DNA of 64,000 bases from Gracilimonas sp. (lineage in GTDB: Bacteria; Bacteroidota; Rhodothermia; Balneolales; Balneolaceae). The stretch lies in NCBI RefSeq assembly GCF_040218225.1, contig NZ_JAVJQO010000006.1, forward strand, positions 434,001 to 498,000. The letters are read 5' to 3'. Numbering within the stretch: the stretch's first letter is position 1; the number at the start of each line of letters is the position of its first letter. The position numbers and the translations under genes are program-made. Positions 1 to 64,000 of the stretch are shown here, one piece after another. The notes below the pieces were generated by a model, which was not told the origin of the DNA, did no database searches, and saw nothing but the letters and a program-made list of their open reading frames with translations.

Positions 1-1
1 G

Positions 2-829
2 GATTTACTGGATCGTGAAGTTCTGAAAGAAAAAATTGATCAGAACCTGAAAGACATCAACTTTGCACTGGAAAACCTGTACGAAGAACCCACATTAAAA
101 ACCGAAGAGTTGATGGCCGAACTGGAAGATTCCATCAAAACGCTTGAGCCCTTTATCTGCAACACAACTAATTTGCTGCATGAAGGCATCAAGAATAGTA
201 AGTCAATTTTGCTTGAGGGAGCACAGGGAACTATGCTCGATGTAGATCATGGAACCTATCCGTATGTCACCTCTTCTTCACCAACATCGGGCGGAGCTTG
301 TACCGGATCAGGAATTCCACCGACAGCACTCAACAAAGTAATGGGTATCACCAAAGCCTATTGCACGCGTGTTGGAAACGGCCCCTTCCCCACCGAACTG
401 CTCGACGAAACAGGTGAAGAACTGCGCAAGAAAGGAGCTGAATTCGGTGCTACCACCGGACGACCAAGACGTTGCGGCTGGCTCGATTTAGTGGCATTGA
501 AATATGTTGTTCAGCTGAATGGTATCAATGAACTGACGCTTACCAAGATGGATGTGATGGACGGCTTTGAAGAAATCAAAGTATGTACCAGCTACAAACT
601 TAACGGAAAAGAAACGGATGTATTCCCGCTCTGCCTGGACGAGATTCGCGATGTGGAACCGGTATATACGGCGCTTCCGGGCTGGAAAAATTCCATTGAA
701 GGAATAACCGACTGGGGAGATCTTCCTGCTACCGCTCAGTCATACATCCACTTTATAGAAGAGTATTTAGACGTGAAGTTTACCATCATTTCTACCGGAC
801 CGAAGCGTTCGGAAACGATTGTGCTTTAG
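2..829 (+). CDS. purA: Adenylosuccinate synthetase, 3' part (5' end outside window)
   Basis: Joins IMP and aspartate using GTP to give adenylosuccinate, the first committed step from IMP to AMP, in the cytosol. The frame is open from base 2, so the window holds about the last 275 of an expected ~430 residues; the GTP-binding N-terminus is missing. Visible family signatures are LEGAQGTMLDVDHGTYPYVT followed by SSSPTSGGACTGSGIPP, then GPFPTEL, ATTGRPRRCGWLD and the TKMDVMDG guanine-specificity region. The C-terminus STGPKRSETIVL is typical. The ATG at 110 is internal, not the start. A hairpin at 846-867 follows the stop, and the next gene is convergent. Identification is secure; only completeness is unknown. 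Confidence 0.97.
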   Translation, partial: DLLDREVLKEKIDQNLKDINFALENLYEEPTLKTEELMAELEDSIKTLEPFICNTTNLLHEGIKNSKSILLEGAQGTMLDVDHGTYPYVTSSSPTSGGACTGSGIPPTALNKVMGITKAYCTRVGNGPFPTELLDETGEELRKKGAEFGATTGRPRRCGWLDLVALKYVVQLNGINELTLTKMDVMDGFEEIKVCTSYKLNGKETDVFPLCLDEIRDVEPVYTALPGWKNSIEGITDWGDLPATAQSYIHFIEEYLDVKFTIISTGPKRSETIVL

Positions 830-845
830 AAACTGACTATTAGAG

Positions 846-867
846 ATCGCGGGTTTCAGCCCGTGAT
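846..867. terminator. Hairpin between convergent genes, possible terminator
   Basis: An 8-bp stem (ATCGCGGG against CCCGTGAT, one G-U pair) closes a 6-nt loop just after purA and before the convergent sulfotransferase-like gene. No clean T-run follows, so it could be a weak terminator or a fragment of a dispersed hairpin repeat. Confidence 0.4.
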
Positions 868-899
868 GACTCTATTCTCTACTCTAATAAATTACTGGA

Positions 900-1655
900 T
901 CAACTACCGGCATATTCCAGCAGCTCATCATACGCTTCCTGACATTCTTCCAACAGGTCTTCCAGTTCTTCCGGGAACGGCTCATTCTTGGATTTATATG
1001 CTCTGAAACCCGTTGAACGGTGAACGTTATGGTACCAGTATTTAGCCCATACTCCATCTTCTTTCCTGGGTCCGGCTGGCCATTTCAGCATAGCTTCATC
1101 AAAAGGAATACCAAGTGTGCCACATAACTCTCTGAGACGTGATTGCGGATATTGCAGAATATCTTTCGAATCTACAATCAGAGGCTTCTGCCCAATATTT
1201 TTCAAATATTTAACCACTTCCAGATGTTTTGCATAACCTACATCCTGCATCGTTGGATTTTTCACCTGCTTGGCATACGATGGCAGCATATCTTTTGGCG
1301 GACGGGTAAGTATGACATTCGTCGTTTTTTCCAGAAAACTCCAGTCTAAATTGACTAAGTGATGAGTCATATTCTTGAAAAAAGCGATTGGGGTATCATA
1401 ATCGCCCAGGATAATTTCATCAACTACTTTCTGTCCGTCGTTCTCCTGGCTTTTCAGAACTTCATCAGCACCGGGATGGTAATTTTTGGCATCTGTATTA
1501 GCCAAATAATGAGCATAAAGCGGCTCATCAAAAACCGTGGAATCTTCGCGCTGGGCGAAAGAGTACATAAGTGCTGTTGAGATATTACGTGGACCACTCC
1601 ACAAACAAATTCGTTTTGTCTTTAACATTTCTCCGTTTTTTACTTTAACGGTCAA
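900..1655 (-). CDS. Sulfotransferase-like P-loop protein
   Basis: About 250 residues related to the PAPS-dependent sulfotransferase fold. The N-terminal strand-loop LWSGPRNISTALMYSF takes the place of the 5'-phosphosulfate loop, and a second block, VILTRPPKDMLPSYAKQV, resembles the 3'-phosphate-binding region. The substrate cannot be read. The longest start is TTG at 1655, preceded by AAGGA five bases upstream; an ATG at 1628 (MLKTKRI) also leaves the P-loop intact but has a ribosome site that is too close. The class IV aminotransferase lies directly upstream on the same strand, 55 bp away, suggesting co-transcription and possibly a shared amino-acid-derived substrate. The fold is likely; sulfotransferase activity is not shown. 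Confidence 0.72.
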   Translation of the reverse strand: MTVKVKNGEMLKTKRICLWSGPRNISTALMYSFAQREDSTVFDEPLYAHYLANTDAKNYHPGADEVLKSQENDGQKVVDEIILGDYDTPIAFFKNMTHHLVNLDWSFLEKTTNVILTRPPKDMLPSYAKQVKNPTMQDVGYAKHLEVVKYLKNIGQKPLIVDSKDILQYPQSRLRELCGTLGIPFDEAMLKWPAGPRKEDGVWAKYWYHNVHRSTGFRAYKSKNEPFPEELEDLLEECQEAYDELLEYAGS

Positions 1656-1710
1656 TCCGATCCTTCACAAATTATCCTACTCTGCGGACGACCTGTATCT
1701 TTATTAAAAA

Positions 1711-2634
1711 TTATACCTTAACTTCATTCACTCCTTCCTCAATCGCCCTCTCATATAGCTTCTGAAGCCGCTGAGTCATACTTCCGGGAACAGATTCAGA
1801 AATAATTCGTCCATCTATTTCAGTGACGGGAGTGAGCCCGCCAAAGCTTCCGGTTACGAAAGCTTCATCTGCACCATATACATCAAACAATGAAAAGTTC
1901 TTTTGATAACAGGAAATTCCTGACTTTTCACAAACCTCAATTACTTTACCTCGTGTTATCCCGTTCATGCAGTATTGCCCGGTAGATGTCCACACTTCCC
2001 CGTCTTTCACCATAAAAAAGTTGGTAGCATTACAGGTAGAAACAAATCCATTGATATCCAGCATCAATGCCTCATCGGCGCCGGCTTCCAAAGCCTGAAC
2101 CAATGCCTGTACTTCATGAATTTTGCTGTGGCAGTTCAAACGAGGATCCAGGTAATCGGGTGAACCTCGGCGAATAGTGCTGGTAAAAAGTTTAACACCC
2201 TGATCTCTGCTTTCCGGATCGGCTTTTTTATACTCGGCTATAATCACCAGATTTGGACCAGAAATCGTCAACCTTGGATCCTGAGACGGTGTTTTTTTAA
2301 TGCCCCGGGTAAACATCAGCCGCACATGAACCCCGTCTTTCATATCGTTGGCATCCAGCGTTTTCCAAATAGCCTTTGTGATTTCATCCCGGCTCATGCC
2401 TAAATCCATGCCTACCGTTTTGGCGCCCTGAAAAAGACGATCATAATGCTCTTTCAGGAACACCAGCACTCCTTTGTGCAGCCGAAATCCTTCCCATACG
2501 CCATCACCTACCAAATATCCGCTGTCGAAAACAGATATTTTTGCTTCGTTACGAGGAAACAGCTCTCCGTTCACATATATAAGTACATCTTCATTTCGCG
2601 GATCATAAACCGCGTTATGTGTGCCGTGCGTCAT
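1711..2634 (-). CDS. Class IV PLP-dependent aminotransferase (D-amino acid/branched-chain type)
   Basis: Fold-type IV transaminase of 307 residues, the usual length for D-alanine, branched-chain or aminodeoxychorismate-lyase type enzymes. The opening VYVNGEL-like segment (LIYVNGELFPRNEAKISVFD), the Lys of CHSKIHEVQA (Schiff-base candidate), the EALMLDINGFVSTCNATNFF block and the NGITRGKVIE phosphate-binding turn are all present. A dedicated ilvE lies at 12451-13542, so this copy probably has another substrate. It is followed by the sulfotransferase-like gene and preceded by a class I/II aminotransferase on the same strand. The ATG at 2634 fits the family N-terminus. Family is certain, substrate is not. 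Confidence 0.88.
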   Translation of the reverse strand: MTHGTHNAVYDPRNEDVLIYVNGELFPRNEAKISVFDSGYLVGDGVWEGFRLHKGVLVFLKEHYDRLFQGAKTVGMDLGMSRDEITKAIWKTLDANDMKDGVHVRLMFTRGIKKTPSQDPRLTISGPNLVIIAEYKKADPESRDQGVKLFTSTIRRGSPDYLDPRLNCHSKIHEVQALVQALEAGADEALMLDINGFVSTCNATNFFMVKDGEVWTSTGQYCMNGITRGKVIEVCEKSGISCYQKNFSLFDVYGADEAFVTGSFGGLTPVTEIDGRIISESVPGSMTQRLQKLYERAIEEGVNEVKV

Positions 2635-2727
2635 GTTTTTATTGAATGATGATTGCTCCCAAATAAAAGAAATATAAAGCTCGGTTGCGAATTTCGATTT
2701 TAGCGGGCTTCTGAGGCGTTTTATCTC

Positions 2728-4026
2728 TTACGAATCGAGGTATTCCCGAATAGAATCACGGATTTGCGTGAATGTTTTTTTTAGAAGTTCTTCATCTTCT
2801 TCCAGCAGGGTTACCCTAAATCCAAGTAAATCTGAGCAAAATGAGGATATCGGAACTACGCAAATACCCGTAGCTCCCAATAAATAATAGACAAACCGAA
2901 AGTCCAGCGGTACATCTTCTACCCATTCTTCAACCCTGACTTTCGCCTGTGGATTAGTGATCTCCAGGGATTGATCATCCCGAAGTACACCCTCTTTAAA
3001 AACAATGGTATTATAAAAAGCGCCATACGTTTTGTTGATAATAAGCTCCGGAACCTCTGACAGAGTATCAGCAATGAAGGTACTTCGCCAGCCGGTTTCT
3101 TCATTCAGTTTTTCCCGGTATTCATAAAACCGTGGATCACCCAGAATTTCAGGAATAGCCATTTGGGGGAGCGTGGTTGAACAGACTTCAATCATTTTGG
3201 CATCATCCAGTGCATTACAAAGCTGATCAAACTCCAAACTTTTATCCCTGTTGTAGCATTCAATCCATCCACAGCGGGCACCCGGCCAGGGCATTTCTTT
3301 TGAAATCCCTTTCATGGCAATACCCGGCACATCACCAATCACTTCTGAAAGCGCATAAGCCCGTGCTCCGTTGTAGGTAATGTGATGATAGATTTCATCC
3401 GAAATCAGCATTAGATCGAATTCCCTCGCAAGCTGCACAATCTGATCAAGGATTTCTTTGGGATATACCATACCCGTCGGATTATCCGGGTTGATGAGCA
3501 AAATCGCCACCACATTTGGATTGAACTCTACTTTATTCCGTAAATCCTGCATATCCGGATACCAATTATTTTTGGGATCCAGCTTGTATGTGAGTGGTTG
3601 ATGATTGGCATGAGCCGCCTCGGCCGAAGAATGAGTAGAATAAGCCGGTGAAGGACCGATTACCCGTGAGGTCGCATCCAGGTAGTGATATAAAGTGGAA
3701 ATAGCATCACCCAAACCGTTGAAAAACAGAATATCATCAGCGGTTATTTGTGCTCCGCCATGTTGATTGTTTTTCTGAGCCAGAAACTTGCGGGTTTTGA
3801 ACACCCCTTTAGAGTCGCAGTAGCCATATGAATTATTATCTGCAGCTAATCGCTGAATGATATCTTTAATCCATTCAGGTACTTGTGCGTGTTTTTGAAT
3901 AGGATCACCAATATTCTCCCATGTTATGTCCACACCTTCCTTCTGAAGAATATTAGCTTTCTTTACGATCTCCCGAATTTCATAGGAGAGTTCTTTGGCG
4001 CCTTCACTTAACAGCTTCTGTCGCAT
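2728..4026 (-). CDS. Class I/II PLP-dependent aminotransferase (AlaA/AspC-like)
   Basis: Fold-type I aminotransferase of 432 residues. NPDNPTGMVYPKEILDQIV carries the cofactor-binding Asn, SDEIYHHITYNGARA carries the Asp/Tyr pair, and the Schiff-base Lys sits in MKGISKEMPWPGARCGW. The WENIGDP opening and SYGYCDSKG segment match alanine/aspartate-type enzymes that use 2-oxoglutarate. The MPWPGARCGW context after the Lys is less common than the usual AMPGWRLGW. It starts the minus-strand group that continues with the class IV aminotransferase and sulfotransferase-like genes (93 bp gap). Substrate remains open; alanine or aspartate is most likely. Confidence 0.87.
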   Translation of the reverse strand: MRQKLLSEGAKELSYEIREIVKKANILQKEGVDITWENIGDPIQKHAQVPEWIKDIIQRLAADNNSYGYCDSKGVFKTRKFLAQKNNQHGGAQITADDILFFNGLGDAISTLYHYLDATSRVIGPSPAYSTHSSAEAAHANHQPLTYKLDPKNNWYPDMQDLRNKVEFNPNVVAILLINPDNPTGMVYPKEILDQIVQLAREFDLMLISDEIYHHITYNGARAYALSEVIGDVPGIAMKGISKEMPWPGARCGWIECYNRDKSLEFDQLCNALDDAKMIEVCSTTLPQMAIPEILGDPRFYEYREKLNEETGWRSTFIADTLSEVPELIINKTYGAFYNTIVFKEGVLRDDQSLEITNPQAKVRVEEWVEDVPLDFRFVYYLLGATGICVVPISSFCSDLLGFRVTLLEEDEELLKKTFTQIRDSIREYLDS

Positions 4027-4103
4027 TTGGATTAAAGTATTTGAGTGAGAGTGAGTCTCACAAATAAAAGCATTTAAAAGCAGGTTTGCATCTGCTTTAT
4101 AGC

Positions 4104-4778
4104 TTATTCTTCAAATACCAAGGCCTCTGGATTTGCTCCCAGTTCTTTCAGGTATCCCATAATGGCTTCATTAAAAGGCATTGGCCCGCATACATAGAAC
4201 GGCTGGTTAAAGTCATCGATCTGAGATTCCAGAAATTCCTTATCTATAAAACCATCCAGAAAGATATGATCTCCGGCAGGTTCTTCATCCGTAATTACAT
4301 TTACGAAGTTATCTCCAAGAATTTCCTCAAATTCATTTTTCAGAATGATGTCTTTTTCTGTCTTATTTGAGAAAATAAGTTTGTTATCGCCAACCTTTCC
4401 TTTCTTATGCAAATCTCTGAGAATGGCAATAAAAGGAGTTACACCTGCACCACCAGCCAGGAAAACACCTTCACCGTTATATTGAATGGTTCCCCAGGCG
4501 TCATCCACTATCAGCGAATCTCCTGTTTTCAGCTTCCCTATTTGCTCGGTCACTCCATTGTGATCAGGGTAAATTTTAATAGTGAATTCAAGATCAGAAT
4601 CTTCATTCAGGGAGGTAAAAGTGAAGGGTCTTTTTTCATCTCTCCATCCATCCTTGTCAATAGCTACTTCTGTAGCCTGACCCGGTTCAAACTCATAGCC
4701 ATCGGGTTTTTCAAGGATGATTTTTTTGACGTCGTGTGTTACGTTTTGAATGTCTTTGATTTTCAATGTATGTGCCAT
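4104..4778 (-). CDS. FAD/NAD(P)H oxidoreductase of the ferredoxin-reductase fold
   Basis: A compact 224-residue flavin reductase without a ferredoxin domain. An N-terminal FAD-binding barrel carries KRPFTFTS (the RxYS/T flavin motif), followed by a Rossmann NAD(P)H domain with FLAGGAGVTPFIAILRDL and the C-terminal CGPMPFNEAI motif. Such proteins move electrons between NAD(P)H and a separate acceptor such as a ferredoxin, a haem protein or a flavodoxin-like partner. None is adjacent, so the partner is unknown. The ATG at 4778 gives the normal N-terminus. It lies between the aminotransferase and an NTF2-like gene on the same strand. Confidence 0.87.
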   Translation of the reverse strand: MAHTLKIKDIQNVTHDVKKIILEKPDGYEFEPGQATEVAIDKDGWRDEKRPFTFTSLNEDSDLEFTIKIYPDHNGVTEQIGKLKTGDSLIVDDAWGTIQYNGEGVFLAGGAGVTPFIAILRDLHKKGKVGDNKLIFSNKTEKDIILKNEFEEILGDNFVNVITDEEPAGDHIFLDGFIDKEFLESQIDDFNQPFYVCGPMPFNEAIMGYLKELGANPEALVFEE

Positions 4779-4842
4779 AATTCTATCTTTTTTTATCTTC
4801 GATAGTAATTACAATTATGCCCGTGAAAACATTCGCTATATT

Positions 4843-5310
4843 TTACTGGCGGTTCATGAATACTCTCAGGTTTTTCATGGCTTCTTTTTGAACTTTTCTT
4901 TGCAGGAATGAAGTCCAGCCAAGTAAATACCCCGGCAATCCCAGAGCATATCTGCTCCATCTCCAGAAGTTAAAGGTATCTTTATGCTCGATAATCAATC
5001 CGTCCTTAAATCGGATATTCGCATCAATTTTGTTGTGCACTTTTCGGCCGGTTGACGAAAATAAGTACCTGGCTTCTATATGTGCTGAGCCAGTTGATTC
5101 ATCGGCCTGGACGAAGTCAAAAGTCAGTTCAAATTCTTTTGCCCGGCTACAGAGCATGGTCCACATTCCGTCAATTTCTTTTTTGGAATGAAGTTGAAAA
5201 ACCGGGTCCTGAAAGGTGGCTTCCTCATGATAACAGCTGAGCATCATTTCAGCATCCAGATTTTTAAGACCTGTATAAAGCCGTGTAATAATTTCCTCAT
5301 GTTTATTCAT
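4843..5310 (-). CDS. NTF2-like (SnoaL-type) protein
   Basis: A 155-residue cone-shaped NTF2-fold protein. The opening INxxYxxLxxxDxxxMxxCYHxxAxFxDPVF pattern is the SnoaL/nuclear transport factor 2-like signature, and the NKIDANIRFKDGLIIEHKDTFNFWRW block is typical of the bacterial SnoaL-like_2 group. The C-terminus (GLPGYLLGWTSFLQRKVQKEAM) is hydrophobic/basic. Members bind small hydrophobic molecules or act as isomerases or hydrolases; nothing here fixes a substrate. Its start overlaps the last 8 bp of the symporter gene, which suggests translational coupling. Confidence 0.8.
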   Translation of the reverse strand: MNKHEEIITRLYTGLKNLDAEMMLSCYHEEATFQDPVFQLHSKKEIDGMWTMLCSRAKEFELTFDFVQADESTGSAHIEARYLFSSTGRKVHNKIDANIRFKDGLIIEHKDTFNFWRWSRYALGLPGYLLGWTSFLQRKVQKEAMKNLRVFMNRQ

Positions 5311-6829
5311 TTCCTGTACCCCTTATTATTGCTGACAATGACCCTATAAGTACTACAACTAAAGAACCCACTAATGTATACAACGGCCAGGCAATAGCAA
5401 GCCCATCGCCTGGTAAGATATCCTGAATAGGCCCCTGAACCATAAATAGCAAAGTAATTAAGCCAGAGAAAAACCCAATCATGGCATCTGTCTTATCAGG
5501 TCTTTTGAAAAACATCCCCAACAGAAATGCACCCAATAATCCACCATAAGTATAAGACGCAATACCCAAGCCGAGTTCTACAATGGCCGGGCGTTCCCCG
5601 CCCTGAAGCTGCAGAATGGCAAAGAAAATAGCAGATGCCGTTAGAATTACACCCCAGCCCATAGTGATCTTTCGGGACATGGATAGATCTTCGGCTTCCG
5701 TATTACCCTTCCCGAAATAAGGTTTGTACAAATCGTAGGTGGTTGATGAAGCTAAAGAGTTCAGAGAAGAGCTCAGGCTGCTCATAGCCGCCGCAAACAG
5801 AGCAGCGACAATAAGCCCCGATACACCCACCGGTAGCTGTTCTACAATGAATTTGGCAAATACTTCATCGGTAGTAGCCAAACCCATCTCTGCAGCCGAC
5901 ATCCCTTCGTAGAATACAAAAAGCAAGAGCCCAATCCCCATAAAAAGAGTAAATTGAAGCATAGCTAAAATGCCACTCCAAATCATTGCTTTTTGTCCGG
6001 ACTTGAGATTTCGTGTTGCCAGCACACGCTGCACCAACAACTGGTCGGTTCCATGAGAAGCCAGTGAGAAAACGGCCCCTCCCACGATAGCTGTAATCAG
6101 AGTGTAAGGCTGAGCGATAAACTCTTTAAAGCTCATGTCAAAACCAAGATCAATCAGTTGTAGCTTTTCATTGGGCAGTTCAAATCCTGCAGGCAGGTTT
6201 CCAAGTAACACTCCCAAGGCAATAAAAGCACCACCGATGTATACGATCATTTGTACAAAATCCATCCACACCACTGCTTTGATACCTCCAAAGAATGTGT
6301 AAACCAGCGTAATTGCGGTAATCACACAAATAGAAAGAATGTATAGCTCAAGATCTCCCCAGCCAGCGAAGGCTCCGCCCAGCCGCAGTATGATTGCCAG
6401 TGGTATAGCGGTCGCAAATAAGCGGACTCCATCTGCAAGCAAACGCGTAATCATGAAGGTGGAGCTGGCAGCATTTCTCATTCCGGCTCCAAATCTGTTC
6501 TCCAGAAAGGTATAAGCTGTAAAAAGTTCACCTTCGTAATACTTTGGCAGAAAAAACAGTGCTACTCCAATCCTTCCTATTACATACCCAACCGTAATTT
6601 GCAGAAAAGTGAGGTTTCCTCCATAAGCTACTGCCGGAATACTAATAAATGTAAGCGTGCTGGTTTCGGTAGCAACGATAGAGAATAACACAGCCCACCA
6701 AGGAATCCCATCACCGCCCAGAAAATAGTCTTTATTGGATGTTTGTTTACCCGACGACTTGAGCCCAAGAACTGCAACCCCAATCAGGTAAATGACAATT
6801 ACGATATAATCGATTATGGAGAATTCCAT
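5303..6829 (-). CDS. Sodium:solute symporter (SSS family)
   Basis: Inner-membrane Na+-coupled transporter of 508 residues with about 13 hydrophobic helices from residue 6 to the C-terminus. GLKSSGKQTSNKDYFLGG after TM1 and the AALFAAAMSSLSSSLNSLAS helix (the Na2-site Ser pair of the family) are clear. The FGGIKAVVWMDFVQ segment is also typical. The substrate could be a sugar, amino acid, sialic acid or inositol and cannot be read. It sits between a glycosylasparaginase upstream (5 bp gap) and an NTF2-like protein downstream (8 bp overlap), so uptake of a glycan- or asparagine-linked breakdown product is a reasonable guess only. Confidence 0.93.
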   Translation of the reverse strand: MEFSIIDYIVIVIYLIGVAVLGLKSSGKQTSNKDYFLGGDGIPWWAVLFSIVATETSTLTFISIPAVAYGGNLTFLQITVGYVIGRIGVALFFLPKYYEGELFTAYTFLENRFGAGMRNAASSTFMITRLLADGVRLFATAIPLAIILRLGGAFAGWGDLELYILSICVITAITLVYTFFGGIKAVVWMDFVQMIVYIGGAFIALGVLLGNLPAGFELPNEKLQLIDLGFDMSFKEFIAQPYTLITAIVGGAVFSLASHGTDQLLVQRVLATRNLKSGQKAMIWSGILAMLQFTLFMGIGLLLFVFYEGMSAAEMGLATTDEVFAKFIVEQLPVGVSGLIVAALFAAAMSSLSSSLNSLASSTTYDLYKPYFGKGNTEAEDLSMSRKITMGWGVILTASAIFFAILQLQGGERPAIVELGLGIASYTYGGLLGAFLLGMFFKRPDKTDAMIGFFSGLITLLFMVQGPIQDILPGDGLAIAWPLYTLVGSLVVVLIGSLSAIIRGTGNE

Positions 6830-6834
6830 AGATA

Positions 6835-7797
6835 TCAGATCAGATGGGTTATAGCTTCTACCCTGTTTCCATCTTCATTGCAGACAGAAATATCAAAGCC
6901 TTTAACAATACTATACCCACCAAATACTCCTTCGTTATTTAAAGCGATATAACCAACCTGTGTATCTTTATTATTCGATGAATTCCTTTCTATAATACGT
7001 TCAATAGCGACTTTACATGCAGCTTCAGGAGAGTGACCAGCCCTCATCATTTCTACAATCAGGTGGCTTCCAGCTGTTTTAATTACTTCTTCACCGGCCC
7101 CGGTGGCAACAGCTCCACCCACTTTGGGATCAATAAATAATCCCGCGCCAATGATCGGGGAATCACCAACACGTCCCTGCATTTTATATGCAGCTCCACT
7201 GGTTGTACACGCGCCACAAAGCCGTCCATTTTGGTCCAGCGCAAGCATCCCGATGGTATCATGATTTTCAATGTTCACTTCAAGCTTGTACTCGGAAGTC
7301 TCAAGCCATTTCTTCCAGTCTTCCTCGGACTTTTGTGTTAGTAAATTTTCTTCCTCGAACCCATGAGCCAGAGCAAATTTTTTGGCTCCACTTCCTACAA
7401 GCATAGCATGGGGAGTCTCGGTCATTACTTTACGAGCTACTGATACGGGGTGCTTGATGTTCTCTAAGAAAGCGACTGAGCCGCACTCCCCTTTTTCATT
7501 CATCACGCAGGCATCAAGAGTTACGTTGCCATCCCGATCGGGTCGCCCCCCATAACCAACCGTGTTATTTTTAGGATTTGCTTCTTCTACTTTTACGCCG
7601 GCTTCAACTGCATCTAGCGCATAACCCCCTTTTGCTAAAACTTCCCACGCAGCGTTATTGGCATTTATACCGGTTTTCCAGGTTGAAATAACCACAGGTT
7701 TTTTCCCGATTTGAACTGATCTTTGACCTGGCTTTAAAAAATTTACCGGTAACAAGCTCAGAGCTGTCGCCTTTATAAATTCTTTTCTATTTAACAT
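6835..7797 (-). CDS. N4-(beta-N-acetylglucosaminyl)-L-asparaginase family Ntn-hydrolase
   Basis: A 320-residue N-terminal-nucleophile amidohydrolase (peptidase family T2). It cleaves the amide between N-acetylglucosamine and asparagine or related isoaspartyl/asparagine substrates after self-processing. The autocleavage site is Asp-Thr in NHDTIGMLALDQNG; the new N-terminal Thr would be the nucleophile. GRVGDSPIIGAGLF and GAVATGAGEEVI are the substrate-binding blocks of glycosylasparaginase. The first ~25 residues (MLNRKEFIKATALSLLPVNF) look like an export signal, and the enzyme would then act in the periplasm. The symporter follows after only 5 bp, hinting at uptake of the released product. 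Confidence 0.9.
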   Translation of the reverse strand: MLNRKEFIKATALSLLPVNFLKPGQRSVQIGKKPVVISTWKTGINANNAAWEVLAKGGYALDAVEAGVKVEEANPKNNTVGYGGRPDRDGNVTLDACVMNEKGECGSVAFLENIKHPVSVARKVMTETPHAMLVGSGAKKFALAHGFEEENLLTQKSEEDWKKWLETSEYKLEVNIENHDTIGMLALDQNGRLCGACTTSGAAYKMQGRVGDSPIIGAGLFIDPKVGGAVATGAGEEVIKTAGSHLIVEMMRAGHSPEAACKVAIERIIERNSSNNKDTQVGYIALNNEGVFGGYSIVKGFDISVCNEDGNRVEAITHLI

Positions 7798-7864
7798 GAT
7801 TTCAAAATTAAGTGGTGTTTAATCAGCTCACATGAATACTACCCCTGCATATTCGCTATTTCTT

Positions 7865-8449
7865 TCATCTCTTCAAAAAATCTACAAACTTTTGAACCGC
7901 CTTACCTCTGTGAGATATATCGTTTTTTATGCTGCTGTCAAGTTCAGCAAAGGTTTGGTCAAACCCTTCAGGCTGAAAAATAGGATCATAGCCAAAACCT
8001 TTTTCTCCCTTTTCTTCGGTTGTGATATGTCCGGGACAAATACCTTCAAATGCGTTCTCTTCTTCGCCATTAATCAGAGCTACTACTGTTCTGAACTGCG
8101 CTTTTCGGTTCGAAATGCCTTCGAGTTCCTTCAATAGCTTATCCACGTTATTCTGATAGCTGGCATGCTCTCCCGCATACCTTGCCGAATAAACTCCCGG
8201 CTTTCCGTTCAAAGCGTCTACTTCAAGACCTGTATCATCTGAAAGTGCCGGTAATCGTGTTTTTTTTGCCACATAACGGGCTTTTTTAAGCGCGTTTCCC
8301 TGTAGCGTTGATTGGTCTTCAACGACTTCTTCAAGTTCTGGAAAATCTTTAGTTGAAAGTACCTGTATTCCGAGTGGCCTCAGAATTTGCTGCATTTCAT
8401 CAATCTTATGCGGGTTTTGGGATGCAATAACAAGCTTATTTAGCTTCAC
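7865..8449 (-). CDS. rdgB: Non-canonical purine NTP pyrophosphatase, RdgB/HAM1 family
   Basis: Hydrolyses dITP, ITP and XTP to monophosphates so that deaminated purines are kept out of nucleic acids. The 194-residue protein has the normal length. LVIASQNPHKIDEM corresponds to the family's xxATxNxxKxxE opening (Ser for Thr), LSDDTGLEVDALNGKPGVYSAR is the active-site block, and FGYDPIFQPEG and DISHRGKAVQKF close the substrate pocket. The start is GTG at 8449, preceded by GAGGAA six bases away; it overlaps the SemiSWEET stop in a GTGA junction, so the two are probably translationally coupled. Confidence 0.96.
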   Translation of the reverse strand: MKLNKLVIASQNPHKIDEMQQILRPLGIQVLSTKDFPELEEVVEDQSTLQGNALKKARYVAKKTRLPALSDDTGLEVDALNGKPGVYSARYAGEHASYQNNVDKLLKELEGISNRKAQFRTVVALINGEEENAFEGICPGHITTEEKGEKGFGYDPIFQPEGFDQTFAELDSSIKNDISHRGKAVQKFVDFLKR

Positions 8450-8706
8450 TCTATGTTCCTCGGAAAGATTTTAAAATACATATTGATTCCGCTTCCCAGC
8501 GTTAACAGTCCATTGAGTGCTGTAAAAACCGTGTCATCAATCAGCACTGAGTAAATAGTAAGCATCAGGCTTGATGTGAAATACATAATGATAAACGCAA
8601 GATTCATTGAGGTACTTCCCGCTTTGATGGTATCCCAGGTTTGCGGAATCCAGGCTGCGACTAAAATTCCAAATCCGGCCCATCCTAAAAATTCTATTCC
8701 CGTCAT
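8446..8706 (-). CDS. SemiSWEET-type small sugar transporter
   Basis: An 86-residue protein with three predicted membrane helices, the size of a bacterial SemiSWEET protomer, which dimerises to form a sugar channel. The helix-1 motif AAWIPQTWDTIKAGSTSMNL carries the PQ-loop Pro-Gln and the basic/Ser residues that follow it in the family. Helix 2 (LAFIIMYFTSSLMLTIYSVL) and helix 3 (ALNGLLTLGSGINMYFKIF) contain the expected substrate-facing Asn residues. It lies 12 bp downstream of adenosine kinase and overlaps rdgB by 4 bp. Sugar specificity is unknown. Confidence 0.85.
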   Translation of the reverse strand: MTGIEFLGWAGFGILVAAWIPQTWDTIKAGSTSMNLAFIIMYFTSSLMLTIYSVLIDDTVFTALNGLLTLGSGINMYFKIFPRNIE

Positions 8707-8718
8707 ATCTTTTAAATC

Positions 8719-9714
8719 CTATTTAAGCTTATGCAAAATTTCCTGAACTTCATGCCATTTAAGCCTGGGCCCATATTGAGATACAATTTTTGAGCCAGCT
8801 AAACTTGCCAGTTTTCCTGAGTTCGCAAATCCCAGGTTATTTGTAATGCCATACAAAAATGCTCCGGCAAACATATCTCCGGCACCGTTGCTGTCCACAG
8901 CGCTTACCTCATAAGGCTCAATATCAATAAAAGTATCCCCGTCAAAAATCATCGCTCCGTTCTTACCCTGAGTAATGACAAATCTTTTAGCCTCTTGTTT
9001 CAGGTCTTCCCGGGCTTCCAAAAGGTTATCTTTGCCCGTGAATGTTTTGGCTTCATCTTCATTACAGAATAATAAATCAACAGATGCTCCAATTACTTCT
9101 TTGAACTTGCCTTTAAAAGCATGAACAATAGAAGGGTCGGAAAGTGTAATAGCTGTTTTCACCTGATGGTCTTCGGCAATTTTCTTTGTGTGCTTCATGG
9201 CTGCAAGTCCGTCTTCAGCAGCAACCAAATACCCTTCCAGATATACATATTCTGAATCTTTTATTGCCTGTTCATCCACTTCATTGGTAGAAAGCCCGGA
9301 TGAAATCCCCAGAAACGTATTCATAGTACGATCGGCATCTTCGGTTATCATGACGAGGCATTTCCCGGTGATTCCATTTTCCCGTTCCTGTCGGTCAAAA
9401 TTTGTTGGAATGCCTGCGTCTTCCATATCCCTGAGATAAAAGTCGCCGAATTCATCGGATGCTACTTTGCAAGAATAGAACGCATTTCCACCAAACTGAC
9501 TTACAGCAATCACGGTGTTTGCTGCTGACCCTCCCGATTTCCGTTCTGTTTTCTGATGATCTATTGCACCGATCAGGCGGTGTTGCGTTTCTTCATCCAC
9601 CAGGGTCATCAGGCCTTTTTGAACTTCATGTTCCTGAAGAAATTGCGGGGTAACTTTAAACTCTAAATCGACTAAGGCATTTCCAATGCCATATACATTA
9701 TATTTTTTACTCAT
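8719..9714 (-). CDS. Adenosine kinase, PfkB (ribokinase) family
   Basis: A 331-residue PfkB-family kinase that probably phosphorylates adenosine to AMP with ATP. The opening VYGIGNALVDLEFKV, the KSGGSAANTVIAVSQFGG substrate loop (PfkB signature 1 region) and AVDSNGAGDMFAGAFLYG (signature 2, with the catalytic Asp of GAGD) are present. This version, with GNALVD and QKGLMTLVDE, is the one usually annotated adenosine kinase in bacteria. Other PfkB substrates such as ribose or inosine remain possible. It heads a coupled group with SemiSWEET and RdgB, giving a loose purine-salvage flavour. Confidence 0.87.
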   Translation of the reverse strand: MSKKYNVYGIGNALVDLEFKVTPQFLQEHEVQKGLMTLVDEETQHRLIGAIDHQKTERKSGGSAANTVIAVSQFGGNAFYSCKVASDEFGDFYLRDMEDAGIPTNFDRQERENGITGKCLVMITEDADRTMNTFLGISSGLSTNEVDEQAIKDSEYVYLEGYLVAAEDGLAAMKHTKKIAEDHQVKTAITLSDPSIVHAFKGKFKEVIGASVDLLFCNEDEAKTFTGKDNLLEAREDLKQEAKRFVITQGKNGAMIFDGDTFIDIEPYEVSAVDSNGAGDMFAGAFLYGITNNLGFANSGKLASLAGSKIVSQYGPRLKWHEVQEILHKLK

Positions 9715-9846
9715 GGATTATTTTGTGACTCAATAACAAATTTTTCAGAACCCTAAAAGTACGGACATGAGATAAGCTTTGAAAACGAACTATTCCAAAA
9801 TGACTACTTTAGCAGCAAGCACTATTAAGAAGATTGATGTGCAAGT

Positions 9847-10347
9847 TTAGAAACTGGCACCGAAAGAAATACCTCCCAAAAAACTAAGAAACTCATCCCT
9901 GTCAGTCACAGCAAAAACCGGAGTTAATGTAATTCTGAAATATCCACCACCTTCAATTAGATCTTGCTCTCTAAACCCTGCTAAAGGCCCCAGTCCAAAT
10001 ATCAGGTCGCTATCAAAAGCAAATGTACTCCCAAGGCCGAGCTCAATATGGGAATCTTTATCTGTTGAAATTAAGTAGGATGAAGTAACAGGAATGGAAA
10101 CACGATGCCCTACCAGAAAACCATCATCAGGGAGATAACTTAATCCTGCTCTGAGAGATAATTTATTTTCAAAAACCCGTTCGTAATTGAATGAGTAAAT
10201 CCCTGCACTACCCAAAAACTCAAAAAAGACGGCATTTTTAGCCAAAATCTTATTCTCTGGCTCCAATGAATCTACTTTAAGCTGACTATACCCAATTTGG
10301 GAGAGATATAGGAAAATCAACGATGTAAGCAGTATCTTTTTCATCAT
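9847..10347 (-). CDS. Small exported protein, possible outer-membrane beta-barrel
   Basis: A 166-residue protein with a clear signal peptide (MMKKILLTSLIFLYLSQIGYSQ, cleavage after YSQ). The mature part alternates short amphipathic strands with Gly/Asp turns (AGIYSFNYERVFENKLSLRAGLSYL, HIELGLGSTFAFDS) and ends in FLGGISFGASF, an aromatic C-terminus like that of outer-membrane barrels. About eight strands would fit. I do not recognise a specific family. The start may be either of two adjacent ATG codons (10347 or 10344). It stands alone, divergent from the NUDIX gene. Confidence 0.65.
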   Translation of the reverse strand: MMKKILLTSLIFLYLSQIGYSQLKVDSLEPENKILAKNAVFFEFLGSAGIYSFNYERVFENKLSLRAGLSYLPDDGFLVGHRVSIPVTSSYLISTDKDSHIELGLGSTFAFDSDLIFGLGPLAGFREQDLIEGGGYFRITLTPVFAVTDRDEFLSFLGGISFGASF

Positions 10348-10440
10348 TTTTCATTATATAAAAATTCATTCAAAGCTACAGTGACTATTTCTTTGAAATG
10401 CTAATCTGCTCTATTATGTTAGGCACTTAAAATTATATTC

Positions 10441-11079
10441 ATGTCAGCATTTCAACACTTTCTAAATAGGCGATTAACAAATAAGCTCCCGGGCCGTGAT
10501 GCCCAAAAAATAATGGCTCCTTATCCTAAAAATGGGAGGGCAAATAAAACACACTATGAACCAGCGAATGATGATTTTAGAAACAGCAGCGTATTAGTCC
10601 CTTTTATTGGCTGGAAAGATGAACTGGAAGTTTTACTAACCCTTAGAACAGAATCTATTAATCATGGCGGTCAGTTAAGTTTTCCCGGAGGTGGTAAAGA
10701 GGGAGATGAAACCATCGAAGAAACCGCTCTCCGTGAAGCGCAGGAAGAAATTGGGCTCCATACGCAGCATGTTGAAATTTCAGGACGACTCACACCTCTT
10801 TATGTCGGGCATTCTGATAACATGGTTACCCCGGTCATTGCTTTTCTAAAGGAAGAGCAAACATTTACTCCAAACCCCAATGAAGTCGACGAGATTATTA
10901 CTGTTTCGTTTTCTGATCTGGTTGCTGAGCATAATCTTATTGAGGAAGAATGGAGCCTTCGCGGAACACCCTATCATGTTCCTTTCTGGAATATTTACCG
11001 CGTTCCACTCTGGGGTGCCACAGCAATGATGATGAGTGAATTGGTTGAGCTGTACAAAGAGTTTTTAGATCAAAAGTAA
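10441..11079 (+). CDS. NUDIX hydrolase, probable coenzyme A pyrophosphatase
   Basis: A 212-residue NUDIX protein. The box Gx5Ex7REUxEExGU is intact in GGKEGDETIEETALREAQEE followed by IGL, and it is preceded by GGQLSFPGG, the NuCoA context seen in CoA/peroxisomal NUDT7-like diphosphatases. These cut CoA or acyl-CoA to 4'-phosphopantetheine and 3',5'-ADP. The N-terminal ~40 residues are a basic lead-in typical of the CoA group. The ATG at 10441 is the first in-frame start after a non-coding gap. It is probably co-transcribed with the dehydrogenase 54 bp downstream. Confidence 0.86.
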   Translation: MSAFQHFLNRRLTNKLPGRDAQKIMAPYPKNGRANKTHYEPANDDFRNSSVLVPFIGWKDELEVLLTLRTESINHGGQLSFPGGGKEGDETIEETALREAQEEIGLHTQHVEISGRLTPLYVGHSDNMVTPVIAFLKEEQTFTPNPNEVDEIITVSFSDLVAEHNLIEEEWSLRGTPYHVPFWNIYRVPLWGATAMMMSELVELYKEFLDQK

Positions 11080-11133
11080 CTTATCCTTGTCCTTCCTAAT
11101 CCCTATCTTAAAAGATGAAAAGTTTAGGAGATT

Positions 11134-12063
11134 ATGTCTTTATTATTAATAGCTAAAAACCGGGATTTATCTTCCCTGAAAAAAGCCCTCTTGGAAAAAG
11201 ATCCCAACCTGGATGTTGAAATCTGGCCGCGGGTAGAAAATAAAGAACGGGTTAATTTTGCCGTTTGCTGGAATCATCCAAAACATGTATTAGACAGTTA
11301 CCCAAACCTCAGAGCCGTATCCTCGCTGGGAGCCGGAGTCAATCACTTACTAGATGATGAAGCTCTTCCGGAAAATGCCAAAATCTGCAGGCTGATTACA
11401 GGTTCACTTAAGGATCAAATGGCCGAATACATACTGAATGCTATTACCAATTATCGGCTACATATATCGAAATACACAGATCAAAAGAGAACAGGAAAAT
11501 GGGAGCCTCACAGCTCTATACCTAAAAAGCATGCCCCAATAGGTATAATGGGTTTAGGCGAGATGGGCACCTCTGTTGCAACATTATTGTTACAACATGG
11601 ATATAAAGTAAATAGCTGGTCCAGATCCAGAAAGAGCATAGATGGACTACAGTCATTTGCCGGAAAAGAGGAACTAAGTGATTTTCTCCAAGAAACTAAG
11701 ATCTTAATTAACCTGCTTCCACTAACAGATGAAACCGATGGAATTCTTGATCTCGAACTATTCAAACAGCTAAAGAATCCGGGTTACCTGATTAATGTCG
11801 GAAGAGGGACCCATCTGGTAGAAGAAGACCTGATTTATGCGTTGGACACTGAACAATTAGAAGGAGCTTGTCTGGATGTTTTTGTAACAGAGCCCCTGCC
11901 CGAAAACCATCCTTTTTGGAATCGGGAAAATATTATGATCACCCCTCATATCGCAGCCATAACTCCGGCAAGGGAAGCTGCCGAAGTAATTGTTGAGAAT
12001 TATAAAAGGGCCTTATCTGGAATGGAGTTGATGTTCGAAGTAGATCGAGAGAAGGGGTATTAG
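11134..12063 (+). CDS. D-2-hydroxyacid dehydrogenase, GhrA (glyoxylate/hydroxypyruvate reductase)-like
   Basis: A 309-residue NAD(P)H-dependent reductase of 2-keto acids. The order is the N-terminal half of the catalytic domain with AVSSLGAGVNHLLDD, the Rossmann domain with PIGIMGLGEMGTSVATLLLQ and Ser-Arg-Ser after strand 2 (SWSRSRKS, which suggests NADPH), and catalytic Arg (INVGRGTHLVEE), Glu (DVFVTEPLPENHPFW) and His (ITPHIAA) residues. The YxxNAI motif and short length match GhrA more than SerA. AGGAG lies three bases before the ATG. It converges on crcB with a 4-bp overlap of stop codons. Confidence 0.9.
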   Translation: MSLLLIAKNRDLSSLKKALLEKDPNLDVEIWPRVENKERVNFAVCWNHPKHVLDSYPNLRAVSSLGAGVNHLLDDEALPENAKICRLITGSLKDQMAEYILNAITNYRLHISKYTDQKRTGKWEPHSSIPKKHAPIGIMGLGEMGTSVATLLLQHGYKVNSWSRSRKSIDGLQSFAGKEELSDFLQETKILINLLPLTDETDGILDLELFKQLKNPGYLINVGRGTHLVEEDLIYALDTEQLEGACLDVFVTEPLPENHPFWNRENIMITPHIAAITPAREAAEVIVENYKRALSGMELMFEVDREKGY

Positions 12064-12449
12064 AAAAATCTGATTAGCTGATACCCCAACCATACAAAAA
12101 ACAGACCTAACACTACCTGCAGCCCCAGATTTAAAAAGCTCAACAGTAATTTGCCATTTCCCCACAGCAAGAATGTTTCATGGGAGAATGTGGAGAAAGT
12201 TGTAAATCCGCCTAATATCCCTACAAATATGAAGAGTCTGAATTCAGGGTTTGCCCAGGATTTTAATTCAAACAGACCCGCTAAGAATCCTATAGCCAAA
12301 CATCCTAAGAGATTTACCAGAACTGTGCCATACGGGAATTTACTTTCCGGAAACTGAGACTGAGCTAATAAGGAAAGAAAATAGCGGCCTGATGCTCCAA
12401 TAAATCCACCGGAGCCGACCGCTAAAATTTTAAGCCAGTCGATATTCAT
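12060..12449 (-). CDS. crcB: Fluoride channel/exporter CrcB (Fluc)
   Basis: A 129-residue, four-helix membrane protein whose dual-topology dimer lets fluoride leave the cell. GGFIGASGRYFLS in TM1 with the conserved Arg, YGTVLVNLLGCLAIGFLAG with the pore Asn, and GFTTFSTFSHET with the Phe box and polar track are all present, so it should be functional. It begins one base after the ilvE stop and is therefore co-transcribed with ilvE. I see no fluoride riboswitch, as there is no leader between ilvE and crcB. Confidence 0.95.
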   Translation of the reverse strand: MNIDWLKILAVGSGGFIGASGRYFLSLLAQSQFPESKFPYGTVLVNLLGCLAIGFLAGLFELKSWANPEFRLFIFVGILGGFTTFSTFSHETFLLWGNGKLLLSFLNLGLQVVLGLFFVWLGYQLIRFF

Positions 12450-12450
12450 T

Positions 12451-13542
12451 TTAAATACTTACCGGATGCACCCAGCCGAACTTATCTTCTTTACGGCCAT
12501 ATTGAATATCGGTAATCTCATCAAAGCATTTTTGTGCAAATGCACCGGGCTTTTCTCTATCCAGTTCTATAGTTTTACCATTGTGTTCAATTAATCCAAC
12601 CGGAGACACAACCGCTGCCGTACCGGATCCAAAAATTTCTTTCAGGCTTCCATCTTCGTTGGCAGCAAAAACTTCTTCAAGAGAAATCTTGCGCTCTTCG
12701 ACATTAAGCCCCCATTCTCTTGCCAGGGCAATAACCGAACGACGGGTAACGCCCGGTAAAATTGATCCGTTGAGTGCAGGAGTAATCAAAGTATCACCAA
12801 TCAGGAAATGGATATTCATCGTCCCCACTTCCTCAATGTACTTTTGCTCCTTAGCATCTAACCAAAGCACCTGAGTGTACCCTTGCTCTTTCGCTTTTTT
12901 TGCGGGGAGGAAACTGGCTGCATAATTACCAGCGGTTTTAACATTTCCGGTCCCCCCAACAACAGCGCGTACATACTTTTCAGATGTAGTGAGCGATACG
13001 GGGTTGAATCCTTCTGCGTAATAAGCTCCTACCGGTGAGGTAATAATCTGATAAGTGAACTTATCGGATGAGCGTGCTGCCAGAAGATTATCGGATGCAA
13101 AGATAAACGGACGAATATAAAGTGAGGTACCGTTCTTCTTTGGAATCCACTGATGATCTAAACGAATAAGGGTTTCAAGCGCATCGATGAACGTTTCATA
13201 ACTGGTCTCAGGTATGCACATTCTGCGGCAAGAATGATTAAACCGCTCATGATGGGTTTCAGGACGATAAATGTTTACCGTATTTTCATCCACGTAGAAA
13301 GCTTTCATCCCTTCAAAAACAGCTTGCCCGTAATGAAACACATTGGTGGCAGGTGTAACTTCAAAAGTACCAAAGGGTTTAATCACCGGTTCGTGCCATT
13401 TATCCTCTGAAAAATGCATTTCGAACATGTGATCAGAGAACTTTCGACCAAACACAAGGTTATTAAAATCAACCTCATGAATACGGCTTTGTTCCGTTGG
13501 TTTTACTGTGATATTTGTGCTTGAAATTATCTCGTTCATCAT
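12451..13542 (-). CDS. ilvE: Branched-chain amino acid aminotransferase IlvE (class II/eukaryote-like)
   Basis: Transfers the amino group between glutamate and the keto acids of valine, leucine and isoleucine. The 363-residue length and sequence match the longer BCAT group. FGRKFSDHMFEMHFSEDKWH starts the core, EGMKAFYVDENTVNIYRP binds the cofactor phosphate region, and the Schiff-base Lys is in GNVKTAGNYAASFLPAKKAK. The EEVGTMNIHFLIGD and LPGVTRRSVIALAREWG blocks complete the fold-IV signature. Two adjacent ATG codons occur at the start (13542 and 13539). The crcB gene follows after one base. Confidence 0.96.
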   Translation of the reverse strand: MMNEIISSTNITVKPTEQSRIHEVDFNNLVFGRKFSDHMFEMHFSEDKWHEPVIKPFGTFEVTPATNVFHYGQAVFEGMKAFYVDENTVNIYRPETHHERFNHSCRRMCIPETSYETFIDALETLIRLDHQWIPKKNGTSLYIRPFIFASDNLLAARSSDKFTYQIITSPVGAYYAEGFNPVSLTTSEKYVRAVVGGTGNVKTAGNYAASFLPAKKAKEQGYTQVLWLDAKEQKYIEEVGTMNIHFLIGDTLITPALNGSILPGVTRRSVIALAREWGLNVEERKISLEEVFAANEDGSLKEIFGSGTAAVVSPVGLIEHNGKTIELDREKPGAFAQKCFDEITDIQYGRKEDKFGWVHPVSI

Positions 13543-13610
13543 GGTTTTAAAATAACACGTTTCGAGTTAAATAACAGAGCGCCGGACGTTAATTAATATT
13601 TCAGTAATCT

Positions 13611-16412
13611 CTAACCGGTACTCTGCATGGCAGCGGCAATTCCATTTATATTCAGGAATAAAACTTCTGTCAGTGCCTCTTTTTGTTCTTGTCCGTCCGC
13701 TTTTTTCCATCTTGATAACAGATCTGCCTGTATAATATTGAGCGGATATGTAAATGGATTTCTAAATAATATTGAATTCTGAATCACTTTATTATGGTCA
13801 AGGATATTATCATAACCGGTTATAGAAGTAATCCAATCTTCTGCTCTTTCGAAATTTTTGATCAAAAGTTCATGAAATTTCGATGGTTCATTATTGTATA
13901 AATCCGAAGTTGGCAAATGTGTTCGTGCCATTTCCCGCTGCGAATTATTCAGCACGGTTCTGAAAAAGGTCCATTCTTTATTCCACTTCTTCAGGATTTC
14001 CAGAGCGTCATCATTATTCTTTTTAGCAGCTTCCAATCCTTCTCCGATTCCATACCAGCCCGGGGTGTTATAGCGAACCTGTGTCCACGCGAATACCCAT
14101 GGAATAGCTCTCAAGGTATCAAAAGTCATAGAATCTGAAGATCCCCGTGAAACCGGACGGGAGGCAATGGGTAATTTCCCAATATGCTCAATTGGAGTGA
14201 TGCCTGAATACCAGTCCCAGAATTCGGAATCATCAATAAGATCCCGGTATGCTTTCATGGAAGTTTCAGCAAGTGTTTCTATGATTTCACGTTCTTCATC
14301 CTTACCAGATAAGTAACCGGGCGACTCAGAGTATTGAGCCATGGTTACTTTTGTCATTGCATTAACAATCTGCTCAAGGTGGCGATGTGTGATGGAGGAA
14401 AGCATGTATCTAAAGGATATCACTTCTCCCTGTTCAGTAAATCGGATTCGCCCGTTGTTGGCAACAGCTGGCATGGCTACGATCGCTTGATTTGACTGAC
14501 CTCCTCCACGGCCTACCGTTCCGCCACGGCCATGGAACAGACGAAAATCAATGTCATATTTTCGACACACCGTTCCCAGTTCGTATTGGGCTTTATTCAA
14601 CGCCCAGTTGGCCATCCAGTAACCTCCATCTTTGTTACTATCGGAATAGCCAAGCATTATTTCCTGGAAGTTATCACGTGATTTTAAATGCTTTGAAAAC
14701 AAGTCATGCTCATACATCTGCCCCATAAGGTCTGCACTTTTCTCCAGATCTTCTATGGTTTCAAAAAGAGGAACAACGTCCAGTTTGCTATCCACTTCTC
14801 CTTTTGTGAGGGTCCATAACCCTACCTCTTTAGCAATCAGCATCACCTCCATCATGTCACTGATTCCATGAGTCATACTAATGATGTAGCTGCCAAAAGT
14901 GTCCGGATTCAGAGCAAGCATATCGCTGATTTCCTCGAAAACGGTCATTACCCTACTTGCCACTTCAGATCGTGAGCTTTTAACAGGACTCAGCGGACGA
15001 GGATTCGATAATTCCTGAACCAGCGTTTCAATCTTTTGATCTTCGCTAAGCTCCCCATAATTATCCAGCACGTTTGCCTGTGAAAGCAATTCCGTTACTG
15101 TCTCTTCATGCAAACCGCTATGCTGACGAATATCCAGTGCGCTTAAATGAAATCCGAATGTTTTGGCACGGATAATCATATCCTGCAATTTGCCCTGTTG
15201 TGAGAGTCCGGGCAACCCGTTCTCAACCAAACTTTCTTTGATCAATTCCAGGTCAGCAATAAATTCGGGTGCCGTATATTTCTGAGATTTCTCCAGAATA
15301 TCTTTTTTATCACCGGATAAGGCATCCAGCAGATACTGAACCTTCTCCATAATATGAACCACCTTACGGCGATACAACTCATGGGTATATCGTCTTTTAA
15401 TCCGTTCAGAAATTGGAAATTCTTTCTCGTCTTCCTTGAGCGATTTCTTTAGTGCATCCGAAACCTTCCCCTGCTTATTCGACACACTCAAATATCTTCT
15501 CAATTCATTCAGATCTTTCAGATACATGCTCAATACCGTTCGCCGCTGCTGAATCACCGTTTCCCAGGTTACGCTGGACGTTACATTTGGATTTCCATCG
15601 CGATCGCTTCCAATCCAGGAACGGTATTTCAGTACAATAGGCACTTCCGGTCGCTTATTGTAATAAGTATCAAAAGCCTGACGAATATCGCGGTATAGCA
15701 CCGGAATAGAATCCCAGATAGAATGAGTAAAATAGAACAGACCGTTTTCAACCTCATCCTCAACTGATAAACGCTCCGAGCGTACTTCATCCGTCAACAA
15801 CAATAGATTCAGCACATTCAGAATCTCACGTCGCAGATCAATTTTTTCGTCTGGTGTAATATCACTATCGCCTAGTCGCGAAATCATAGAAGCCAGCTCT
15901 TGCTGCTTCAGTAACACGCTTCTTCTGCGCGCTTCCGTAGGATGGGCGGTAATGGTTGGCTGAATATCCATTTGATGAAATACATCCAGCGCTTCTTCAT
16001 AACTATAGCCCGCTTCTTTCATCCGGTAAACCGATTCGGCAATACTTTCTTTTCGGGGCGACTCTGGTGTTTCTTCAAACTCCCGGCTTCGGTTCACTCT
16101 GCTTATTTCATACTGTTCCAACGAATTTACCAAGTGGAAGAAAGTCGTGTACATTCGCAGAATCTCTTTGATTTCATCCAGCGATAATCCACTTACTTCT
16201 TTTTGAAGAGATTTGAGCGCCTCTTCATCACCCTTATCCAGTGCTTTCGCACTTTCAAGAGGAAGTTTACCAAGCTGTTTTACAAAATCTTCGCCGTGTT
16301 GTCCGGCAGCAATTTCCTCCAGTATTTCCGTAAGGTTAATAACTCTTTTCGAAAGGCTTTGGCTGATCCCGCTGCTTTCAGCAAGATTACTGACAGTTTC
16401 TTTCCAGAACAT
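13611..16412 (-). CDS. ppc: Phosphoenolpyruvate carboxylase
   Basis: Adds bicarbonate to PEP to make oxaloacetate, refilling the TCA cycle. At 933 residues it has full length. Catalytic landmarks are the His of TITAHPTEARRRS (about residue 156), SWIGSDRDGNPNVTS, the Lys/Arg-rich MLGYSDSNKDGGYWMANW and the glycine-rich FHGRGGTVGRGGGQSNQAI loop. The C-terminus is NxNGIAAAMQSTG rather than exactly the classic xNGIAAGMRNTG, a mild variation near the allosteric/active-site tail. Transcription runs towards ilvE, 68 bp away, so the two may share a transcript linking anaplerosis and amino-acid synthesis. Confidence 0.97.
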   Translation of the reverse strand: MFWKETVSNLAESSGISQSLSKRVINLTEILEEIAAGQHGEDFVKQLGKLPLESAKALDKGDEEALKSLQKEVSGLSLDEIKEILRMYTTFFHLVNSLEQYEISRVNRSREFEETPESPRKESIAESVYRMKEAGYSYEEALDVFHQMDIQPTITAHPTEARRRSVLLKQQELASMISRLGDSDITPDEKIDLRREILNVLNLLLLTDEVRSERLSVEDEVENGLFYFTHSIWDSIPVLYRDIRQAFDTYYNKRPEVPIVLKYRSWIGSDRDGNPNVTSSVTWETVIQQRRTVLSMYLKDLNELRRYLSVSNKQGKVSDALKKSLKEDEKEFPISERIKRRYTHELYRRKVVHIMEKVQYLLDALSGDKKDILEKSQKYTAPEFIADLELIKESLVENGLPGLSQQGKLQDMIIRAKTFGFHLSALDIRQHSGLHEETVTELLSQANVLDNYGELSEDQKIETLVQELSNPRPLSPVKSSRSEVASRVMTVFEEISDMLALNPDTFGSYIISMTHGISDMMEVMLIAKEVGLWTLTKGEVDSKLDVVPLFETIEDLEKSADLMGQMYEHDLFSKHLKSRDNFQEIMLGYSDSNKDGGYWMANWALNKAQYELGTVCRKYDIDFRLFHGRGGTVGRGGGQSNQAIVAMPAVANNGRIRFTEQGEVISFRYMLSSITHRHLEQIVNAMTKVTMAQYSESPGYLSGKDEEREIIETLAETSMKAYRDLIDDSEFWDWYSGITPIEHIGKLPIASRPVSRGSSDSMTFDTLRAIPWVFAWTQVRYNTPGWYGIGEGLEAAKKNNDDALEILKKWNKEWTFFRTVLNNSQREMARTHLPTSDLYNNEPSKFHELLIKNFERAEDWITSITGYDNILDHNKVIQNSILFRNPFTYPLNIIQADLLSRWKKADGQEQKEALTEVLFLNINGIAAAMQSTG

Positions 16413-16524
16413 GAATAAATTTTAGTTTGAAATGAGTGTGTGAGTGATTAAATAGTTAAGGTAGAAATAAATAAAGTCTTTATATAATTTCTAAAAACTT
16501 AACTGAACACTAAATATACATCGA

Positions 16525-17094
16525 ATGAGTGTAAAACGCTGTGAATGGGCTGAAGAACAATTTGAAGAGTACAAAAAATATCATGATGAGGAATGGGGCG
16601 TTCCGGTACATGATGATAAAACACACTTTGAGTTTTTGATTCTGGAAGGTGCACAAGCCGGCTTAAGCTGGTCAACCATCTTGAAAAGACGCGATGGCTA
16701 CCGTAAAGCCTTTGCTGGTTTTGATGTTGAGAAAGTAGCTCGCTTTGACGAAAAGAAAATACAGGAATTGCTCCAATTTGAGGGCATTATCCGAAATAAG
16801 CTTAAAGTTCAATCTGCGGTAACCAATGCTCAGAAGTTCCTTGAAATTCAAAAAGAATTCGGCTGTTTTGATGAGTATATCTGGAATTTTGTGGGTGGTA
16901 AACCGATCATCAATCACTGGAAAAACCTGAAAGAAGCACCAGCCACCACTAAAGAGTCAGATGCCCTGGCCAAGGATCTTAAAAAGCGTGGATTCAAATT
17001 CACCGGAAGCACCATTATGTATGCGCATATGCAGGCTTGTGGGCTGGTCATGGATCATACAACAGATTGCTTCAGGTATAAAGAATTGAGTTAG
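16525..17094 (+). CDS. tag: DNA-3-methyladenine glycosylase I
   Basis: Excises 3-methyladenine from alkylated DNA as the first step of base-excision repair. The 189-residue helix-hairpin-helix protein shows the Tag features CEWAEEQFEEYKKYHDEEWG (zinc ligands Cys and His), FLILEGAQAGLSW, FEGIIRNKLKVQS and a C-terminal HTTDCF that supplies the second His/Cys zinc pair. The catalytic Glu is in the LEGAQAGLSW helix. It is divergent from ppc and appears monocistronic; a hairpin repeat follows at 17109-17132. Confidence 0.96.
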   Translation: MSVKRCEWAEEQFEEYKKYHDEEWGVPVHDDKTHFEFLILEGAQAGLSWSTILKRRDGYRKAFAGFDVEKVARFDEKKIQELLQFEGIIRNKLKVQSAVTNAQKFLEIQKEFGCFDEYIWNFVGGKPIINHWKNLKEAPATTKESDALAKDLKKRGFKFTGSTIMYAHMQACGLVMDHTTDCFRYKELS

Positions 17095-17108
17095 CCTGAG
17101 TTTTGATA

Positions 17109-17132
17109 TCATCCCTGCCTGCGCAGGGGTGA
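17109..17132. repeat. Dispersed-type hairpin repeat
   Basis: A 10-bp stem (TCATCCCTGC with GCAGGGGTGA, one G-U pair) and a 4-nt loop lie between the convergent tag and rhodanese genes. It resembles the degenerate 'CCTGCNNGCAGG' intergenic repeats of many genomes and is similar in form to 33318-33337. It could also act as a weak bidirectional terminator, but there is no good T-run. Confidence 0.45.
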
Positions 17133-17190
17133 CCCCAAAACTTTTAGACATTTTTCTCACCCTTTATGAATCGAGCTAAGTTTGAGTTAG

Positions 17191-17589
17191 CTATTCCACT
17201 TCCAATCCGGAATTTGCCAGAGAACCGAAACCACCAATGTTAAACACGTTTTCGAAACCCTGTTCTTTCATGAGCTTGGTAGCTTGTCCGCTTCGGTTAC
17301 CTGACCGGCAGTACAAGTAATAGGTTTTACTTTTATCCAAACTATCCAGCTTAGATTGAAATTCTCCGTTTAGCACATCAAAGTTATGGGTTGCTAATGC
17401 AAGGTGACCGCTGTTGAACTCATCTTTTGTTCGAACATCAATAACCACTCCGGGAGTTTCCTGATGCTTTTGCTTGAAAGATTCAGGGTTCAGGGTCGAA
17501 CTTGCTGAACCACCTTTTTTTGAATTGAAGGCAAAGAAAAGTACTGATGCAAGAGCCAATACTGCGATAATTGTGATAATAGTTTTCAT
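17191..17589 (-). CDS. Membrane-anchored/periplasmic single-domain rhodanese
   Basis: A 132-residue sulfurtransferase that carries sulfane sulfur on a Cys. Residues 1-20 (MKTIITIIAVLALASVLFFA) form a signal anchor; residues ~35-130 are one rhodanese domain with GVVIDVRTKDEFNSGHLALA and the active-site loop YLYCRSGNRSGQA, whose Cys and six-residue loop are intact. It is the last gene of a five-gene sulfur operon, 18 bp after the TauE/SafE gene. It probably handles thiosulfate or persulfide outside the inner membrane. Confidence 0.9.
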   Translation of the reverse strand: MKTIITIIAVLALASVLFFAFNSKKGGSASSTLNPESFKQKHQETPGVVIDVRTKDEFNSGHLALATHNFDVLNGEFQSKLDSLDKSKTYYLYCRSGNRSGQATKLMKEQGFENVFNIGGFGSLANSGLEVE

Positions 17590-17607
17590 AAATTATTTAA
17601 ATATAGA

Positions 17608-18360
17608 TTAAAAGCTCGAGTAAATAATGTAAGCACCCATCACCATCAGAAAATACCCAAAACCTGTTTTAAGCTGCTTCTGAGGAACTTTCTGGCTGAT
17701 CTTGTTTCCTACAAAACTACCGGCTATTCCAATCAGACTGAATACACCTATCAGATGCCAGTTCATCTCAAATCCTTCCAGTCTTAAAACGTCGATGTAC
17801 TTATAAAACCCAAGGATGCTTTTCAGGGTGATAATCAGCAAACTTGTTCCAACGGCAACTCTCATCGAAAGCCCGCCAATAAGTACAAGAGCGGGTATAA
17901 TCAAAAAGCCGCCGCCAACACCAACCAAGCCTGTCAAAACCCCGACAACCAGTCCTTCGATCATCAAAATCCATTTTGGAATCGAAGGGGTTTTCTGAGT
18001 AGGGTTTTTGGCTTTTTCCCGAACCATCATATAGGCAGCAATGATCATTACTGCAGCAAAAATCATTAGCTGGGTGTTGCCTGAGATATACTGGGAAAGA
18101 GAAGCTCCGCCATAGGTGCCGATCATACCGGGAATTCCAAAGAAAACCAGGCTAATCCAGTGAACTTCCTTTTTAATAACATACGGCAATGAGCCCACAA
18201 AACTGATTGCGGCGACAATGCCCAGCGATTCAGCTATAGCCAGCTTCTCGGGTTCACCAACCAGATAAATTAATACCGGTACCGTGAGAATAGAGCCTCC
18301 CGAACCGAGCAAGCCCAATGAGATTCCAATAAGTAAAGCCCCGCACCAGGCTAACCACAT
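17608..18360 (-). CDS. TauE/SafE family sulfite/organosulfonate exporter
   Basis: A 250-residue membrane protein with about eight helices and two copies of the family half-repeat. LGLLGSGGSILTVPVLIYL in the first half and GLVGVGGGFLIIPALVLIGG in the second are the paired Gly-rich motifs of TauE/SafE (DUF81). In sulfide-oxidation gene groups this protein is thought to export sulfite or thiosulfate made by the persulfide dioxygenase. Its ATG shares one base with the stop of the dioxygenase-like gene (TAATG), so the two are translationally coupled. The exported anion is inferred from context. Confidence 0.9.
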   Translation of the reverse strand: MWLAWCGALLIGISLGLLGSGGSILTVPVLIYLVGEPEKLAIAESLGIVAAISFVGSLPYVIKKEVHWISLVFFGIPGMIGTYGGASLSQYISGNTQLMIFAAVMIIAAYMMVREKAKNPTQKTPSIPKWILMIEGLVVGVLTGLVGVGGGFLIIPALVLIGGLSMRVAVGTSLLIITLKSILGFYKYIDVLRLEGFEMNWHLIGVFSLIGIAGSFVGNKISQKVPQKQLKTGFGYFLMVMGAYIIYSSF

Positions 18361-19790
18361 TATTTAACCTCTGCAGTTGTCCAGTTATTATTCTCTAACC
18401 AAGGCTCAACCATATCATCGATGTATTTCACGGCAAAGTCTGCCCGCTCCAGCATAGCTGATGCAGCCGATGCTCTTGCTCCCGATTTACAATGAACCAT
18501 TATAGGTTTGTCTTTGGGAACTTCTTCAAGACGATCTAACAGTCGGGTATGTGCAATATTCATCGCTTCAGGATGATGCCCTTCATCGTATTCTGATTTC
18601 TTCCGAACATCCAGCAGGTTTGCCGCTCCGGCAGCCAGATACTCTTCCGCTTTCTCAAAGTCGATAGTCTCTGTGGTAAAAAGCTCGCCGCCTTTTTCAG
18701 CAAATTCCTGAAGCTGTTCCGGCGTAGCATATCCTTTTATGTTATCAAGGCCTATTCGAACCAGATCCTTAACAGCTTCTTCAACCTTATCCTGTTCAAT
18801 GATCAGGTAGATATCTTCATCCTCATTCACATAAGAACCTGCAATAGTGTTGAACTGCTTGTTCATTGGGGATAGCAAGGCTCCCTGAATGTGCCTGTTC
18901 ATAAACTGTGTTCGGTTGCGGGTATCTACAATGACCGCATTACTCAAACGAACGTCTCCAATCATTTTCTCAATAGAAATGTGCTCGGGATGAGGGATTT
19001 CTCCCAGCACTTTCGGGCCTTTTTTATTATCCCTTTTCATTCGTGCGAAGTATAAGGGTGGCTCCGGCTGACCTTCCAGAATGTAGTCCAGAAACTCCTG
19101 CTCACTTATAGCTGCGCGGATTGAACCATTAAAGCGCTGCTCATATCCCACAGTTGATTCCGGTACGGCCCCCAATGCTTTTCCGCAAGCACTTCCGGCA
19201 CCATGTCCCGGCCAAAGCTGCAAATACTCCGGCATCTCTTTAAACTTTTGTAAGGATTGATAAAGAACCTTTGCCGAGCTTTTCATGGCTCCTTTCTGAC
19301 CTGCAGCTGATTCCAGTAAATCAGGCCGGCCAACATCACCTACAAAAACAAAGTCGCCAGACAGAATTCCCATAGGCTCGTCCGTAGCCGCTCCATCAGT
19401 AACTAAATAGCTTACATGCTCAGGGGTATGTCCTGGACTGTAAACTGTAGTGAATTTGATATTTCCAATGGAAAACTCATCACCGTCCTTGAGTAACTGA
19501 TAATCATAATCACTTCCGGCCAGCCACTCATATTTCCAGTCTTTATCTCCCTCATCAGAGGCATAAACTTTGAGGCCCTGCTCCGCAAGTTCCCTTAAAC
19601 CGGATAAATAGTCGGCATGAATATGCGTTTCTGCTGCGGCTACTAATTTCAAATTGTTTTTGATAGCCAGTTCCTTGTAGCGATCCACATCACGCATGGG
19701 ATCAATAACAATGGCTTCGCCTGTAGCCTGGCACCCAATCAGGTAGGCGTATTGTGCTAATTTCTCTTCAAATATTTGCTGAAAAAACAT
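18360..19790 (-). CDS. MBL-fold persulfide dioxygenase-like protein with two rhodanese domains (CstB/BlhA-like)
   Basis: A 476-residue cytosolic protein: metallo-beta-lactamase domain (1-~240), then two rhodanese domains. Metal ligands expected for a mononuclear-iron persulfide dioxygenase are present: His56 in ETHIHADYLSG, His121 in SPGHTPEH and Asp146 in SGDFVFVGD. The HxHxDH motif ends in Tyr61, as in CstB-type proteins, so a binuclear zinc site is unlikely. The first rhodanese (VIVDTRNRTQF, then LIIEQD) lacks a catalytic Cys; the second has CKSGARASAASAM and should be active. It likely oxidises glutathione- or other thiol-persulfides to sulfite with sulfur transfer to form thiosulfate. 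It is the third gene of the sulfur operon. Confidence 0.92.
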   Translation of the reverse strand: MFFQQIFEEKLAQYAYLIGCQATGEAIVIDPMRDVDRYKELAIKNNLKLVAAAETHIHADYLSGLRELAEQGLKVYASDEGDKDWKYEWLAGSDYDYQLLKDGDEFSIGNIKFTTVYSPGHTPEHVSYLVTDGAATDEPMGILSGDFVFVGDVGRPDLLESAAGQKGAMKSSAKVLYQSLQKFKEMPEYLQLWPGHGAGSACGKALGAVPESTVGYEQRFNGSIRAAISEQEFLDYILEGQPEPPLYFARMKRDNKKGPKVLGEIPHPEHISIEKMIGDVRLSNAVIVDTRNRTQFMNRHIQGALLSPMNKQFNTIAGSYVNEDEDIYLIIEQDKVEEAVKDLVRIGLDNIKGYATPEQLQEFAEKGGELFTTETIDFEKAEEYLAAGAANLLDVRKKSEYDEGHHPEAMNIAHTRLLDRLEEVPKDKPIMVHCKSGARASAASAMLERADFAVKYIDDMVEPWLENNNWTTAEVK

Positions 19791-19805
19791 AAAGCTTAGT
19801 ATTAG

Positions 19806-20213
19806 TTAGTGAGGCAGATTTGGTTTCAGGTATCCGTACGCTAATGCGCCAAAGATAGCACTTAAGGTTGGGATCAGAAATATTAAATATCCGCTCCCTA
19901 TCAAAGCATACATAGGGCCCGGACAAGCACCGGTGAGCCCCCAGCCAAGGCCAAATATCGTTCCGCCTATGATGTAGTTTTTAGTTTTAGAATTATCTTT
20001 TTCTTTGATGGTTATCGGATCTCCGTTTACATCCTTCACGTTCCATTTCTTAATCATTAAGGTGGCAATCATTCCAACAACCACAGCCAAGCCGATAATG
20101 CCGTACATGTGAATGGAATCGAAACGAAACATTTCCTGAATTCTGAACCAGGAAACTACTTCCGATTTCACCAAAATAAACCCAAATACAATTCCTGATA
20201 AAATAAATCTCAT
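19806..20213 (-). CDS. YeeE/YedE-type sulfur transport half-protein (DUF6691-like)
   Basis: A 135-residue membrane protein with about four helices. GLGWGLTGACPGPMYALIGSG carries the Cys-Pro motif used by YeeE/TsuA to pass thiosulfate or sulfane sulfur across the membrane. It is one of two adjacent half-size proteins that together equal one full YeeE; the other half lies 10 bp upstream. Placement just before the persulfide dioxygenase suggests delivery of imported sulfur to that enzyme or the reverse route. Confidence 0.87.
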   Translation of the reverse strand: MRFILSGIVFGFILVKSEVVSWFRIQEMFRFDSIHMYGIIGLAVVVGMIATLMIKKWNVKDVNGDPITIKEKDNSKTKNYIIGGTIFGLGWGLTGACPGPMYALIGSGYLIFLIPTLSAIFGALAYGYLKPNLPH

Positions 20214-20223
20214 AATTACCTGC

Positions 20224-20787
20224 TTAATTTAAAATGAGTGGCAGAATGGCATAGGTAGTGATCAACCCGCCTACAAAAAATCCGATTACGGCAATCAGAG
20301 AAGCTTTCTGCAGGGTAGCCAATCCGGTAATTGCATGTCCCGATGTGCAACCTCCGGCGTACCGGGCTCCAAAACCTACCATGAATCCGCCCAGAATCAT
20401 GAGTACAAAACCAGCCGGACTTATAATATTTGACCAGTTAAAAACCTCAAGGGGTATCAGGCTGGTGAAGTTACTTATTCCCAATTCCGTCAACTCTGAT
20501 TTTGTTGCTTCTGAAATCTGAACTGCATAATCCGGAGCATTCGTGAATCCTGCAATTACACCTCCAATTAAAACTCCTGCCACTAACTTCAGATTCCACG
20601 ATCCTTCTTTGATCCAGTCGTAGTTGAAATACTCTACTTTTGAGGGAACCATAGAGGCACAGGCATGCCTGAAGCTGGAAGAAATTCCAAAGGTTTTATT
20701 TCCAATAACCCATAGCAGCGGAAGCATTAACCCAATGAGCGGACCAGCCACATACCATGGTATAGGTTGAGTGATGAATTCTGTCAT
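20224..20787 (-). CDS. YeeE/YedE-type sulfur transport half-protein
   Basis: A 187-residue membrane protein with about five helices and the conserved MVGFGARYAGGCTSGHAITG motif, whose Cys is the sulfur-relay residue of the YeeE family. With the neighbouring 135-residue partner it forms a split version of the ~350-residue YeeE thiosulfate transporter. It is the first gene of the sulfur operon and is divergent from a GntR regulator. The palindromic site at 20848-20869 lies 60 bp before its start codon. Confidence 0.9.
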   Translation of the reverse strand: MTEFITQPIPWYVAGPLIGLMLPLLWVIGNKTFGISSSFRHACASMVPSKVEYFNYDWIKEGSWNLKLVAGVLIGGVIAGFTNAPDYAVQISEATKSELTELGISNFTSLIPLEVFNWSNIISPAGFVLMILGGFMVGFGARYAGGCTSGHAITGLATLQKASLIAVIGFFVGGLITTYAILPLILN

Positions 20788-20842
20788 TAAAATATGTTTT
20801 GATGAATGTCTTTTTGATTCGTGTCAATGATAGGAAGCATAT

Positions 20843-20878
20843 TGTATTTGTTACAACATGTTATAACAAGTATATTTC
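20843..20878. promoter_or_regulatory. Divergent promoters overlapping one GntR-type operator
   Basis: Positions 20848-20869 form a 22-bp palindrome (TTGTTA-N10-TAACAA, 10 of 11 base pairs matching, centre ACATGT). Towards the regulator gene, TTTG (20847-20850) and TATATTTC (20871-20878) are 20 bp apart, close to the Bacteroidota TTTG-N19-TAnnTTTG pattern. On the other strand a matching TTG and TACAATAT have the same spacing towards the sulfur operon. The operator therefore fills the spacer of both promoters, and bound protein should block both. The palindrome is seen; the promoters and the regulator assignment are inferred. Confidence 0.7.
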
Positions 20879-20907
20879 TTCCCTCATTTGTAACTCATGA
20901 ATACATT

Positions 20908-21693
20908 ATGTCCGATTTTAATTCAAAGCATGAAAAAGTAGCTGCCAAGCTCAGGAATGAAATTACCGGAACGGAGTATGAACCGGGTGATCAGCTTCCC
21001 TCTGAAAAAAGACTATGTGATTATTTCAAAGTAAGTCGTGTTACCGTTCGGCATGCGTTGCAAACCCTGGAAAATGAGCGGTTGATATATCGTAAGCAGG
21101 GGCTTGGCGCTTTTGTTGCTGATACCACATTGAATAGCGGGCTGGTTCAGCTAACCGATTTTTCTGAGGATATGAAGAAAGCCGGATTGAAAAGCAGTTC
21201 CGGTCTTATTTCTCTTGATAAAGTAGAGCCGATCAAAGAAGTAAATGAAATCCTGCAATTACGCCCTGATATGAAGCTCATCAGGATTGACCGAATTCGG
21301 TTCGCCAACGGGAACCCGGTAGCTTTTGATATAACCTGGTTGCCGCCGGGTTATGGCCAGCTTTTATTTGATGAAGATTTAACAACCCAAACCATTTATG
21401 ATGTGCTGGAAGATAAATATGAAATCCCCATACAAGGGGGCAGCTACAGAATCACAGCAAAAAATGCAGATGATTATATCGCCAAACATCTTGGTATTGC
21501 TCCGGAGTCTGCTGTCCTCGAAATAGACCGCTGTTCCAGAACCACGGGAAATAAGAAAGTCTATTTTCAGAAAAGATATTACAATCCTTCCCATGTCTCG
21601 TATGTACTAGAGCTTTCCCGAAACGATAATGAAAGCATGTCATCTAAAGATGGTTTACCTCTAAAAGAATTCTCTCCTTCATTTGCTAAATAG
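20908..21693 (+). CDS. GntR family regulator, HutC/UTRA subgroup
   Basis: About 261 residues from the ATG at 20908. The N-terminal winged helix (~1-75) contains EPGDQLPSEKRLCDYFKVSR followed by VTVRHALQTLENERLIYRKQG, the GntR signature, and the rest is a UTRA effector-binding domain (LIRIDRIRFANGNPVAFD, ITAKNADDYIAKHLGI). The frame extends upstream to a GTG at 20821, but that stretch contains the operator and promoter and encodes an atypical hydrophobic leader, so I reject it. It is divergent from the sulfur operon and upstream of the M16 peptidases. UTRA domains usually sense sugars, amino acids or similar small metabolites; a sulfur-linked ligand would be unusual. Confidence 0.92.
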   Translation: MSDFNSKHEKVAAKLRNEITGTEYEPGDQLPSEKRLCDYFKVSRVTVRHALQTLENERLIYRKQGLGAFVADTTLNSGLVQLTDFSEDMKKAGLKSSSGLISLDKVEPIKEVNEILQLRPDMKLIRIDRIRFANGNPVAFDITWLPPGYGQLLFDEDLTTQTIYDVLEDKYEIPIQGGSYRITAKNADDYIAKHLGIAPESAVLEIDRCSRTTGNKKVYFQKRYYNPSHVSYVLELSRNDNESMSSKDGLPLKEFSPSFAK

Positions 21694-21750
21694 TAGTTAA
21701 AACATCATCTTTTGGATATCTAATCACTATTCACTAATTGTTTTGGTCTA

Positions 21751-23280
21751 ATGAAAATAACAGAGAAAACTATAGCAACCTCTATACTGATGCTCGTCCT
21801 CGCCTTTTCGTTTTCGGGTGTACAGGCACAGTATCTTGAGGAGTTTGAAGAAAAGGTAACAGAATTTACTCTCGATAACGGACTTACGTTTGTTGTTGTA
21901 GAGCGGCCGGTTGCACCCGTTGTCAGCTTTGCTACTTATGTAAATGTTGGGGGTGTAGATAATCCACTTGGACAATCGGGACTTGCTCATGTTTTTGAGC
22001 ATATGGCTTTTAAAGGCACTCATTACGTAGGCACCAACAACTGGAAAAAAGAAAAGAAAGTACTCCAGGAGCTGGACGCCACTTATCAGAAATGGCTGGA
22101 AGAAAAATATTCCACTGCTCCTGATTCAGCCAAACTGAACAAATTATGGTCTGAATTTGAATCCCTCCAGGAAGAAGCCGCTCAGTATGTGGTAAACAAT
22201 GAGTTTTCGGAAATAGTAAACCGCAATGGAGGAACTGGAATGAACGCTACAACCAGTGCCGACCGAACCAATTATTATTACAGTTTACCGGAAAATCGGA
22301 TAGAGCTTTGGTTCAGCCTCGAATCTGATCGTTTCCTGAATCCTGTATTCCGTGAATTCTACAAAGAGAAAGAAGTTGTCCGGGAAGAACGCCGGTCAAG
22401 CTATGAGTCAAGTCCTGTTGGGAAACTGTATGAGGCGTTTCTGACCACCGCTTATAAAGCTCACCCTTATGGCACTCCCAATATTGGATGGCATTCCGAC
22501 ATCACTGCAACGACCATGGAAGATGCCCGAAAGTTTTATGAGACTTATTACGTGCCCAACAATATTACCATAGCTATTGCAGGTGATGTTGATCCGGATG
22601 AAGTGAGAGATCTTGCTGAAACTTATTTTGGACGACTAAAGAAGGGACCTACCCCTCCGCCCATCTATACGGAAGAACCTGAACAAATTGCTGAAAAAAG
22701 GTTCTCCATTGAGCAACAGTCTCAGCCTTTTCTGCTATTGGGATATCATACGGTTAATGACCAGCACCCTGATCATAATGCACTCAATCTGCTGAGCAAT
22801 ATCTTAGTGGGTGGTCGTACTTCCAAGCTATACAAACGACTGGTCGAAAAAGAACAGGTAGCGCTTGGTTTTCAAAACCTGAATGGCGTTCCCGGAACCA
22901 AATATGAGTCCATGTTTGCATTACTTGCGGTTCCGAACCGAGGCTACGATACCGATACTTTAGAAACAGCAATTTATGAAGAACTGGGTAAGATCAAGAA
23001 TGGAGAAATTAGCCAGGAAGAACTTGACCGTGTTCGAACAAACGCACGAGCAGGTTTGATTCGTGGCCTTGATTCCAATTCTGGCCTTGCTGTTAGACTT
23101 GGTCAGGCCCAATCATTACAAGGTGACTGGAGAAAAGTATTTACCAACCTCGAAGACCTTGAAGCAGTGACAGTTGAAGATATTCAGCGCGTAGCCAAGA
23201 AATATTTAGTTAAAGAAAACCGAACGGTGGGTTCCATTGTGAATGCTCCGGCCAAGGAGGTTGCAGATGCGAATCAATAA
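21751..23280 (+). CDS. M16 family zinc peptidase (catalytic), exported
   Basis: A 509-residue insulinase/pitrilysin-type protease. A signal peptide (ATSILMLVLAFSFSGVQAQ, cleavage after QAQ) places it in the periplasm. The inverted zinc motif HxxEH is present as HVFEHMAFKG near residue 79, and the downstream glutamate ligand lies in the KEVVREERRSS helix. The C-terminal M16 domain has the usual GGRTSKLYKRLVEKEQVALG. Its 3' end overlaps the second M16 gene, which lacks the zinc motif; such pairs act as a heterodimer, with one catalytic and one partner subunit. Confidence 0.93.
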   Translation: MKITEKTIATSILMLVLAFSFSGVQAQYLEEFEEKVTEFTLDNGLTFVVVERPVAPVVSFATYVNVGGVDNPLGQSGLAHVFEHMAFKGTHYVGTNNWKKEKKVLQELDATYQKWLEEKYSTAPDSAKLNKLWSEFESLQEEAAQYVVNNEFSEIVNRNGGTGMNATTSADRTNYYYSLPENRIELWFSLESDRFLNPVFREFYKEKEVVREERRSSYESSPVGKLYEAFLTTAYKAHPYGTPNIGWHSDITATTMEDARKFYETYYVPNNITIAIAGDVDPDEVRDLAETYFGRLKKGPTPPPIYTEEPEQIAEKRFSIEQQSQPFLLLGYHTVNDQHPDHNALNLLSNILVGGRTSKLYKRLVEKEQVALGFQNLNGVPGTKYESMFALLAVPNRGYDTDTLETAIYEELGKIKNGEISQEELDRVRTNARAGLIRGLDSNSGLAVRLGQAQSLQGDWRKVFTNLEDLEAVTVEDIQRVAKKYLVKENRTVGSIVNAPAKEVADANQ

Positions 23281-25396
23281 TCGAATTTCAAAAAGAATGT
23301 ATCCTGGAAAAATGATGACAACGATGAAAAGAATAAGCCTTTTGTGCCTGGCTTTGATGCTAACAAGCTCAGCGCTTTACGCACAAAAGAAGTACGACAA
23401 GATAAAATACCCGGAACTGAACAGTTTTCAGGTTCCTGAGGTAGAAACCTACACTGCCGATAATGGAATCACCTATTATTTACTGGAAGACACCGAGCTT
23501 CCGCTCATTGAACTGCGCGTGAACATAAAAGCCGGTGGCGTTTTAGTACCTGCCGACAAAGAAGGCCTGGCTTCCATTACCGGGACCGTAATCCGTTCGG
23601 GTGGAACTGAATCAATTTCAGCTGATTCCTTAAACGTTCTGCTTGAGAATAAAGCCGCGAGTATTGAAACCGGAATCGGGTTTACTTCTGGCAGCGCCTG
23701 GATGAACGTACTTAAAGAAGACTTTGAGGGAATGCTTCCTATTTTTATAGATCTTCTTACCAATCCTGCTTTTCCTGATGACAAGATTGAACTTGCAAAA
23801 ACGCAGACCAAGAGTAGTATATCCCGGCGAAACGATAACTCACAAAGCGTGGGCGTTCGGGAATTCCAAAAGCTGATTTACGGACCTGAGTCTGTCTACG
23901 CCCGCACTACCGAATATGAGACCATCAATAACATTACCCGGGAAGACATCATCAACTTTCATAAAAACCATTTTGTAGCCGAAAACATGATGGTCGGAGT
24001 TGTAGGTGATTTTGATGCTTCAGAGATGAAGCAAAAACTGGAAGAAGCATTTAGCAATATTCCCTCCGGAGAAGAAACCTCACTTGACTTCCCGGCTGTG
24101 AATTACGAACCCCAAAGCACCATCAACTTTGCAAACAAATCGGATGTGAACCAAAGCTTTATACTGATGGGACACTTGGGTGGGATGCGTGAAAACCCAG
24201 ATTATCCTCAAATCCAGGTAATGAACCGTGTACTTAGCGGTGGTTTTTCAGGCCGATTGATGCAGGTAATCCGAACCGAAATGGGACTCGCTTATTCTGC
24301 TTTTGGACAATATAGTATGAACTCTTTCTATCCCGGCTTTTTCTTCGCAGGGGTATCCACAAAAAGCTCTACAACCGCTGAAGCAATCGCTGCTGTTATT
24401 GAGCAAATTGAACGACTTCAGAACGAACCCATCACCCAGAAAGAGTTGCAGGATACCAAAGATCAGATATTGAATTCATCTGTTTTTGAATACGACAGCT
24501 ATGAGGAAGTACTTAGCCAACAAATGTCTTATGATTATCAGGGACTCCCCAGCAATGCTTTTGATGCCTACATCGAAGGGGTTAAAAACACAACCATCGA
24601 AGATGTTCAGCGTGTAGCTAAGGAATATCTAAACCCAGATTATCTTCAAATTATGGTAGTTGGAAACAAAGAAGAAATTGGAGATCAGCTACAGCAATTC
24701 GGTAATGTTAATGAGATAGACATCTCTATTCCGGAACCGGGTTCAAGTGAACCTGTTGTTGACGGAGATGCGGCCAAAGGACAAGAATGGCTTGATAAAA
24801 TGGCTGCTGCCCTCATTGAATCAGGCAGCGATGTTGTTTCTGTTCAGGAAAAATCTGTGATCACACAAAAAACCCCAATGGGTGATATGGACATACAAAA
24901 CTCTTCCACTACCAACTTTGCGGATTACTCTACCGAGAGAAACCTGAATACCCCACAAGGGCAAATGACCATGACATTCAAGGATGGCAGCGGCTCTATG
25001 CAGATGGCAGGTCAACAGCGCCAGCTTCCGCCACAAATGGCTAAGCCCATGCTAAATGAAATGAAGCGTAATTATTTGTCTATCGCTATCAACCATGAAG
25101 ACATTCAGGCTGAATACCTTGGTGACGAAACTGTGGACGGAGAAGATTATGCGGTTGTAAGAATGACCAATGACCAGGTGAAAGTAACCTTCCTTCTGGA
25201 TCAGGAAACCGGTCTTCCCTATATGAGCCGTTATTCAGAAATGAATCCTCAGACCGGCCAGCGTCAGGAAGCTAAAAGCATATACTCCGACTGGACAAAA
25301 GCCGGGGGAGTTACTTATGCTTACTCAGTTGTGACCTACGTTGATGATCAGGTAGCCGCTGAGCTTACTGTTGAAAGTCATTCTATTCCGGAATAA
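23267..25396 (+). CDS. M16 family protein lacking the zinc motif, with extra C-terminal domain
   Basis: About 709 residues. The start is taken as ATG 23267 because a full AAGGAGG lies six bases upstream inside the end of the previous gene; later ATG codons (23312-23324) would give a shorter signal peptide ending ALYAQ. Two M16 domains (~60-270 and ~280-490) follow, but the HxxEH position reads GLASITGTVIRSG, so this is the non-catalytic partner. Residues ~520-709 form an added beta-rich region (KGQEWLDKMAAALIESGSD, TFLLDQETGLPYMSRYSEM) resembling outer-membrane lipoprotein-sorting folds. A terminator follows at 25420-25456. Confidence 0.9.
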   Translation: MRINNRISKRMYPGKMMTTMKRISLLCLALMLTSSALYAQKKYDKIKYPELNSFQVPEVETYTADNGITYYLLEDTELPLIELRVNIKAGGVLVPADKEGLASITGTVIRSGGTESISADSLNVLLENKAASIETGIGFTSGSAWMNVLKEDFEGMLPIFIDLLTNPAFPDDKIELAKTQTKSSISRRNDNSQSVGVREFQKLIYGPESVYARTTEYETINNITREDIINFHKNHFVAENMMVGVVGDFDASEMKQKLEEAFSNIPSGEETSLDFPAVNYEPQSTINFANKSDVNQSFILMGHLGGMRENPDYPQIQVMNRVLSGGFSGRLMQVIRTEMGLAYSAFGQYSMNSFYPGFFFAGVSTKSSTTAEAIAAVIEQIERLQNEPITQKELQDTKDQILNSSVFEYDSYEEVLSQQMSYDYQGLPSNAFDAYIEGVKNTTIEDVQRVAKEYLNPDYLQIMVVGNKEEIGDQLQQFGNVNEIDISIPEPGSSEPVVDGDAAKGQEWLDKMAAALIESGSDVVSVQEKSVITQKTPMGDMDIQNSSTTNFADYSTERNLNTPQGQMTMTFKDGSGSMQMAGQQRQLPPQMAKPMLNEMKRNYLSIAINHEDIQAEYLGDETVDGEDYAVVRMTNDQVKVTFLLDQETGLPYMSRYSEMNPQTGQRQEAKSIYSDWTKAGGVTYAYSVVTYVDDQVAAELTVESHSIPE

Positions 25397-25419
25397 TTAT
25401 CTGGTTTGAAAAATTATTA

Positions 25420-25456
25420 ATCCCGCATTTCCTAATGGAGATGCGGGATTTTTTTT
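25420..25456 (+). terminator. Intrinsic terminator after the M16 pair
   Basis: A 9-bp perfect stem, ATCCCGCAT/ATGCGGGAT, extended by TCC/GGA inside the loop, is followed by eight T residues. It ends the two-gene M16 transcript. Confidence 0.9.
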
Positions 25457-25518
25457 AGGCATTTATTTCTCCTTTTGCTATATATGAACATTGGTTAACA
25501 ATATGAGGAGATATAATT

Positions 25519-26046
25519 ATGTCAGTTTGGGATAAGGAATACCCTTCAAGTTCAGAATTTGCGCATTACTATGCCGGCTACGTTTCGAATGTGCCCAAAG
25601 GAAACATCATAGAAACGCTGAACACCCAGATGCACGAGATGTACACCTTCATCAATGCCATTCCCGGCGACAAAGCATTCCACGCTTATAAAGAAGGTAA
25701 ATGGACGGTAAAGCAGATCATTGGCCACATCATTGAAACCGAACGTGTGTTTGCCTATCGCGGGCTCTCCTTCTCTCGCCGCGACCCCAATCCCCTCCCG
25801 TCTATGGAGCAGGATAATTATGTGAAATATTCCAACTATAACAGCCGCACTATTCACAATTTAGCCAACGAATATTTAGCAGTTCGTATCTCAACCATCC
25901 ACCTCTTCCAGAATATGACCAAAGAAATGATTTCACTAAAAGGGACCGCCAGCGGCGTGGAGTTTACCGTACGATCCATTCCGTTTATCATTGCCGGACA
26001 TGAGTTGCATCATAAAGAGATTATCAGAGAAAAGTATTTGCAGTAA
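25519..26046 (+). CDS. DinB-like (DUF664) four-helix protein
   Basis: A 175-residue member of the DinB/YfiT four-helix-bundle group. The three metal-binding His positions are visible: KQIIGHIIETERVF (His in helix 2), and GHELHHKEIIREKYLQ at the C-terminus supplying two more. Members are metal-dependent thiol-transferases or hydrolases, often bacillithiol-linked in Firmicutes; the thiol used here is unknown. GAGGAG lies eight bases before the ATG. It stands alone between a terminator and the esterase-like lipoprotein. Confidence 0.9.
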   Translation: MSVWDKEYPSSSEFAHYYAGYVSNVPKGNIIETLNTQMHEMYTFINAIPGDKAFHAYKEGKWTVKQIIGHIIETERVFAYRGLSFSRRDPNPLPSMEQDNYVKYSNYNSRTIHNLANEYLAVRISTIHLFQNMTKEMISLKGTASGVEFTVRSIPFIIAGHELHHKEIIREKYLQ

Positions 26047-26140
26047 CTACCTGAAATTTCAATCCTATAAAACTGGTTTGAATCTTATTGTTATTACTTC
26101 GTATAAGCGCGGTGTTTCTTATTAATAAACTGAAAAATCA

Positions 26141-27421
26141 ATGATTATCAGATATTTAATACTGGCTGTACTATGTGCAATTTCTTTAGGATGTGACTCC
26201 TCTTCTACCACTCCCACCGAAGAAGAAATTCAAATTGATTATCTAATCAATAACTCCTCATACGTTTCAGTTAACACCGAAAATAAAGACTTCAGTGATC
26301 TTGAAATTCTTGGTAATTCGATTGGTGATGCCCGGATTGTAGCCCTGGGAGAAGCTACCCATGGCGAAGGAAATGTATTTCAGGCTAAAGCGAGAATAAT
26401 AGAATATCTCATCCAGGAAAAAGGGTTTGAAGTCATTGTCTTCGAATCTCCTTTATATGATTTACACCGTGCCATGCTGAACATACAACAGGGTGGAAAT
26501 ATTAAAGACAATCTGAATAATTCAATTTATACTATTTGGACTAATACCAGCCAATTTACTCCATTGATTGATTTGCTGGACGAAAAAATTCCAACTCATG
26601 GTTTGTTTGTAGAAGGAATGGATTCCGATTTCTTTTCTCTGGCACCGGTTTCATTAGTTGACGATCTAAAATCCGTACTGGGTAACAGTTCAATAGATTT
26701 AGAAAGTAATGATTGGCAAACTTTTGAATCGCTTCTGCAGGACTTAGTGACAAATAAATGGCAACAAATCACCATCAGCGAAGCAGAGAAGAATACTTTT
26801 GATGAAGTGATAGGCGACATTAAATCCGAAAATATGGATCTGTTTTGGAATCAAATGATTCTGAGCATTGAAAAGGAAGCTGAACGGAGATGGATTGCTA
26901 AAAATGGCGGGCCCTCCAATTCATCCGGAGGCCTCAGGGATATACAAATGGGTGAGAACCTGATTTGGATTGCGGAAGAATTACACCCGTCAAAAAAAAT
27001 CATTGTGTGGGGGGCAAATGTCCACCTTGCACGAGATATGAGCGGCATTACCGCGCCGGAAGATCCGGACTTCTCTTTTGCCAATTTTGAAACTGCCGGA
27101 AAAGTAGCTGCCCAGCACTTTGAAGAAGAATTGTATACCATAAATTTCACCGGCTTAACTGGAAGCTGGGGACGCTGGTTTGACGCTAACTCTACACCTG
27201 TTTCTTCTTCATCAACAGGAAGTATAGAATACCTTCTCGGAAAAACCGATCAGGTAAATACATTCATAAACCTAAGGAACCTCCCCAATGAAGGAGCCTG
27301 GCTTAACGAGCGTCTGCTGGCCAAGCCATTTGGCTATATTGAACTTGAAGCTAACTGGCCTGAAGTAACTGATGGGATTTTCTTTATAACCTCTATTAAC
27401 CCAACCTCCCGTGCTGAATGA
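26141..27421 (+). CDS. Erythromycin esterase-like lipoprotein
   Basis: A 426-residue protein of the erythromycin esterase/EreA-like superfamily. Residues 1-18 are a lipoprotein signal with lipobox ISLGC. The core shows ARIVALGEATHGEGNVFQAK (catalytic Glu and His), VIVFESPLYDL, RDIQMGENLIWIAEEL and IIVWGANVHLARD (second His), matching the active-site order of the family. True erythromycin esterases hydrolyse macrolide lactones, but most genomic members have unknown substrates, and a lipid-anchored form suggests an envelope role. Resistance should not be assumed. It converges with the clan-CD-like lipoprotein gene, 24 bp away. Confidence 0.85.
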   Translation: MIIRYLILAVLCAISLGCDSSSTTPTEEEIQIDYLINNSSYVSVNTENKDFSDLEILGNSIGDARIVALGEATHGEGNVFQAKARIIEYLIQEKGFEVIVFESPLYDLHRAMLNIQQGGNIKDNLNNSIYTIWTNTSQFTPLIDLLDEKIPTHGLFVEGMDSDFFSLAPVSLVDDLKSVLGNSSIDLESNDWQTFESLLQDLVTNKWQQITISEAEKNTFDEVIGDIKSENMDLFWNQMILSIEKEAERRWIAKNGGPSNSSGGLRDIQMGENLIWIAEELHPSKKIIVWGANVHLARDMSGITAPEDPDFSFANFETAGKVAAQHFEEELYTINFTGLTGSWGRWFDANSTPVSSSSTGSIEYLLGKTDQVNTFINLRNLPNEGAWLNERLLAKPFGYIELEANWPEVTDGIFFITSINPTSRAE

Positions 27422-27430
27422 GAAGGTTGG
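27401..27430. terminator. Short hairpin between convergent genes
   Basis: CCAACCT (27401-27407) pairs with AGGTTGG (27424-27430) across a 16-nt loop that contains the esterase stop codon; T-rich sequence follows on the plus strand. It is a weak candidate terminator. Confidence 0.35.
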
Positions 27431-27445
27431 TTTAGATATAATTTT

Positions 27446-28462
27446 TCATTCCTTACATCCCCACGCAGAATGATGTTCAAGTCCTGCTTCTCTTCCAAAA
27501 GCTGTTGAACTGAAGTATATCTTTGCTCCCTTTTCCGGGATTCTTTGGCCTTCGAAGATCTCCAGCGTGTTGCAATCAGCGTTATCTGTAAAAAGTGATT
27601 TTTGCTGAACGGAACCCAAATAGTTAGCATAACTATCCGCATACGGACCCATGTATTCTTCAACTACGTCCATTTCATAAACACCTACCGTAACCATGGT
27701 CTGAAGCTGTTCAGATAATCTCTCAAGGGAATGACGGGCAATGGAATCAGCTAATGATTTCGTGGAAACATCCGAGAGTGTTTCCAACAGATTTAAAGAG
27801 TGAGTATCCAAATAGGATAAATGAAGATTGCGGGGAGAAGCCACCAGATACTCAGTCTTGCCAGTTAATCTTTCTACGGTCAGAGGGTTTCCGTTATTGC
27901 AGGTCGAAAGTACCATCAGATCAAACTTATCTTCGAAACCTGAAATATCATTTGCGAAAACTTCGGTGTTGAAGGTATGTTCTGGCTGGGAATGATGGTA
28001 TGCAAAAGAAGCCTTTGACGGCATTTCATGCCCAAAGTAAAAGAACAATTTTCTACCTGTGTTACTATTACCGGTCATTTGGCGATATAAATCCGCTTCT
28101 TTGCTAAAACCGCCTCCTGTTGGTGAATATTGCCCTTTACCAACTAACTCACCCCCTTTATAATGATACCATACCCGATCTTTTCCGGGAAAAAATAAGA
28201 ACCTTTTCCGTTCAGGTTGTTGATGGAAAATGAATACTTCTCCACTCCTGGCCGACTCTCCAACAGCCTTAGCCTCACTGAGTATTTCCTGATCCGCTTG
28301 ATACCTTTTTCCATTCATATGGAACGTATAGTTCGCATCAGCGTGGATGATATAAACAGCCGTATAGTCCGGATTTGATTGATGATCCATTTTGGTAACC
28401 ACTTCGGAAGCTGAACATCCTGTGAGGAAAACCAACAAAAAAAGAGAAAGTACTTTGTGCAT
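27446..28462 (-). CDS. Lipoprotein with cryptic clan-CD (clostripain/C11-like) protease fold
   Basis: A 338-residue lipoprotein (lipobox FLTGC, Cys16). The region ~32-220 follows the order of C11 cysteine peptidases: strand AVYIIHADANYTF, an acidic helix, then hydrophobic strand plus His in KLFFYFGHEMP (His145), then hydrophobic strand plus Cys in FDLMVLSTCNNGNP (Cys188), then LHLSYLDTHSLNLLETL. The His/Cys pair in these contexts is the clan-CD catalytic dyad pattern. His is followed by Glu rather than the usual Gly, so activity is uncertain. C-terminal cysteines (DNADCNTLE, SAWGCKE) may form a disulfide. I infer the family from motif order only. Confidence 0.5.
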   Translation of the reverse strand: MHKVLSLFLLVFLTGCSASEVVTKMDHQSNPDYTAVYIIHADANYTFHMNGKRYQADQEILSEAKAVGESARSGEVFIFHQQPERKRFLFFPGKDRVWYHYKGGELVGKGQYSPTGGGFSKEADLYRQMTGNSNTGRKLFFYFGHEMPSKASFAYHHSQPEHTFNTEVFANDISGFEDKFDLMVLSTCNNGNPLTVERLTGKTEYLVASPRNLHLSYLDTHSLNLLETLSDVSTKSLADSIARHSLERLSEQLQTMVTVGVYEMDVVEEYMGPYADSYANYLGSVQQKSLFTDNADCNTLEIFEGQRIPEKGAKIYFSSTAFGREAGLEHHSAWGCKE

Positions 28463-28477
28463 CTTTTGAACATAAAA

Positions 28478-28501
28478 AAAGCGTGGATAAAACCACGCTT
28501 T
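28478..28501 (-). terminator. Intrinsic terminator after the small anchored protein
   Basis: A 9-bp perfect stem (AAAGCGTGG/CCACGCTTT) with a 6-nt loop; read on the minus strand it ends in seven T residues. It separates the 146-residue protein gene from the downstream lipoprotein gene. Confidence 0.9.
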
Positions 28502-28523
28502 AATTAAACTGTTGACCTCAGGA

Positions 28524-28964
28524 TTAAAGCAACAGCAGAATAATAACGATTAACAAAGCGGTTGTAGCACTGATGGTTAGCACTGTATCCGCTTGCTCGA
28601 TATCCTGCTGAATAAAATTTGCATAGTCATTCAGCTGGCCATTCGAAACGCGCTTAAAACCATCGGTACCATTCAGCTCATTTCTTCGGTCCGTCAACAT
28701 CTTCTTGAACTCACCCAAATTCTTTTTATCTGAGTTTGAAACCGATGGCTTGCTGTTAATCTTATCTACTGCCGTCATCATATCTTCCAATGACTCATTT
28801 AAAATCACTCTTTTCTGCTCCGCAGTTTCAGCCGATTCCACTTCTTCAACAACTGAATTAACGTGCTTTTTCAGCGCTTCATGACCATCAGTTAGCTGTG
28901 CCTTAAGTGGATTTACAAAACCAGCTAAACCAATAGCCGTTAAAAATAGTAGTACTTTTTTCAT
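28524..28964 (-). CDS. Small exported protein with hydrophobic C-terminal tail
   Basis: A 146-residue protein of unknown function. It has a signal peptide (KKVLLFLTAIGLAGFVNPLKAQ), a helical, charged middle (~25-120) rich in Glu, Lys and Asn that could form a short coiled coil, and a hydrophobic end ISATTALLIVIILLLL that runs to the last residue with no basic tail. It has its own terminator (28478-28501). I do not recognise a family. A periplasmic helical domain anchored by its C-terminus is the simplest reading. Confidence 0.7.
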   Translation of the reverse strand: MKKVLLFLTAIGLAGFVNPLKAQLTDGHEALKKHVNSVVEEVESAETAEQKRVILNESLEDMMTAVDKINSKPSVSNSDKKNLGEFKKMLTDRRNELNGTDGFKRVSNGQLNDYANFIQQDIEQADTVLTISATTALLIVIILLLL

Positions 28965-29125
28965 TTACCTGTATTATTTATTCGTATTCACTATTTATTA
29001 CTGCTTTAAAACCGCTGTGTTCCGAAATACACGAAAAGCTGAAAATGAACTTCGATTTTATTCTTTTGGATTGGTTGCACTTTGGTTTCCCACATAGAGT
29101 TGCACAACTGGAGTCCAGTAGCCAA

Positions 29126-30190
29126 TTACAACGAAACAGAATGAGCAACCGACCTCTGCAAAACCCCCGCCTTTTCCCTTTGGCCTTCTTTACTTGCAGT
29201 TCCACACATTCCAGCCGAAATGATTTTCTGCACCAGATCTTCTTCGTCTGAAATTTCGGGAAGGGTTAGCACGGCCCCTTCATCAATCCAGTCAGACAAG
29301 GTTTGCTGAAAGTGCTGGTCGATTTGATACACGACTTTTCCACCCAGCTCTGTTAAGGCTGCCGCATTACAGAGCTGCTCATATTGGTTTTTGATGGGAA
29401 TAGTGAGCAGCTTCTTGCCCAGGAACATGGCTTCAGATGTGGTTTCAAATCCTGTAGCGGAGACAATCCCCAAACAGCTTTCAATACTTTCCAGGAAGGT
29501 CTCTTTCCCAACCGGATGTACTTTTACGTTTCCCTTGGTATACGCATCTTCGCAATTGGGTGAAAAGATATGCCATTCTACTTTTTGTACCTGCTGGAAG
29601 ATGGAACACAACGTTTCATGATCAAAAGCAGGCAGGTACACGGTGATGTGATCGCCCAATGCTGGATTCAGATTTCTGATCTGCCGGCGTATGATGGGCG
29701 GTTCTATAAAATCATCATACCGCAGATAGTGGGAGCCTACGGCAGCGGTACAGGGTGCAAAATGCTTCATAACCTGCTCGGCCACCAGTGATTTTTTTGC
29801 CGGACGCGGAGCCTTATCCGACAAAAACGAAGCCTGATGACTGATGGCCACACACGGCATTCCAGCTCCATTTGCCGCCCAGGCCGTTACCGGTTCGAAG
29901 TCATTTACAACAAAATCATAATCGTCAATGGGAATGGCCTGAACATCCTGTATAAACTTAATGGGATGCAGGTTCAGTGCTGTTTCCAGCATATCCACAC
30001 TGCCATTGTTGTCGTAGGCCAGGCTGATTCCGCGGACTTTGTAGGCAATTTCTCCATCAATATTCATTTTAAAATTGTAGCCACTTACCAGCACATCTAC
30101 TTCTGCATATTCCCTCAACTTAGGCAAAACTACCCGGGCCCTGCTGATATGTCCGTGTCCAGTGCCCTGAATACCATACAGTATTTTCAT
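29126..30190 (-). CDS. GT-B glycosyltransferase-like protein (MJ1255/TIGR00661-like)
   Basis: A 354-residue protein of the MurG-like GT-B group. It opens with LYGIQGTGHGHISRARVVLP, the glycine/His-rich nucleotide-sugar entry loop, and the C-terminal domain contains ATGFETTSEAMFLGKKLLTIP followed by NQYEQLCNAAAL, the donor-binding site of this family. It probably moves a sugar onto a lipid or other acceptor at the inner membrane. It overlaps the upstream phosphoesterase gene by 4 bp, a pairing that suggests one pathway of lipid or glycolipid modification. The last ~20 residues are basic and may be variable. Confidence 0.83.
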   Translation of the reverse strand: MKILYGIQGTGHGHISRARVVLPKLREYAEVDVLVSGYNFKMNIDGEIAYKVRGISLAYDNNGSVDMLETALNLHPIKFIQDVQAIPIDDYDFVVNDFEPVTAWAANGAGMPCVAISHQASFLSDKAPRPAKKSLVAEQVMKHFAPCTAAVGSHYLRYDDFIEPPIIRRQIRNLNPALGDHITVYLPAFDHETLCSIFQQVQKVEWHIFSPNCEDAYTKGNVKVHPVGKETFLESIESCLGIVSATGFETTSEAMFLGKKLLTIPIKNQYEQLCNAAALTELGGKVVYQIDQHFQQTLSDWIDEGAVLTLPEISDEEDLVQKIISAGMCGTASKEGQREKAGVLQRSVAHSVSL

Positions 30191-31002
30191 CCGATCATCA
30201 GTTTTTTATCAAAAGTATGGCTCTTCATAAGCTGGTTAATCCGGGGATTCTCCTGCAAAACCGCATCTTCCGAATAGCGATACAGGCTCCATTCGTCCCC
30301 GTCATATTCCAGGCAAGTCAGATTTTCTACCCAGTCTCCTGAGTTGAGGTAAATCACCGAGCCTTTTTCATTTTCATACCCGCGTATTTTGGGTTGATGG
30401 ATATGTCCGCATACCACATAATCGTAGCCTTCATCAATGGCCAGTTCCATTGCTGTAACTTCAAAGTCATCAATAAAATTGACGGCAGTCTTTACCCCAT
30501 CTTTGATTTTTTTGGACAGAGAGAATTTTCCATACCCCATTTTCTGAGACACCCAGTTCATCCAGCGGTTTAACAGAATCAGCATTTCATAACCCTGTCC
30601 GCCCAGTTTGGCAATCCATTTACTGTGCTTCATGGTTAAATCAAAAATATCGCCGTGGAAGAACCAGACTTTTTCCCCATTTAGTTCAAGCACCAGTTTA
30701 TCCCGAATGAAAAGTGGCCCGAGCTGCAGGCTGGATACTTTCCGTAAGGTTTCGTCATGATTCCCCGTCAGGTAATAGATATCCACCCCGTTGGTCATCA
30801 TCGTGATCAGCGTGCGGATGACATGCATATGGGCTTCCGGCCAGTAGTATTTGCGGAAATTCCACATATCCACAAAGTCACCATTTAGAATAACTCGCTT
30901 GGGATCGATGGAATTCAGATATTGAACAAGTTCAACGGCATGGCAGCCAATGGTTCCGAGATGCACATCGGAAATAACAACGGTATCTAGGGATCTTTTC
31001 AT
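30187..31002 (-). CDS. Metallophosphoesterase, UDP-2,3-diacylglucosamine diphosphatase (LpxH)-like
   Basis: About 271 residues from the ATG at 31002 (MKRSLDTVVISDVHLG); a longer frame begins at ATG 31038 but adds only an unconserved leader. Calcineurin-fold metal motifs are ordered as expected: SDVHLGTIG, VILNGDFVDMW, YYLTGNHDETLR, WFFHGDIFD and VVCGHIHQPKIRG. Bacteroidota homologues are usually annotated as LpxH-like UDP-2,3-diacylglucosamine diphosphatases, but this group also includes proteins tied to other phospholipid steps. It overlaps the glycosyltransferase gene by 4 bp, so the two are translated as a unit. Confidence 0.85.
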   Translation of the reverse strand: MKRSLDTVVISDVHLGTIGCHAVELVQYLNSIDPKRVILNGDFVDMWNFRKYYWPEAHMHVIRTLITMMTNGVDIYYLTGNHDETLRKVSSLQLGPLFIRDKLVLELNGEKVWFFHGDIFDLTMKHSKWIAKLGGQGYEMLILLNRWMNWVSQKMGYGKFSLSKKIKDGVKTAVNFIDDFEVTAMELAIDEGYDYVVCGHIHQPKIRGYENEKGSVIYLNSGDWVENLTCLEYDGDEWSLYRYSEDAVLQENPRINQLMKSHTFDKKLMIG

Positions 31003-31110
31003 AGCCTGAGGATGATGATTGATGAAAAAGATCGCCATCGCATGTTACCATGGCTTATCCCAGGTGTTATGAATTGATTACGGGTTTGTTACCAAATCTT
31101 TGATTTGGCA

Positions 31111-31234
31111 TTAAAAATTCAAGATTAAAAATATGTATAGTAACCCAGTTCAAATATTTAGTCTTGCCCCATTTAACCTGATTCAGCAGAATAAAAAGCA
31201 CCATGCCCGACCATATTTAATCTTTAATTTTTAA
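31111..31234. repeat. Inverted AT-rich repeat in the OsmC upstream region
   Basis: Positions 31111-31135 and 31212-31234 are inverted copies (about 23 matching bases with one 2-nt gap and one mismatch), including a perfect 12-mer ATTTTTAATCTT, with 76 bp between. It lies between the divergent phosphoesterase and OsmC genes. It could be a remnant of a small mobile element or simply a leader structure. Confidence 0.5.
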
Positions 31235-31253
31235 TCTTTAATCCTTAACCCCC

Positions 31254-31706
31254 ATGAGTGAAGAAAACGCACAAAAAATTGTACACGTCTACCTCCCGGA
31301 AAATGAAAAATTCAAAACTACCCTTACAGCCGGGCGGCATGAACTCATTGCTGATGAACCAGAGCATGTGGATGGCGGAAAAGATCAGGGACCTGATCCC
31401 TACGATTATCTCTTGATGGGACTAGGCTCTTGCACCCTGATGACGGTTAAAATGTATGCCGAACGGAAAGGCTGGCCTGTAGAAGATATGTACCTGGAAA
31501 TGCGGCATAATAAACGTCATGACGAAGACTGCATGAATTGCGAAGATCCGCAGAGTAAAATTGATGTTATCGAAAAGGAGCTGATTGTTAAAGGTGATCT
31601 GAGTCAGGAACAGCTGGACAAACTTCTGGATATTTCTAAAAAATGTCCGGTTCATCGTACACTGGAAAGCGATATCCGTATTGTCAGCTCATTAGACAAG
31701 AATTAA
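31254..31706 (+). CDS. OsmC/Ohr-family peroxiredoxin-like protein
   Basis: A 150-residue OsmC-like protein that reduces organic hydroperoxides with a Cys pair. The peroxidatic Cys is in LLMGLGSCTLMTVKMYAERK and the resolving Cys in ISKKCPVHRTLESDI, the standard OsmC spacing; the buried Arg/Glu are consistent. The N-terminal HELIADEPEHVDGGKDQGPD is the typical dimer arm of the YhfA/OsmC-like branch. An extra Cys pair (DEDCMNCED) is present mid-protein. Its stop overlaps the convergent unknown gene by 4 bp. Confidence 0.92.
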   Translation: MSEENAQKIVHVYLPENEKFKTTLTAGRHELIADEPEHVDGGKDQGPDPYDYLLMGLGSCTLMTVKMYAERKGWPVEDMYLEMRHNKRHDEDCMNCEDPQSKIDVIEKELIVKGDLSQEQLDKLLDISKKCPVHRTLESDIRIVSSLDKN

Positions 31707-33103
31707 AACTTGTATAAGTATCCGATAGATATACTGATACCCACTTTCAGCTTAGATCTTGTAATATTTACAGGTTCAATCGTCGTTGTATTGTTTATTG
31801 AATGAGCGTTACTTAGTTCATTAACCATTCCAGCGACGGCCATGATATTTGCGGTAATCATGTCTTTAGGCCCAAAACGAATTCCTCCCCCGGCTAACAA
31901 TCGGAGTCGATCTAAATCATTTAAAGGAAAAGCAGTACCAATAGTAAAATGAAGATTGTTGTTGGGCTCACCAGCACTAAAATGAACCATTGAGGCTACT
32001 CCTATCTCAAATTGATCGTTATCTTCTTCAATAATACGGTACTCCGTCGTATTACTATCAATGGGAGAAGAACTAACAGCATATTCTGAATTGTACATAT
32101 TAGTCCAGTAAAAACCCGCCCCAACTCCTACAAATGGAGAGGGCTTTGAACTAAATGAGAAATTTGTATTGAAAGATGGAAGACCTGATTCAATGCTTTT
32201 TGGCTCTATATAAACTTTTACTGTATTGTTACCCTGTTTAATCTCGTAGGGTAACGACAAATAACAGTTAGCTTTATTATTCTCCCGATGCATGATTCTG
32301 GTTTTCAGTTCAGTTATTTTATCTATACTTATTATCTTAGAAATAGTATCGCTATAAGACTTCAGCTTAGAAAAATTATCACTCAGTTCTTGATATGAAT
32401 TACCCATCTCATCTTTATAAATACTGAGGTAGCTTAAAATTTCTGCCAGACGGTTAATATCTATTTTGACTTGATTTAATGTCCGCCTCAACTCATCTAA
32501 CTTTTTAAATGATTCCTCAAAATCAAAACCTGAAGTCAGGTAAGTATACGTGCCGGTAGTTTGATCCTGGACCTGATAAGAAACATATTGATTGGAGATT
32601 TCAATAAGTGTTTCTTCTGCATCGGCAAGGATACCAGTTAATTTTTGTTGTACGTTCGTATATAGTTCTATAGCTTCAGTAATATTTTGATTTTTTTCGA
32701 GGTTTTTAGCTTGAAACATTTCTTCAGCTAATTCTTTGGAGATATCCGGCAGTGGCAGAACAGTAATGAGGTTTGGTAATTGAATTTTCTTAAGCAGACT
32801 ATCGATACCTAGACTCAATAGCTTTCCAGAAGATGTTGAAGAAGTGTCTTTATTATTTATGTTCACCTTATAAAGGTTCATGTTAATGTCACTCACCAAA
32901 ATCCTATAAAATGATCCTGCTTCCATGCCTTTCAGGCTTTCTCTTCCATTAATTATGCGGTCATTAAAATTAAGCTTTACAGTCTTTGGGTTGCCATTTG
33001 TTATCTGATTATCACAATTTAGCTGTGCCTTTGCATATGAAAAATTAAACAACACAAATACAATCATTAATATCGTACATGAAATTTTTAATCGATTTTC
33101 CAT
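31703..33103 (-). CDS. Exported coiled-coil protein with barrel-like C-terminus, unknown function
   Basis: A 466-residue protein. A signal peptide ends about ANAQ-like SYAKAQ, a beta-rich N-terminal part (~30-110) follows, then a long helical region (~120-290, LEKNQNITEAIELYTNVQQK and ELRRTLNQVKIDINRLAEIL) able to form a coiled coil. The last ~150 residues (FVGVGAGFYWTNMY, LLAGGGIRFGPKDMITANIM) alternate like outer-membrane strands and end SIGYLYKF with a terminal Phe. This suggests an outer-membrane-anchored coiled coil, but I do not recognise the family. Base composition is more AT-rich than the neighbours. Confidence 0.7.
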   Translation of the reverse strand: MENRLKISCTILMIVFVLFNFSYAKAQLNCDNQITNGNPKTVKLNFNDRIINGRESLKGMEAGSFYRILVSDINMNLYKVNINNKDTSSTSSGKLLSLGIDSLLKKIQLPNLITVLPLPDISKELAEEMFQAKNLEKNQNITEAIELYTNVQQKLTGILADAEETLIEISNQYVSYQVQDQTTGTYTYLTSGFDFEESFKKLDELRRTLNQVKIDINRLAEILSYLSIYKDEMGNSYQELSDNFSKLKSYSDTISKIISIDKITELKTRIMHRENNKANCYLSLPYEIKQGNNTVKVYIEPKSIESGLPSFNTNFSFSSKPSPFVGVGAGFYWTNMYNSEYAVSSSPIDSNTTEYRIIEEDNDQFEIGVASMVHFSAGEPNNNLHFTIGTAFPLNDLDRLRLLAGGGIRFGPKDMITANIMAVAGMVNELSNAHSINNTTTIEPVNITRSKLKVGISISIGYLYKF

Positions 33104-33198
33104 AATTCACTTTACCCCTATTTATTGTTGACCATCTAGAAAAGTAAAACTCACTTTCTTTTCACGATTATAAAGTATTGCATATTGGAGTGATTTTA

Positions 33199-33224
33199 AC
33201 CACACAGTTATGTGGTCTTTTTTT
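33199..33224 (+). terminator. Orphan intrinsic terminator
   Basis: ACCACA pairs with TGTGGT across a 6-nt loop, followed by a run of T. The plus strand upstream of it carries no gene before the convergent region, so it may end an antisense or small RNA. Confidence 0.55.
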
Positions 33225-33317
33225 AGTAACAGTCCTTATTTTCTTAAAAACTTTATGATATTCCAGTGAACGCTGAAGCACACTGAGTGAGTAAGTTATT
33301 TCAATAAGACCTAAGTC

Positions 33318-33337
33318 ATTCCTGCAGAAGCTGGAAT
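33318..33337. repeat. Dispersed-type hairpin repeat
   Basis: ATTCCTGC pairs with GCTGGAAT (one mismatch) around AGAA. Its form resembles the hairpin at 17109-17132, consistent with a degenerate intergenic repeat family. Confidence 0.4.
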
Positions 33338-33436
33338 CTTGTTGTTTGCAGAAAATGAACTGCTAAACCTTATCAACCCATTAGATTTCGGGCATTCGCC
33401 GCGAAATGACTGTCCTTTAGTTCCGAACTGTATTCA

Positions 33437-34000
33437 CTAATCTGCCCATCCCCAGGGCGCTTCGGGGATATCAACTTCATCCTTTAAGTGAAAGCGAATG
33501 CTGAAATAACGATCGGTACCAATGCGGCGAAGGTTATAGGTAAAATATTGACCAGGCACTATTTCAATCCACCAGATATTACTTGCGGCGGCAGGAATCA
33601 GGGCAGCTGTATGCTGATCGGCGGGAAATGTTTGGAGCGTTGACAAACCTGTATTGGCTGATGTCCCGCCGTACATAGTGACTTCATCTTCACTTCCATC
33701 CTTATGGCGATGATCGTGCTTTAATTGTATACGTTCATTCATTCTGGTCAGCACCCATGTACGTGAACGATCATCACCTACAAAAAAGGGTATTTTGATC
33801 TCATTCTCTTCGCAGGAGCGGACATGCATTACTAATGATTGTGTACGGAATTCATCATCTGCAGGAGCTTCCAGAACCTCCCCTGAATAAGCCTTATTAC
33901 AGAGTTCAAGCAAATTCTGCCAGAAGACATTTGAAGCAGACTCTTGAGCAAATATCTCACATGGAAGAATTAAAACTACTGCTAACACTAAATATCGCAT
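33437..34000 (-). CDS. Exported protein of unknown function
   Basis: A 187-residue protein with a signal peptide (YLVLAVVLILPCEIFAQ). The mature part begins ESASNVFWQNLLELCNKAYSGEVL and has one Cys pair (ELCNKAY ... RSCEENEI) that could form a disulfide. It is beta-rich, with VTMYGGTSANTGLSTLQTFP and ends PEAPWGWAD. Proteins of this shape occur across Bacteroidota as secreted hypothetical proteins; I cannot name a domain. It stands alone, with gcvP downstream on the same strand (64 bp to its start codon side), without sign of a shared role. Confidence 0.75.
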   Translation of the reverse strand: MRYLVLAVVLILPCEIFAQESASNVFWQNLLELCNKAYSGEVLEAPADDEFRTQSLVMHVRSCEENEIKIPFFVGDDRSRTWVLTRMNERIQLKHDHRHKDGSEDEVTMYGGTSANTGLSTLQTFPADQHTAALIPAAASNIWWIEIVPGQYFTYNLRRIGTDRYFSIRFHLKDEVDIPEAPWGWAD

Positions 34001-34064
34001 ACTACCCTCATTTTTTTAATGAGGATATCCTAAATAAATATTAAATGCGATCAGATTTTTTGCT

Positions 34065-36959
34065 CTATACCGCTTCGATGCCTTCTTCATAAGCCGACAT
34101 CGGGATACAGGAGCAAACCAGGTTACGGTCGCCATAGGCATCATCAACTCTGGAAACAGAAGGCCAGAACTTGTCATACTTGAGTTCTTCAAGCGGAAAA
34201 GCTCCTTTTTCACGGGAGTAGCTTCGATTCCAGTCATCAGCCATAATCACGCGCTGTGTGTGAGGAGCGTGTTTCAGCACATTGTCTTCTTTGTCTGCAA
34301 TGCCATCTTCGATTTCCTGAATTTCTTTACGGATGGAAATCATGGCATCACAGAAACGATCGAGCTCTTCGACAGATTCACTTTCGGTTGGCTCAATCAT
34401 CAGTGTACCCGGAACCGGGAAACTCATGGTTGGTGCATGGAAGCCGTAATCCATAAGACGCTTTGCCACATCCACGGATTCAACTCCGGCGGATTGTTTA
34501 AACGGACGAAGGTCTACAATAAACTCATGAGCTGAACGGCCCGTTTTACCTGTATATAGAATCTCATAATGATCCTTGAGCCGATCCTTTAGATAGTTGG
34601 CATTCAGGATAGCAAACTTGGTTGCGTCTGTCAGCCCTTGCGCTCCCATCATGCGAATGTACGCGTAAGAAATGGTAAGAATACTGGCACTCCCCCATGG
34701 AGCTGCAGAGATTACATTCACTCCTTTTTCACCACCGGTTTTAATTACTGAGTGAGAGGGCAAAAATGGGGTCAGGTGCCCGGCAACACCAATAGGTCCC
34801 ATTCCAGGGCCACCGCCGCCGTGCGGAATACAAAATGTTTTATGCAGATTCAGGTGACAAACATCAGCTCCAATTTCACCCGGACTCGTCAATCCAACCT
34901 GAGCATTCATATTAGCTCCATCCATGTAAACCTGTCCACCATGTTTGTGAATGATTTCACAGAAGTCTTTCACTTTGTGTTCGAACACTCCATGTGTAGA
35001 TGGATATGTAATCATCAATGCAGCCAGACGATCGCTGTATTTCTCGGCTTTGGCTTCAAGGTCTTCACTTGAGATATTTCCGTGGGTATCAGTGTCAACA
35101 ACCACTACATCCATACCAGCCATTACTGCACTGGCGGGATTTGTACCGTGAGCAGATGATGGAATCAGGGCTACATTACGGTGGTCATCCCCATTGGCTC
35201 TATGGTAAGCACGGATCGTCATCAAACCAGCATATTCACCCTGTGCGCCGGAATTAGGCTGCAGCGACATTCCCGCAAAACCGGTAATTTCGCACAGCCA
35301 CTCATTTAGTTCATTAAATAATTGAGTATATCCTTCGGCTTGTTCTCTTGGAGCAAATGGATGAATCTGTCCAAACTCAGGCCAGGTGACCGGAATCATC
35401 TCGGCAGTAGCATTCAGCTTCATGGTGCAAGAGCCAAGCGAAATCATGGAATGAACCAAAGAAAGGTCTTTATTTTCCAAACGCTTCATGTAGCGAAGCA
35501 TTTCGTGCTCCGAATGATACAGGTTGAATACTGGATGATCGAGATATTCGGTTTGTCGAGCCAGATTTTCCGGATAATCGACTTTCACTTTTTTCGACTC
35601 AGACTGAAAATCAAAACTGTTTTCTTTGCCAAGAGCTTCTGCAAAAATATTGAGAACCAGCTCTGCATCTTCCAGGTTTTTGGCTTCATCAAAAGAAAGA
35701 CCAATGGTACTTTCGTCTGCATATCTGAAGTTGACTTCATGCTTTTCAGCAACCGCTTTTATTTTCGATACATCCGCTTTCACGGTTATAGTGTCAAAGA
35801 AGGTTTCGGTTTTAACCTCTACTCCCATCTTCTCTAATCCAGCTTTGATAAGCTTGGTTAAGCCATGAATCTTGGACGCGATTTTCTTCAAGCCTTTCGG
35901 TCCATGATAGACAGCATACATTCCGGCCATCACCCCCAACAACACCTGTGCAGTACAAATATTGGAAGTAGCTTTCTCCCGGCGAATGTGCTGTTCACGG
36001 GTTTGAAGAGCCATTCGATAAGCCGGTTTACCTTCGGCATCTTGTGTCACCCCAATGATGCGTCCCGGAATCTTGCGCTGGAAATCTTCTTTGGTAGCAA
36101 AAAAGGCTGCATGTGGACCGCCATATCCCATTGGGACTCCAAAGCGCTGTGAAGAACCAACGACCACATCTGCTCCCATTTCGCCCGGAGCTTTTAATAA
36201 AGTGAGGCTCAGCAAATCTGCTGCAACAACAGCATATACATCATTTTCATGAGCTGCTGCGATTATATTCGTGTAGTCTTCAACCGTTCCATCTGTTGCC
36301 GGATACTGAAGCAGAACGCCAAACAATTTCGGGTCGGTAACATCTAATTCGTGATGATCACCGATCTTCACTTCCACCCCAATAGGTTCGGCTCTTGTTT
36401 GCAGAACTTCAATAGTTTGCGGGTGGCACAATTCAGAAACAAAAAACACGTCGGCTTCTTTACGTTTCTTCCCTTTTCGCTGGCCATAAAGCATACTCAT
36501 AGCTTCGGCCGCCGCCGTTCCTTCGTCCAGCAGAGATGCGTTTGCCAACTCCATCCCCGTCAAATCGCTTACTGTTGTCTGAAAATTAATCAGCGCCTCC
36601 AGTCGGCCCTGTGCAATTTCCGCCTGATAAGGAGTGTAAGCTGTATACCAACCCGGGTTTTCGAGAATATTTCTCTTGATGACATTAGGAACCAGCGTAT
36701 CGTAGTAACCCATCCCAATGAATGACTTATATATTTTATTTTTACCAGCCAGTTTTTTGAACTCTGTAAGAAAATCGTTCTCACTCAATGCTTCCGGTAA
36801 ATTCATTTGTTTTGAGAGGCGAATGCCTTCAGGGATGGTTTCATCAATCAGCTTATCAACCGAATCGGCTTTGATGACCTCCAGCATTTTCCGGGTTGAT
36901 TCCTGAGTAGGTCCGTTATGTCGGCGGGCAAATACTTCTTTCTCGAAATTAATGTCCAT
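34065..36959 (-). CDS. gcvP: Glycine dehydrogenase (decarboxylating), P-protein of glycine cleavage
   Basis: A 964-residue, single-chain P-protein (GcvPA and GcvPB halves fused), which decarboxylates glycine and passes the aminomethyl group to lipoyl-GcvH. The N-terminal half has RRHNGPT and [10 protein letters not shown]; the Schiff-base Lys lies in the C-terminal half in [37 protein letters not shown] and [15 protein letters not shown] are also family-typical. The other glycine-cleavage genes are not in the window. I see no glycine riboswitch in the 217 bp upstream. Confidence 0.97.
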
Positions 36960-37176
36960 CTAAGTAAGAAAAAATGAGTTGGTTTTGGTTGGTAGGAACA
37001 ACGAGTAGCAAGGATAAAATTCCTCAGCTACATCGAAAAACTGGATTCTGTAAAATAAGGAAAAATGAGTTTAAATAGGCAGTTTTTCAGAATTCGAATA
37101 GTTCATTTCTCACTTTTTTTTGATTTATTATAGGTCTTAACAAAAATCACTTATCTATTAACAAATTTTACCTGTC

Positions 37177-39165
37177 ATGGCAAAATCACTAAAAATTTTA
37201 GCCGCCGTCCTGCTTATTGGTACCACTCATCTTTTTGCGCAGGATGCGGGTTCTTTAAAAATTGTAATCGAACCAGATCCGGTTGAGGTTAAAGTCGGGG
37301 ATGAACTTCAACTAAAGGCAACATTAACAACTGAAGCCGGAGAAGCTTTGCCTGATACACTTCTATTCTATTCCAGAAATGGACGAGATTTAGAAGTATC
37401 CAGAAGCGGCCTTGTAAAAGCCCACAAACCGGGAACATACACAGCTATTGTATTGCGTTCAGGTCCACGGGATCAGCGCGTGGTAAAACAGTTCGAGATT
37501 AACGTACCCTACCCTCCTATTGCTAAGGTAGAATTTGCGGATGTACCGGAAAACATCTATTCCAAAACCACCATCGATCTGAATGTACATGTTATTGATG
37601 CAATGGACCTGATTCGCGAAAATCCGGATCTGACAATCTCCAGCGACAATCAGGCGGTAGCGATGGTAAGCCATGGCAAACTGATTGCACAGAAACCCGG
37701 TAAAGCTAAAATCACTGCTGAATCAGAAGGCAAAAAAGCCTCACTGAATGTAACCGTGAAGCAAAATCCTACAGCCTCTATCACTATTGGTAATACTGAA
37801 ACCGAAGTTCGAACAGGGGATGTAATCACTTTTAATGCGAAAGCATTAGGTAATAATGGGAAGGAAGTAACTGTTCCCATAACCTATTCTTATACCGCCC
37901 AGCCGGATGATAATTTAGGACAGGGAGCTGAAGGACAAGTTTCTCAAAACGGAAAATTTGTTGCTAACAAGCCAGGAATTTTCACCCTTACTGCCCGCTC
38001 AGGTGATGTATTTGAAGAACAAATTATCCGCGTGAAAGACCGAAATGTTCAGCAGGACATTGAATTGGTTGGACATGGTGAAGTTCTGGATGTTCACACT
38101 TCTGACCTTTGGGTTTGGGAAGGTGTAGACGGCCGGGATTACGCTATAACCGGAACCTGGGGAGCAAGCGGTGATGCTTACTTCTGGGATGTAACTGATC
38201 CTTCCAATATCACCCCAATTGATACGGTTCGTGTGGATGCCCGTACAGTCAACGATGTAAAAATCTCTGAAGATGGTACTATTGGAGTAATTACCCGCGA
38301 GGGAGCATCGGATCGTAAAAATGGCATGGTTGTTCTGGATGTAAGTAATCCAAGGGATGTGAAAATTCTGTCTGAGTATAATGAAGGACTGACTGGCGGT
38401 GTTCACAATGCTTTTATCTACGAAGATCATGTATACGCTGTGAATAATGGCCGCCGATATGACATCATCAATATTGAAGATCCAGAGAATCCCCAAACCG
38501 TTGGGCGATTTGAGCTTGATACTCCCGGTCATTCTATCCATGATGTTTGGATTGAAGACGGTATCGCCTACTCCTCTAACTGGAGTGATGGTGTTGTAGC
38601 TGTTGATATCGGTGCTCAGGAAGGAGAAATGGGAACAGCCGGAGGATCTCCGGAAAATCCTGTTCAGTTGGGTAGTTACTCTTATCCAAGTGGATGGAAT
38701 CACGCTGCTTTCCCATTCAAGAGTAAGTCGACTGGCGACTTCTATGTAATCGCCGGGGATGAAGCTTTCCCAAATGGACTTCCTACAAGAAGTAATCCTG
38801 TAGCTGCAGCGGGATGGATTCACTTCGTAAAATTTGACGGATGGGATAATCCTAAGGAAGTAGCCAGATATCAGGTACCTGAAGCCGGAACACATAACTT
38901 CTGGGTAGTTGACGATCTTCTGTTCGTTGCCTATTACAATGCAGGTCTTCGTATCGTCGATATTTCTGGTGAACTGATGGGTAACCTGTACGATCAGGGA
39001 CGTGAAATAGCCAAGTTTGAGCCAACCCATCCTGATGCCATTGTTCCAAATGCACCATTTACATGGGGGCCTCAGCCTTACAAAGGCCATATTTTTATCT
39101 CTGACTGGAACTCAGGCTTATGGGCTATTAAGTTAGTTGACAAGCCACAACAGGGAACCAACTAA
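37177..39165 (+). CDS. Exported Ig-like and LVIVD beta-propeller protein
   Basis: A 662-residue secreted protein. A signal peptide ends FAQ; residues ~25-290 are Ig-like (Big_2-type) modules, seen in PDPVEVKVGDELQLKATLT, SRSGLVKAHKPGTYTAIV and SHGKLIAQKPGKAKITAES. Residues ~300-655 are LVIVD-type propeller repeats (YFWDVTDPSNITPIDTVRV, VVLDVSNPRDVKILSEY, DIINIEDPENPQTVGRF, LRIVDIS). Such propellers are secreted or surface proteins of unknown role. The next gene is another propeller 14 bp downstream. A large antisense frame (37999-39090) is a shadow of the repeat codons. Confidence 0.88.
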   Translation: MAKSLKILAAVLLIGTTHLFAQDAGSLKIVIEPDPVEVKVGDELQLKATLTTEAGEALPDTLLFYSRNGRDLEVSRSGLVKAHKPGTYTAIVLRSGPRDQRVVKQFEINVPYPPIAKVEFADVPENIYSKTTIDLNVHVIDAMDLIRENPDLTISSDNQAVAMVSHGKLIAQKPGKAKITAESEGKKASLNVTVKQNPTASITIGNTETEVRTGDVITFNAKALGNNGKEVTVPITYSYTAQPDDNLGQGAEGQVSQNGKFVANKPGIFTLTARSGDVFEEQIIRVKDRNVQQDIELVGHGEVLDVHTSDLWVWEGVDGRDYAITGTWGASGDAYFWDVTDPSNITPIDTVRVDARTVNDVKISEDGTIGVITREGASDRKNGMVVLDVSNPRDVKILSEYNEGLTGGVHNAFIYEDHVYAVNNGRRYDIINIEDPENPQTVGRFELDTPGHSIHDVWIEDGIAYSSNWSDGVVAVDIGAQEGEMGTAGGSPENPVQLGSYSYPSGWNHAAFPFKSKSTGDFYVIAGDEAFPNGLPTRSNPVAAAGWIHFVKFDGWDNPKEVARYQVPEAGTHNFWVVDDLLFVAYYNAGLRIVDISGELMGNLYDQGREIAKFEPTHPDAIVPNAPFTWGPQPYKGHIFISDWNSGLWAIKLVDKPQQGTN

Positions 39166-39179
39166 AAATTCTAAAGACT

Positions 39180-40316
39180 ATGAGTTTTAAGAGAGCTTTT
39201 TATGCAATGATGATTGGAGGGTTCCTTTTTATGGGAACCTCCAATTCTTTTGCCCAAGACTATTACCTATACGTTGCTGCTGAATCCGATGATGAAGTTC
39301 ATTTGGTTCACTTCAATGCCGAAACTCAAAAAGGTGAAATTTCAGAAACGATCCGCGTGGGAACCTGGCCCCAGGAAAATGAAGGGCCACATGGACTCAC
39401 TATTTCACCGGATGGGAGCCACTGGTTTGTGAGCATAGCACACGGTATGCCCTATGGCAAACTCTGGAAGTTTGAAACCGGAACCAACGAATTTGTTGGT
39501 GAAGTTGAATTAGGCATGTTTCCGGCAAGTATGGATATCTCTGCAAGCACAGGGTTATTGTATGTAGTGAATTTCAATCTGCATGGCGATATGGAACCAA
39601 GTACCGTTTCTGTTGTTGAGCCCGAATCCATGATACGTCTTGGAGACATTAAAACCGGAATTATGCCCCACGGTTCACGTATAAATAGTTCAGGAACCCG
39701 GCAGTATCATGTTTCCATGATGACTGACGAACTGATGGAAATCAATACGGAAACGCTGGAAGTTCAAAGACGGCTCAAGTTATCGGAAAAAGATATGAGC
39801 AAAGAAATGTCAGCCAGTACTGATCATTCGGGTATGGATCATTCCGGAATGAACCATGGTGAGATGAAGCATAAACCAGTTGAAAAACCAACCTGGGCCG
39901 ATCCTCATCCTTCAAAACCTTTGGTTTATGTTGCTGCCAATGGCTCCAACGAAGTGTTGGAAATAGACACTAAAAATTGGAAAGTAACCAAGCGATGGGA
40001 AACCGGGAAAGCACCGTACAATCTTGAAGTGAGCCATGATGGTAAGCTGTTGGTTGTAACTTACAAAGGGGAAGGCGCTACGGGTATTTGGGATCTGGAT
40101 TCAGGAAAAGAATTAGCCAAAATCAAAAATAGCCGGAAAGTAAGTCACGGCGTGGCCATTTCAGCCGATAGTAAGTATGCTTTCATCTCGGTTGAAGGAA
40201 TAGGCGGAGAACCCGGTTCGGTTGATATCATTAACCTTGAATCTTTGAAACGAGTTGATGTCGTTGAAACCAGCAAGCAAGCTGGCGGTATTATTTTCTG
40301 GAAACAGGAAGGTTAG
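39180..40316 (+). CDS. Exported YncE-like beta-propeller with His/Met-rich insert
   Basis: A 378-residue exported protein (signal ends NSFAQ). Seven-blade YncE/cytochrome-d1-like propeller repeats are visible as HGLTISPDGSHWFVSIA, MDISASTGLLYVVNFN, LEVSHDGKLLVVTYKG and HGVAISADSKYAFISVEG. Between blades, around residues 212-232, sits DHSGMDHSGMNHGEMKH, a His/Met-rich stretch like those of copper-handling proteins. The neighbour upstream is a LVIVD propeller, and a terminator at 40341-40372 ends the pair. A copper or other metal role is inferred from the insert only. Confidence 0.86.
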   Translation: MSFKRAFYAMMIGGFLFMGTSNSFAQDYYLYVAAESDDEVHLVHFNAETQKGEISETIRVGTWPQENEGPHGLTISPDGSHWFVSIAHGMPYGKLWKFETGTNEFVGEVELGMFPASMDISASTGLLYVVNFNLHGDMEPSTVSVVEPESMIRLGDIKTGIMPHGSRINSSGTRQYHVSMMTDELMEINTETLEVQRRLKLSEKDMSKEMSASTDHSGMDHSGMNHGEMKHKPVEKPTWADPHPSKPLVYVAANGSNEVLEIDTKNWKVTKRWETGKAPYNLEVSHDGKLLVVTYKGEGATGIWDLDSGKELAKIKNSRKVSHGVAISADSKYAFISVEGIGGEPGSVDIINLESLKRVDVVETSKQAGGIIFWKQEG

Positions 40317-40340
40317 TCACTAAAAATTGATGCAATCCAA

Positions 40341-40372
40341 AGCCCGGTAACTTATCAGAGCCGGGCTTTTTT
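40341..40372 (+). terminator. Intrinsic terminator after the propeller pair
   Basis: AGCCCGG (40341-40347) pairs with CCGGGCT (40361-40367) across a 13-nt loop, followed by a T-run. It also lies against the stop of the convergent unknown gene. Confidence 0.88.
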
Positions 40373-41090
40373 ATTTCAAGGAAATGGAATGACTTACGCT
40401 TCTTCCTTTATCCCCTTCACGGGCAATCACTTCTTTGTCAAGAGCTTTAACACTATAACCAAGTTTATCAGCCATACCTATAAGCATAGGCTCAAGATTT
40501 CCCTTTTCTGTGTTGAACTTTACCAAAGCTTCTTGGGTACGCATATCAATTTTCCCAATAGCACGCCCGAGCATATCGGCACATTTAAGAATTTCAGCTC
40601 CGGAGTATACATTCTTCTCAGAAACCGGAGGTGGTGTAAATTTCTTTTTAAATGTGCTCAACGATTTTATCTCACCTGACTTCACGTCTGGTTGCAACCA
40701 CTCAATGTTGTGTTCTACATTTCGGATATAATAGGCAACATATCGTGGCTTATCACTTTCTATAAAAAAGCTAAACTCAGAAAGCCACACTTCTTTAACG
40801 TTGTCCATTTTCATGTCGAACCATATGCCACCCTCAGGCAAGTTCCAAACCAATTTATCATCTTTCGATTTTCGTTTGTTCAGTTCAAGAGGGTAGCTAT
40901 CCAAAAAGACATCCGTAATATCCTTTAAATCAGCTTCTGGAGTTACTGTTAGAAGAGGACGGTCTTCAATAGGATTAACAAAGTCAGGCGCATCATTTTC
41001 AACTTCACATTCTATATCGCCAATTCGTAATAATATCCGAATTAACCCATCTTTGATTGGCTGTTGAAAAGCAGTAAGGTGTTCACTCAT
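40371..41090 (-). CDS. Cytosolic protein of unknown function
   Basis: A 239-residue soluble protein with no signal peptide or membrane helix. It opens SEHLTAFQQPIKDGLIRILL, is mixed alpha/beta with acidic segments (IECEVENDAPDFVNPIEDRP), has a Pro-rich stretch KKFTPPPVSEKN and ends SHSISLK. One Cys lies in AEILKCADMLGRAIGKID, where a helix resembles a small helical subdomain. I do not recognise a family. It converges on the propeller pair and is followed on the same strand by nothing closer than the divergent terminator region. Confidence 0.7.
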   Translation of the reverse strand: MSEHLTAFQQPIKDGLIRILLRIGDIECEVENDAPDFVNPIEDRPLLTVTPEADLKDITDVFLDSYPLELNKRKSKDDKLVWNLPEGGIWFDMKMDNVKEVWLSEFSFFIESDKPRYVAYYIRNVEHNIEWLQPDVKSGEIKSLSTFKKKFTPPPVSEKNVYSGAEILKCADMLGRAIGKIDMRTQEALVKFNTEKGNLEPMLIGMADKLGYSVKALDKEVIAREGDKGRSVSHSISLK

Positions 41091-41149
41091 AAATACTTCC
41101 GTTTCAATTACCTGAATTTAGGCAAAATCACAGGAAGTAAACATTGCAT

Positions 41150-43129
41150 TTATTTAATCAAAATCATCTTGTTTGTCTCGGAAGCTCCGCCTGCCTCAAG
41201 TCGATATAAATAGACCCCGCTTGCCAGGCTTGAGGCATTGAATTTAATGATATGATCTCCGGCTTTTTTAGGCTGGTTGACTAAGATACCAACCTGCTTC
41301 CCCAACATATTATATACAGTGATTTTTACGTGAGCCAGCTTTGGAAGTGAATAAGCAATGTTAGTTGATGGATTGAATGGATTTGGATAATTCTGTTTGA
41401 GCTTAAAACTCTGAGGAATCTCTTTTGAAGGCTCATTAATACTCACAACACTTAATTCTGATGTTGGCATCCAGTCCCGACCAAAGTTTGGATTACTTTC
41501 CCTGAAAAAAATATTCTCAAGTGTATACTTTTCGGCTTCCTCCTCAGAAAGCTGCGTAGCAAAGTCTGGCCGGCTTTCAAAGTCGCCGCATCCCGGACCT
41601 GAACAGTTATACTCTCCATACAAAGCTGGTTCTACATTCCAGGAAAGCCAGCCTTCCGGATCAAGAGATTCAGGATAATACGTGTTCAGGAACACAGTGC
41701 GTGGAGCCTGTTGCCAGGGCCGCCCCAGATGAAAACTGGTAATAGGGTCCCCATCAAAACCAATAGAATCTGCTGATATCACATTATCCCGAAATACAAA
41801 CCCAAACTTAGACTCTGACTCCGTCGCAGCAGCCGTAAGCGTTCCTCCATTTCTGTTAATGTGAATTTCAGTGCTGTCAAAAACCACGATATTCCTTCCA
41901 AATATGAAGTCAACAGACCCCTCGATATAGCTATTCTTAAAATAGACTCTTCCCGTTCCGTTTGAACCTCTGGCATAGTATGTATCCTGATATCCCAAAA
42001 TATTTACATTGAAATATGCCTGCCTGTCTCCGTTGGTAACCAAAGCCACAGCCTGCTGATCGCTAAAGGATTTGTCATTAGGAACTGTATTCTGAAAGGT
42101 GATATTCTCTGCTACAAAATCATCCGCGTTGATGGCAACACTATACGACTGACTGGTTCCACCAGAAATACCTGCATAATCATCATAAGTAAGAATAGTA
42201 CTATCGCGATCTTCACCAATTAATTTCACGTTCACTTTTTCTTCGCTCAGCGACAGTTTTTCGTAATATTCTCCCTTCTTCACATAAACAGTATGCACAC
42301 CTGTATAGTTATTTGGGATGTCATCAAAAGCATCTTGAACGGATGAATAATCACCACTGCCATCTTTTGCAACTACAAAAGTAACGTCAGGAGCCAGAAC
42401 CTGCGTTTTGAAAATCCGGGTATTCCCGTATCCCGTTCCCTTTCCATTTGTAGCAAATGCTCTAACATAATACCGGGTATCCGAATTCAAGGGGTATAAT
42501 GTAGCAACAAATTCACCAAGCCCCTTTCCTGATTCAATTTTAAAGTCATCTATGGTGGGAGTGCCTGTTGTATTCCAAACAATTCCCCTAACAGTCACAC
42601 TATCGCCGCCCCAACCGGTAATGTCACCACTTGTTGAAGCCGAAACTGCCATAACCTCAGTAACATCACCCGTGCTTACTTCTGGAGGAGTTATCTCTTC
42701 CAGAGTTTTGAAGTAGACTTCCCGTCCATATGCTGTACCTGATTCATTCGTTGCAAAAGCCCGGAAATAGTATTCTGTTCCCGCTTCAAGACCAGTCATT
42801 TTTATTTTGAATGACCCGAGCCCTCCCTCCGAAGTTTCTTTATGATCTTCTACCGTAGGATTTTCAGAAGTACTCCAAACCAAACCCCGCTCAGAAATTT
42901 CAGAACCTCCATCATCCGTTACATTTCCACCCGCCGTTGCAAAAGTAGTCGAAACTGACTCCGGATTATAAGTTGCTATACCTGGTACATCAGCATTTGA
43001 AAAACCTGAAGCAGCAGACTGTTCACCAGTATATAAAGTCTGAGTCGCTATTGCCGGGTCCTGAGCATTTGCAAACTGAAAGAAATGGAGTACTAATATG
43101 AAAACAAATAATGCTGAATTTTTAAACAT
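41150..43129 (-). CDS. Pectinesterase (CE8) with fibronectin-like domains and T9SS sorting tail
   Basis: A 659-residue exported enzyme that removes methyl esters from pectin. Order: signal peptide; two fibronectin-III-like modules (AGTEYYFRAFATNESGTAYG, DTRYYVRAFATNGKGTGYG); pectin methylesterase domain (~230-560) with QAYFNVNILGYQDTYYARG (catalytic Asp), YIEGSVDFIFGRN (second Asp) and SFHLGRPWQQAPR (Arg/Trp); then a C-terminal type A sorting domain with LKQNYPNPFNPSTNIAYSLP and a K-rich end. The last part targets it through the type IX secretion system. No polygalacturonase or pectate lyase gene is nearby, so it probably works with genes elsewhere. Confidence 0.95.
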   Translation of the reverse strand: MFKNSALFVFILVLHFFQFANAQDPAIATQTLYTGEQSAASGFSNADVPGIATYNPESVSTTFATAGGNVTDDGGSEISERGLVWSTSENPTVEDHKETSEGGLGSFKIKMTGLEAGTEYYFRAFATNESGTAYGREVYFKTLEEITPPEVSTGDVTEVMAVSASTSGDITGWGGDSVTVRGIVWNTTGTPTIDDFKIESGKGLGEFVATLYPLNSDTRYYVRAFATNGKGTGYGNTRIFKTQVLAPDVTFVVAKDGSGDYSSVQDAFDDIPNNYTGVHTVYVKKGEYYEKLSLSEEKVNVKLIGEDRDSTILTYDDYAGISGGTSQSYSVAINADDFVAENITFQNTVPNDKSFSDQQAVALVTNGDRQAYFNVNILGYQDTYYARGSNGTGRVYFKNSYIEGSVDFIFGRNIVVFDSTEIHINRNGGTLTAAATESESKFGFVFRDNVISADSIGFDGDPITSFHLGRPWQQAPRTVFLNTYYPESLDPEGWLSWNVEPALYGEYNCSGPGCGDFESRPDFATQLSEEEAEKYTLENIFFRESNPNFGRDWMPTSELSVVSINEPSKEIPQSFKLKQNYPNPFNPSTNIAYSLPKLAHVKITVYNMLGKQVGILVNQPKKAGDHIIKFNASSLASGVYLYRLEAGGASETNKMILIK

Positions 43130-43352
43130 AAAGCAGACTGGCCTTTAATAGGTTGGACGTATAATTTACTTAACCGATTACTTTAATAATGGAAAAATTT
43201 TACTTAAAAGAAATCCAAAAAGCCCAACTTGCCTTAAATGAAAAACAATCAATAACTTGTTTTAGTTACTTTAAAAAATTGAAATTCTATTATTAGCTCT
43301 CCCTAATTTTTTATTAAGTCATAGCAAATCCCTATATTCAAAACAAAAATTT

Positions 43353-44183
43353 ATGGAATTCTTACCGAACTGGTTTTACGAACTTAACCCTATCGTCCAA
43401 GCTTTAATGGGTGGTTTATTTACCTGGGCAGTAACCTCGCTTGGGGCAGCTATTGTTTTTTTCACAAAAGAAGTCAATTACAAATTATTGGATGGCATGA
43501 TGGGTTTCGCTGCCGGAGTAATGATTGCTGCCAGTGTTTGGTCCCTTATCATACCAGGTATTGAGCTGGCTGAAGCCCAGGGCATGATTGGATGGATTCC
43601 CGCTGCCGTTGGTTTTCTTCTTGGGGGTATCTTCCTGAGAATTTGTGATGCATATATTCCTCATTTACATATCGGACTGCCCCGTGATGAGGCTGAGGGT
43701 GTTGATACAAAATGGAAGCGAGCCACACTACTTGTTTTGGCCATTACCTTGCACAATATCCCGGAAGGTTTAGCTATCGGAGTACTTTTTGGTGCGGCAA
43801 GCCTCGGAATGGATATGGTGGGAGGAGCTACAGTTGCTGGTGCTATAACATTGGCCATTGGTATTGGAATTCAGAATTTCCCTGAAGGGATTGCCATTTC
43901 CATGCCTCTTCGCCGGGACGGGGTAAGCAGGCTAAAAAGCTTCAATTATGGTCAGCTCTCGGGTATTGTTGAGCCTGTTTCTGCAGTAGTCGGAGCTGCT
44001 GCGGTGATATTTATCACTCCCATCCTTCCTTATGCCCTTGCATTTGCTGCCGGTGCCATGATTTACGTAGTTGTTGAGGAATTAATTCCCGAAAGCCAGC
44101 TTCATGGAAATGCGGACTTAGCCACACTGGGAGTTATGGTTGGCTTTGTGGTAATGATGGTTTTGGATGTAGCCCTTGGATAA
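43353..44183 (+). CDS. ZIP-family metal transporter
   Basis: A 276-residue, eight-helix ZIP protein for zinc, iron or related divalent metals. TM4 reads LHNIPEGLAIGVLFGA and TM5 IGIQNFPEGIAISMPL, the binuclear metal-binding HNxPEG and QNxPEG motifs of the ZupT/GufA branch. EELIPESQLHGNADLATLG near TM7-8 is also typical. The loop before TM4 is short, with one His pair (IPHLHIGL). An upstream gap of 220 bp holds no clear riboswitch. A terminator follows at 44206-44235. Confidence 0.94.
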   Translation: MEFLPNWFYELNPIVQALMGGLFTWAVTSLGAAIVFFTKEVNYKLLDGMMGFAAGVMIAASVWSLIIPGIELAEAQGMIGWIPAAVGFLLGGIFLRICDAYIPHLHIGLPRDEAEGVDTKWKRATLLVLAITLHNIPEGLAIGVLFGAASLGMDMVGGATVAGAITLAIGIGIQNFPEGIAISMPLRRDGVSRLKSFNYGQLSGIVEPVSAVVGAAAVIFITPILPYALAFAAGAMIYVVVEELIPESQLHGNADLATLGVMVGFVVMMVLDVALG

Positions 44184-44205
44184 GTTTGCTAAAGTATTTT
44201 GAAGA

Positions 44206-44235
44206 AGCATCGATAATACAAGTCGATGCTTTTTT
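44206..44235 (+). terminator. Intrinsic terminator after the ZIP gene
   Basis: AGCATCGA pairs perfectly with TCGATGCT across a 9-nt loop, followed by a T-run. Confidence 0.9.
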
Positions 44236-44349
44236 ATTTTCAGCATATTTTCTAGGCTACAAATAAACTTTATTTTTTTAGGGGTTCAAAAAATCAAAAC
44301 TCATTTCGTACCTTTAACTTCTTATTAATTCTAATAAATACGTATTTCC

Positions 44350-46020
44350 TTGAGCGACAATAAGATTATTTTTTCGATGGTTGGGGTAAGCAAAACATAC
44401 AAACCCAACAAAACGGTACTTAAAGATATTTACCTCTCCTTCTTTTATGGAGCCAAAATTGGTGTGCTTGGATTAAACGGAGCCGGTAAATCTACGCTTT
44501 TGAGAATCATAGCTGGAGAAGACCAGAATTACCAGGGTGATATCAGTATTCAGAAGGGAATTACTTTTGGATATTTATCTCAGGAACCCAAGCTTGATCC
44601 TTCTAAAACAGTTAAAGAGATTGTGGAAGAAGGTGTGCAGGATACGATGGACCTTCTTAAAGAATATGAAGAAGTGAATGCTGCTTTCAGCGATCCTGAT
44701 GCTGATTTCGAGAAGCTGATCGAAAAGCAATCCAAGTTGCAGGAAAAGATTGACCAGGTTGAAGCCTGGGATATAGACAGCAAGCTGGAACAAGCTATGG
44801 ATGCCCTTCGCTGCCCTCCGGGTGATACTTCGGTAGAAGTACTTTCAGGTGGGGAAGCCCGGCGTGTGGCGCTTTGCCGCTTATTGCTCAAAAAACCCGA
44901 TGTATTATTATTAGATGAGCCAACCAACCACCTTGACGCTGAATCAGTGGGCTGGCTTGAACAACACCTCGCCCGATATGAAGGAACCGTGATTGCCGTT
45001 ACTCACGATCGCTACTTCCTGGACAATGTAGCCGGCTGGATTCTTGAACTGGATCGTGGCGAAGGAATTCCGTTTGAAGGCAACTACAGTTCGTGGCTTG
45101 AACAAAAGTCCAAGCGACTATCTCAAGAAGAAAAAGAAGAATCCAAACGACAAAAGACACTTAAGCAAGAGCTTGACTGGATTCGTCAAAACCCGAAAGG
45201 ACGCAGAGCAAAAAGCAAAGCTCGTATTAATAAGTATGAAGAGTTGCTTTCTGAAGAGCATGACAAACGCCGTGATGATATGGAAATTTTTATCCCGGCC
45301 GGTCCTCGTCTTGGTGATAAGGTAATTGTGGCTGATCACGTGACAAAAGGGTTTGAAGAACGCTTGCTGATTGAAGATATGAATTTTCAGCTCCCTCCCG
45401 GCGGTATTGTTGGAGTAATTGGACCAAATGGTGCCGGTAAAACAACGTTATTCAAAATGATTACTGGTCAGGAAGAGCCCGATAGCGGAAAACTGGTTAC
45501 CGGCGATACTGTTGAGTTGGGATATATCGATCAAAAAAGACCCTTGGATCCTTCCAAAACAATCTGGGAAGAGATATCAGGAGGTCATGATCTTATTCAG
45601 TTAGGAAATCGAGAAGTCAATTCCCGTGCTTATGTAGCCCGTTTCAATTTCAGCGGAGGTGATCAGCAGAAAAAGGTAACAGAGCTTTCAGGAGGAGAAC
45701 GGAACCGGGTTCACCTTGCAAAAATGTTGAAAGAGGGTGCAAACGTACTATTACTTGATGAGCCCACAAATGACCTGGATGTGAATACTCTTCGCGCTCT
45801 TGAAGAAGCTTTATTAGAGTTTGCCGGCTGTGCTGTTGTAATTTCTCACGATAGGTGGTTTCTTGACCGTATTGCAACACACATCTTAGCTTTTGAAGGA
45901 AACAGCCAGGTGTACTGGTTTGAAGGAAACTATGAGGAATACGAGGAAAATCGTAAACAAAGACTCGGTATCACCGATGATCAACCACATCGCATTAAAT
46001 ACAAAAAACTAATGCGTTAA
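44350..46020 (+). CDS. ettA: Energy-dependent translational throttle protein EttA (ABC-F)
   Basis: A 556-residue ABC-F ATPase that binds the ribosomal E site and couples translation to the ATP/ADP ratio. Two nucleotide-binding domains carry Walker A GLNGAGKST and GPNGAGKTT, signatures LSGGEARRVALC and LSGGERNRVHLA, and Walker B LLLDEPTNHLD and LLLDEPTNDLD. The arm and P-site interaction motif region lie between the domains, in the basic stretch RQNPKGRRAKSKARINKYEE. The start is TTG at 44350; the encoded SDNKIIFSMVGVSKTY matches the conserved N-terminus, which an ATG at 44377 would remove. Confidence 0.95.
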   Translation: MSDNKIIFSMVGVSKTYKPNKTVLKDIYLSFFYGAKIGVLGLNGAGKSTLLRIIAGEDQNYQGDISIQKGITFGYLSQEPKLDPSKTVKEIVEEGVQDTMDLLKEYEEVNAAFSDPDADFEKLIEKQSKLQEKIDQVEAWDIDSKLEQAMDALRCPPGDTSVEVLSGGEARRVALCRLLLKKPDVLLLDEPTNHLDAESVGWLEQHLARYEGTVIAVTHDRYFLDNVAGWILELDRGEGIPFEGNYSSWLEQKSKRLSQEEKEESKRQKTLKQELDWIRQNPKGRRAKSKARINKYEELLSEEHDKRRDDMEIFIPAGPRLGDKVIVADHVTKGFEERLLIEDMNFQLPPGGIVGVIGPNGAGKTTLFKMITGQEEPDSGKLVTGDTVELGYIDQKRPLDPSKTIWEEISGGHDLIQLGNREVNSRAYVARFNFSGGDQQKKVTELSGGERNRVHLAKMLKEGANVLLLDEPTNDLDVNTLRALEEALLEFAGCAVVISHDRWFLDRIATHILAFEGNSQVYWFEGNYEEYEENRKQRLGITDDQPHRIKYKKLMR

Positions 46021-46085
46021 AGTTAACATATTTGCTTTTGCCTCGGGGTATAGGCATTTATTTATAACTGTAAAATTCAGCCGAT

Positions 46086-47834
46086 ATGACTACGGAAAAT
46101 GGTAAAGAGCGTCTGGATGTAAATAAGAAAGTGATCGCGCTTTTTGCGTTTGGCATTGTCTGTGCTCTATTGCTGATTCTTATTGTTAATATCTCTATAA
46201 ATACCGCCTCAGGTATCAGGGCCTATGTTGGTGGAGAGGGCATGTGGACCAAGGCCCAAAAGGAATCGGTTATACATCTTGCCAATTACATCCTCACCGA
46301 GAATGAAGAAGAATTTAGCCATTTCAAAAGCGTACTTCGGGTAAACCTGGGTGACCGAATGGGAAGAGAAGAATTATTGAAGGATGAGTATGACTACCAG
46401 ACCATTTACGATGGTTTTCTGATGGGAAGAAATCACCCCGAAGATATTCCACATATGATCAATGTGTTCAGGCGATTCCAATGGACACCAGAGGTTCAGG
46501 AAGCCATTGATGTATGGACCCAGGCTGATTATAAAATTGAAGAACTCATTGATTTTGCAGATTCCATAAAGTCCCAAATTGAATCTGATGAAGTGAGCAT
46601 GGAACAAAAGGCTACCTGGATAACCGAGCTTGAGGAATTAGATCATGAGCTTACAGATCTTGAAGTTCGGTTCTCAGCAGCAATGGGTAACATGGCACGG
46701 CTTGTTAATTCCATATTACGCTGGACTGTAATATTACTTGGGCTGTTGCTTATTGGTATAGGCATATGGCTGATATACCGCTTCCTCAATAGCACCAGAG
46801 TATGGATGGAAACCCTCAGAGAAAGTGAAGAGCGATTTAAGCACGTACTTTCGAACTCAAAGGATGTGCTCTATAAAATGAATCTGGATACCAAAGAATA
46901 TGAATATGTAAGTCCTGCTTTAAAAAGCATGCTTGGTTATGAGCCAGAGGAGTTCCTGAATGGCGGTGTATCTTTTATTCTCTCAAAAATGCATCCGAAA
47001 GACCTGGAGCGAATGCAAAAAGTAGTAGAAAAGTATGACTCCATTGAAGACAGCGAATTTCTACCGATTGTTGAGTTTCGGCTTAAAGACTCTAATGGAG
47101 ATTGGAAATGGGTTAGCAACGTCAGATCATTGGTTCGCGATTCACAGGGGAAACCAGAAGCTATCATCGGTAGTGTGCGAAATATTTCAACCCGAAAAAA
47201 GCAGGATAAGCAAATCAAGGAGTCGTTAAAGGAAAAAGAAGTGCTGCTTCAGGAAATTCATCACAGGGTGAAAAATAACCTGGCTATTATTTCAAGCCTG
47301 CTTGAACTTCAGAAAGATAATGTAAGTGAAGAAGTAGAGGCTTTGCTTTCTTCCAGTCAGTCCCGAATTAAATCTATTGCCAAAGTACACGAAAAATTAT
47401 ACGAGTCTCCCACACTTTCAAATATTCCGCTTGATACCTATATCCGCGAATTAGCTGAGGAAATCAAAAAAGCTTACACCAGCAACAAGAAAGATATTGA
47501 ACTCCAACTGAATGTCTCCCCTTATGAAATTGATTTGGATGATGCCATTCCTATCGGCCTTATCCTTAATGAGCTAATCAACAATGCTTTTAAGCATGCT
47601 TTTAAGGAACTTGATAAGGGGACACTAATGATTTCTCTTCAGAGCAAAGACAAAGGCATGGAACTGGTTGTGGCTAATGATGGTAATGCAATAGCAAAAG
47701 ACTTTGACCCTTCTGAAAGCGACTCTCTGGGCATGACGCTGATTCAGGTTCTGATTAAACGCATTAACGGGACACTACACATTGAAAGTGGAGACTGGAC
47801 TAAATTTAAGATTCAATTTGAGCTGAAGCACTAG
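46086..47834 (+). CDS. Membrane PAS sensor histidine kinase, HisKA_2/LytS-like type
   Basis: A 582-residue two-component sensor. TM1 (~18-37) and TM2 (~210-232) enclose a periplasmic helical sensor domain of ~170 residues. A PAS domain (~245-375, LKSMLGYEPEEFLNGGVSF and GSVRNISTRKKQD) follows, then HisKA_2 with EIHHRVKNNLAIISSLLELQ (phospho-His near residue 392) and a HATPase_c domain with PIGLILNELINNAFKHAF. This architecture is common in Bacteroidota and partners an orphan response regulator; none is adjacent. Its 3' end overlaps the convergent PH-domain gene by 29 bp. Confidence 0.93.
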   Translation: MTTENGKERLDVNKKVIALFAFGIVCALLLILIVNISINTASGIRAYVGGEGMWTKAQKESVIHLANYILTENEEEFSHFKSVLRVNLGDRMGREELLKDEYDYQTIYDGFLMGRNHPEDIPHMINVFRRFQWTPEVQEAIDVWTQADYKIEELIDFADSIKSQIESDEVSMEQKATWITELEELDHELTDLEVRFSAAMGNMARLVNSILRWTVILLGLLLIGIGIWLIYRFLNSTRVWMETLRESEERFKHVLSNSKDVLYKMNLDTKEYEYVSPALKSMLGYEPEEFLNGGVSFILSKMHPKDLERMQKVVEKYDSIEDSEFLPIVEFRLKDSNGDWKWVSNVRSLVRDSQGKPEAIIGSVRNISTRKKQDKQIKESLKEKEVLLQEIHHRVKNNLAIISSLLELQKDNVSEEVEALLSSSQSRIKSIAKVHEKLYESPTLSNIPLDTYIRELAEEIKKAYTSNKKDIELQLNVSPYEIDLDDAIPIGLILNELINNAFKHAFKELDKGTLMISLQSKDKGMELVVANDGNAIAKDFDPSESDSLGMTLIQVLIKRINGTLHIESGDWTKFKIQFELKH

Positions 47835-49278
47835 CTTCCCCTTCTTCTTCATGATATGGTTCATTCATCAACCATTTTAACACTTTAAAGGTGTCATTCA
47901 GGCTTATATCAGCTGCTTCAAAGCCCATGCCGCCGGCCCCTGAAGCAGCGGTCACTGTCATGTTTTGAATGTCTTTATTATCCTGAAATGGATTTTGGCT
48001 GGTCGCGATATTTTGGATTCGATTCTTCTTCACGATAGCCGTGGTCCGGGATACCACGCGGTATCTCATCCTGAGAATTTTCTCTCCCAAACCCAATGCA
48101 GCATCCTGATATCTCAGCCAGCCTAAATACCCCAAAATGGGAATCAGCATTAACGAGAGCCAGCCATATTCCAACAAATACCATATTACCGGAATGAGAG
48201 GTAACACAAAATAATTGGGCCGCCTGATGTATCTCCACAGAGTCTTTTTCGGAGGCCTGATTTGATATTCGGGTTCTTTGTATTCTTCAAGAAACTCACT
48301 TAAAAATGTACTCACCTTTTCTGACGCAATGAATGGAACAAGCACAATAGAACGCCCTTTTTGTGTTTGATCAAACCCAGCACTTTCCACATAAATCATC
48401 CCATACCCAAACGGCTGGCGGATAATACCCTCTACGAACCGAACTGCCTGAATACGGTTGAATGGTACGGTAATGTGCTTTCTCTCAACCAATCCACTGG
48501 TGATAATGAGCTCTTTGGATGTTTTTTCGAGCTGGAAATCCGAGTATTTGAAGATAACACCCAGGAAAGAAAGCGCCCATGAAATCACAATAATGGCGAT
48601 AACAATACCTATAATGAGGGTCACATCACTATAACCGGGGAGCGCTTCATATACATATTCGATGGTTTCCTCATTAATAAACTCATCCATTTGCCCTGAT
48701 ACAGCACCCAGAATAGATGCAATAAGACCAAAGTTTCCGGAGGTAAAAGCAGCAAAAACCAAGTCTTTGGTCGATAACTTCCATTGACCAAGTATTTCAT
48801 CCTCTTCTTCTTCAGCTACCTTTTCAGTGCCTTCTCCATTCATTCTCTTTTTACGCAATTCTGTTCGAAGAGCCTCTGCATCTCCCCTTGATATCGCGCT
48901 TATTGTAGCCGTTTCGGTTCCCCCGCCGGCTGTTTTAACCTCCACTTTTACCAATCCAAACATACGCTGTAACAATCCCTCAGTGATATCAATCACCTGG
49001 ATACGATCTTTAGAGAGGTACATATTACTTTTTACAAGAACCCCTTTCTTTATTTGCAGTTCATCTTCATGAACACGATATCTGAACACAACCCAGCTCA
49101 ATACTCCACTAATGAGAGTAATCGCAATACCTCCCAGCAGCAGATAAATGAAATACCCCTCGGTGTTGGAGCTTCCAATGAAAAGCAGAATAATGATCGT
49201 GATAAAGTTCTGCTTGATACTTTCTATCACTCGTGTGACCGCAGCAATTGGATGTTGCCGTTTAAACTCAGACATCAT
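47806..49278 (-). CDS. Bacterial PH-domain membrane protein (YdbT-like)
   Basis: A 490-residue protein with about five or six membrane helices and three bPH_2 modules. Each module pairs hydrophobic helices with a basic strand segment: VSWVVFRYRVHEDELQIKKG, LVERKHITVPFNRIQAVRFV and RYRVVSRTTAIVKKNRIQNI. This is the YdbT layout. The upstream gene is the shorter YdbS-like partner, overlapping by 11 bp, so the two form one unit as in Bacillus ydbST. Function is unknown; a role in envelope stress is proposed for the family. The C-terminus overlaps the sensor kinase by 29 bp. Confidence 0.9.
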   Translation of the reverse strand: MMSEFKRQHPIAAVTRVIESIKQNFITIIILLFIGSSNTEGYFIYLLLGGIAITLISGVLSWVVFRYRVHEDELQIKKGVLVKSNMYLSKDRIQVIDITEGLLQRMFGLVKVEVKTAGGGTETATISAISRGDAEALRTELRKKRMNGEGTEKVAEEEEDEILGQWKLSTKDLVFAAFTSGNFGLIASILGAVSGQMDEFINEETIEYVYEALPGYSDVTLIIGIVIAIIVISWALSFLGVIFKYSDFQLEKTSKELIITSGLVERKHITVPFNRIQAVRFVEGIIRQPFGYGMIYVESAGFDQTQKGRSIVLVPFIASEKVSTFLSEFLEEYKEPEYQIRPPKKTLWRYIRRPNYFVLPLIPVIWYLLEYGWLSLMLIPILGYLGWLRYQDAALGLGEKILRMRYRVVSRTTAIVKKNRIQNIATSQNPFQDNKDIQNMTVTAASGAGGMGFEAADISLNDTFKVLKWLMNEPYHEEEGEASASAQIES

Positions 49279-49777
49279 CTTTCACCTTACGTACAAGAGT
49301 CGAGATGGTGGTGCGAAGCTCGTCGGCGGTATCATCGTCCAGAGCAGGAATTTCATGCGTGGTTGCAGCCGTAGAAATAGTAACGGAAGACAGTCCAAAT
49401 TTTCGATAGATCGGACCTTGTTTGGTATCAACATGCTGAACGCGATTTATAGGAACAAGGGTTCTTTTCTTGATGATAATACCGCGAAGCATATCTATTT
49501 CTTTTTCTGAAACATCATACTTCCACCTTTTCCAGCGTAAATTGGGAAACAGAATTCCTGTACATAGATAAAATATTACAGAGGCTACAAATAGTGCAGA
49601 AAATAACAGCCAGTCTATTCCGTGATACCAGGCTGTTGCTGCATCCAGATTATGATTAATAGCCAAAGCCAGATATATGATAACCGGGGCAAACCAAAGT
49701 AATCCAAATAACAAGGCATTTACAGTCCAGGCTTTGATTGCATCTTTATGTATTCGGGTATTAGGCTCTTGATTCAT
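49268..49777 (-). CDS. Bacterial PH-domain membrane protein (YdbS-like)
   Basis: A 169-residue protein with two membrane helices (~20-45 and ~55-75) followed by one bPH_2 module containing RWKRWKYDVSEKEIDMLRGI and IIKKRTLVPINRVQHVDTKQ. The LVPxxRIQHVDxxxG pattern is the family's hallmark. It is the first gene of a two-gene unit with the YdbT-like protein, which begins inside its last 11 bp. Confidence 0.9.
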   Translation of the reverse strand: MNQEPNTRIHKDAIKAWTVNALLFGLLWFAPVIIYLALAINHNLDAATAWYHGIDWLLFSALFVASVIFYLCTGILFPNLRWKRWKYDVSEKEIDMLRGIIIKKRTLVPINRVQHVDTKQGPIYRKFGLSSVTISTAATTHEIPALDDDTADELRTTISTLVRKVKDDV

Positions 49778-49850
49778 GCACTTTTTTAGATTGAAGCATT
49801 TATTTCAGCCTGATAATAAAAAAGATAAATGGATAAATGTTCCTGAAAAT

Positions 49851-49876
49851 AAAAAAAGCCACACAAGGTGGCTTTT
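49851..49876 (-). terminator. Intrinsic terminator after the histone H1-like gene
   Basis: Stem AAAGCCAC/GTGGCTTT (49855-49862 with 49868-49875) and a 5-nt loop; read on the minus strand it is followed by a T-run. It ends the histone H1-like transcript. Confidence 0.85.
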
Positions 49877-49898
49877 CTTTAATATTTGATAGAAGAAA

Positions 49899-50075
49899 TT
49901 ACATAGCGTTTTTCTTCGCTTGAATTTCCTGCCGGATTTCGTGAGAAAGTTTCTTAAGAGTCATCAGGTGCTTGCGGGCACGTGTTCCGGCAGCTTTATT
50001 TCCTTTCTCATAAAATTTCTTCATGTCAACTTGCAGTTCTTCTACTACGTTGTTGATATCGTCCATTCTACTCAT
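49899..50075 (-). CDS. Histone H1-like (Hc1-type) DNA-binding protein, short
   Basis: A 58-residue basic protein read directly from the sequence: it opens MSRMDDINNVVEELQVDMKK, continues with FYEKGNKAAGTRARKHLMTL, and ends IRQEIQAKKNAM. It corresponds to the N-terminal helical core of chlamydial Hc1 found as a stand-alone protein in Bacteroidota, and the GNKAAGTRARK segment is the family hallmark. It lacks the Lys/Ala-rich C-terminal tail of Chlamydia. The ATG at 50075 and terminator at 49851-49876 frame a monocistronic gene. A nucleoid role is inferred from the family. Confidence 0.88.
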   Translation of the reverse strand: MSRMDDINNVVEELQVDMKKFYEKGNKAAGTRARKHLMTLKKLSHEIRQEIQAKKNAM

Positions 50076-50220
50076 GTGTTGTACTCCTTATAATTTTGTT
50101 TCGGTTAAAGGTGTTTTTAGAACTGAATAAACACCTGCTTTTTTAATAGTACTGTCTTGATTAATACAGTATAAAATCTGCGTTAATTTAATAAATAAGC
50201 AGATAAATACATTGTTTTCT

Positions 50221-51513
50221 TTAATTTTGGATTATAGGCACTTCTTCCCGGGTTGTTCCCTTAATCTCATCCACTCCAAACATTAACGCCAATCCCACAA
50301 CCAAAAGCAACAAAATAGCACTCATTCCCCACCTTTGGCTATCCATAAACAAGGTAATCCAACCCACCATAATAGGTCCCGCAAATGTGGTCACTTTTCC
50401 TGATAAGGCAAATAGCCCATACATTTGATTTCGTTTATCTTGGGGCGCCAATCTCCCCATGAATGTCCGGCTCGAGGCCTGTACCGGTCCCACGAAAATT
50501 CCAAGCAGTAATCCCCATATCCAAAACCATATCTCCGCTTCTACAAAAAGAACCGCCACAACCGGGATAATCAGCCCCGTTAACGACCACACTATCGTGT
50601 TCTTACTACCCGTGATATCATCCAGCCATGAAAACCCGAAAGCCCCTAACCCAGCAGTCACATTGAGAGCGATACCAAACATAAAGATCTGGCCCGTATC
50701 AAAACCGAAAGTTCCGGCAGCATAAACACCACCCATTGCAAAAATAGTTGCAAGTCCGTCGTTGTAGAACAATCGTGCGAGTAAAAACTTCCAGATGTTC
50801 GGCTCATCCTTCAGCATGGCAAGGCTTTTCTTCAGCCCTTTCATCCCATCCTTAACTGCAACAGAAATACTCTTATTTTTTGAAGGAGTATCAGCGGTTT
50901 TAAAGAAAAGAGGCAAACTAAAAAGCGCATACCAAAGGCCTGTAAAAAGGAACGTAATGCGCACATTCTGAAGTGAACTTTCATCTAAACCGAATACATC
51001 CGCACCATATTCAACAAATCCAAAATAACCGATAATCAGGCAGATTAAACCACCTGCATATCCCATTGCCCAGCCCCAGCCCGACCATTTGCCAATGGTT
51101 AAACTGGTGGTTAAATCAGGCAGCATGGCGTTGTAAAAGATAAATGACAGCTCTGCTCCCAGCGTAGCTATAAAAGCCATTATCAAGGCAAACCAGATAA
51201 AATCAGAACTCGGTTCAGCAAACCATAACATACTACAGCCGAACACACACATTAAGGTAAAAAAGCCGATCCAGGGCTTTCGCCTTCCGCCTTCATCTGC
51301 AATGGAGCCAAGGAATGGAGCAGACAAAGCAATAACAAATCCCGCAAGTCCTATCATATTTCCCCATAACGCCGTACCTGAAGTTTCATTTTCAGCGATA
51401 GATTGTGCGAAATAGGCAGCAAAAACAAAGGTTTGTATCATTACGAAATAAGCTGAATTAGCCCAGTCGTACATGGCCCACGCAAAGAGCCCTTTCGAGG
51501 ATTTGTCAGACAT
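50221..51513 (-). CDS. MFS transporter of the UMF1/Atg22-like group
   Basis: About 430 residues with twelve membrane helices. The start is taken at ATG 51513 (MSDKSSKGLFAWAMYDWANS), because the longer frame from 51588 adds an atypical leader. AMYDWANSAYFVMIQTFVF in TM1 is the signature of UMF1/vacuole-effluxer-like MFS proteins, and GRLAPQDKRNQMYGLFALSG in the TM10-11 loop supports it. Substrates are unknown in bacteria; amino-acid or peptide export is suggested for the eukaryotic relatives. Confidence 0.9.
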   Translation of the reverse strand: MSDKSSKGLFAWAMYDWANSAYFVMIQTFVFAAYFAQSIAENETSGTALWGNMIGLAGFVIALSAPFLGSIADEGGRRKPWIGFFTLMCVFGCSMLWFAEPSSDFIWFALIMAFIATLGAELSFIFYNAMLPDLTTSLTIGKWSGWGWAMGYAGGLICLIIGYFGFVEYGADVFGLDESSLQNVRITFLFTGLWYALFSLPLFFKTADTPSKNKSISVAVKDGMKGLKKSLAMLKDEPNIWKFLLARLFYNDGLATIFAMGGVYAAGTFGFDTGQIFMFGIALNVTAGLGAFGFSWLDDITGSKNTIVWSLTGLIIPVVAVLFVEAEIWFWIWGLLLGIFVGPVQASSRTFMGRLAPQDKRNQMYGLFALSGKVTTFAGPIMVGWITLFMDSQRWGMSAILLLLVVGLALMFGVDEIKGTTREEVPIIQN

Positions 51514-51692
51514 AAAATGATTTTGAGTGGATAGTGTGTCCGAATATCGGTTTTGGAGGGGGGAATGCAAAATTAAATAACCATACATTACCGATACCTG
51601 AGTTTTATCTCAGATGCTGATCCTCACAATTCCATCACAAACTTTAAAAGTTCCATAACATTAAAACCCCTACTATCTTATCAAAAAAAGAT

Positions 51693-52676
51693 ATGCGCCT
51701 GCTTTTACCGATTCTCGTTCTTTTTACTTCAGCTTGTACCATTCAACAGCAAAAAGAAAAGCCCTCCTCTAACTCATTTTCTCAAGCAATAACCACACCG
51801 GCCTGGTATCAGGCTTCTGATTTTGATACGGTAAAAGTATTGTCCTGGAATGTGGAGCATTTTGTGGATAGCTACGATAATCCTTATATAGATAACGGAC
51901 GGGAAAACACTCCACCCGAAAACATGCAGGAACGGCGGAAACTATTCGTGGAAATCATCAAAGAAGCGAATGCAGATCTTGTAGTACTTCAGGAGTTTGA
52001 AAGCGACAGTTATGCACAGCAACTAGCTGAGGAGTATTTTCCGGAATTAGGATATAAGGTTTTTGCAGGGCACGAAAGTAATGACTGGTACATGAATGTG
52101 GTTGTTATGAGCCGCATACCGCTTGGGCTCTTTCACAGTTATGCAACTTCCAATACCCCAATTATCGGGCAAACTGACGATGACGGCAATCCTGCTTCAC
52201 AAGAATTTACCAACAATCGGATGTGGACTACAGAGGTGATTGTAAACCCAGATTACAGCTTTTCTTTAACCGGAGTGCACTTGAAGGCGGGACGTGGAGA
52301 GCGCAATGAAAATTGGAGACTGGGACAAATCAACTTGTTAAGAGCACATTATAAGCAGCTGCTCGCTCTTAATCCCAACCAGAATATATTAACGGTTGGT
52401 GATTTTAACAGCACTCCCGACAGTGATGAGTTTAAAGCATTTTTAGGTGCTGGCACAGAAGTGGAGTTCATTGATCCTCTGGCAGGTACGGATGTGTTTT
52501 CACACCCGGCAGATTCAGCCTTTTGGCGTATTGATCATATCCTTCCAAACAGGAATATGCATGCAGAAATTGTGAATGATACAGTGATTGTTAATTATTT
52601 CTTTTCGCTTGATTCTATGGAAATGGCGGCTGATCACCTGCCAATGAGCGTAGAAATTATCTCCCGGGATTTATAA
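51693..52676 (+). CDS. Endonuclease/exonuclease/phosphatase (EEP) family lipoprotein
   Basis: A 327-residue lipoprotein (lipobox FTSAC) of the DNase I-like EEP fold. Active-site blocks are ordered as expected: VKVLSWNVEHFVDSYD (Asn), DLVVLQEFESD (metal-binding Glu), LTGVHLKAGRGERN (His/Lys), LTVGDFNSTPDSDEF (Asp/Asn) and RIDHILPNRN with ADHLPMS (terminal Asp-His). It could be an extracellular nuclease or a phosphodiesterase on lipids. It converges with the protoporphyrinogen oxidase gene and overlaps it by 6 bp. Confidence 0.9.
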   Translation: MRLLLPILVLFTSACTIQQQKEKPSSNSFSQAITTPAWYQASDFDTVKVLSWNVEHFVDSYDNPYIDNGRENTPPENMQERRKLFVEIIKEANADLVVLQEFESDSYAQQLAEEYFPELGYKVFAGHESNDWYMNVVVMSRIPLGLFHSYATSNTPIIGQTDDDGNPASQEFTNNRMWTTEVIVNPDYSFSLTGVHLKAGRGERNENWRLGQINLLRAHYKQLLALNPNQNILTVGDFNSTPDSDEFKAFLGAGTEVEFIDPLAGTDVFSHPADSAFWRIDHILPNRNMHAEIVNDTVIVNYFFSLDSMEMAADHLPMSVEIISRDL

Positions 52677-54017
52677 CCCGGCAGCTAATTCTTCAGCCAG
52701 CCCTTCGGCTCCCTGAATACAATCCGGCACAGAAACACCCCATTGGTAATTTCCGCCGAAATACAGACCCGGATTTCCGCCTTCAAACCGATCCAGTTTT
52801 GCTTTTTGTTGTTCATAACCAACTTCAAATTGGGGAATAGCTTTTTTCCAGAGCCTTGATCTAATTACGGAAGGTCTTGCATCAAATTGCATCAGCCTGC
52901 AAAACTCCCGAATGCCCTCTTGCTCTACCTGTTCTTTTGGTTCTGTCAGTATTCCACGGTCATGAGCTCCTCCTATCATCAGCGTGAATTGATGCTGATC
53001 TTTATTAGTAAGCTCCGGAAATATACTTGACTTCCAAATGGCACCAAGCAGTCTGATTCTTTCCTTACGGGGTACTAAAAAGCCAAAACCTTCTGTAATA
53101 AAATCTATTTCAGCTTTATTAAAGGTAAGCTGGACCGAAAGCATCGGGGCATAATCAATATTCATCAGCTCCGCCGAAAGCTCCGGTTCAAAGCCCTCCA
53201 GAATTCTTCCCAAATTATAAGCCGGAATACATGAAATCACATTTAGTGAATGATATGTTGCTTCTTCGGTTGCTACTTCAAAGCCTGAATCACTCTTTTT
53301 TAAACTGAGCACTTCATCGTAAGTAATGTGGTCTGAAATCTTCTCTGTAATAGCATCCGTTAACTGCTGGATACCTTTTTTAAATGAAAGCACCATTGGC
53401 TTAACTTCTCTCTTCTCTTTTTTGGAACGAATGGCACCCCAGGAAACAGACCCATAATCCTGTTCAAACTCAGCTAATTTTGGCAATACCGATTTTTTGC
53501 TCATCCGGTAAATATCCCCTGCATAAATCCCTGAAAATATCGGGTCTGCTAAATAGTCTACCGCTTCTTTACCAATCCTTCGTTCAAGAAATTCCCCAAT
53601 GCTTTCATCTTCACCGGATCCTGCCTCAATAAAAGGCTCTTTCAACAACCTAATCTTCCCGCTGGCAGACAGAACCTTCGTTGAAATCAGTGAAGAAATA
53701 TTTGGTGACAGAGACTGAAGCTTTCCGTCTCTGACAATATATCTGGTTTTGAAAGCCTCAGATATTCCGATCAGGTCATCAGATATTCCGAGATCTTTAG
53801 CGATTTTTCTGATCTGTCCGTTTCGATCACGTAGGGAATTGGGTCCAAAATCCATAACAGACCCCTCAATATATTCGGAAGCTATAACTCCCCCCGTTTC
53901 ACTTTGCTTTTCGAATAACTTAAATGAAATCCCTTTTTGGCGGAGAAACCAAGCTGTGGATAGTCCTGAAATTCCACCGCCCAAAATAATAACTTCGTGT
54001 GAAGTTAAGTTGCTCAA
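52671..54017 (-). CDS. hemG: Protoporphyrinogen/coproporphyrinogen oxidase, HemY-type flavoprotein
   Basis: A 448-residue FAD enzyme of the oxygen-dependent type that aromatises a porphyrinogen late in haem synthesis. The FAD-binding fold opens VIILGGGISGLSTAWFLRQK with a downstream Glu-Lys (LFEKQSETGGVI), and the C-terminus GNPGLYFGGNYQWGVSVPDC is the family's second FAD block. The start is TTG at 54017, overlapping the ferrochelatase stop as TTGA, so the pair is translationally coupled. Protoporphyrinogen rather than coproporphyrinogen is likely because a ferrochelatase accompanies it, though this cannot be settled by eye. Confidence 0.93.
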   Translation of the reverse strand: MSNLTSHEVIILGGGISGLSTAWFLRQKGISFKLFEKQSETGGVIASEYIEGSVMDFGPNSLRDRNGQIRKIAKDLGISDDLIGISEAFKTRYIVRDGKLQSLSPNISSLISTKVLSASGKIRLLKEPFIEAGSGEDESIGEFLERRIGKEAVDYLADPIFSGIYAGDIYRMSKKSVLPKLAEFEQDYGSVSWGAIRSKKEKREVKPMVLSFKKGIQQLTDAITEKISDHITYDEVLSLKKSDSGFEVATEEATYHSLNVISCIPAYNLGRILEGFEPELSAELMNIDYAPMLSVQLTFNKAEIDFITEGFGFLVPRKERIRLLGAIWKSSIFPELTNKDQHQFTLMIGGAHDRGILTEPKEQVEQEGIREFCRLMQFDARPSVIRSRLWKKAIPQFEVGYEQQKAKLDRFEGGNPGLYFGGNYQWGVSVPDCIQGAEGLAEELAAGL

Positions 54018-55081
54018 GTTGCCTCAACCTTTTTTTCAGTAAGCTTTTCAGCACACCATTTTTCGAGCGTATCAATCCACAGATCACTGTCATTAACACA
54101 GGGTATCAGCACCAGGTCTTCCCCACCTGCTTCTACAAAATCTTCTTTGCCACGGATGCCAATCTCTTCGAGTGTTTCAATACAATCTGAGATAAAAGCC
54201 GGACAGCAAACGGCTATTTTCTTCACCCCTTCTTCTTCAGCCAGCCGCACTAATTCAGCATCTGTTGCCGGAGTAAGCCAGGGATCGATACCTAATTTTG
54301 ACTGGAAAGCAGTACTATAGCTGAACTCCCGGTTATCCAAATCAAGATATTTGGCAACGTTCTTAGTAGTCATTAAATCCTGATGGCGGTAACAAAAGGT
54401 GTGTGCCGGTGAATTCACGTTGCAGCAATCTTCACACTTCAGGCAGTGATCTCCTGTAATATCTCTTTTTTTAATTTGTCGCTCCGGCACCCCATGATAG
54501 GAAAACAGCAGATGATCGATGTCGTGTTCTTCAATATACGGTTTGATGCTTTCACTCAACGCTTTCACATAATCCGGATCATCGTAAAATGGCTCTTTAA
54601 ACTCCACTTCAAGGTGAGAATATTTACTCAGCCATACTTGCTTGGCTTTTTCGATCACCGTTTCGGTAGTTGCCATAGCATATTGAGGATAAAGCGGAAT
54701 CAGGAAAACGCGTTCCAGATTCGGATTTTTCTCCATCAGTTCATCAAAACCCGCTTCAATAGATGGATTTCCATACCTCATACCCATAGAAACAGGCACA
54801 TCTTTTCCTAAACGCTGTTGAAGCTTATCAATAACCTGCTGTGTAATTACAATCAGCGGAGAGCCTTCATCCCACCAAATTAACTCGTAGGCTTCACCAG
54901 ATTCTTTTGGTCGGAATGGTAAAATAAATGCCTCTACAATAGTCTTACGAATAGGAGCCGGAAGATCAATCACCCTTTTATCAGTTAAAAACTCCCTTAG
55001 ATAAACTTTCAAATCCGCGGGTTCATAACTATCTGGTGATCCAAGGTTAACCAATAAAATTCCCGTGTTAGATTGTGCCAT
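54014..55081 (-). CDS. hemH: Ferrochelatase
   Basis: Inserts Fe2+ into protoporphyrin IX. The 355-residue protein opens TGILLVNLGSPDSYEPADLK and has the catalytic His in LLFSYHGVPERQIKKRD and the Glu-rich metal helix in ISDCIETLEEIG, as in class I ferrochelatases. The stretch DHCLKCEDCCNVNSPAHTFC contains five Cys residues, which is unusual for cluster-free bacterial enzymes and could hold an iron-sulfur cluster. It overlaps hemG by 4 bp and would be translated with it. Confidence 0.95.
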   Translation of the reverse strand: MAQSNTGILLVNLGSPDSYEPADLKVYLREFLTDKRVIDLPAPIRKTIVEAFILPFRPKESGEAYELIWWDEGSPLIVITQQVIDKLQQRLGKDVPVSMGMRYGNPSIEAGFDELMEKNPNLERVFLIPLYPQYAMATTETVIEKAKQVWLSKYSHLEVEFKEPFYDDPDYVKALSESIKPYIEEHDIDHLLFSYHGVPERQIKKRDITGDHCLKCEDCCNVNSPAHTFCYRHQDLMTTKNVAKYLDLDNREFSYSTAFQSKLGIDPWLTPATDAELVRLAEEEGVKKIAVCCPAFISDCIETLEEIGIRGKEDFVEAGGEDLVLIPCVNDSDLWIDTLEKWCAEKLTEKKVEAT

Positions 55082-55144
55082 GCCTGAAATTAATCTATGT
55101 TTAGTGTACAGTTAAGCAATAACTTTATTTAATATGAAGAAAGT

Positions 55145-55957
55145 ATGAATTCCGATAAAAACAGTGCTGTATTAATTATTGGCTGCGGTTGGGTTGGTAA
55201 AAAGTTGGGCGAAAAACTTCTCAGCGAAGGTTTCACCGTTTATGGGACTACCCGTTCTTCATCAAATTTCTCCGAATTAAATGAAATTGGCATTAAGCCA
55301 GTCAAACTAGAGCTTCCTGTTAAGTCGCTTTCTGAAGTACGTCTTCCCAAGGTGGATTCAGTACTTATCTCTATTTCTCCCGGAAGAGGCTCTAGCCGCG
55401 ATAACTACCCAACACAAATCGGACAACTTTCTAAAGTTCTGGCTGAAAGAAACGTACAGATTATCATGTATAGTTCCACATCAGCCTATGGAAATTCTAC
55501 AAATGAAGTTTCTGAATCTGACGTTAAACCTGACATCAAGAGTGACAATATAATAGTTGCAGCTGAAGGAGCTTTACTTGAGCATTCACCTGATGCCATC
55601 ATCCTGAGATTATGTGGGTTATATGGAGAAGACCGACATCCTGCAAAATACATGGCTGGAAGAAAAGACATCTCTGACGGTGATGCTCCGGTAAACCTGG
55701 TACACCGGGATGATGTAATTCAAATCACCAAGAAAGTGATTCAAGACAACATACGCGGAGAAATTTTCAATGTGTGTTCCGGATCCCATCCCAGCCGCGA
55801 AGAAATTTATACCGTTATTGCCAGCCGTTTAGGTCTTAAAAAACCTACTTTTATTGAAGGCGGGGCCGATGGAAAAACCGTTTCTTCCAAAAAGCTGCAC
55901 GAGCAGCTCGACATCAAGTTCCTGCACCCCGACCCTGAAGAGTACTTAGCTGATTAG
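55145..55957 (+). CDS. NAD(P)-dependent epimerase/SDR-type protein (YeeZ-like)
   Basis: A 270-residue extended SDR protein. The N-terminal Rossmann fold opens LIIGCGWVGKKLGEKLL with GTTRS after strand 2 (basic residue suits NADP), the YSSTSAYGNS segment is the catalytic Ser/Tyr region, and VNLVHRDDVIQITKKVI follows. The shorter glycine motif (GCGWVG rather than GxxGxxG) matches YeeZ and related NAD-binding proteins without proven enzymatic activity. It starts 63 bp from the divergent ferrochelatase gene. Confidence 0.85.
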   Translation: MNSDKNSAVLIIGCGWVGKKLGEKLLSEGFTVYGTTRSSSNFSELNEIGIKPVKLELPVKSLSEVRLPKVDSVLISISPGRGSSRDNYPTQIGQLSKVLAERNVQIIMYSSTSAYGNSTNEVSESDVKPDIKSDNIIVAAEGALLEHSPDAIILRLCGLYGEDRHPAKYMAGRKDISDGDAPVNLVHRDDVIQITKKVIQDNIRGEIFNVCSGSHPSREEIYTVIASRLGLKKPTFIEGGADGKTVSSKKLHEQLDIKFLHPDPEEYLAD

Positions 55958-55962
55958 CTAGC

Positions 55963-56325
55963 TTACTTAAGTGTTCCTTCCTCTTCCAGAAACTCCAGTG
56001 TTTCGGTTGCATGACGTAAATGAGGAATAACGATACTGCCACCTACAATTAACGCTACATTCAAAGCGTCTACTATTTCTGCTTTTGTTGAACCGGATTT
56101 TGCACACTGTTCCAGGTGATAATCTATGCAGTCGTTGCAGCGTAAAACAGCTGAGGCAACCAGCCCAAGAAGCTCTTTGGTTTGAGTGGGAAGGGCTCCA
56201 TCACGATACGTATTGGTATCCATATTGAAAAAACGTTTGATACCCAGATGGTCCAAATCCATTACTTTCTCATTCTGTTCCGCTCTTTTTTCTCTGAATA
56301 ATTCCAGCCGGTTTTTTTCTGACAT
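55963..56325 (-). CDS. Carboxymuconolactone decarboxylase/AhpD family protein
   Basis: A 120-residue small helical protein of the CMD/AhpD family. LRCNDCIDYHLEQCAKSG carries the CxxCxxxH motif that makes members peroxidases or alkylhydroperoxidase partners, and the downstream HATETLEFLEE is typical. The trimeric ring and peroxidase activity are inferred from family. It converges with the epimerase gene. Confidence 0.88.
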   Translation of the reverse strand: MSEKNRLELFREKRAEQNEKVMDLDHLGIKRFFNMDTNTYRDGALPTQTKELLGLVASAVLRCNDCIDYHLEQCAKSGSTKAEIVDALNVALIVGGSIVIPHLRHATETLEFLEEEGTLK

Positions 56326-56431
56326 AATCCTTTTATTTTTTGCTACTCAGTCTCGAAAACACAAAATAGAAAGAGAATCTCTCTTATACTTATTTATATT
56401 TTCACAGACTGATTAAGATCAAAACAACAAC

Positions 56432-57937
56432 ATGTTCTGGAATAAAAAAGAAGCAGCTCATAAACTGGTAGTTATCGGGGACAGCCTTTCACAAGGGTTT
56501 AATAACGGGGGTATTTATCGGACCGATGTCAATTTTCCTTCTTTTATACATCGCTGTATGGATCCTAAACCAGATTTTGATCAGCCCAGCTTTACCGCCC
56601 AGGCTGGTATACCTTTAAATCTTGAAGTCTTGGTGAGAGGTATGTCAGAAGAATTTGGGGATGAGATTACCTGGAATGAGTATTTGCCCGCTGCTACTCA
56701 CATGCTAAAAACACTGAAACGTATCAAAAAATATTGGGAAGGTGGACTTAAGGATTTAGCTGTTGAACGAAATGAGCCTTATCACAATCAATCGGTATGG
56801 GGTTTTAATATCAGTGACTCCTGGGTGGTTAATGAGCAAAACAGCCGGCATCATATTCAAACCAATCCGGAGAGATTTACGGTTTTTGATATGCTCCCCG
56901 AGCATGCCAAGTTCACTACTGCACGGCTTGTACTTAACCCTTCCCTAAAACCAGACCCTGAACTGGAAACCCGGACCCAATTCGATAATGCGAAAGTTCT
57001 GGCTGATAATGGCGGCATCGAAAACCTGATTGTTTGCCTCGGCCACAATAATATGATTGCTGCCATTACAGACCTGAAGGTTATCTGGACCGAAGATGAT
57101 AACCTGGAAGTATTTCCAGGAAAGCGAACACATACCGTGTACCGCCCCGAACATTTTGAAGATCAATACCGAAAGCTGGCCGAAAAGGTGTCAGGCCTGG
57201 GAGCCAAAAGAGTATTCGTTCCCACTCTGCCTTACGTGACCATTCCACCAGTTTGCCGGGGAGTGAATTCCGACCTCTCCAGCAAGCGGCTTGGGTATTT
57301 TGATTACTACACCCGCTTCTGGATTTGGGATGAAGATTTTGATCCGGAAAAGCATCCTCATTTAACAAAAGATCAGGCCATTCAGCTCGACCTAACCATG
57401 GATGAATACAACAATATTATACGAAAAGTGGCCGGTGAGTATGGATGGTCGGTTGTGCCTATGGCTAAAAATGTAGCCGGTCTGGCACGTCGTCGTTTAG
57501 GAGGGGAACTTGTTCGCGATTTACCAAAAGGGCTGGCTGATGCTCTTTTAAAACAGGAAAGCACAGCACACCTGGTAGACGAAGATGGCGATATAAAACT
57601 CTCTACAGATTTCATTCGCCTCGACAAAAACGGCCAACTCTATAAAGGGGGGATTTTTAGCCTGGATGGCCTGCACCCAACTACTATCGGTTATGGGTTA
57701 ATGGCAAATGTATATTTAAAAACCATGGCTAAAGCCGGAGTTAAATTTCAGCACTCCATCAATTGGGATGAAGTTGTCCGCGAAGACACCCTGATAAGCA
57801 ACCCCCCAAAATTATTGGGAGAATTGCGGTACGTACTTCGCTTTCTTGCAATGGGAAATCAGGAACGATTTCTCAACTTCAGCAAAAATATTCTCGGCCA
57901 GGCCATGGATTTGGTCTCTCCTCGTCAAAATGAATAA
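56432..57937 (+). CDS. SGNH/GDSL-fold hydrolase, large
   Basis: A 501-residue protein of the SGNH esterase/lipase fold. Block I is VVIGDSLSQGF with the nucleophile Ser, the Gly-His-Asn of LGHNNMIAA is the block III Asn, and block V is DGLHPTTIGYG with the Asp-His pair. No signal peptide is visible; the start MFWNKKEAAHKLVVIG begins directly in the fold, suggesting a cytosolic enzyme. The length is greater than the typical ~200-300-residue family core, so it has extra helical segments (~70-150, ~300-400). The substrate could be an ester of a lipid or sugar and is unknown. Confidence 0.88.
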   Translation: MFWNKKEAAHKLVVIGDSLSQGFNNGGIYRTDVNFPSFIHRCMDPKPDFDQPSFTAQAGIPLNLEVLVRGMSEEFGDEITWNEYLPAATHMLKTLKRIKKYWEGGLKDLAVERNEPYHNQSVWGFNISDSWVVNEQNSRHHIQTNPERFTVFDMLPEHAKFTTARLVLNPSLKPDPELETRTQFDNAKVLADNGGIENLIVCLGHNNMIAAITDLKVIWTEDDNLEVFPGKRTHTVYRPEHFEDQYRKLAEKVSGLGAKRVFVPTLPYVTIPPVCRGVNSDLSSKRLGYFDYYTRFWIWDEDFDPEKHPHLTKDQAIQLDLTMDEYNNIIRKVAGEYGWSVVPMAKNVAGLARRRLGGELVRDLPKGLADALLKQESTAHLVDEDGDIKLSTDFIRLDKNGQLYKGGIFSLDGLHPTTIGYGLMANVYLKTMAKAGVKFQHSINWDEVVREDTLISNPPKLLGELRYVLRFLAMGNQERFLNFSKNILGQAMDLVSPRQNE

Positions 57938-58369
57938 TTAGCCAATTTCGAGGTCTTCAAGCAACTGGTTGTATTTATCTTTCAGAGAATCCAGTCCATC
58001 CTGCATTTCGTCTTTTACATCTTGCCATTTATCCTGACCGGATTCTTTAAGTTCAGCCAAATCTTCCTTAAATGTATCTCGTTCACCTTTCAGCTCTTCG
58101 ATTTTTTCTTCAGCTTTTTCTCGTGCTTCTTCTGATTTTTCTTTCAGCTTTTCTTCGGCTTCAGAAATATCTTCATTCATATTTTCCAATGTTTCTTCAG
58201 CATCAGCGATAAACTCTTCTTTAGTTTGCTGAATATCATTCTTAGCCGATTCTACTGTGTTTTCAACCTGCTCTCCAACATTTTCTGCATTCTTGTTAGT
58301 CTTTTCTGAACAAGCTGTAAACATTAGCATTGCAGCGGTGATTAAAAGAATTAATCTATTTGTTAACAT
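57938..58369 (-). CDS. Coiled-coil lipoprotein of unknown function
   Basis: A 143-residue lipoprotein (lipobox FTACS) whose mature part is nearly all charged helix with a strong heptad pattern (SEAEEKLKEKSEEAREKAEE, IEELKGERDTFKEDLAELKE). It would stand as a rod from the membrane. Low sequence complexity makes homology unreliable. Its start faces a 181-bp intergenic region shared with the DUF4856 gene and may be under the same regulatory sites. Confidence 0.72.
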   Translation of the reverse strand: MLTNRLILLITAAMLMFTACSEKTNKNAENVGEQVENTVESAKNDIQQTKEEFIADAEETLENMNEDISEAEEKLKEKSEEAREKAEEKIEELKGERDTFKEDLAELKESGQDKWQDVKDEMQDGLDSLKDKYNQLLEDLEIG

Positions 58370-58460
58370 GACTTTCTAATATTTGATTATGGTTATCTAC
58401 CTTAACTAAGCTGAATTAACCATACTTGTTCCGGGTTCTAATCTTCATGGGAAATTAATT

Positions 58461-58523
58461 TAGATTTATTCTACATAAGCTTTGATTTGGTTTAAAACTC
58501 TCCTTAACTTAGAATCGATCTAA
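58461..58523. promoter_or_regulatory. Two matching TAGA-N5-TCTA sites upstream of the DUF4856 operon
   Basis: TAGA-TTTAT-TCTA (58461-58473) and TAGA-ATCGA-TCTA (58510-58522; the second extends to TTAGA...TCTAA) share the same half-sites and a common flank (AAtTTAGA... / AAcTTAGA...). The pair lies 28-90 bp before the start of the DUF4856 gene. The TTAG...CTAA outer symmetry resembles operators of DtxR/MntR-type metal repressors. That assignment is inference; the two matching sites are seen. Confidence 0.6.
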
Positions 58524-58550
58524 ATTAACATAAAGCCTATTCTTCAAGTA

Positions 58551-59768
58551 ATGATTCGACTTAAATCTTTTTTAACACTATTCTTAATTTCAGCAATACT
58601 CGTCTCCTGCGACACTAATGATGGCACAAAAATCGAAGTCCCCTCTTCCTATGAGTTTACCCGAAACGGAGAAACCACGGTTTCATTCAGCGGACAAACT
58701 ACCCGAATTCAAATGGGACACGAACTTCTTCCGGCCATGTTGGATTTTGACAATTCTACCAAAGAACTCCTGCTCCAAATGTATCGAAATCAAACAGAAA
58801 GTGGTGGAGACGTAGATCCTTTTGAGAGTGCTGAATTAAATGCGGCTACCAAAAACATCAAAGGTAAAGTAGCTGCCTCAGTTGATTACTTTTCAAACAA
58901 CACAGCCGTAAGTGCTGTAATCAAAAATCAATTTGAGACCTGGATTTCAGGTCAGATAGAGGAAGTATTTCCAAATAGAAATACCCTTGCTGCAGAAGGT
59001 CAACCCGGACAAATTGCTGACGGTTCTTCTACCCGCTACGTAAATGGAAAAGGCTTTGAATACAATCAGCTGGTTGGTAAAAGCCTGATTGGAGCACTGA
59101 TGACAGATCAAATGCTCAACAATTACGTAAGTGTTTCTGTATTGGATGCTGGCACAAACCGTGAAGACAACAATGATGGCACACTGGCTGAAAGCTCTAA
59201 CTACACAAATATGGAACATAAATGGGATGAAGCTTACGGATACCTTTTTGGTACATCCGCTAATCCTGCAAATCCGCTGGCCACCCTTGGGGATGACGAT
59301 GACTTCCTCAACAAATATTTAGCCCGTGTGGATAATGATGAAGATTTTGCTGGAATCGCACAGGAAACATTTGATGCTTTTGCCTTAGGCCGGGCAGCAA
59401 TTGTTGAAGGACAATATGATGTTCGGGATAAACAAGCAGACATTATCCGCGAAAACATTTCTACAGTCATTGCAGTGCGTGCCGTTTACTATCTCCAATC
59501 CGGTAAAAATGCAATAGACCAGACCACACCTGATTACGGTGCCGCTTTCCATGATCTTTCAGAAGCGTATGGATTTATTTACAGCCTGCAGTTCACGCGA
59601 GTGCCAGGTTCCGACAGCCCATATCTCACGAAAACAGATGTTGAAGGTTTCCTTGCTGAGCTCGAAGAAGGCAATGGATTATGGGATGTAACTCCCGAAA
59701 CGCTTGACAACATGTCGGCTGAAATCGCCGCACAGTTCAACTTCACCGTAGAAGAAGCGGCAAACTAA
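58551..59768 (+). CDS. DUF4856 lipoprotein
   Basis: A 405-residue lipoprotein (lipobox LVSCD). It opens with SYEFTRNGETTVSFSGQTTR and contains EHKWDEAYGYLFG-like and ALGRAAIVEGQYDVRDKQAD segments, the pattern of the DUF4856 family that often sits next to imelysin and TonB genes. The domain is helical, with conserved Tyr/Trp/Gly positions suited to binding a small ligand or metal. It is first of a putative metal-uptake operon; a terminator lies between it and imelysin. Confidence 0.87.
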   Translation: MIRLKSFLTLFLISAILVSCDTNDGTKIEVPSSYEFTRNGETTVSFSGQTTRIQMGHELLPAMLDFDNSTKELLLQMYRNQTESGGDVDPFESAELNAATKNIKGKVAASVDYFSNNTAVSAVIKNQFETWISGQIEEVFPNRNTLAAEGQPGQIADGSSTRYVNGKGFEYNQLVGKSLIGALMTDQMLNNYVSVSVLDAGTNREDNNDGTLAESSNYTNMEHKWDEAYGYLFGTSANPANPLATLGDDDDFLNKYLARVDNDEDFAGIAQETFDAFALGRAAIVEGQYDVRDKQADIIRENISTVIAVRAVYYLQSGKNAIDQTTPDYGAAFHDLSEAYGFIYSLQFTRVPGSDSPYLTKTDVEGFLAELEEGNGLWDVTPETLDNMSAEIAAQFNFTVEEAAN

Positions 59769-59789
59769 GACTCGAAATTTATTTTTCAT

Positions 59790-59821
59790 GCTGGCACCTT
59801 GAATGGGTGCCAGCTTTTTTT
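59790..59821 (+). terminator. Strong terminator in the imelysin leader, possible attenuator
   Basis: A perfect 9-bp stem GCTGGCACC/GGTGCCAGC (59790-59798 with 59806-59814) and a 7-nt loop are followed by seven T residues. It ends only about 20 nt before the imelysin start, leaving no room for a promoter after it, so read-through must supply the downstream genes. The distant segment GTGCCAG at 59601-59607 could pair with the left arm as an anti-terminator; this is speculative. Confidence 0.85.
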
Positions 59822-59841
59822 GCTTTAAAAGGATGTACATC

Positions 59842-60954
59842 ATGAAGAAATTTTCGTTTTTATTACTTACAGTTTTAATAATATGGAGCTGTACCGATAA
59901 CGGGCCATCCGGTCCCGATGCGGACGATTTTGACCGGGAAGCCATTTTGGTAAACTGGGCTGATAATATCATTATCCCGTCTTATACTAATTTTTCTGAA
60001 GCTACTGAACAGCTGCATACCGATGCTGCTACCTTTTCAGAATTTCCTACCGCGAGCAACCTTCTCACACTTCGGACTTCCTGGGAATCAGCTTACCTCG
60101 CTTTCCAAACTGTTTCCGTTTTTGAGATCGGTAAACCCATGGAATTGCGCTACCGTGATAACCTGAATATATACCCAACCGATACCACGGAAATTGAAAA
60201 CAGCATTCAATCCGGATCATACAATCTGCAATTACCCTCATTAAACAACAGTCAGGGATTCCCCGCTTTGGACTATCTATTAAATGGCTTGGGTGAAGAT
60301 GATGCTGAGATATTGACATTTTACACCTCTGACCCTGATGCTGAAAACTACCGCCGATACCTGACTGACCTGACCTCCCGCATCGACTCTCTTACCAGTG
60401 AGGTATTGGCCGATTGGACATCCGGCTATCGTGATGAATTTGTGAGTAATTCCGGAAACGGGTCCAATTCCTCTCTCGATATGATGGTAAATGATTACAT
60501 CTACTATTACGAAAAACACCTTCGGGCCGGCAAAATCGGCATTCCTGCAGGGGTCTTTTCAGGTTCACCACTAAGCACACATGTGGAAGCCTATTATAGT
60601 AATGACTTCTCTAAAGAGCTTTTTAATACCTCTCTGGACGCCACTCAGAACTTCTTCAATGGTGTTCATATAAATCAACCCTCTGAAAGTGGAGAGAGCC
60701 TGAGCAGCTACCTCGATTACCTTAATACCATGAAGGATGGCTCTGATCTTGTAACCCTTATCAACAATCAATTTGATGCAGCAAGAGAACAAGCGGCCTT
60801 ACTGGATAATGATTTTTCAGCTCAGGTCGAATCGAATAATACGGCCATGCTATCAACTTATGATGAGCTACAAATGAATGTAGTTTACATGAAAGTAGAT
60901 ATGTTGCAAGCCCTGAATATTAACGTGGATTATGTTGACGCCGATGGTGATTAA
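59842..60954 (+). CDS. Imelysin-family lipoprotein
   Basis: About 370 residues from the ATG at 59842 (MKKFSFLLLTVLIIWSC, lipobox IIWSC), with AAAAGGA eight bases upstream; the frame can be extended to 59803 but that start lies inside the terminator loop. Imelysin-like helices include AADTTW-type SWESAYLAFQTVSVFEIGKP and RYRDNLNIYPTDTTEIENSI. The family GxHxxE metal motif is replaced by SQGFPALDYLLNG, with Pro and Asp at the His and Glu positions, as in part of this family. Imelysins are surface or periplasmic iron-regulated proteins. It is followed after 3 bp by the HTTM gene. Confidence 0.88.
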   Translation: MKKFSFLLLTVLIIWSCTDNGPSGPDADDFDREAILVNWADNIIIPSYTNFSEATEQLHTDAATFSEFPTASNLLTLRTSWESAYLAFQTVSVFEIGKPMELRYRDNLNIYPTDTTEIENSIQSGSYNLQLPSLNNSQGFPALDYLLNGLGEDDAEILTFYTSDPDAENYRRYLTDLTSRIDSLTSEVLADWTSGYRDEFVSNSGNGSNSSLDMMVNDYIYYYEKHLRAGKIGIPAGVFSGSPLSTHVEAYYSNDFSKELFNTSLDATQNFFNGVHINQPSESGESLSSYLDYLNTMKDGSDLVTLINNQFDAAREQAALLDNDFSAQVESNNTAMLSTYDELQMNVVYMKVDMLQALNINVDYVDADGD

Positions 60955-60957
60955 AAG

Positions 60958-62331
60958 GTGAAAGCACATTCGATCCGATCATACCTGACTGCCACTACCA
61001 ATGCTGCTCCGCTGGCTATATTCCGAATTTTTTTCGGTCTGCTCATGCTGATTAGTATTGTTCGGTTTGCAGCTAATGGCTGGATTCAAAAGCTATATAT
61101 AGAGCCGCAGTTCTTCTTTTCTTACTATGGATTTGAATGGGTTCAGCCTCTGGGAGACTGGACCTATCTTATATTTATCCTCTGTGGCTTGTCTTCTATT
61201 TTTGTTGCCTTGGGATATAAATACAGGATTTCGATTCTCGTGTTTTTCCTCAGCTTTACCTACATCGAGCTGATGGATAAAACCACCTACCTCAATCATT
61301 ATTACTTTATCAGCATACTCAGCTTTTTAATGATGTTTCTTCCCGCACATGCCTACTACTCTCTGGATGCGTGGAATGACAAAAAACTGAGATCACAAGA
61401 AGTCCCCAAATGGTCTGTCGACTCCATCAAACTCCTGCTTTTCATTGTATACTTTTATGCAGGCTTAGCAAAACTCAATTCCGACTGGTTGTTCGAAGCC
61501 ATGCCTCTCCAAATTTGGCTGCCTTCAAAGTATTCACTCCCGTTACTGGGGGATCTGCTTCAGCAAACCTGGACGCACTATGCCTTTGCCTGGGCAGGAG
61601 CTATCTACGACCTCAGCATTCCCTTTCTATTATTGATCAGGAAAACCCGGATTTTTGCTTTTATCCTTGTGGTCATTTTTCACATTCTTACCCGGGTGCT
61701 ATTTCCCATTGGGATGTTTCCATATATCATGATTGTAAGCACGCTCATATTCTTTGACGCCGGACTGCACAACCAAATATTGGATTACATCTCCAAATGG
61801 TTCAGTATCACAAAATCTTTTTTTGATAACGGTAACATCTATTCATTCCCGCAAACGTGGGTTCGTAAAGCCTCATTGGGAATTGTTTGCACCTTCTTTG
61901 TTCTGCAGCTTCTCATTCCCTTTCGATACCTGCTTTATCCGGGTGAATTGTTCTGGACGGAGGAAGGCTACCGATTTTCATGGCGGGTTATGCTTATGGA
62001 AAAAGTTGGGTATGCAAATTTCAAAGTTGTAAACCCTGATTCCGGCCAAAGCTTTTATGTTGACAACACTGAGTTTCTTACCCGTTTTCAGGAAAAACAA
62101 ATGTCATTTCAGCCTGATTTTATTCTCGAGTACGCTCATTTTTTAGAAGATTATTATAAAAAGGAAGCGGGTATTCAAGACCCTGAAATTTTTGTAGACA
62201 GTTATGTGGCACTCAATGGAAGAAGAAGCAAGCGCTATGTAAATCCTGACATTGATCTTACCGAAATTAAACCCTCACTGAAACACCGAACCTGGTTACT
62301 CCCTTTTGATGATGAGATTAAAGGACTTTAG
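60958..62331 (+). CDS. HTTM-domain membrane protein (vitamin K-dependent gamma-carboxylase-like)
   Basis: A 457-residue membrane protein with about ten hydrophobic helices in the first ~310 residues and a soluble C-terminal tail. The HTTM core shows APLAIFRIFFGLLMLISIVR, KTTYLNHYYFISILSFLMMF, and YFYAGLAKLNSDWLFEAMPL. HTTM proteins are related to the membrane part of gamma-glutamyl carboxylase; their bacterial role is unclear, and some are co-inherited with imelysin genes. The start is GTG at 60958, three bases after the imelysin stop; its 3' end overlaps the TonB receptor start by about 20 bp. Confidence 0.88.
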   Translation: MKAHSIRSYLTATTNAAPLAIFRIFFGLLMLISIVRFAANGWIQKLYIEPQFFFSYYGFEWVQPLGDWTYLIFILCGLSSIFVALGYKYRISILVFFLSFTYIELMDKTTYLNHYYFISILSFLMMFLPAHAYYSLDAWNDKKLRSQEVPKWSVDSIKLLLFIVYFYAGLAKLNSDWLFEAMPLQIWLPSKYSLPLLGDLLQQTWTHYAFAWAGAIYDLSIPFLLLIRKTRIFAFILVVIFHILTRVLFPIGMFPYIMIVSTLIFFDAGLHNQILDYISKWFSITKSFFDNGNIYSFPQTWVRKASLGIVCTFFVLQLLIPFRYLLYPGELFWTEEGYRFSWRVMLMEKVGYANFKVVNPDSGQSFYVDNTEFLTRFQEKQMSFQPDFILEYAHFLEDYYKKEAGIQDPEIFVDSYVALNGRRSKRYVNPDIDLTEIKPSLKHRTWLLPFDDEIKGL

Positions 62332-64000
62332 CCTTTTTGTTTTATTTCTGTTTATTGCATTACCCGCAACTGCTCAAATCACCTTTTCAGGTTATGTCGT
62401 TGAAGAAGAAACCGGAGCTCCTATTGAAGGCGTCGATATCTATAATAATGATGCTGGTAAATCCTTCATCACAGATGAAAATGGTTATTTCGAAATCAAT
62501 GATCTGCCTTATGGAAATCTGAACCTTTTCTTCTTTAAGCTTGGATACAAAATCATCAACCGGACTTTTGTGCCAGATGCTAATAATTCGTCCATTACCA
62601 TTGAACTTGCTAAGCTTTCAGAAGAAATGTCAGAAATCGCTGTAATTGATCAGCGGGATAAAGTTTTTGCCGTTAAAAGACTTCGTGAAGTTGAGGGAAC
62701 TTCTATATACGCTGGTAAGAAAAATGAAGTAATCTCACTGGACCAAATGGTAGCTAATACTTCGGCCAACAATGCCCGGCAAATTTATGGACAGATATCC
62801 GGGCTCAATATCTTTGAATCTAATGACGCTGGACTTCAGTTGAATATTGGAGGACGGGGGCTAGACCCCAACCGTTCGTCTAACTTTAATATCCGCCAAA
62901 ACGGTTATGATATCAGTGCCGATGTACTTGGTTATCCCGAAAGTTATTATACACCTCCAGCCGAAGGTTTGCAGGAAATTCAGGTAATCCGCGGAGCTGC
63001 CTCCCTTCAGTATGGAACCCAGTTCGGTGGGTTGGTAAATTTCAAAATGAAGAAGCCCGCTAATGACAAACGGGTTGAAGTCACCTCGCGGCAATCGGTT
63101 GGTTCCAATGCATTATTTACTTCATTCAACAGTGTGAGCGGAACCACTGGGAATATCGGTTACTACGGCTATTACAACTACAAAAAGGGAGATGGTTTTC
63201 GGCCTAACTCAAGTTTTGAATCCAGCAATTTCTATTTTTACTCAGATGTTCAAATCTCAGATCGAACCAATATTGCACTCGACTTTACTTATTTGAACTA
63301 CCTGGCTCAACAGCCGGGTGGACTTACCGATGATCAGTTTTACCAAGACCCAACCCTTAGCAACCGTACCCGAAACTGGTTTGAGGTGGACTGGAAGCTG
63401 GCGTCATTAAATTTAGAACACGAGTTTTCCTACAAAACCAAGCTAAGTTTTCTATTGTACGGACTGGACGCCTCACGAAAATCGGTAGGGTTTCGCACTA
63501 ATCGTGTTTCCCAGGAAGATGACCTTAATGCTCCCCGTGATCTAATTCTGGGTGATTTCAATAACTGGGGTACAGAAGTTCGTTTATTGAACAGATATTT
63601 GATTGGGGATAAAAATGCCGTTTTCCTGATCGGTACCAAATTGTATCAATCCAATAACACCTCTGTTCAGGGGCCTGGAACAGCTAGTCCCAAAGCTGAT
63701 TTTATCTTAGCGGATGAGCAATTTCCAAACTACCCAAATCAATCCGACTTTACCTTTCCCAATAAAAACCTGGCTATTTTCGGAGAGAATATTTTTTACC
63801 TGCAGGATAACCTTTCCATCACTCCGGGGTTCAGGCTTGAATACATCCAAACACAAAGCCGGGGCACTTTCAAAAGAATAAACTTTGATCTGGCCGGAAA
63901 CCCCATTCAAAATCAAACCTTTGAAGATGACCGTACTTTTGAGCGTTCTTTTGTATTACTGGGAGCCGGCATTAGTTTTCTGCCTAACAGTCAGACAGAA
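62312..64000 (+). CDS. TonB-dependent receptor, 3' truncated by window end
   Basis: 563 codons with no stop in the window, read by eye in the frame starting at ATG 62312 (an ATG at 62309 is adjacent). Residues 1-21 form a signal peptide (MRLKDFSLFVLFLFIALPAT, then AQ). Residues ~25-105 are a carboxypeptidase-regulatory-like domain (GAPIEGVDIYNNDAGKSFIT, DENGYFEIND). Residues ~130-230 are the plug, with RQIYGQISGLNIFESND, EIQVIRGAASLQYGTQFGG, and then barrel strands. It would import a metal complex across the outer membrane. It overlaps the HTTM gene, so it belongs to the same operon. Confidence 0.93.
   Translation, partial: MRLKDFSLFVLFLFIALPATAQITFSGYVVEEETGAPIEGVDIYNNDAGKSFITDENGYFEINDLPYGNLNLFFFKLGYKIINRTFVPDANNSSITIELAKLSEEMSEIAVIDQRDKVFAVKRLREVEGTSIYAGKKNEVISLDQMVANTSANNARQIYGQISGLNIFESNDAGLQLNIGGRGLDPNRSSNFNIRQNGYDISADVLGYPESYYTPPAEGLQEIQVIRGAASLQYGTQFGGLVNFKMKKPANDKRVEVTSRQSVGSNALFTSFNSVSGTTGNIGYYGYYNYKKGDGFRPNSSFESSNFYFYSDVQISDRTNIALDFTYLNYLAQQPGGLTDDQFYQDPTLSNRTRNWFEVDWKLASLNLEHEFSYKTKLSFLLYGLDASRKSVGFRTNRVSQEDDLNAPRDLILGDFNNWGTEVRLLNRYLIGDKNAVFLIGTKLYQSNNTSVQGPGTASPKADFILADEQFPNYPNQSDFTFPNKNLAIFGENIFYLQDNLSITPGFRLEYIQTQSRGTFKRINFDLAGNPIQNQTFEDDRTFERSFVLLGAGISFLPNSQTE

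Follow-up and report, generated by a model that had tools for sequence, protein, structure and literature searches.

The window, a stretch of 64,000 nucleotides from the 3.54 Mb genome of a Gracilimonas sp. (98.56% complete), contains a YeeE operon and a gntR gene that diverge from positions 20787 and 20908, respectively, with a candidate operator between them, which is the layout of a divergon (Table 1). The GntR winged helix and the UTRA domain encoded by gntR both score above the cut-offs of their Pfam models, the domain content expected of the HutC subfamily. The thiosulfate transporter is TsuA, whose NCBIfam model is matched in part by both YeeE/YedE-type proteins; here the TsuA-like protein is split over two genes (19806-20787), with the C-terminal part first, followed by the N-terminal part. 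Further along the operon, the metallo-beta-lactamase fold and rhodanese protein is, in our reading of its domains, probably persulfide-dioxygenase-like. On the 3' side of gntR, two M16-type peptidase-like genes are found in the same direction (21751-25396; the Pfam run covered the first), and a relative of the first follows gntR in 14 of 18 closely related loci. This first gene may share the gntR promoter.

Table 1. Genes, candidate operator sites and predicted promoter boxes at the gntR/sulfur locus (positions in the window).
Feature	Position	Strand	Basis
Rhodanese-domain protein	17191..17589	-	Pfam
TauE/SafE-type exporter	17608..18360	-	Pfam
Metallo-beta-lactamase fold and rhodanese protein	18360..19790	-	Pfam; all NCBIfam matches below cut-off
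YeeE/YedE-type sulfur transport protein, similar to the N-terminal part of TsuA	19806..20213	-	Pfam Sulf_transp; NCBIfam TsuA 28.7 bits, below cut-off of 400
YeeE/YedE-type sulfur transport protein, similar to the C-terminal half of TsuA	20224..20787	-	Pfam Sulf_transp; NCBIfam TsuA 35.7 bits, below cut-off of 400
Sulfur operon -10 region TATCATTG, spacer 18 (predicted)	20825..20832	-	TAnnnT 18/18; TAnnnTTG 16/18
Composite candidate operator, three half-sites 10 bp apart, ATTTGT-N4-ACATGT-N4-ACAAGT	20846..20871	.	Gapless alignment of 18 orthologous regions
Left 16-bp GT-N4-AC site (ATTTGT TACA ACATGT), over both predicted -35 elements	20846..20861	.	2 mismatches to ACTTGT-N4-ACAAGT
22-bp palindrome, reinterpreted as outer envelope of the two 16-bp sites	20848..20869	.	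10/11 pairs
gntR promoter -35 TTGTTA (predicted)	20848..20853	+	TTG in 18/18
Sulfur operon promoter -35 TTGTAA (predicted)	20851..20856	-	TTG in 18/18
Right 16-bp GT-N4-AC site (ACATGT TATA ACAAGT), in the spacer of the plus-strand promoter	20856..20871	.	1 mismatch to ACTTGT-N4-ACAAGT
gntR promoter -10 TATATT, spacer 17 (predicted)	20871..20876	+	TAnnnT 13/18; other scanned offsets at most 2
gntR, GntR winged helix and UTRA domain (HutC type), 261 aa	20908..21693	+	Pfam GntR 1.1e-19, UTRA 5.8e-30

Orthologs of gntR were sought in 57 genomes of relatives, 49 of which gave a match at E ≤0.001, and across the phylum in 394 genomes, 73 of which gave a match at E ≤1e-30. The better matches (to about 5e-55) together with L052 and L053, with duplicates removed, make up a set of 90 loci. 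Weaker matches and G030, in which gntR is broken by a stop, lie outside this set, and L031, L048, L049, L050, L051 and L054 (duplicates) as well as L097 (no gntR) were removed before counting. Of the 90 loci, 18 are close, with a GntR identity of 59 percent or more, and the other 72 are more distant; L023, where YeeE is incomplete at the start and there is no site, is counted among the 72 and left out of the 89-row tree. In this tree (quick maximum-likelihood, SH-aLRT only), the close set forms one clade with a support of 99, and the program warned of a long-branch join with L089 and L091. The close orthologs are kin, and a count of 18/18 does not represent 18 independent events.

The longest mechanical open frame of the regulator starts at 20821, a start that the earlier note considered wrong. 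The comparison agrees, as this frame is open across the element in only 4 of the 18 close orthologs, the window included. Downstream of the candidate operator, the window has no in-frame start codon other than the ATG at 20908, the corresponding codon is ATG in 11/18 orthologs, and these observations support 20908 as the probable start of gntR.

The element was originally described as one 22-bp palindrome, TTGTTA-N10-TAACAA, filling the spacers of promoters that face both ways. As a string, the palindrome is present: TTGTTACAACATGTTATAACAA at 20848-20869 forms 10 of 11 pairs, with TTGTTA-N17-TATATT at 20848-20876 on the plus strand and TTGTTA-N17-TACAAT at 20869-20841 on the minus strand. Palindromicity by itself is at about chance level for 64 kb, where 22-mers with at least 10 of 11 pairs occur at a mean of 1.05 per shuffled window (40 dinucleotide shuffles of the whole window), and is unusual within the 120-bp intergenic region, where 10/11 pairs are reached in 6 of 2000 shuffles. 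A second 22-bp palindrome with 10/11 pairs, TGGATCATTCCGGAATGAACCA, lies at 39835-39856. When up to 2 mismatches are allowed, the 6+6 pattern shows no clear enrichment in the window (8 found versus 5.1 expected, with 11 of 100 shuffles reaching 8). The genome search for further copies that the earlier note had proposed, conducted with TTGTNACAACATGTNATAACAA at up to 3 mismatches, returned this site only (control, 0). The element is judged real because it is conserved, being kept in 18/18 close orthologs, and not because it is palindromic.

The distribution of conserved columns differs from that expected of a palindrome with a 10-bp spacer. Among the 18 orthologs, 9 of 10 spacer columns are invariant (20854-20861 and 20863) versus 8 of 12 arm columns, and CAACATGT, which occupies columns 20854-20861 inside the supposed spacer, is identical in all of them. 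In addition, positions 20852-20853 of the left arm vary, whereas their partners 20864-20865 are invariant. The claim of a single 22-bp palindrome is not upheld, given that its spacer is best conserved and that distant orthologs show a 16-bp GT-N4-AC site, of which two imperfect overlapping copies are found here. The element is best read as two overlapping 16-bp sites, 10 bp apart, with ACATGT as their common half. Both sites, exactly 10 bp apart and with at most 3 mismatches each, are found in 18/18 close orthologs, and the perfect 16-bp consensus in 0/18. Column conservation in the close set alone cannot separate half-sites (12 of 18 columns invariant) from N4 spacers (5 of 8), the N4 columns being about as conserved as the half-sites, partly because 20854-20856 double as -35 sequence. 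The two-site reading is preferred because of the consensus in distant relatives, the conservation of the centre and the spacing known for HutC operators. The left arm of L012, L014 and L015 is nearer to the consensus (ACTTGT) and their right arm is weaker (ACAAGA), with a similar arrangement in L034, as if the pair of sites were the unit.

A search of about 0.3 Mb of the Gracilimonas genome (139 upstream regions) yielded no usable general promoter consensus, which leaves conservation as the basis for the promoter boxes. The Bacteroidetes-type promoter motif is TAnnTTTG, which is not enriched in the same 139 regions (15 forward, 14 reverse complement, 11 reversed), and the minus-strand -10 box resembles it in some relatives. 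Of the two promoters put forward earlier, the plus-strand one is supported (TTGTTA-17-TATATT, with the -10 core in 13/18), while the minus-strand one needs a different -10: TAnnnT at the proposed TACAAT is found in the window alone (1/18), and TAnnnT 14 bp further on in 18/18. The -10 of the sulfur operon would be TATCAT itself, at 20832-20827 on the minus strand. In the close set, with offsets counted outward from the left site, the minus-strand TTG and TAnnnT lie at offsets 5 and 29 (each 18/18), and the plus-strand TTG and TAnnnT at offsets 2 (18/18) and 25, the latter core being absent there in 5/18. In distant relatives, a boundary of our choice, 145 bp upstream of gntR, separates operon-side from gntR-side sites. 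Operon-side sites have TTG at offset 7 (22/32) and TAnnnT at offset 30 (22/32), which corresponds to a -35 within the operator and a 17-base spacer, and gntR-side sites have TTG at offset 17 (16/30) and TAnnnT at offset 40 (22/30). The position of the minus-strand box in the window, 29 from the left site versus 30 in distant relatives, provides independent support for the predicted minus-strand promoter. The two predicted -35 elements overlap (20848-20853 on the plus strand and 20856-20851 on the minus strand), and polymerase is thus presumably unable to use both together.

For the distant loci, dyads were counted in the regions upstream of gntR with no motif supplied, and 10 shuffles of single bases within 50-base blocks served as the control. 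The top dyad, ACTTGT-N4-ACAAGT, is exact in 16/20 YeeE-linked loci and in 26/72 distant loci, and occurs at most twice in the block shuffles. At up to 1 mismatch there are 62 sites in 45 of the 72 loci, and some distant loci have one site by the operon and another by gntR. The scanned stretch of 27/72 loci contains no site at this threshold; 23 of these are class-level relatives, and regulators of such relatives may read something else. Extra half-sites are found exactly 10 bp off the distant sites (TTGT in 6/62, ACAA in 4/62), with just one in total over the other flanking offsets scanned. By a loose criterion, 10 distant loci combine a site with a further half-site at a distance of 10 bp, so an older arrangement may have been strengthened into the composite.

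In a scan of 24 hand-chosen genomes with the reversed motif as control, 24 perfect 16-bp sites were found versus 7 in the control, and 20 of the 24 lie at the gntR or target locus. The 4 perfect sites off the gntR locus fall within the control level and were not taken as targets. A perfect site off gntR at L146:3146-3161 lies 63 bases before a gene for a CitMHS/TrkA_C permease (with a weaker match to a Na:sulfate symporter) and could be either a chance occurrence or a further target. In the genome of the window, exact ACWTGT-N4-ACAWGT occurs at the right site only (20856..20871), and the regulator looks dedicated to the gntR/sulfur locus. A wider regulon through the 16-bp motif in the Gracilimonas genome was considered and rejected, since matches at up to 1 mismatch number 18 versus 33 for the reversed control per strand.

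The genes associated with gntR-linked sites are the YeeE pair, a Pyr_redox_2 (Pfam) pyridine-nucleotide-disulfide oxidoreductase, which we read as sulfide:quinone-oxidoreductase-like, and DUF302 together with an outer-membrane efflux protein. In the close loci L004, L011 and L013, the composite is retained and the divergent gene is TolC, DUF302/TolC or rhodanese, not YeeE. A second perfect site is found in the short gap before YeeE in all 4 loci examined in which the oxidoreductase gene is flanked by gntR and the YeeE pair (L151-L154). Together, the target genes in relatives suggest a response to reactive sulfur.

The geometry of the sites is likewise that of the HutC subfamily. The gap between GT and AC is 4 nt in most HutC-subfamily sites by the account in PMC4494728, and 4 nt in both overlapping sites and in the distant consensus. 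The same paper gives GTMTAKAC as the centre of the HutC consensus, together with exceptions (PMC4494728), and neither the right site (GTTATAAC) nor the left site (GTTACAAC) matches this centre. Among the NCBIfam equivalogs for HutC, PhnF and the trehalose repressor, none scores above its cut-off, the best being TIGR02018 with 125.5 bits versus 220. By sequence, the nearest solved structures are NagR/YvoA and DasR, with NagR as the best match. NagR is reported to contact its half-sites at positions 4-7 from the dyad, six nucleotides apart, where Arg48 recognizes one G and Arg38 the one after it (PMC4333415). In a residue comparison of the 18 close rows and 40 hand-chosen of the 72 distant rows, the equivalent of Arg48, R44, is retained in 18/18 and 40/40 (all 58), while the equivalent of Arg38, at position 34, is K in 15/18 and N in 3/18 close rows and N in 33/40 distant rows, which fits the replacement of TGGT by TTGT. 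The present regulator is similar to NagR (YvoA of Bacillus subtilis) and DasR (Streptomyces), GntR/HutC repressors with dre operators, in its domain order, the six-nucleotide gap between half-sites and the equivalent of Arg48. It differs from them in that a dre-type TGGT half-site read by equivalents of both arginines is replaced by TTGT with R44 and mostly K or N at position 34, in its association with sulfur rather than aminosugar genes, and in its composite with a common half-site.

From the sites, their conservation, the promoter-like boxes at fixed spacing and the gene associations, we infer that this GntR binds the composite and represses rather than activates at both promoters, a core reading to which we assign a probability of roughly 75%. 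From a single compressed element, the HutC-type GntR (20908-21693) would repress both its own gene and the sulfur operon that diverges from it. Three half-sites in 10-bp phase would give this element two 16-bp GT-N4-AC sites that overlap. Of these, the left one would lie on two overlapping, back-to-back -35 elements, such that its occupancy would block both promoters, while the right site would fill the spacer up to the gntR -10 and abut the -35 of the operon. The proposal in the earlier note of a GntR-type operator over the divergent promoters of gntR and the sulfur operon thus gains support, as a prediction, from the conserved sites and boxes. Since the left register covers both -35 elements, a single dimer could also switch both promoters, as was suggested there. 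Release of the dimer by a sulfur compound or persulfide would then open both promoters; that the signal may be a sulfur species is suggested by the genes.

How many dimers occupy the element under this core reading is more finely balanced. On the NagR geometry, the central half-site of both registers would be 20857-20860, so one dimer at a time is likelier than two, and a single dimer that takes either of the two registers has about even odds. Cooperative binding of two dimers to both 16-bp sites, on the same helical face with a 10-bp offset, is less likely than not. It would account for the exact 10-bp phase in 18/18 close loci and for the extra half-sites of distant ones, and there is GntR precedent for several dimers in NanR on (GGTATA)3 (PMC8012715), in addition to the site pairs inferred to act jointly in 32 HutC divergons (PMC4494728). 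However, both dimers would need 20857-20860 if they bound as NagR is described to do (PMC4333415), and the cooperativity of NanR is reported to depend on a 32-residue N-terminal extension (PMC8012715), whereas only 8 residues precede the Pfam match here. That a single dimer instead reads the outer palindrome is quite improbable. Its 10/11 pairs and the nearly invariant outer TTGT and ACAA fit such a mode, as does the exact TTGTTA-N10-TAACAA dyad, which close loci contain more often than any other 6-mer dyad (10/18). In the ranking of dyads for distant orthologs, the 16-bp site nevertheless comes first and the outer dyad is not one of the top eight; its GT-to-AC gap would be 14 nt versus the 4 given for most HutC-subfamily sites (PMC4494728), and both the 9/10 invariant spacer columns and the variable 20852-20853 opposite their invariant partners speak against it.

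Two further alternatives question repression or the operator itself. The bound protein might activate the sulfur operon from just upstream of its -35 and repress its own gene only: the centre of the right site (20863.5) lies about 43 bp upstream of the predicted operon start, and distant gntR-side sites often end one base before the -35 TTG (16/30). We consider this improbable, as the -35 TTG lies inside most distant operon-side sites (22/32), a position typical of a repressor, and repression is the activity described for its relatives NagR and DasR. The element might also be conserved only as back-to-back promoter elements in which GntR has no part, given that a large share of it also serves as -35 sequence; the recurrence of the 16-bp dyad in distant relatives, at varied offsets from the promoter boxes and before different genes, and the concentration of perfect copies at the gntR locus (20/24) make this highly improbable.

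The proposed repression by GntR from the composite can be compared with published systems. As in published divergent systems, the regulator and the structural operon are divergent, with double sites and extra half-sites near the main one. The present element differs in that its extra half-site gives rise to another site about as good as the first, and in that every one of the 18 close orthologs examined has the composite. For SoxR and sHdrR of Hyphomicrobium, too, YeeE-type transporters (the YeeE-like SoxT) are described alongside a repressor of sulfur genes; these repressors are of the ArsR type and respond to sulfane sulfur (PMC11582611, PMC12423496), whereas the present regulator is of the GntR/HutC type. 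Among the literature matches listed, in which subscription journals are thinly covered, titles and abstract openings contain no GntR regulator joined to YeeE or sulfide oxidoreductase genes. For a sulfur-linked GntR/HutC regulator from a bacterial group that has received little study, the analysis defines a candidate operator and a set of targets precisely enough to be tested. It further suggests that two separate operators can give way to an overlapping pair with the distance between operon promoter and operator held within one base, and it cautions that the longest palindrome of a promoter need not equal the binding unit of the protein.

A broader proposal, speculative and rather unlikely to hold as a whole, is that this GntR/HutC lineage is a reactive-sulfur sensor of Balneolaceae-type bacteria, in which a persulfide-linked C37/C209 (or C63/C179) would pull the DNA-binding domain off the operator, and that two ancestral operators merged into the two-register element in the Gracilimonas clade, tying the sensor to expression of the transporter. 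Sulfane-sulfur-responsive repressors such as SoxR, BigR and CstR have a conserved reactive cysteine pair. In the present regulators, C37 and C209 are found in 18/18 close rows, where 90 of the 261 GntR columns are invariant in any case; C63 is found in 37/40 and C179 in 24/40 of the hand-chosen distant rows, and no pair is common to both groups. In both groups, the DNA-binding domain and the UTRA domain contribute one cysteine each, and the positions differ between the groups.
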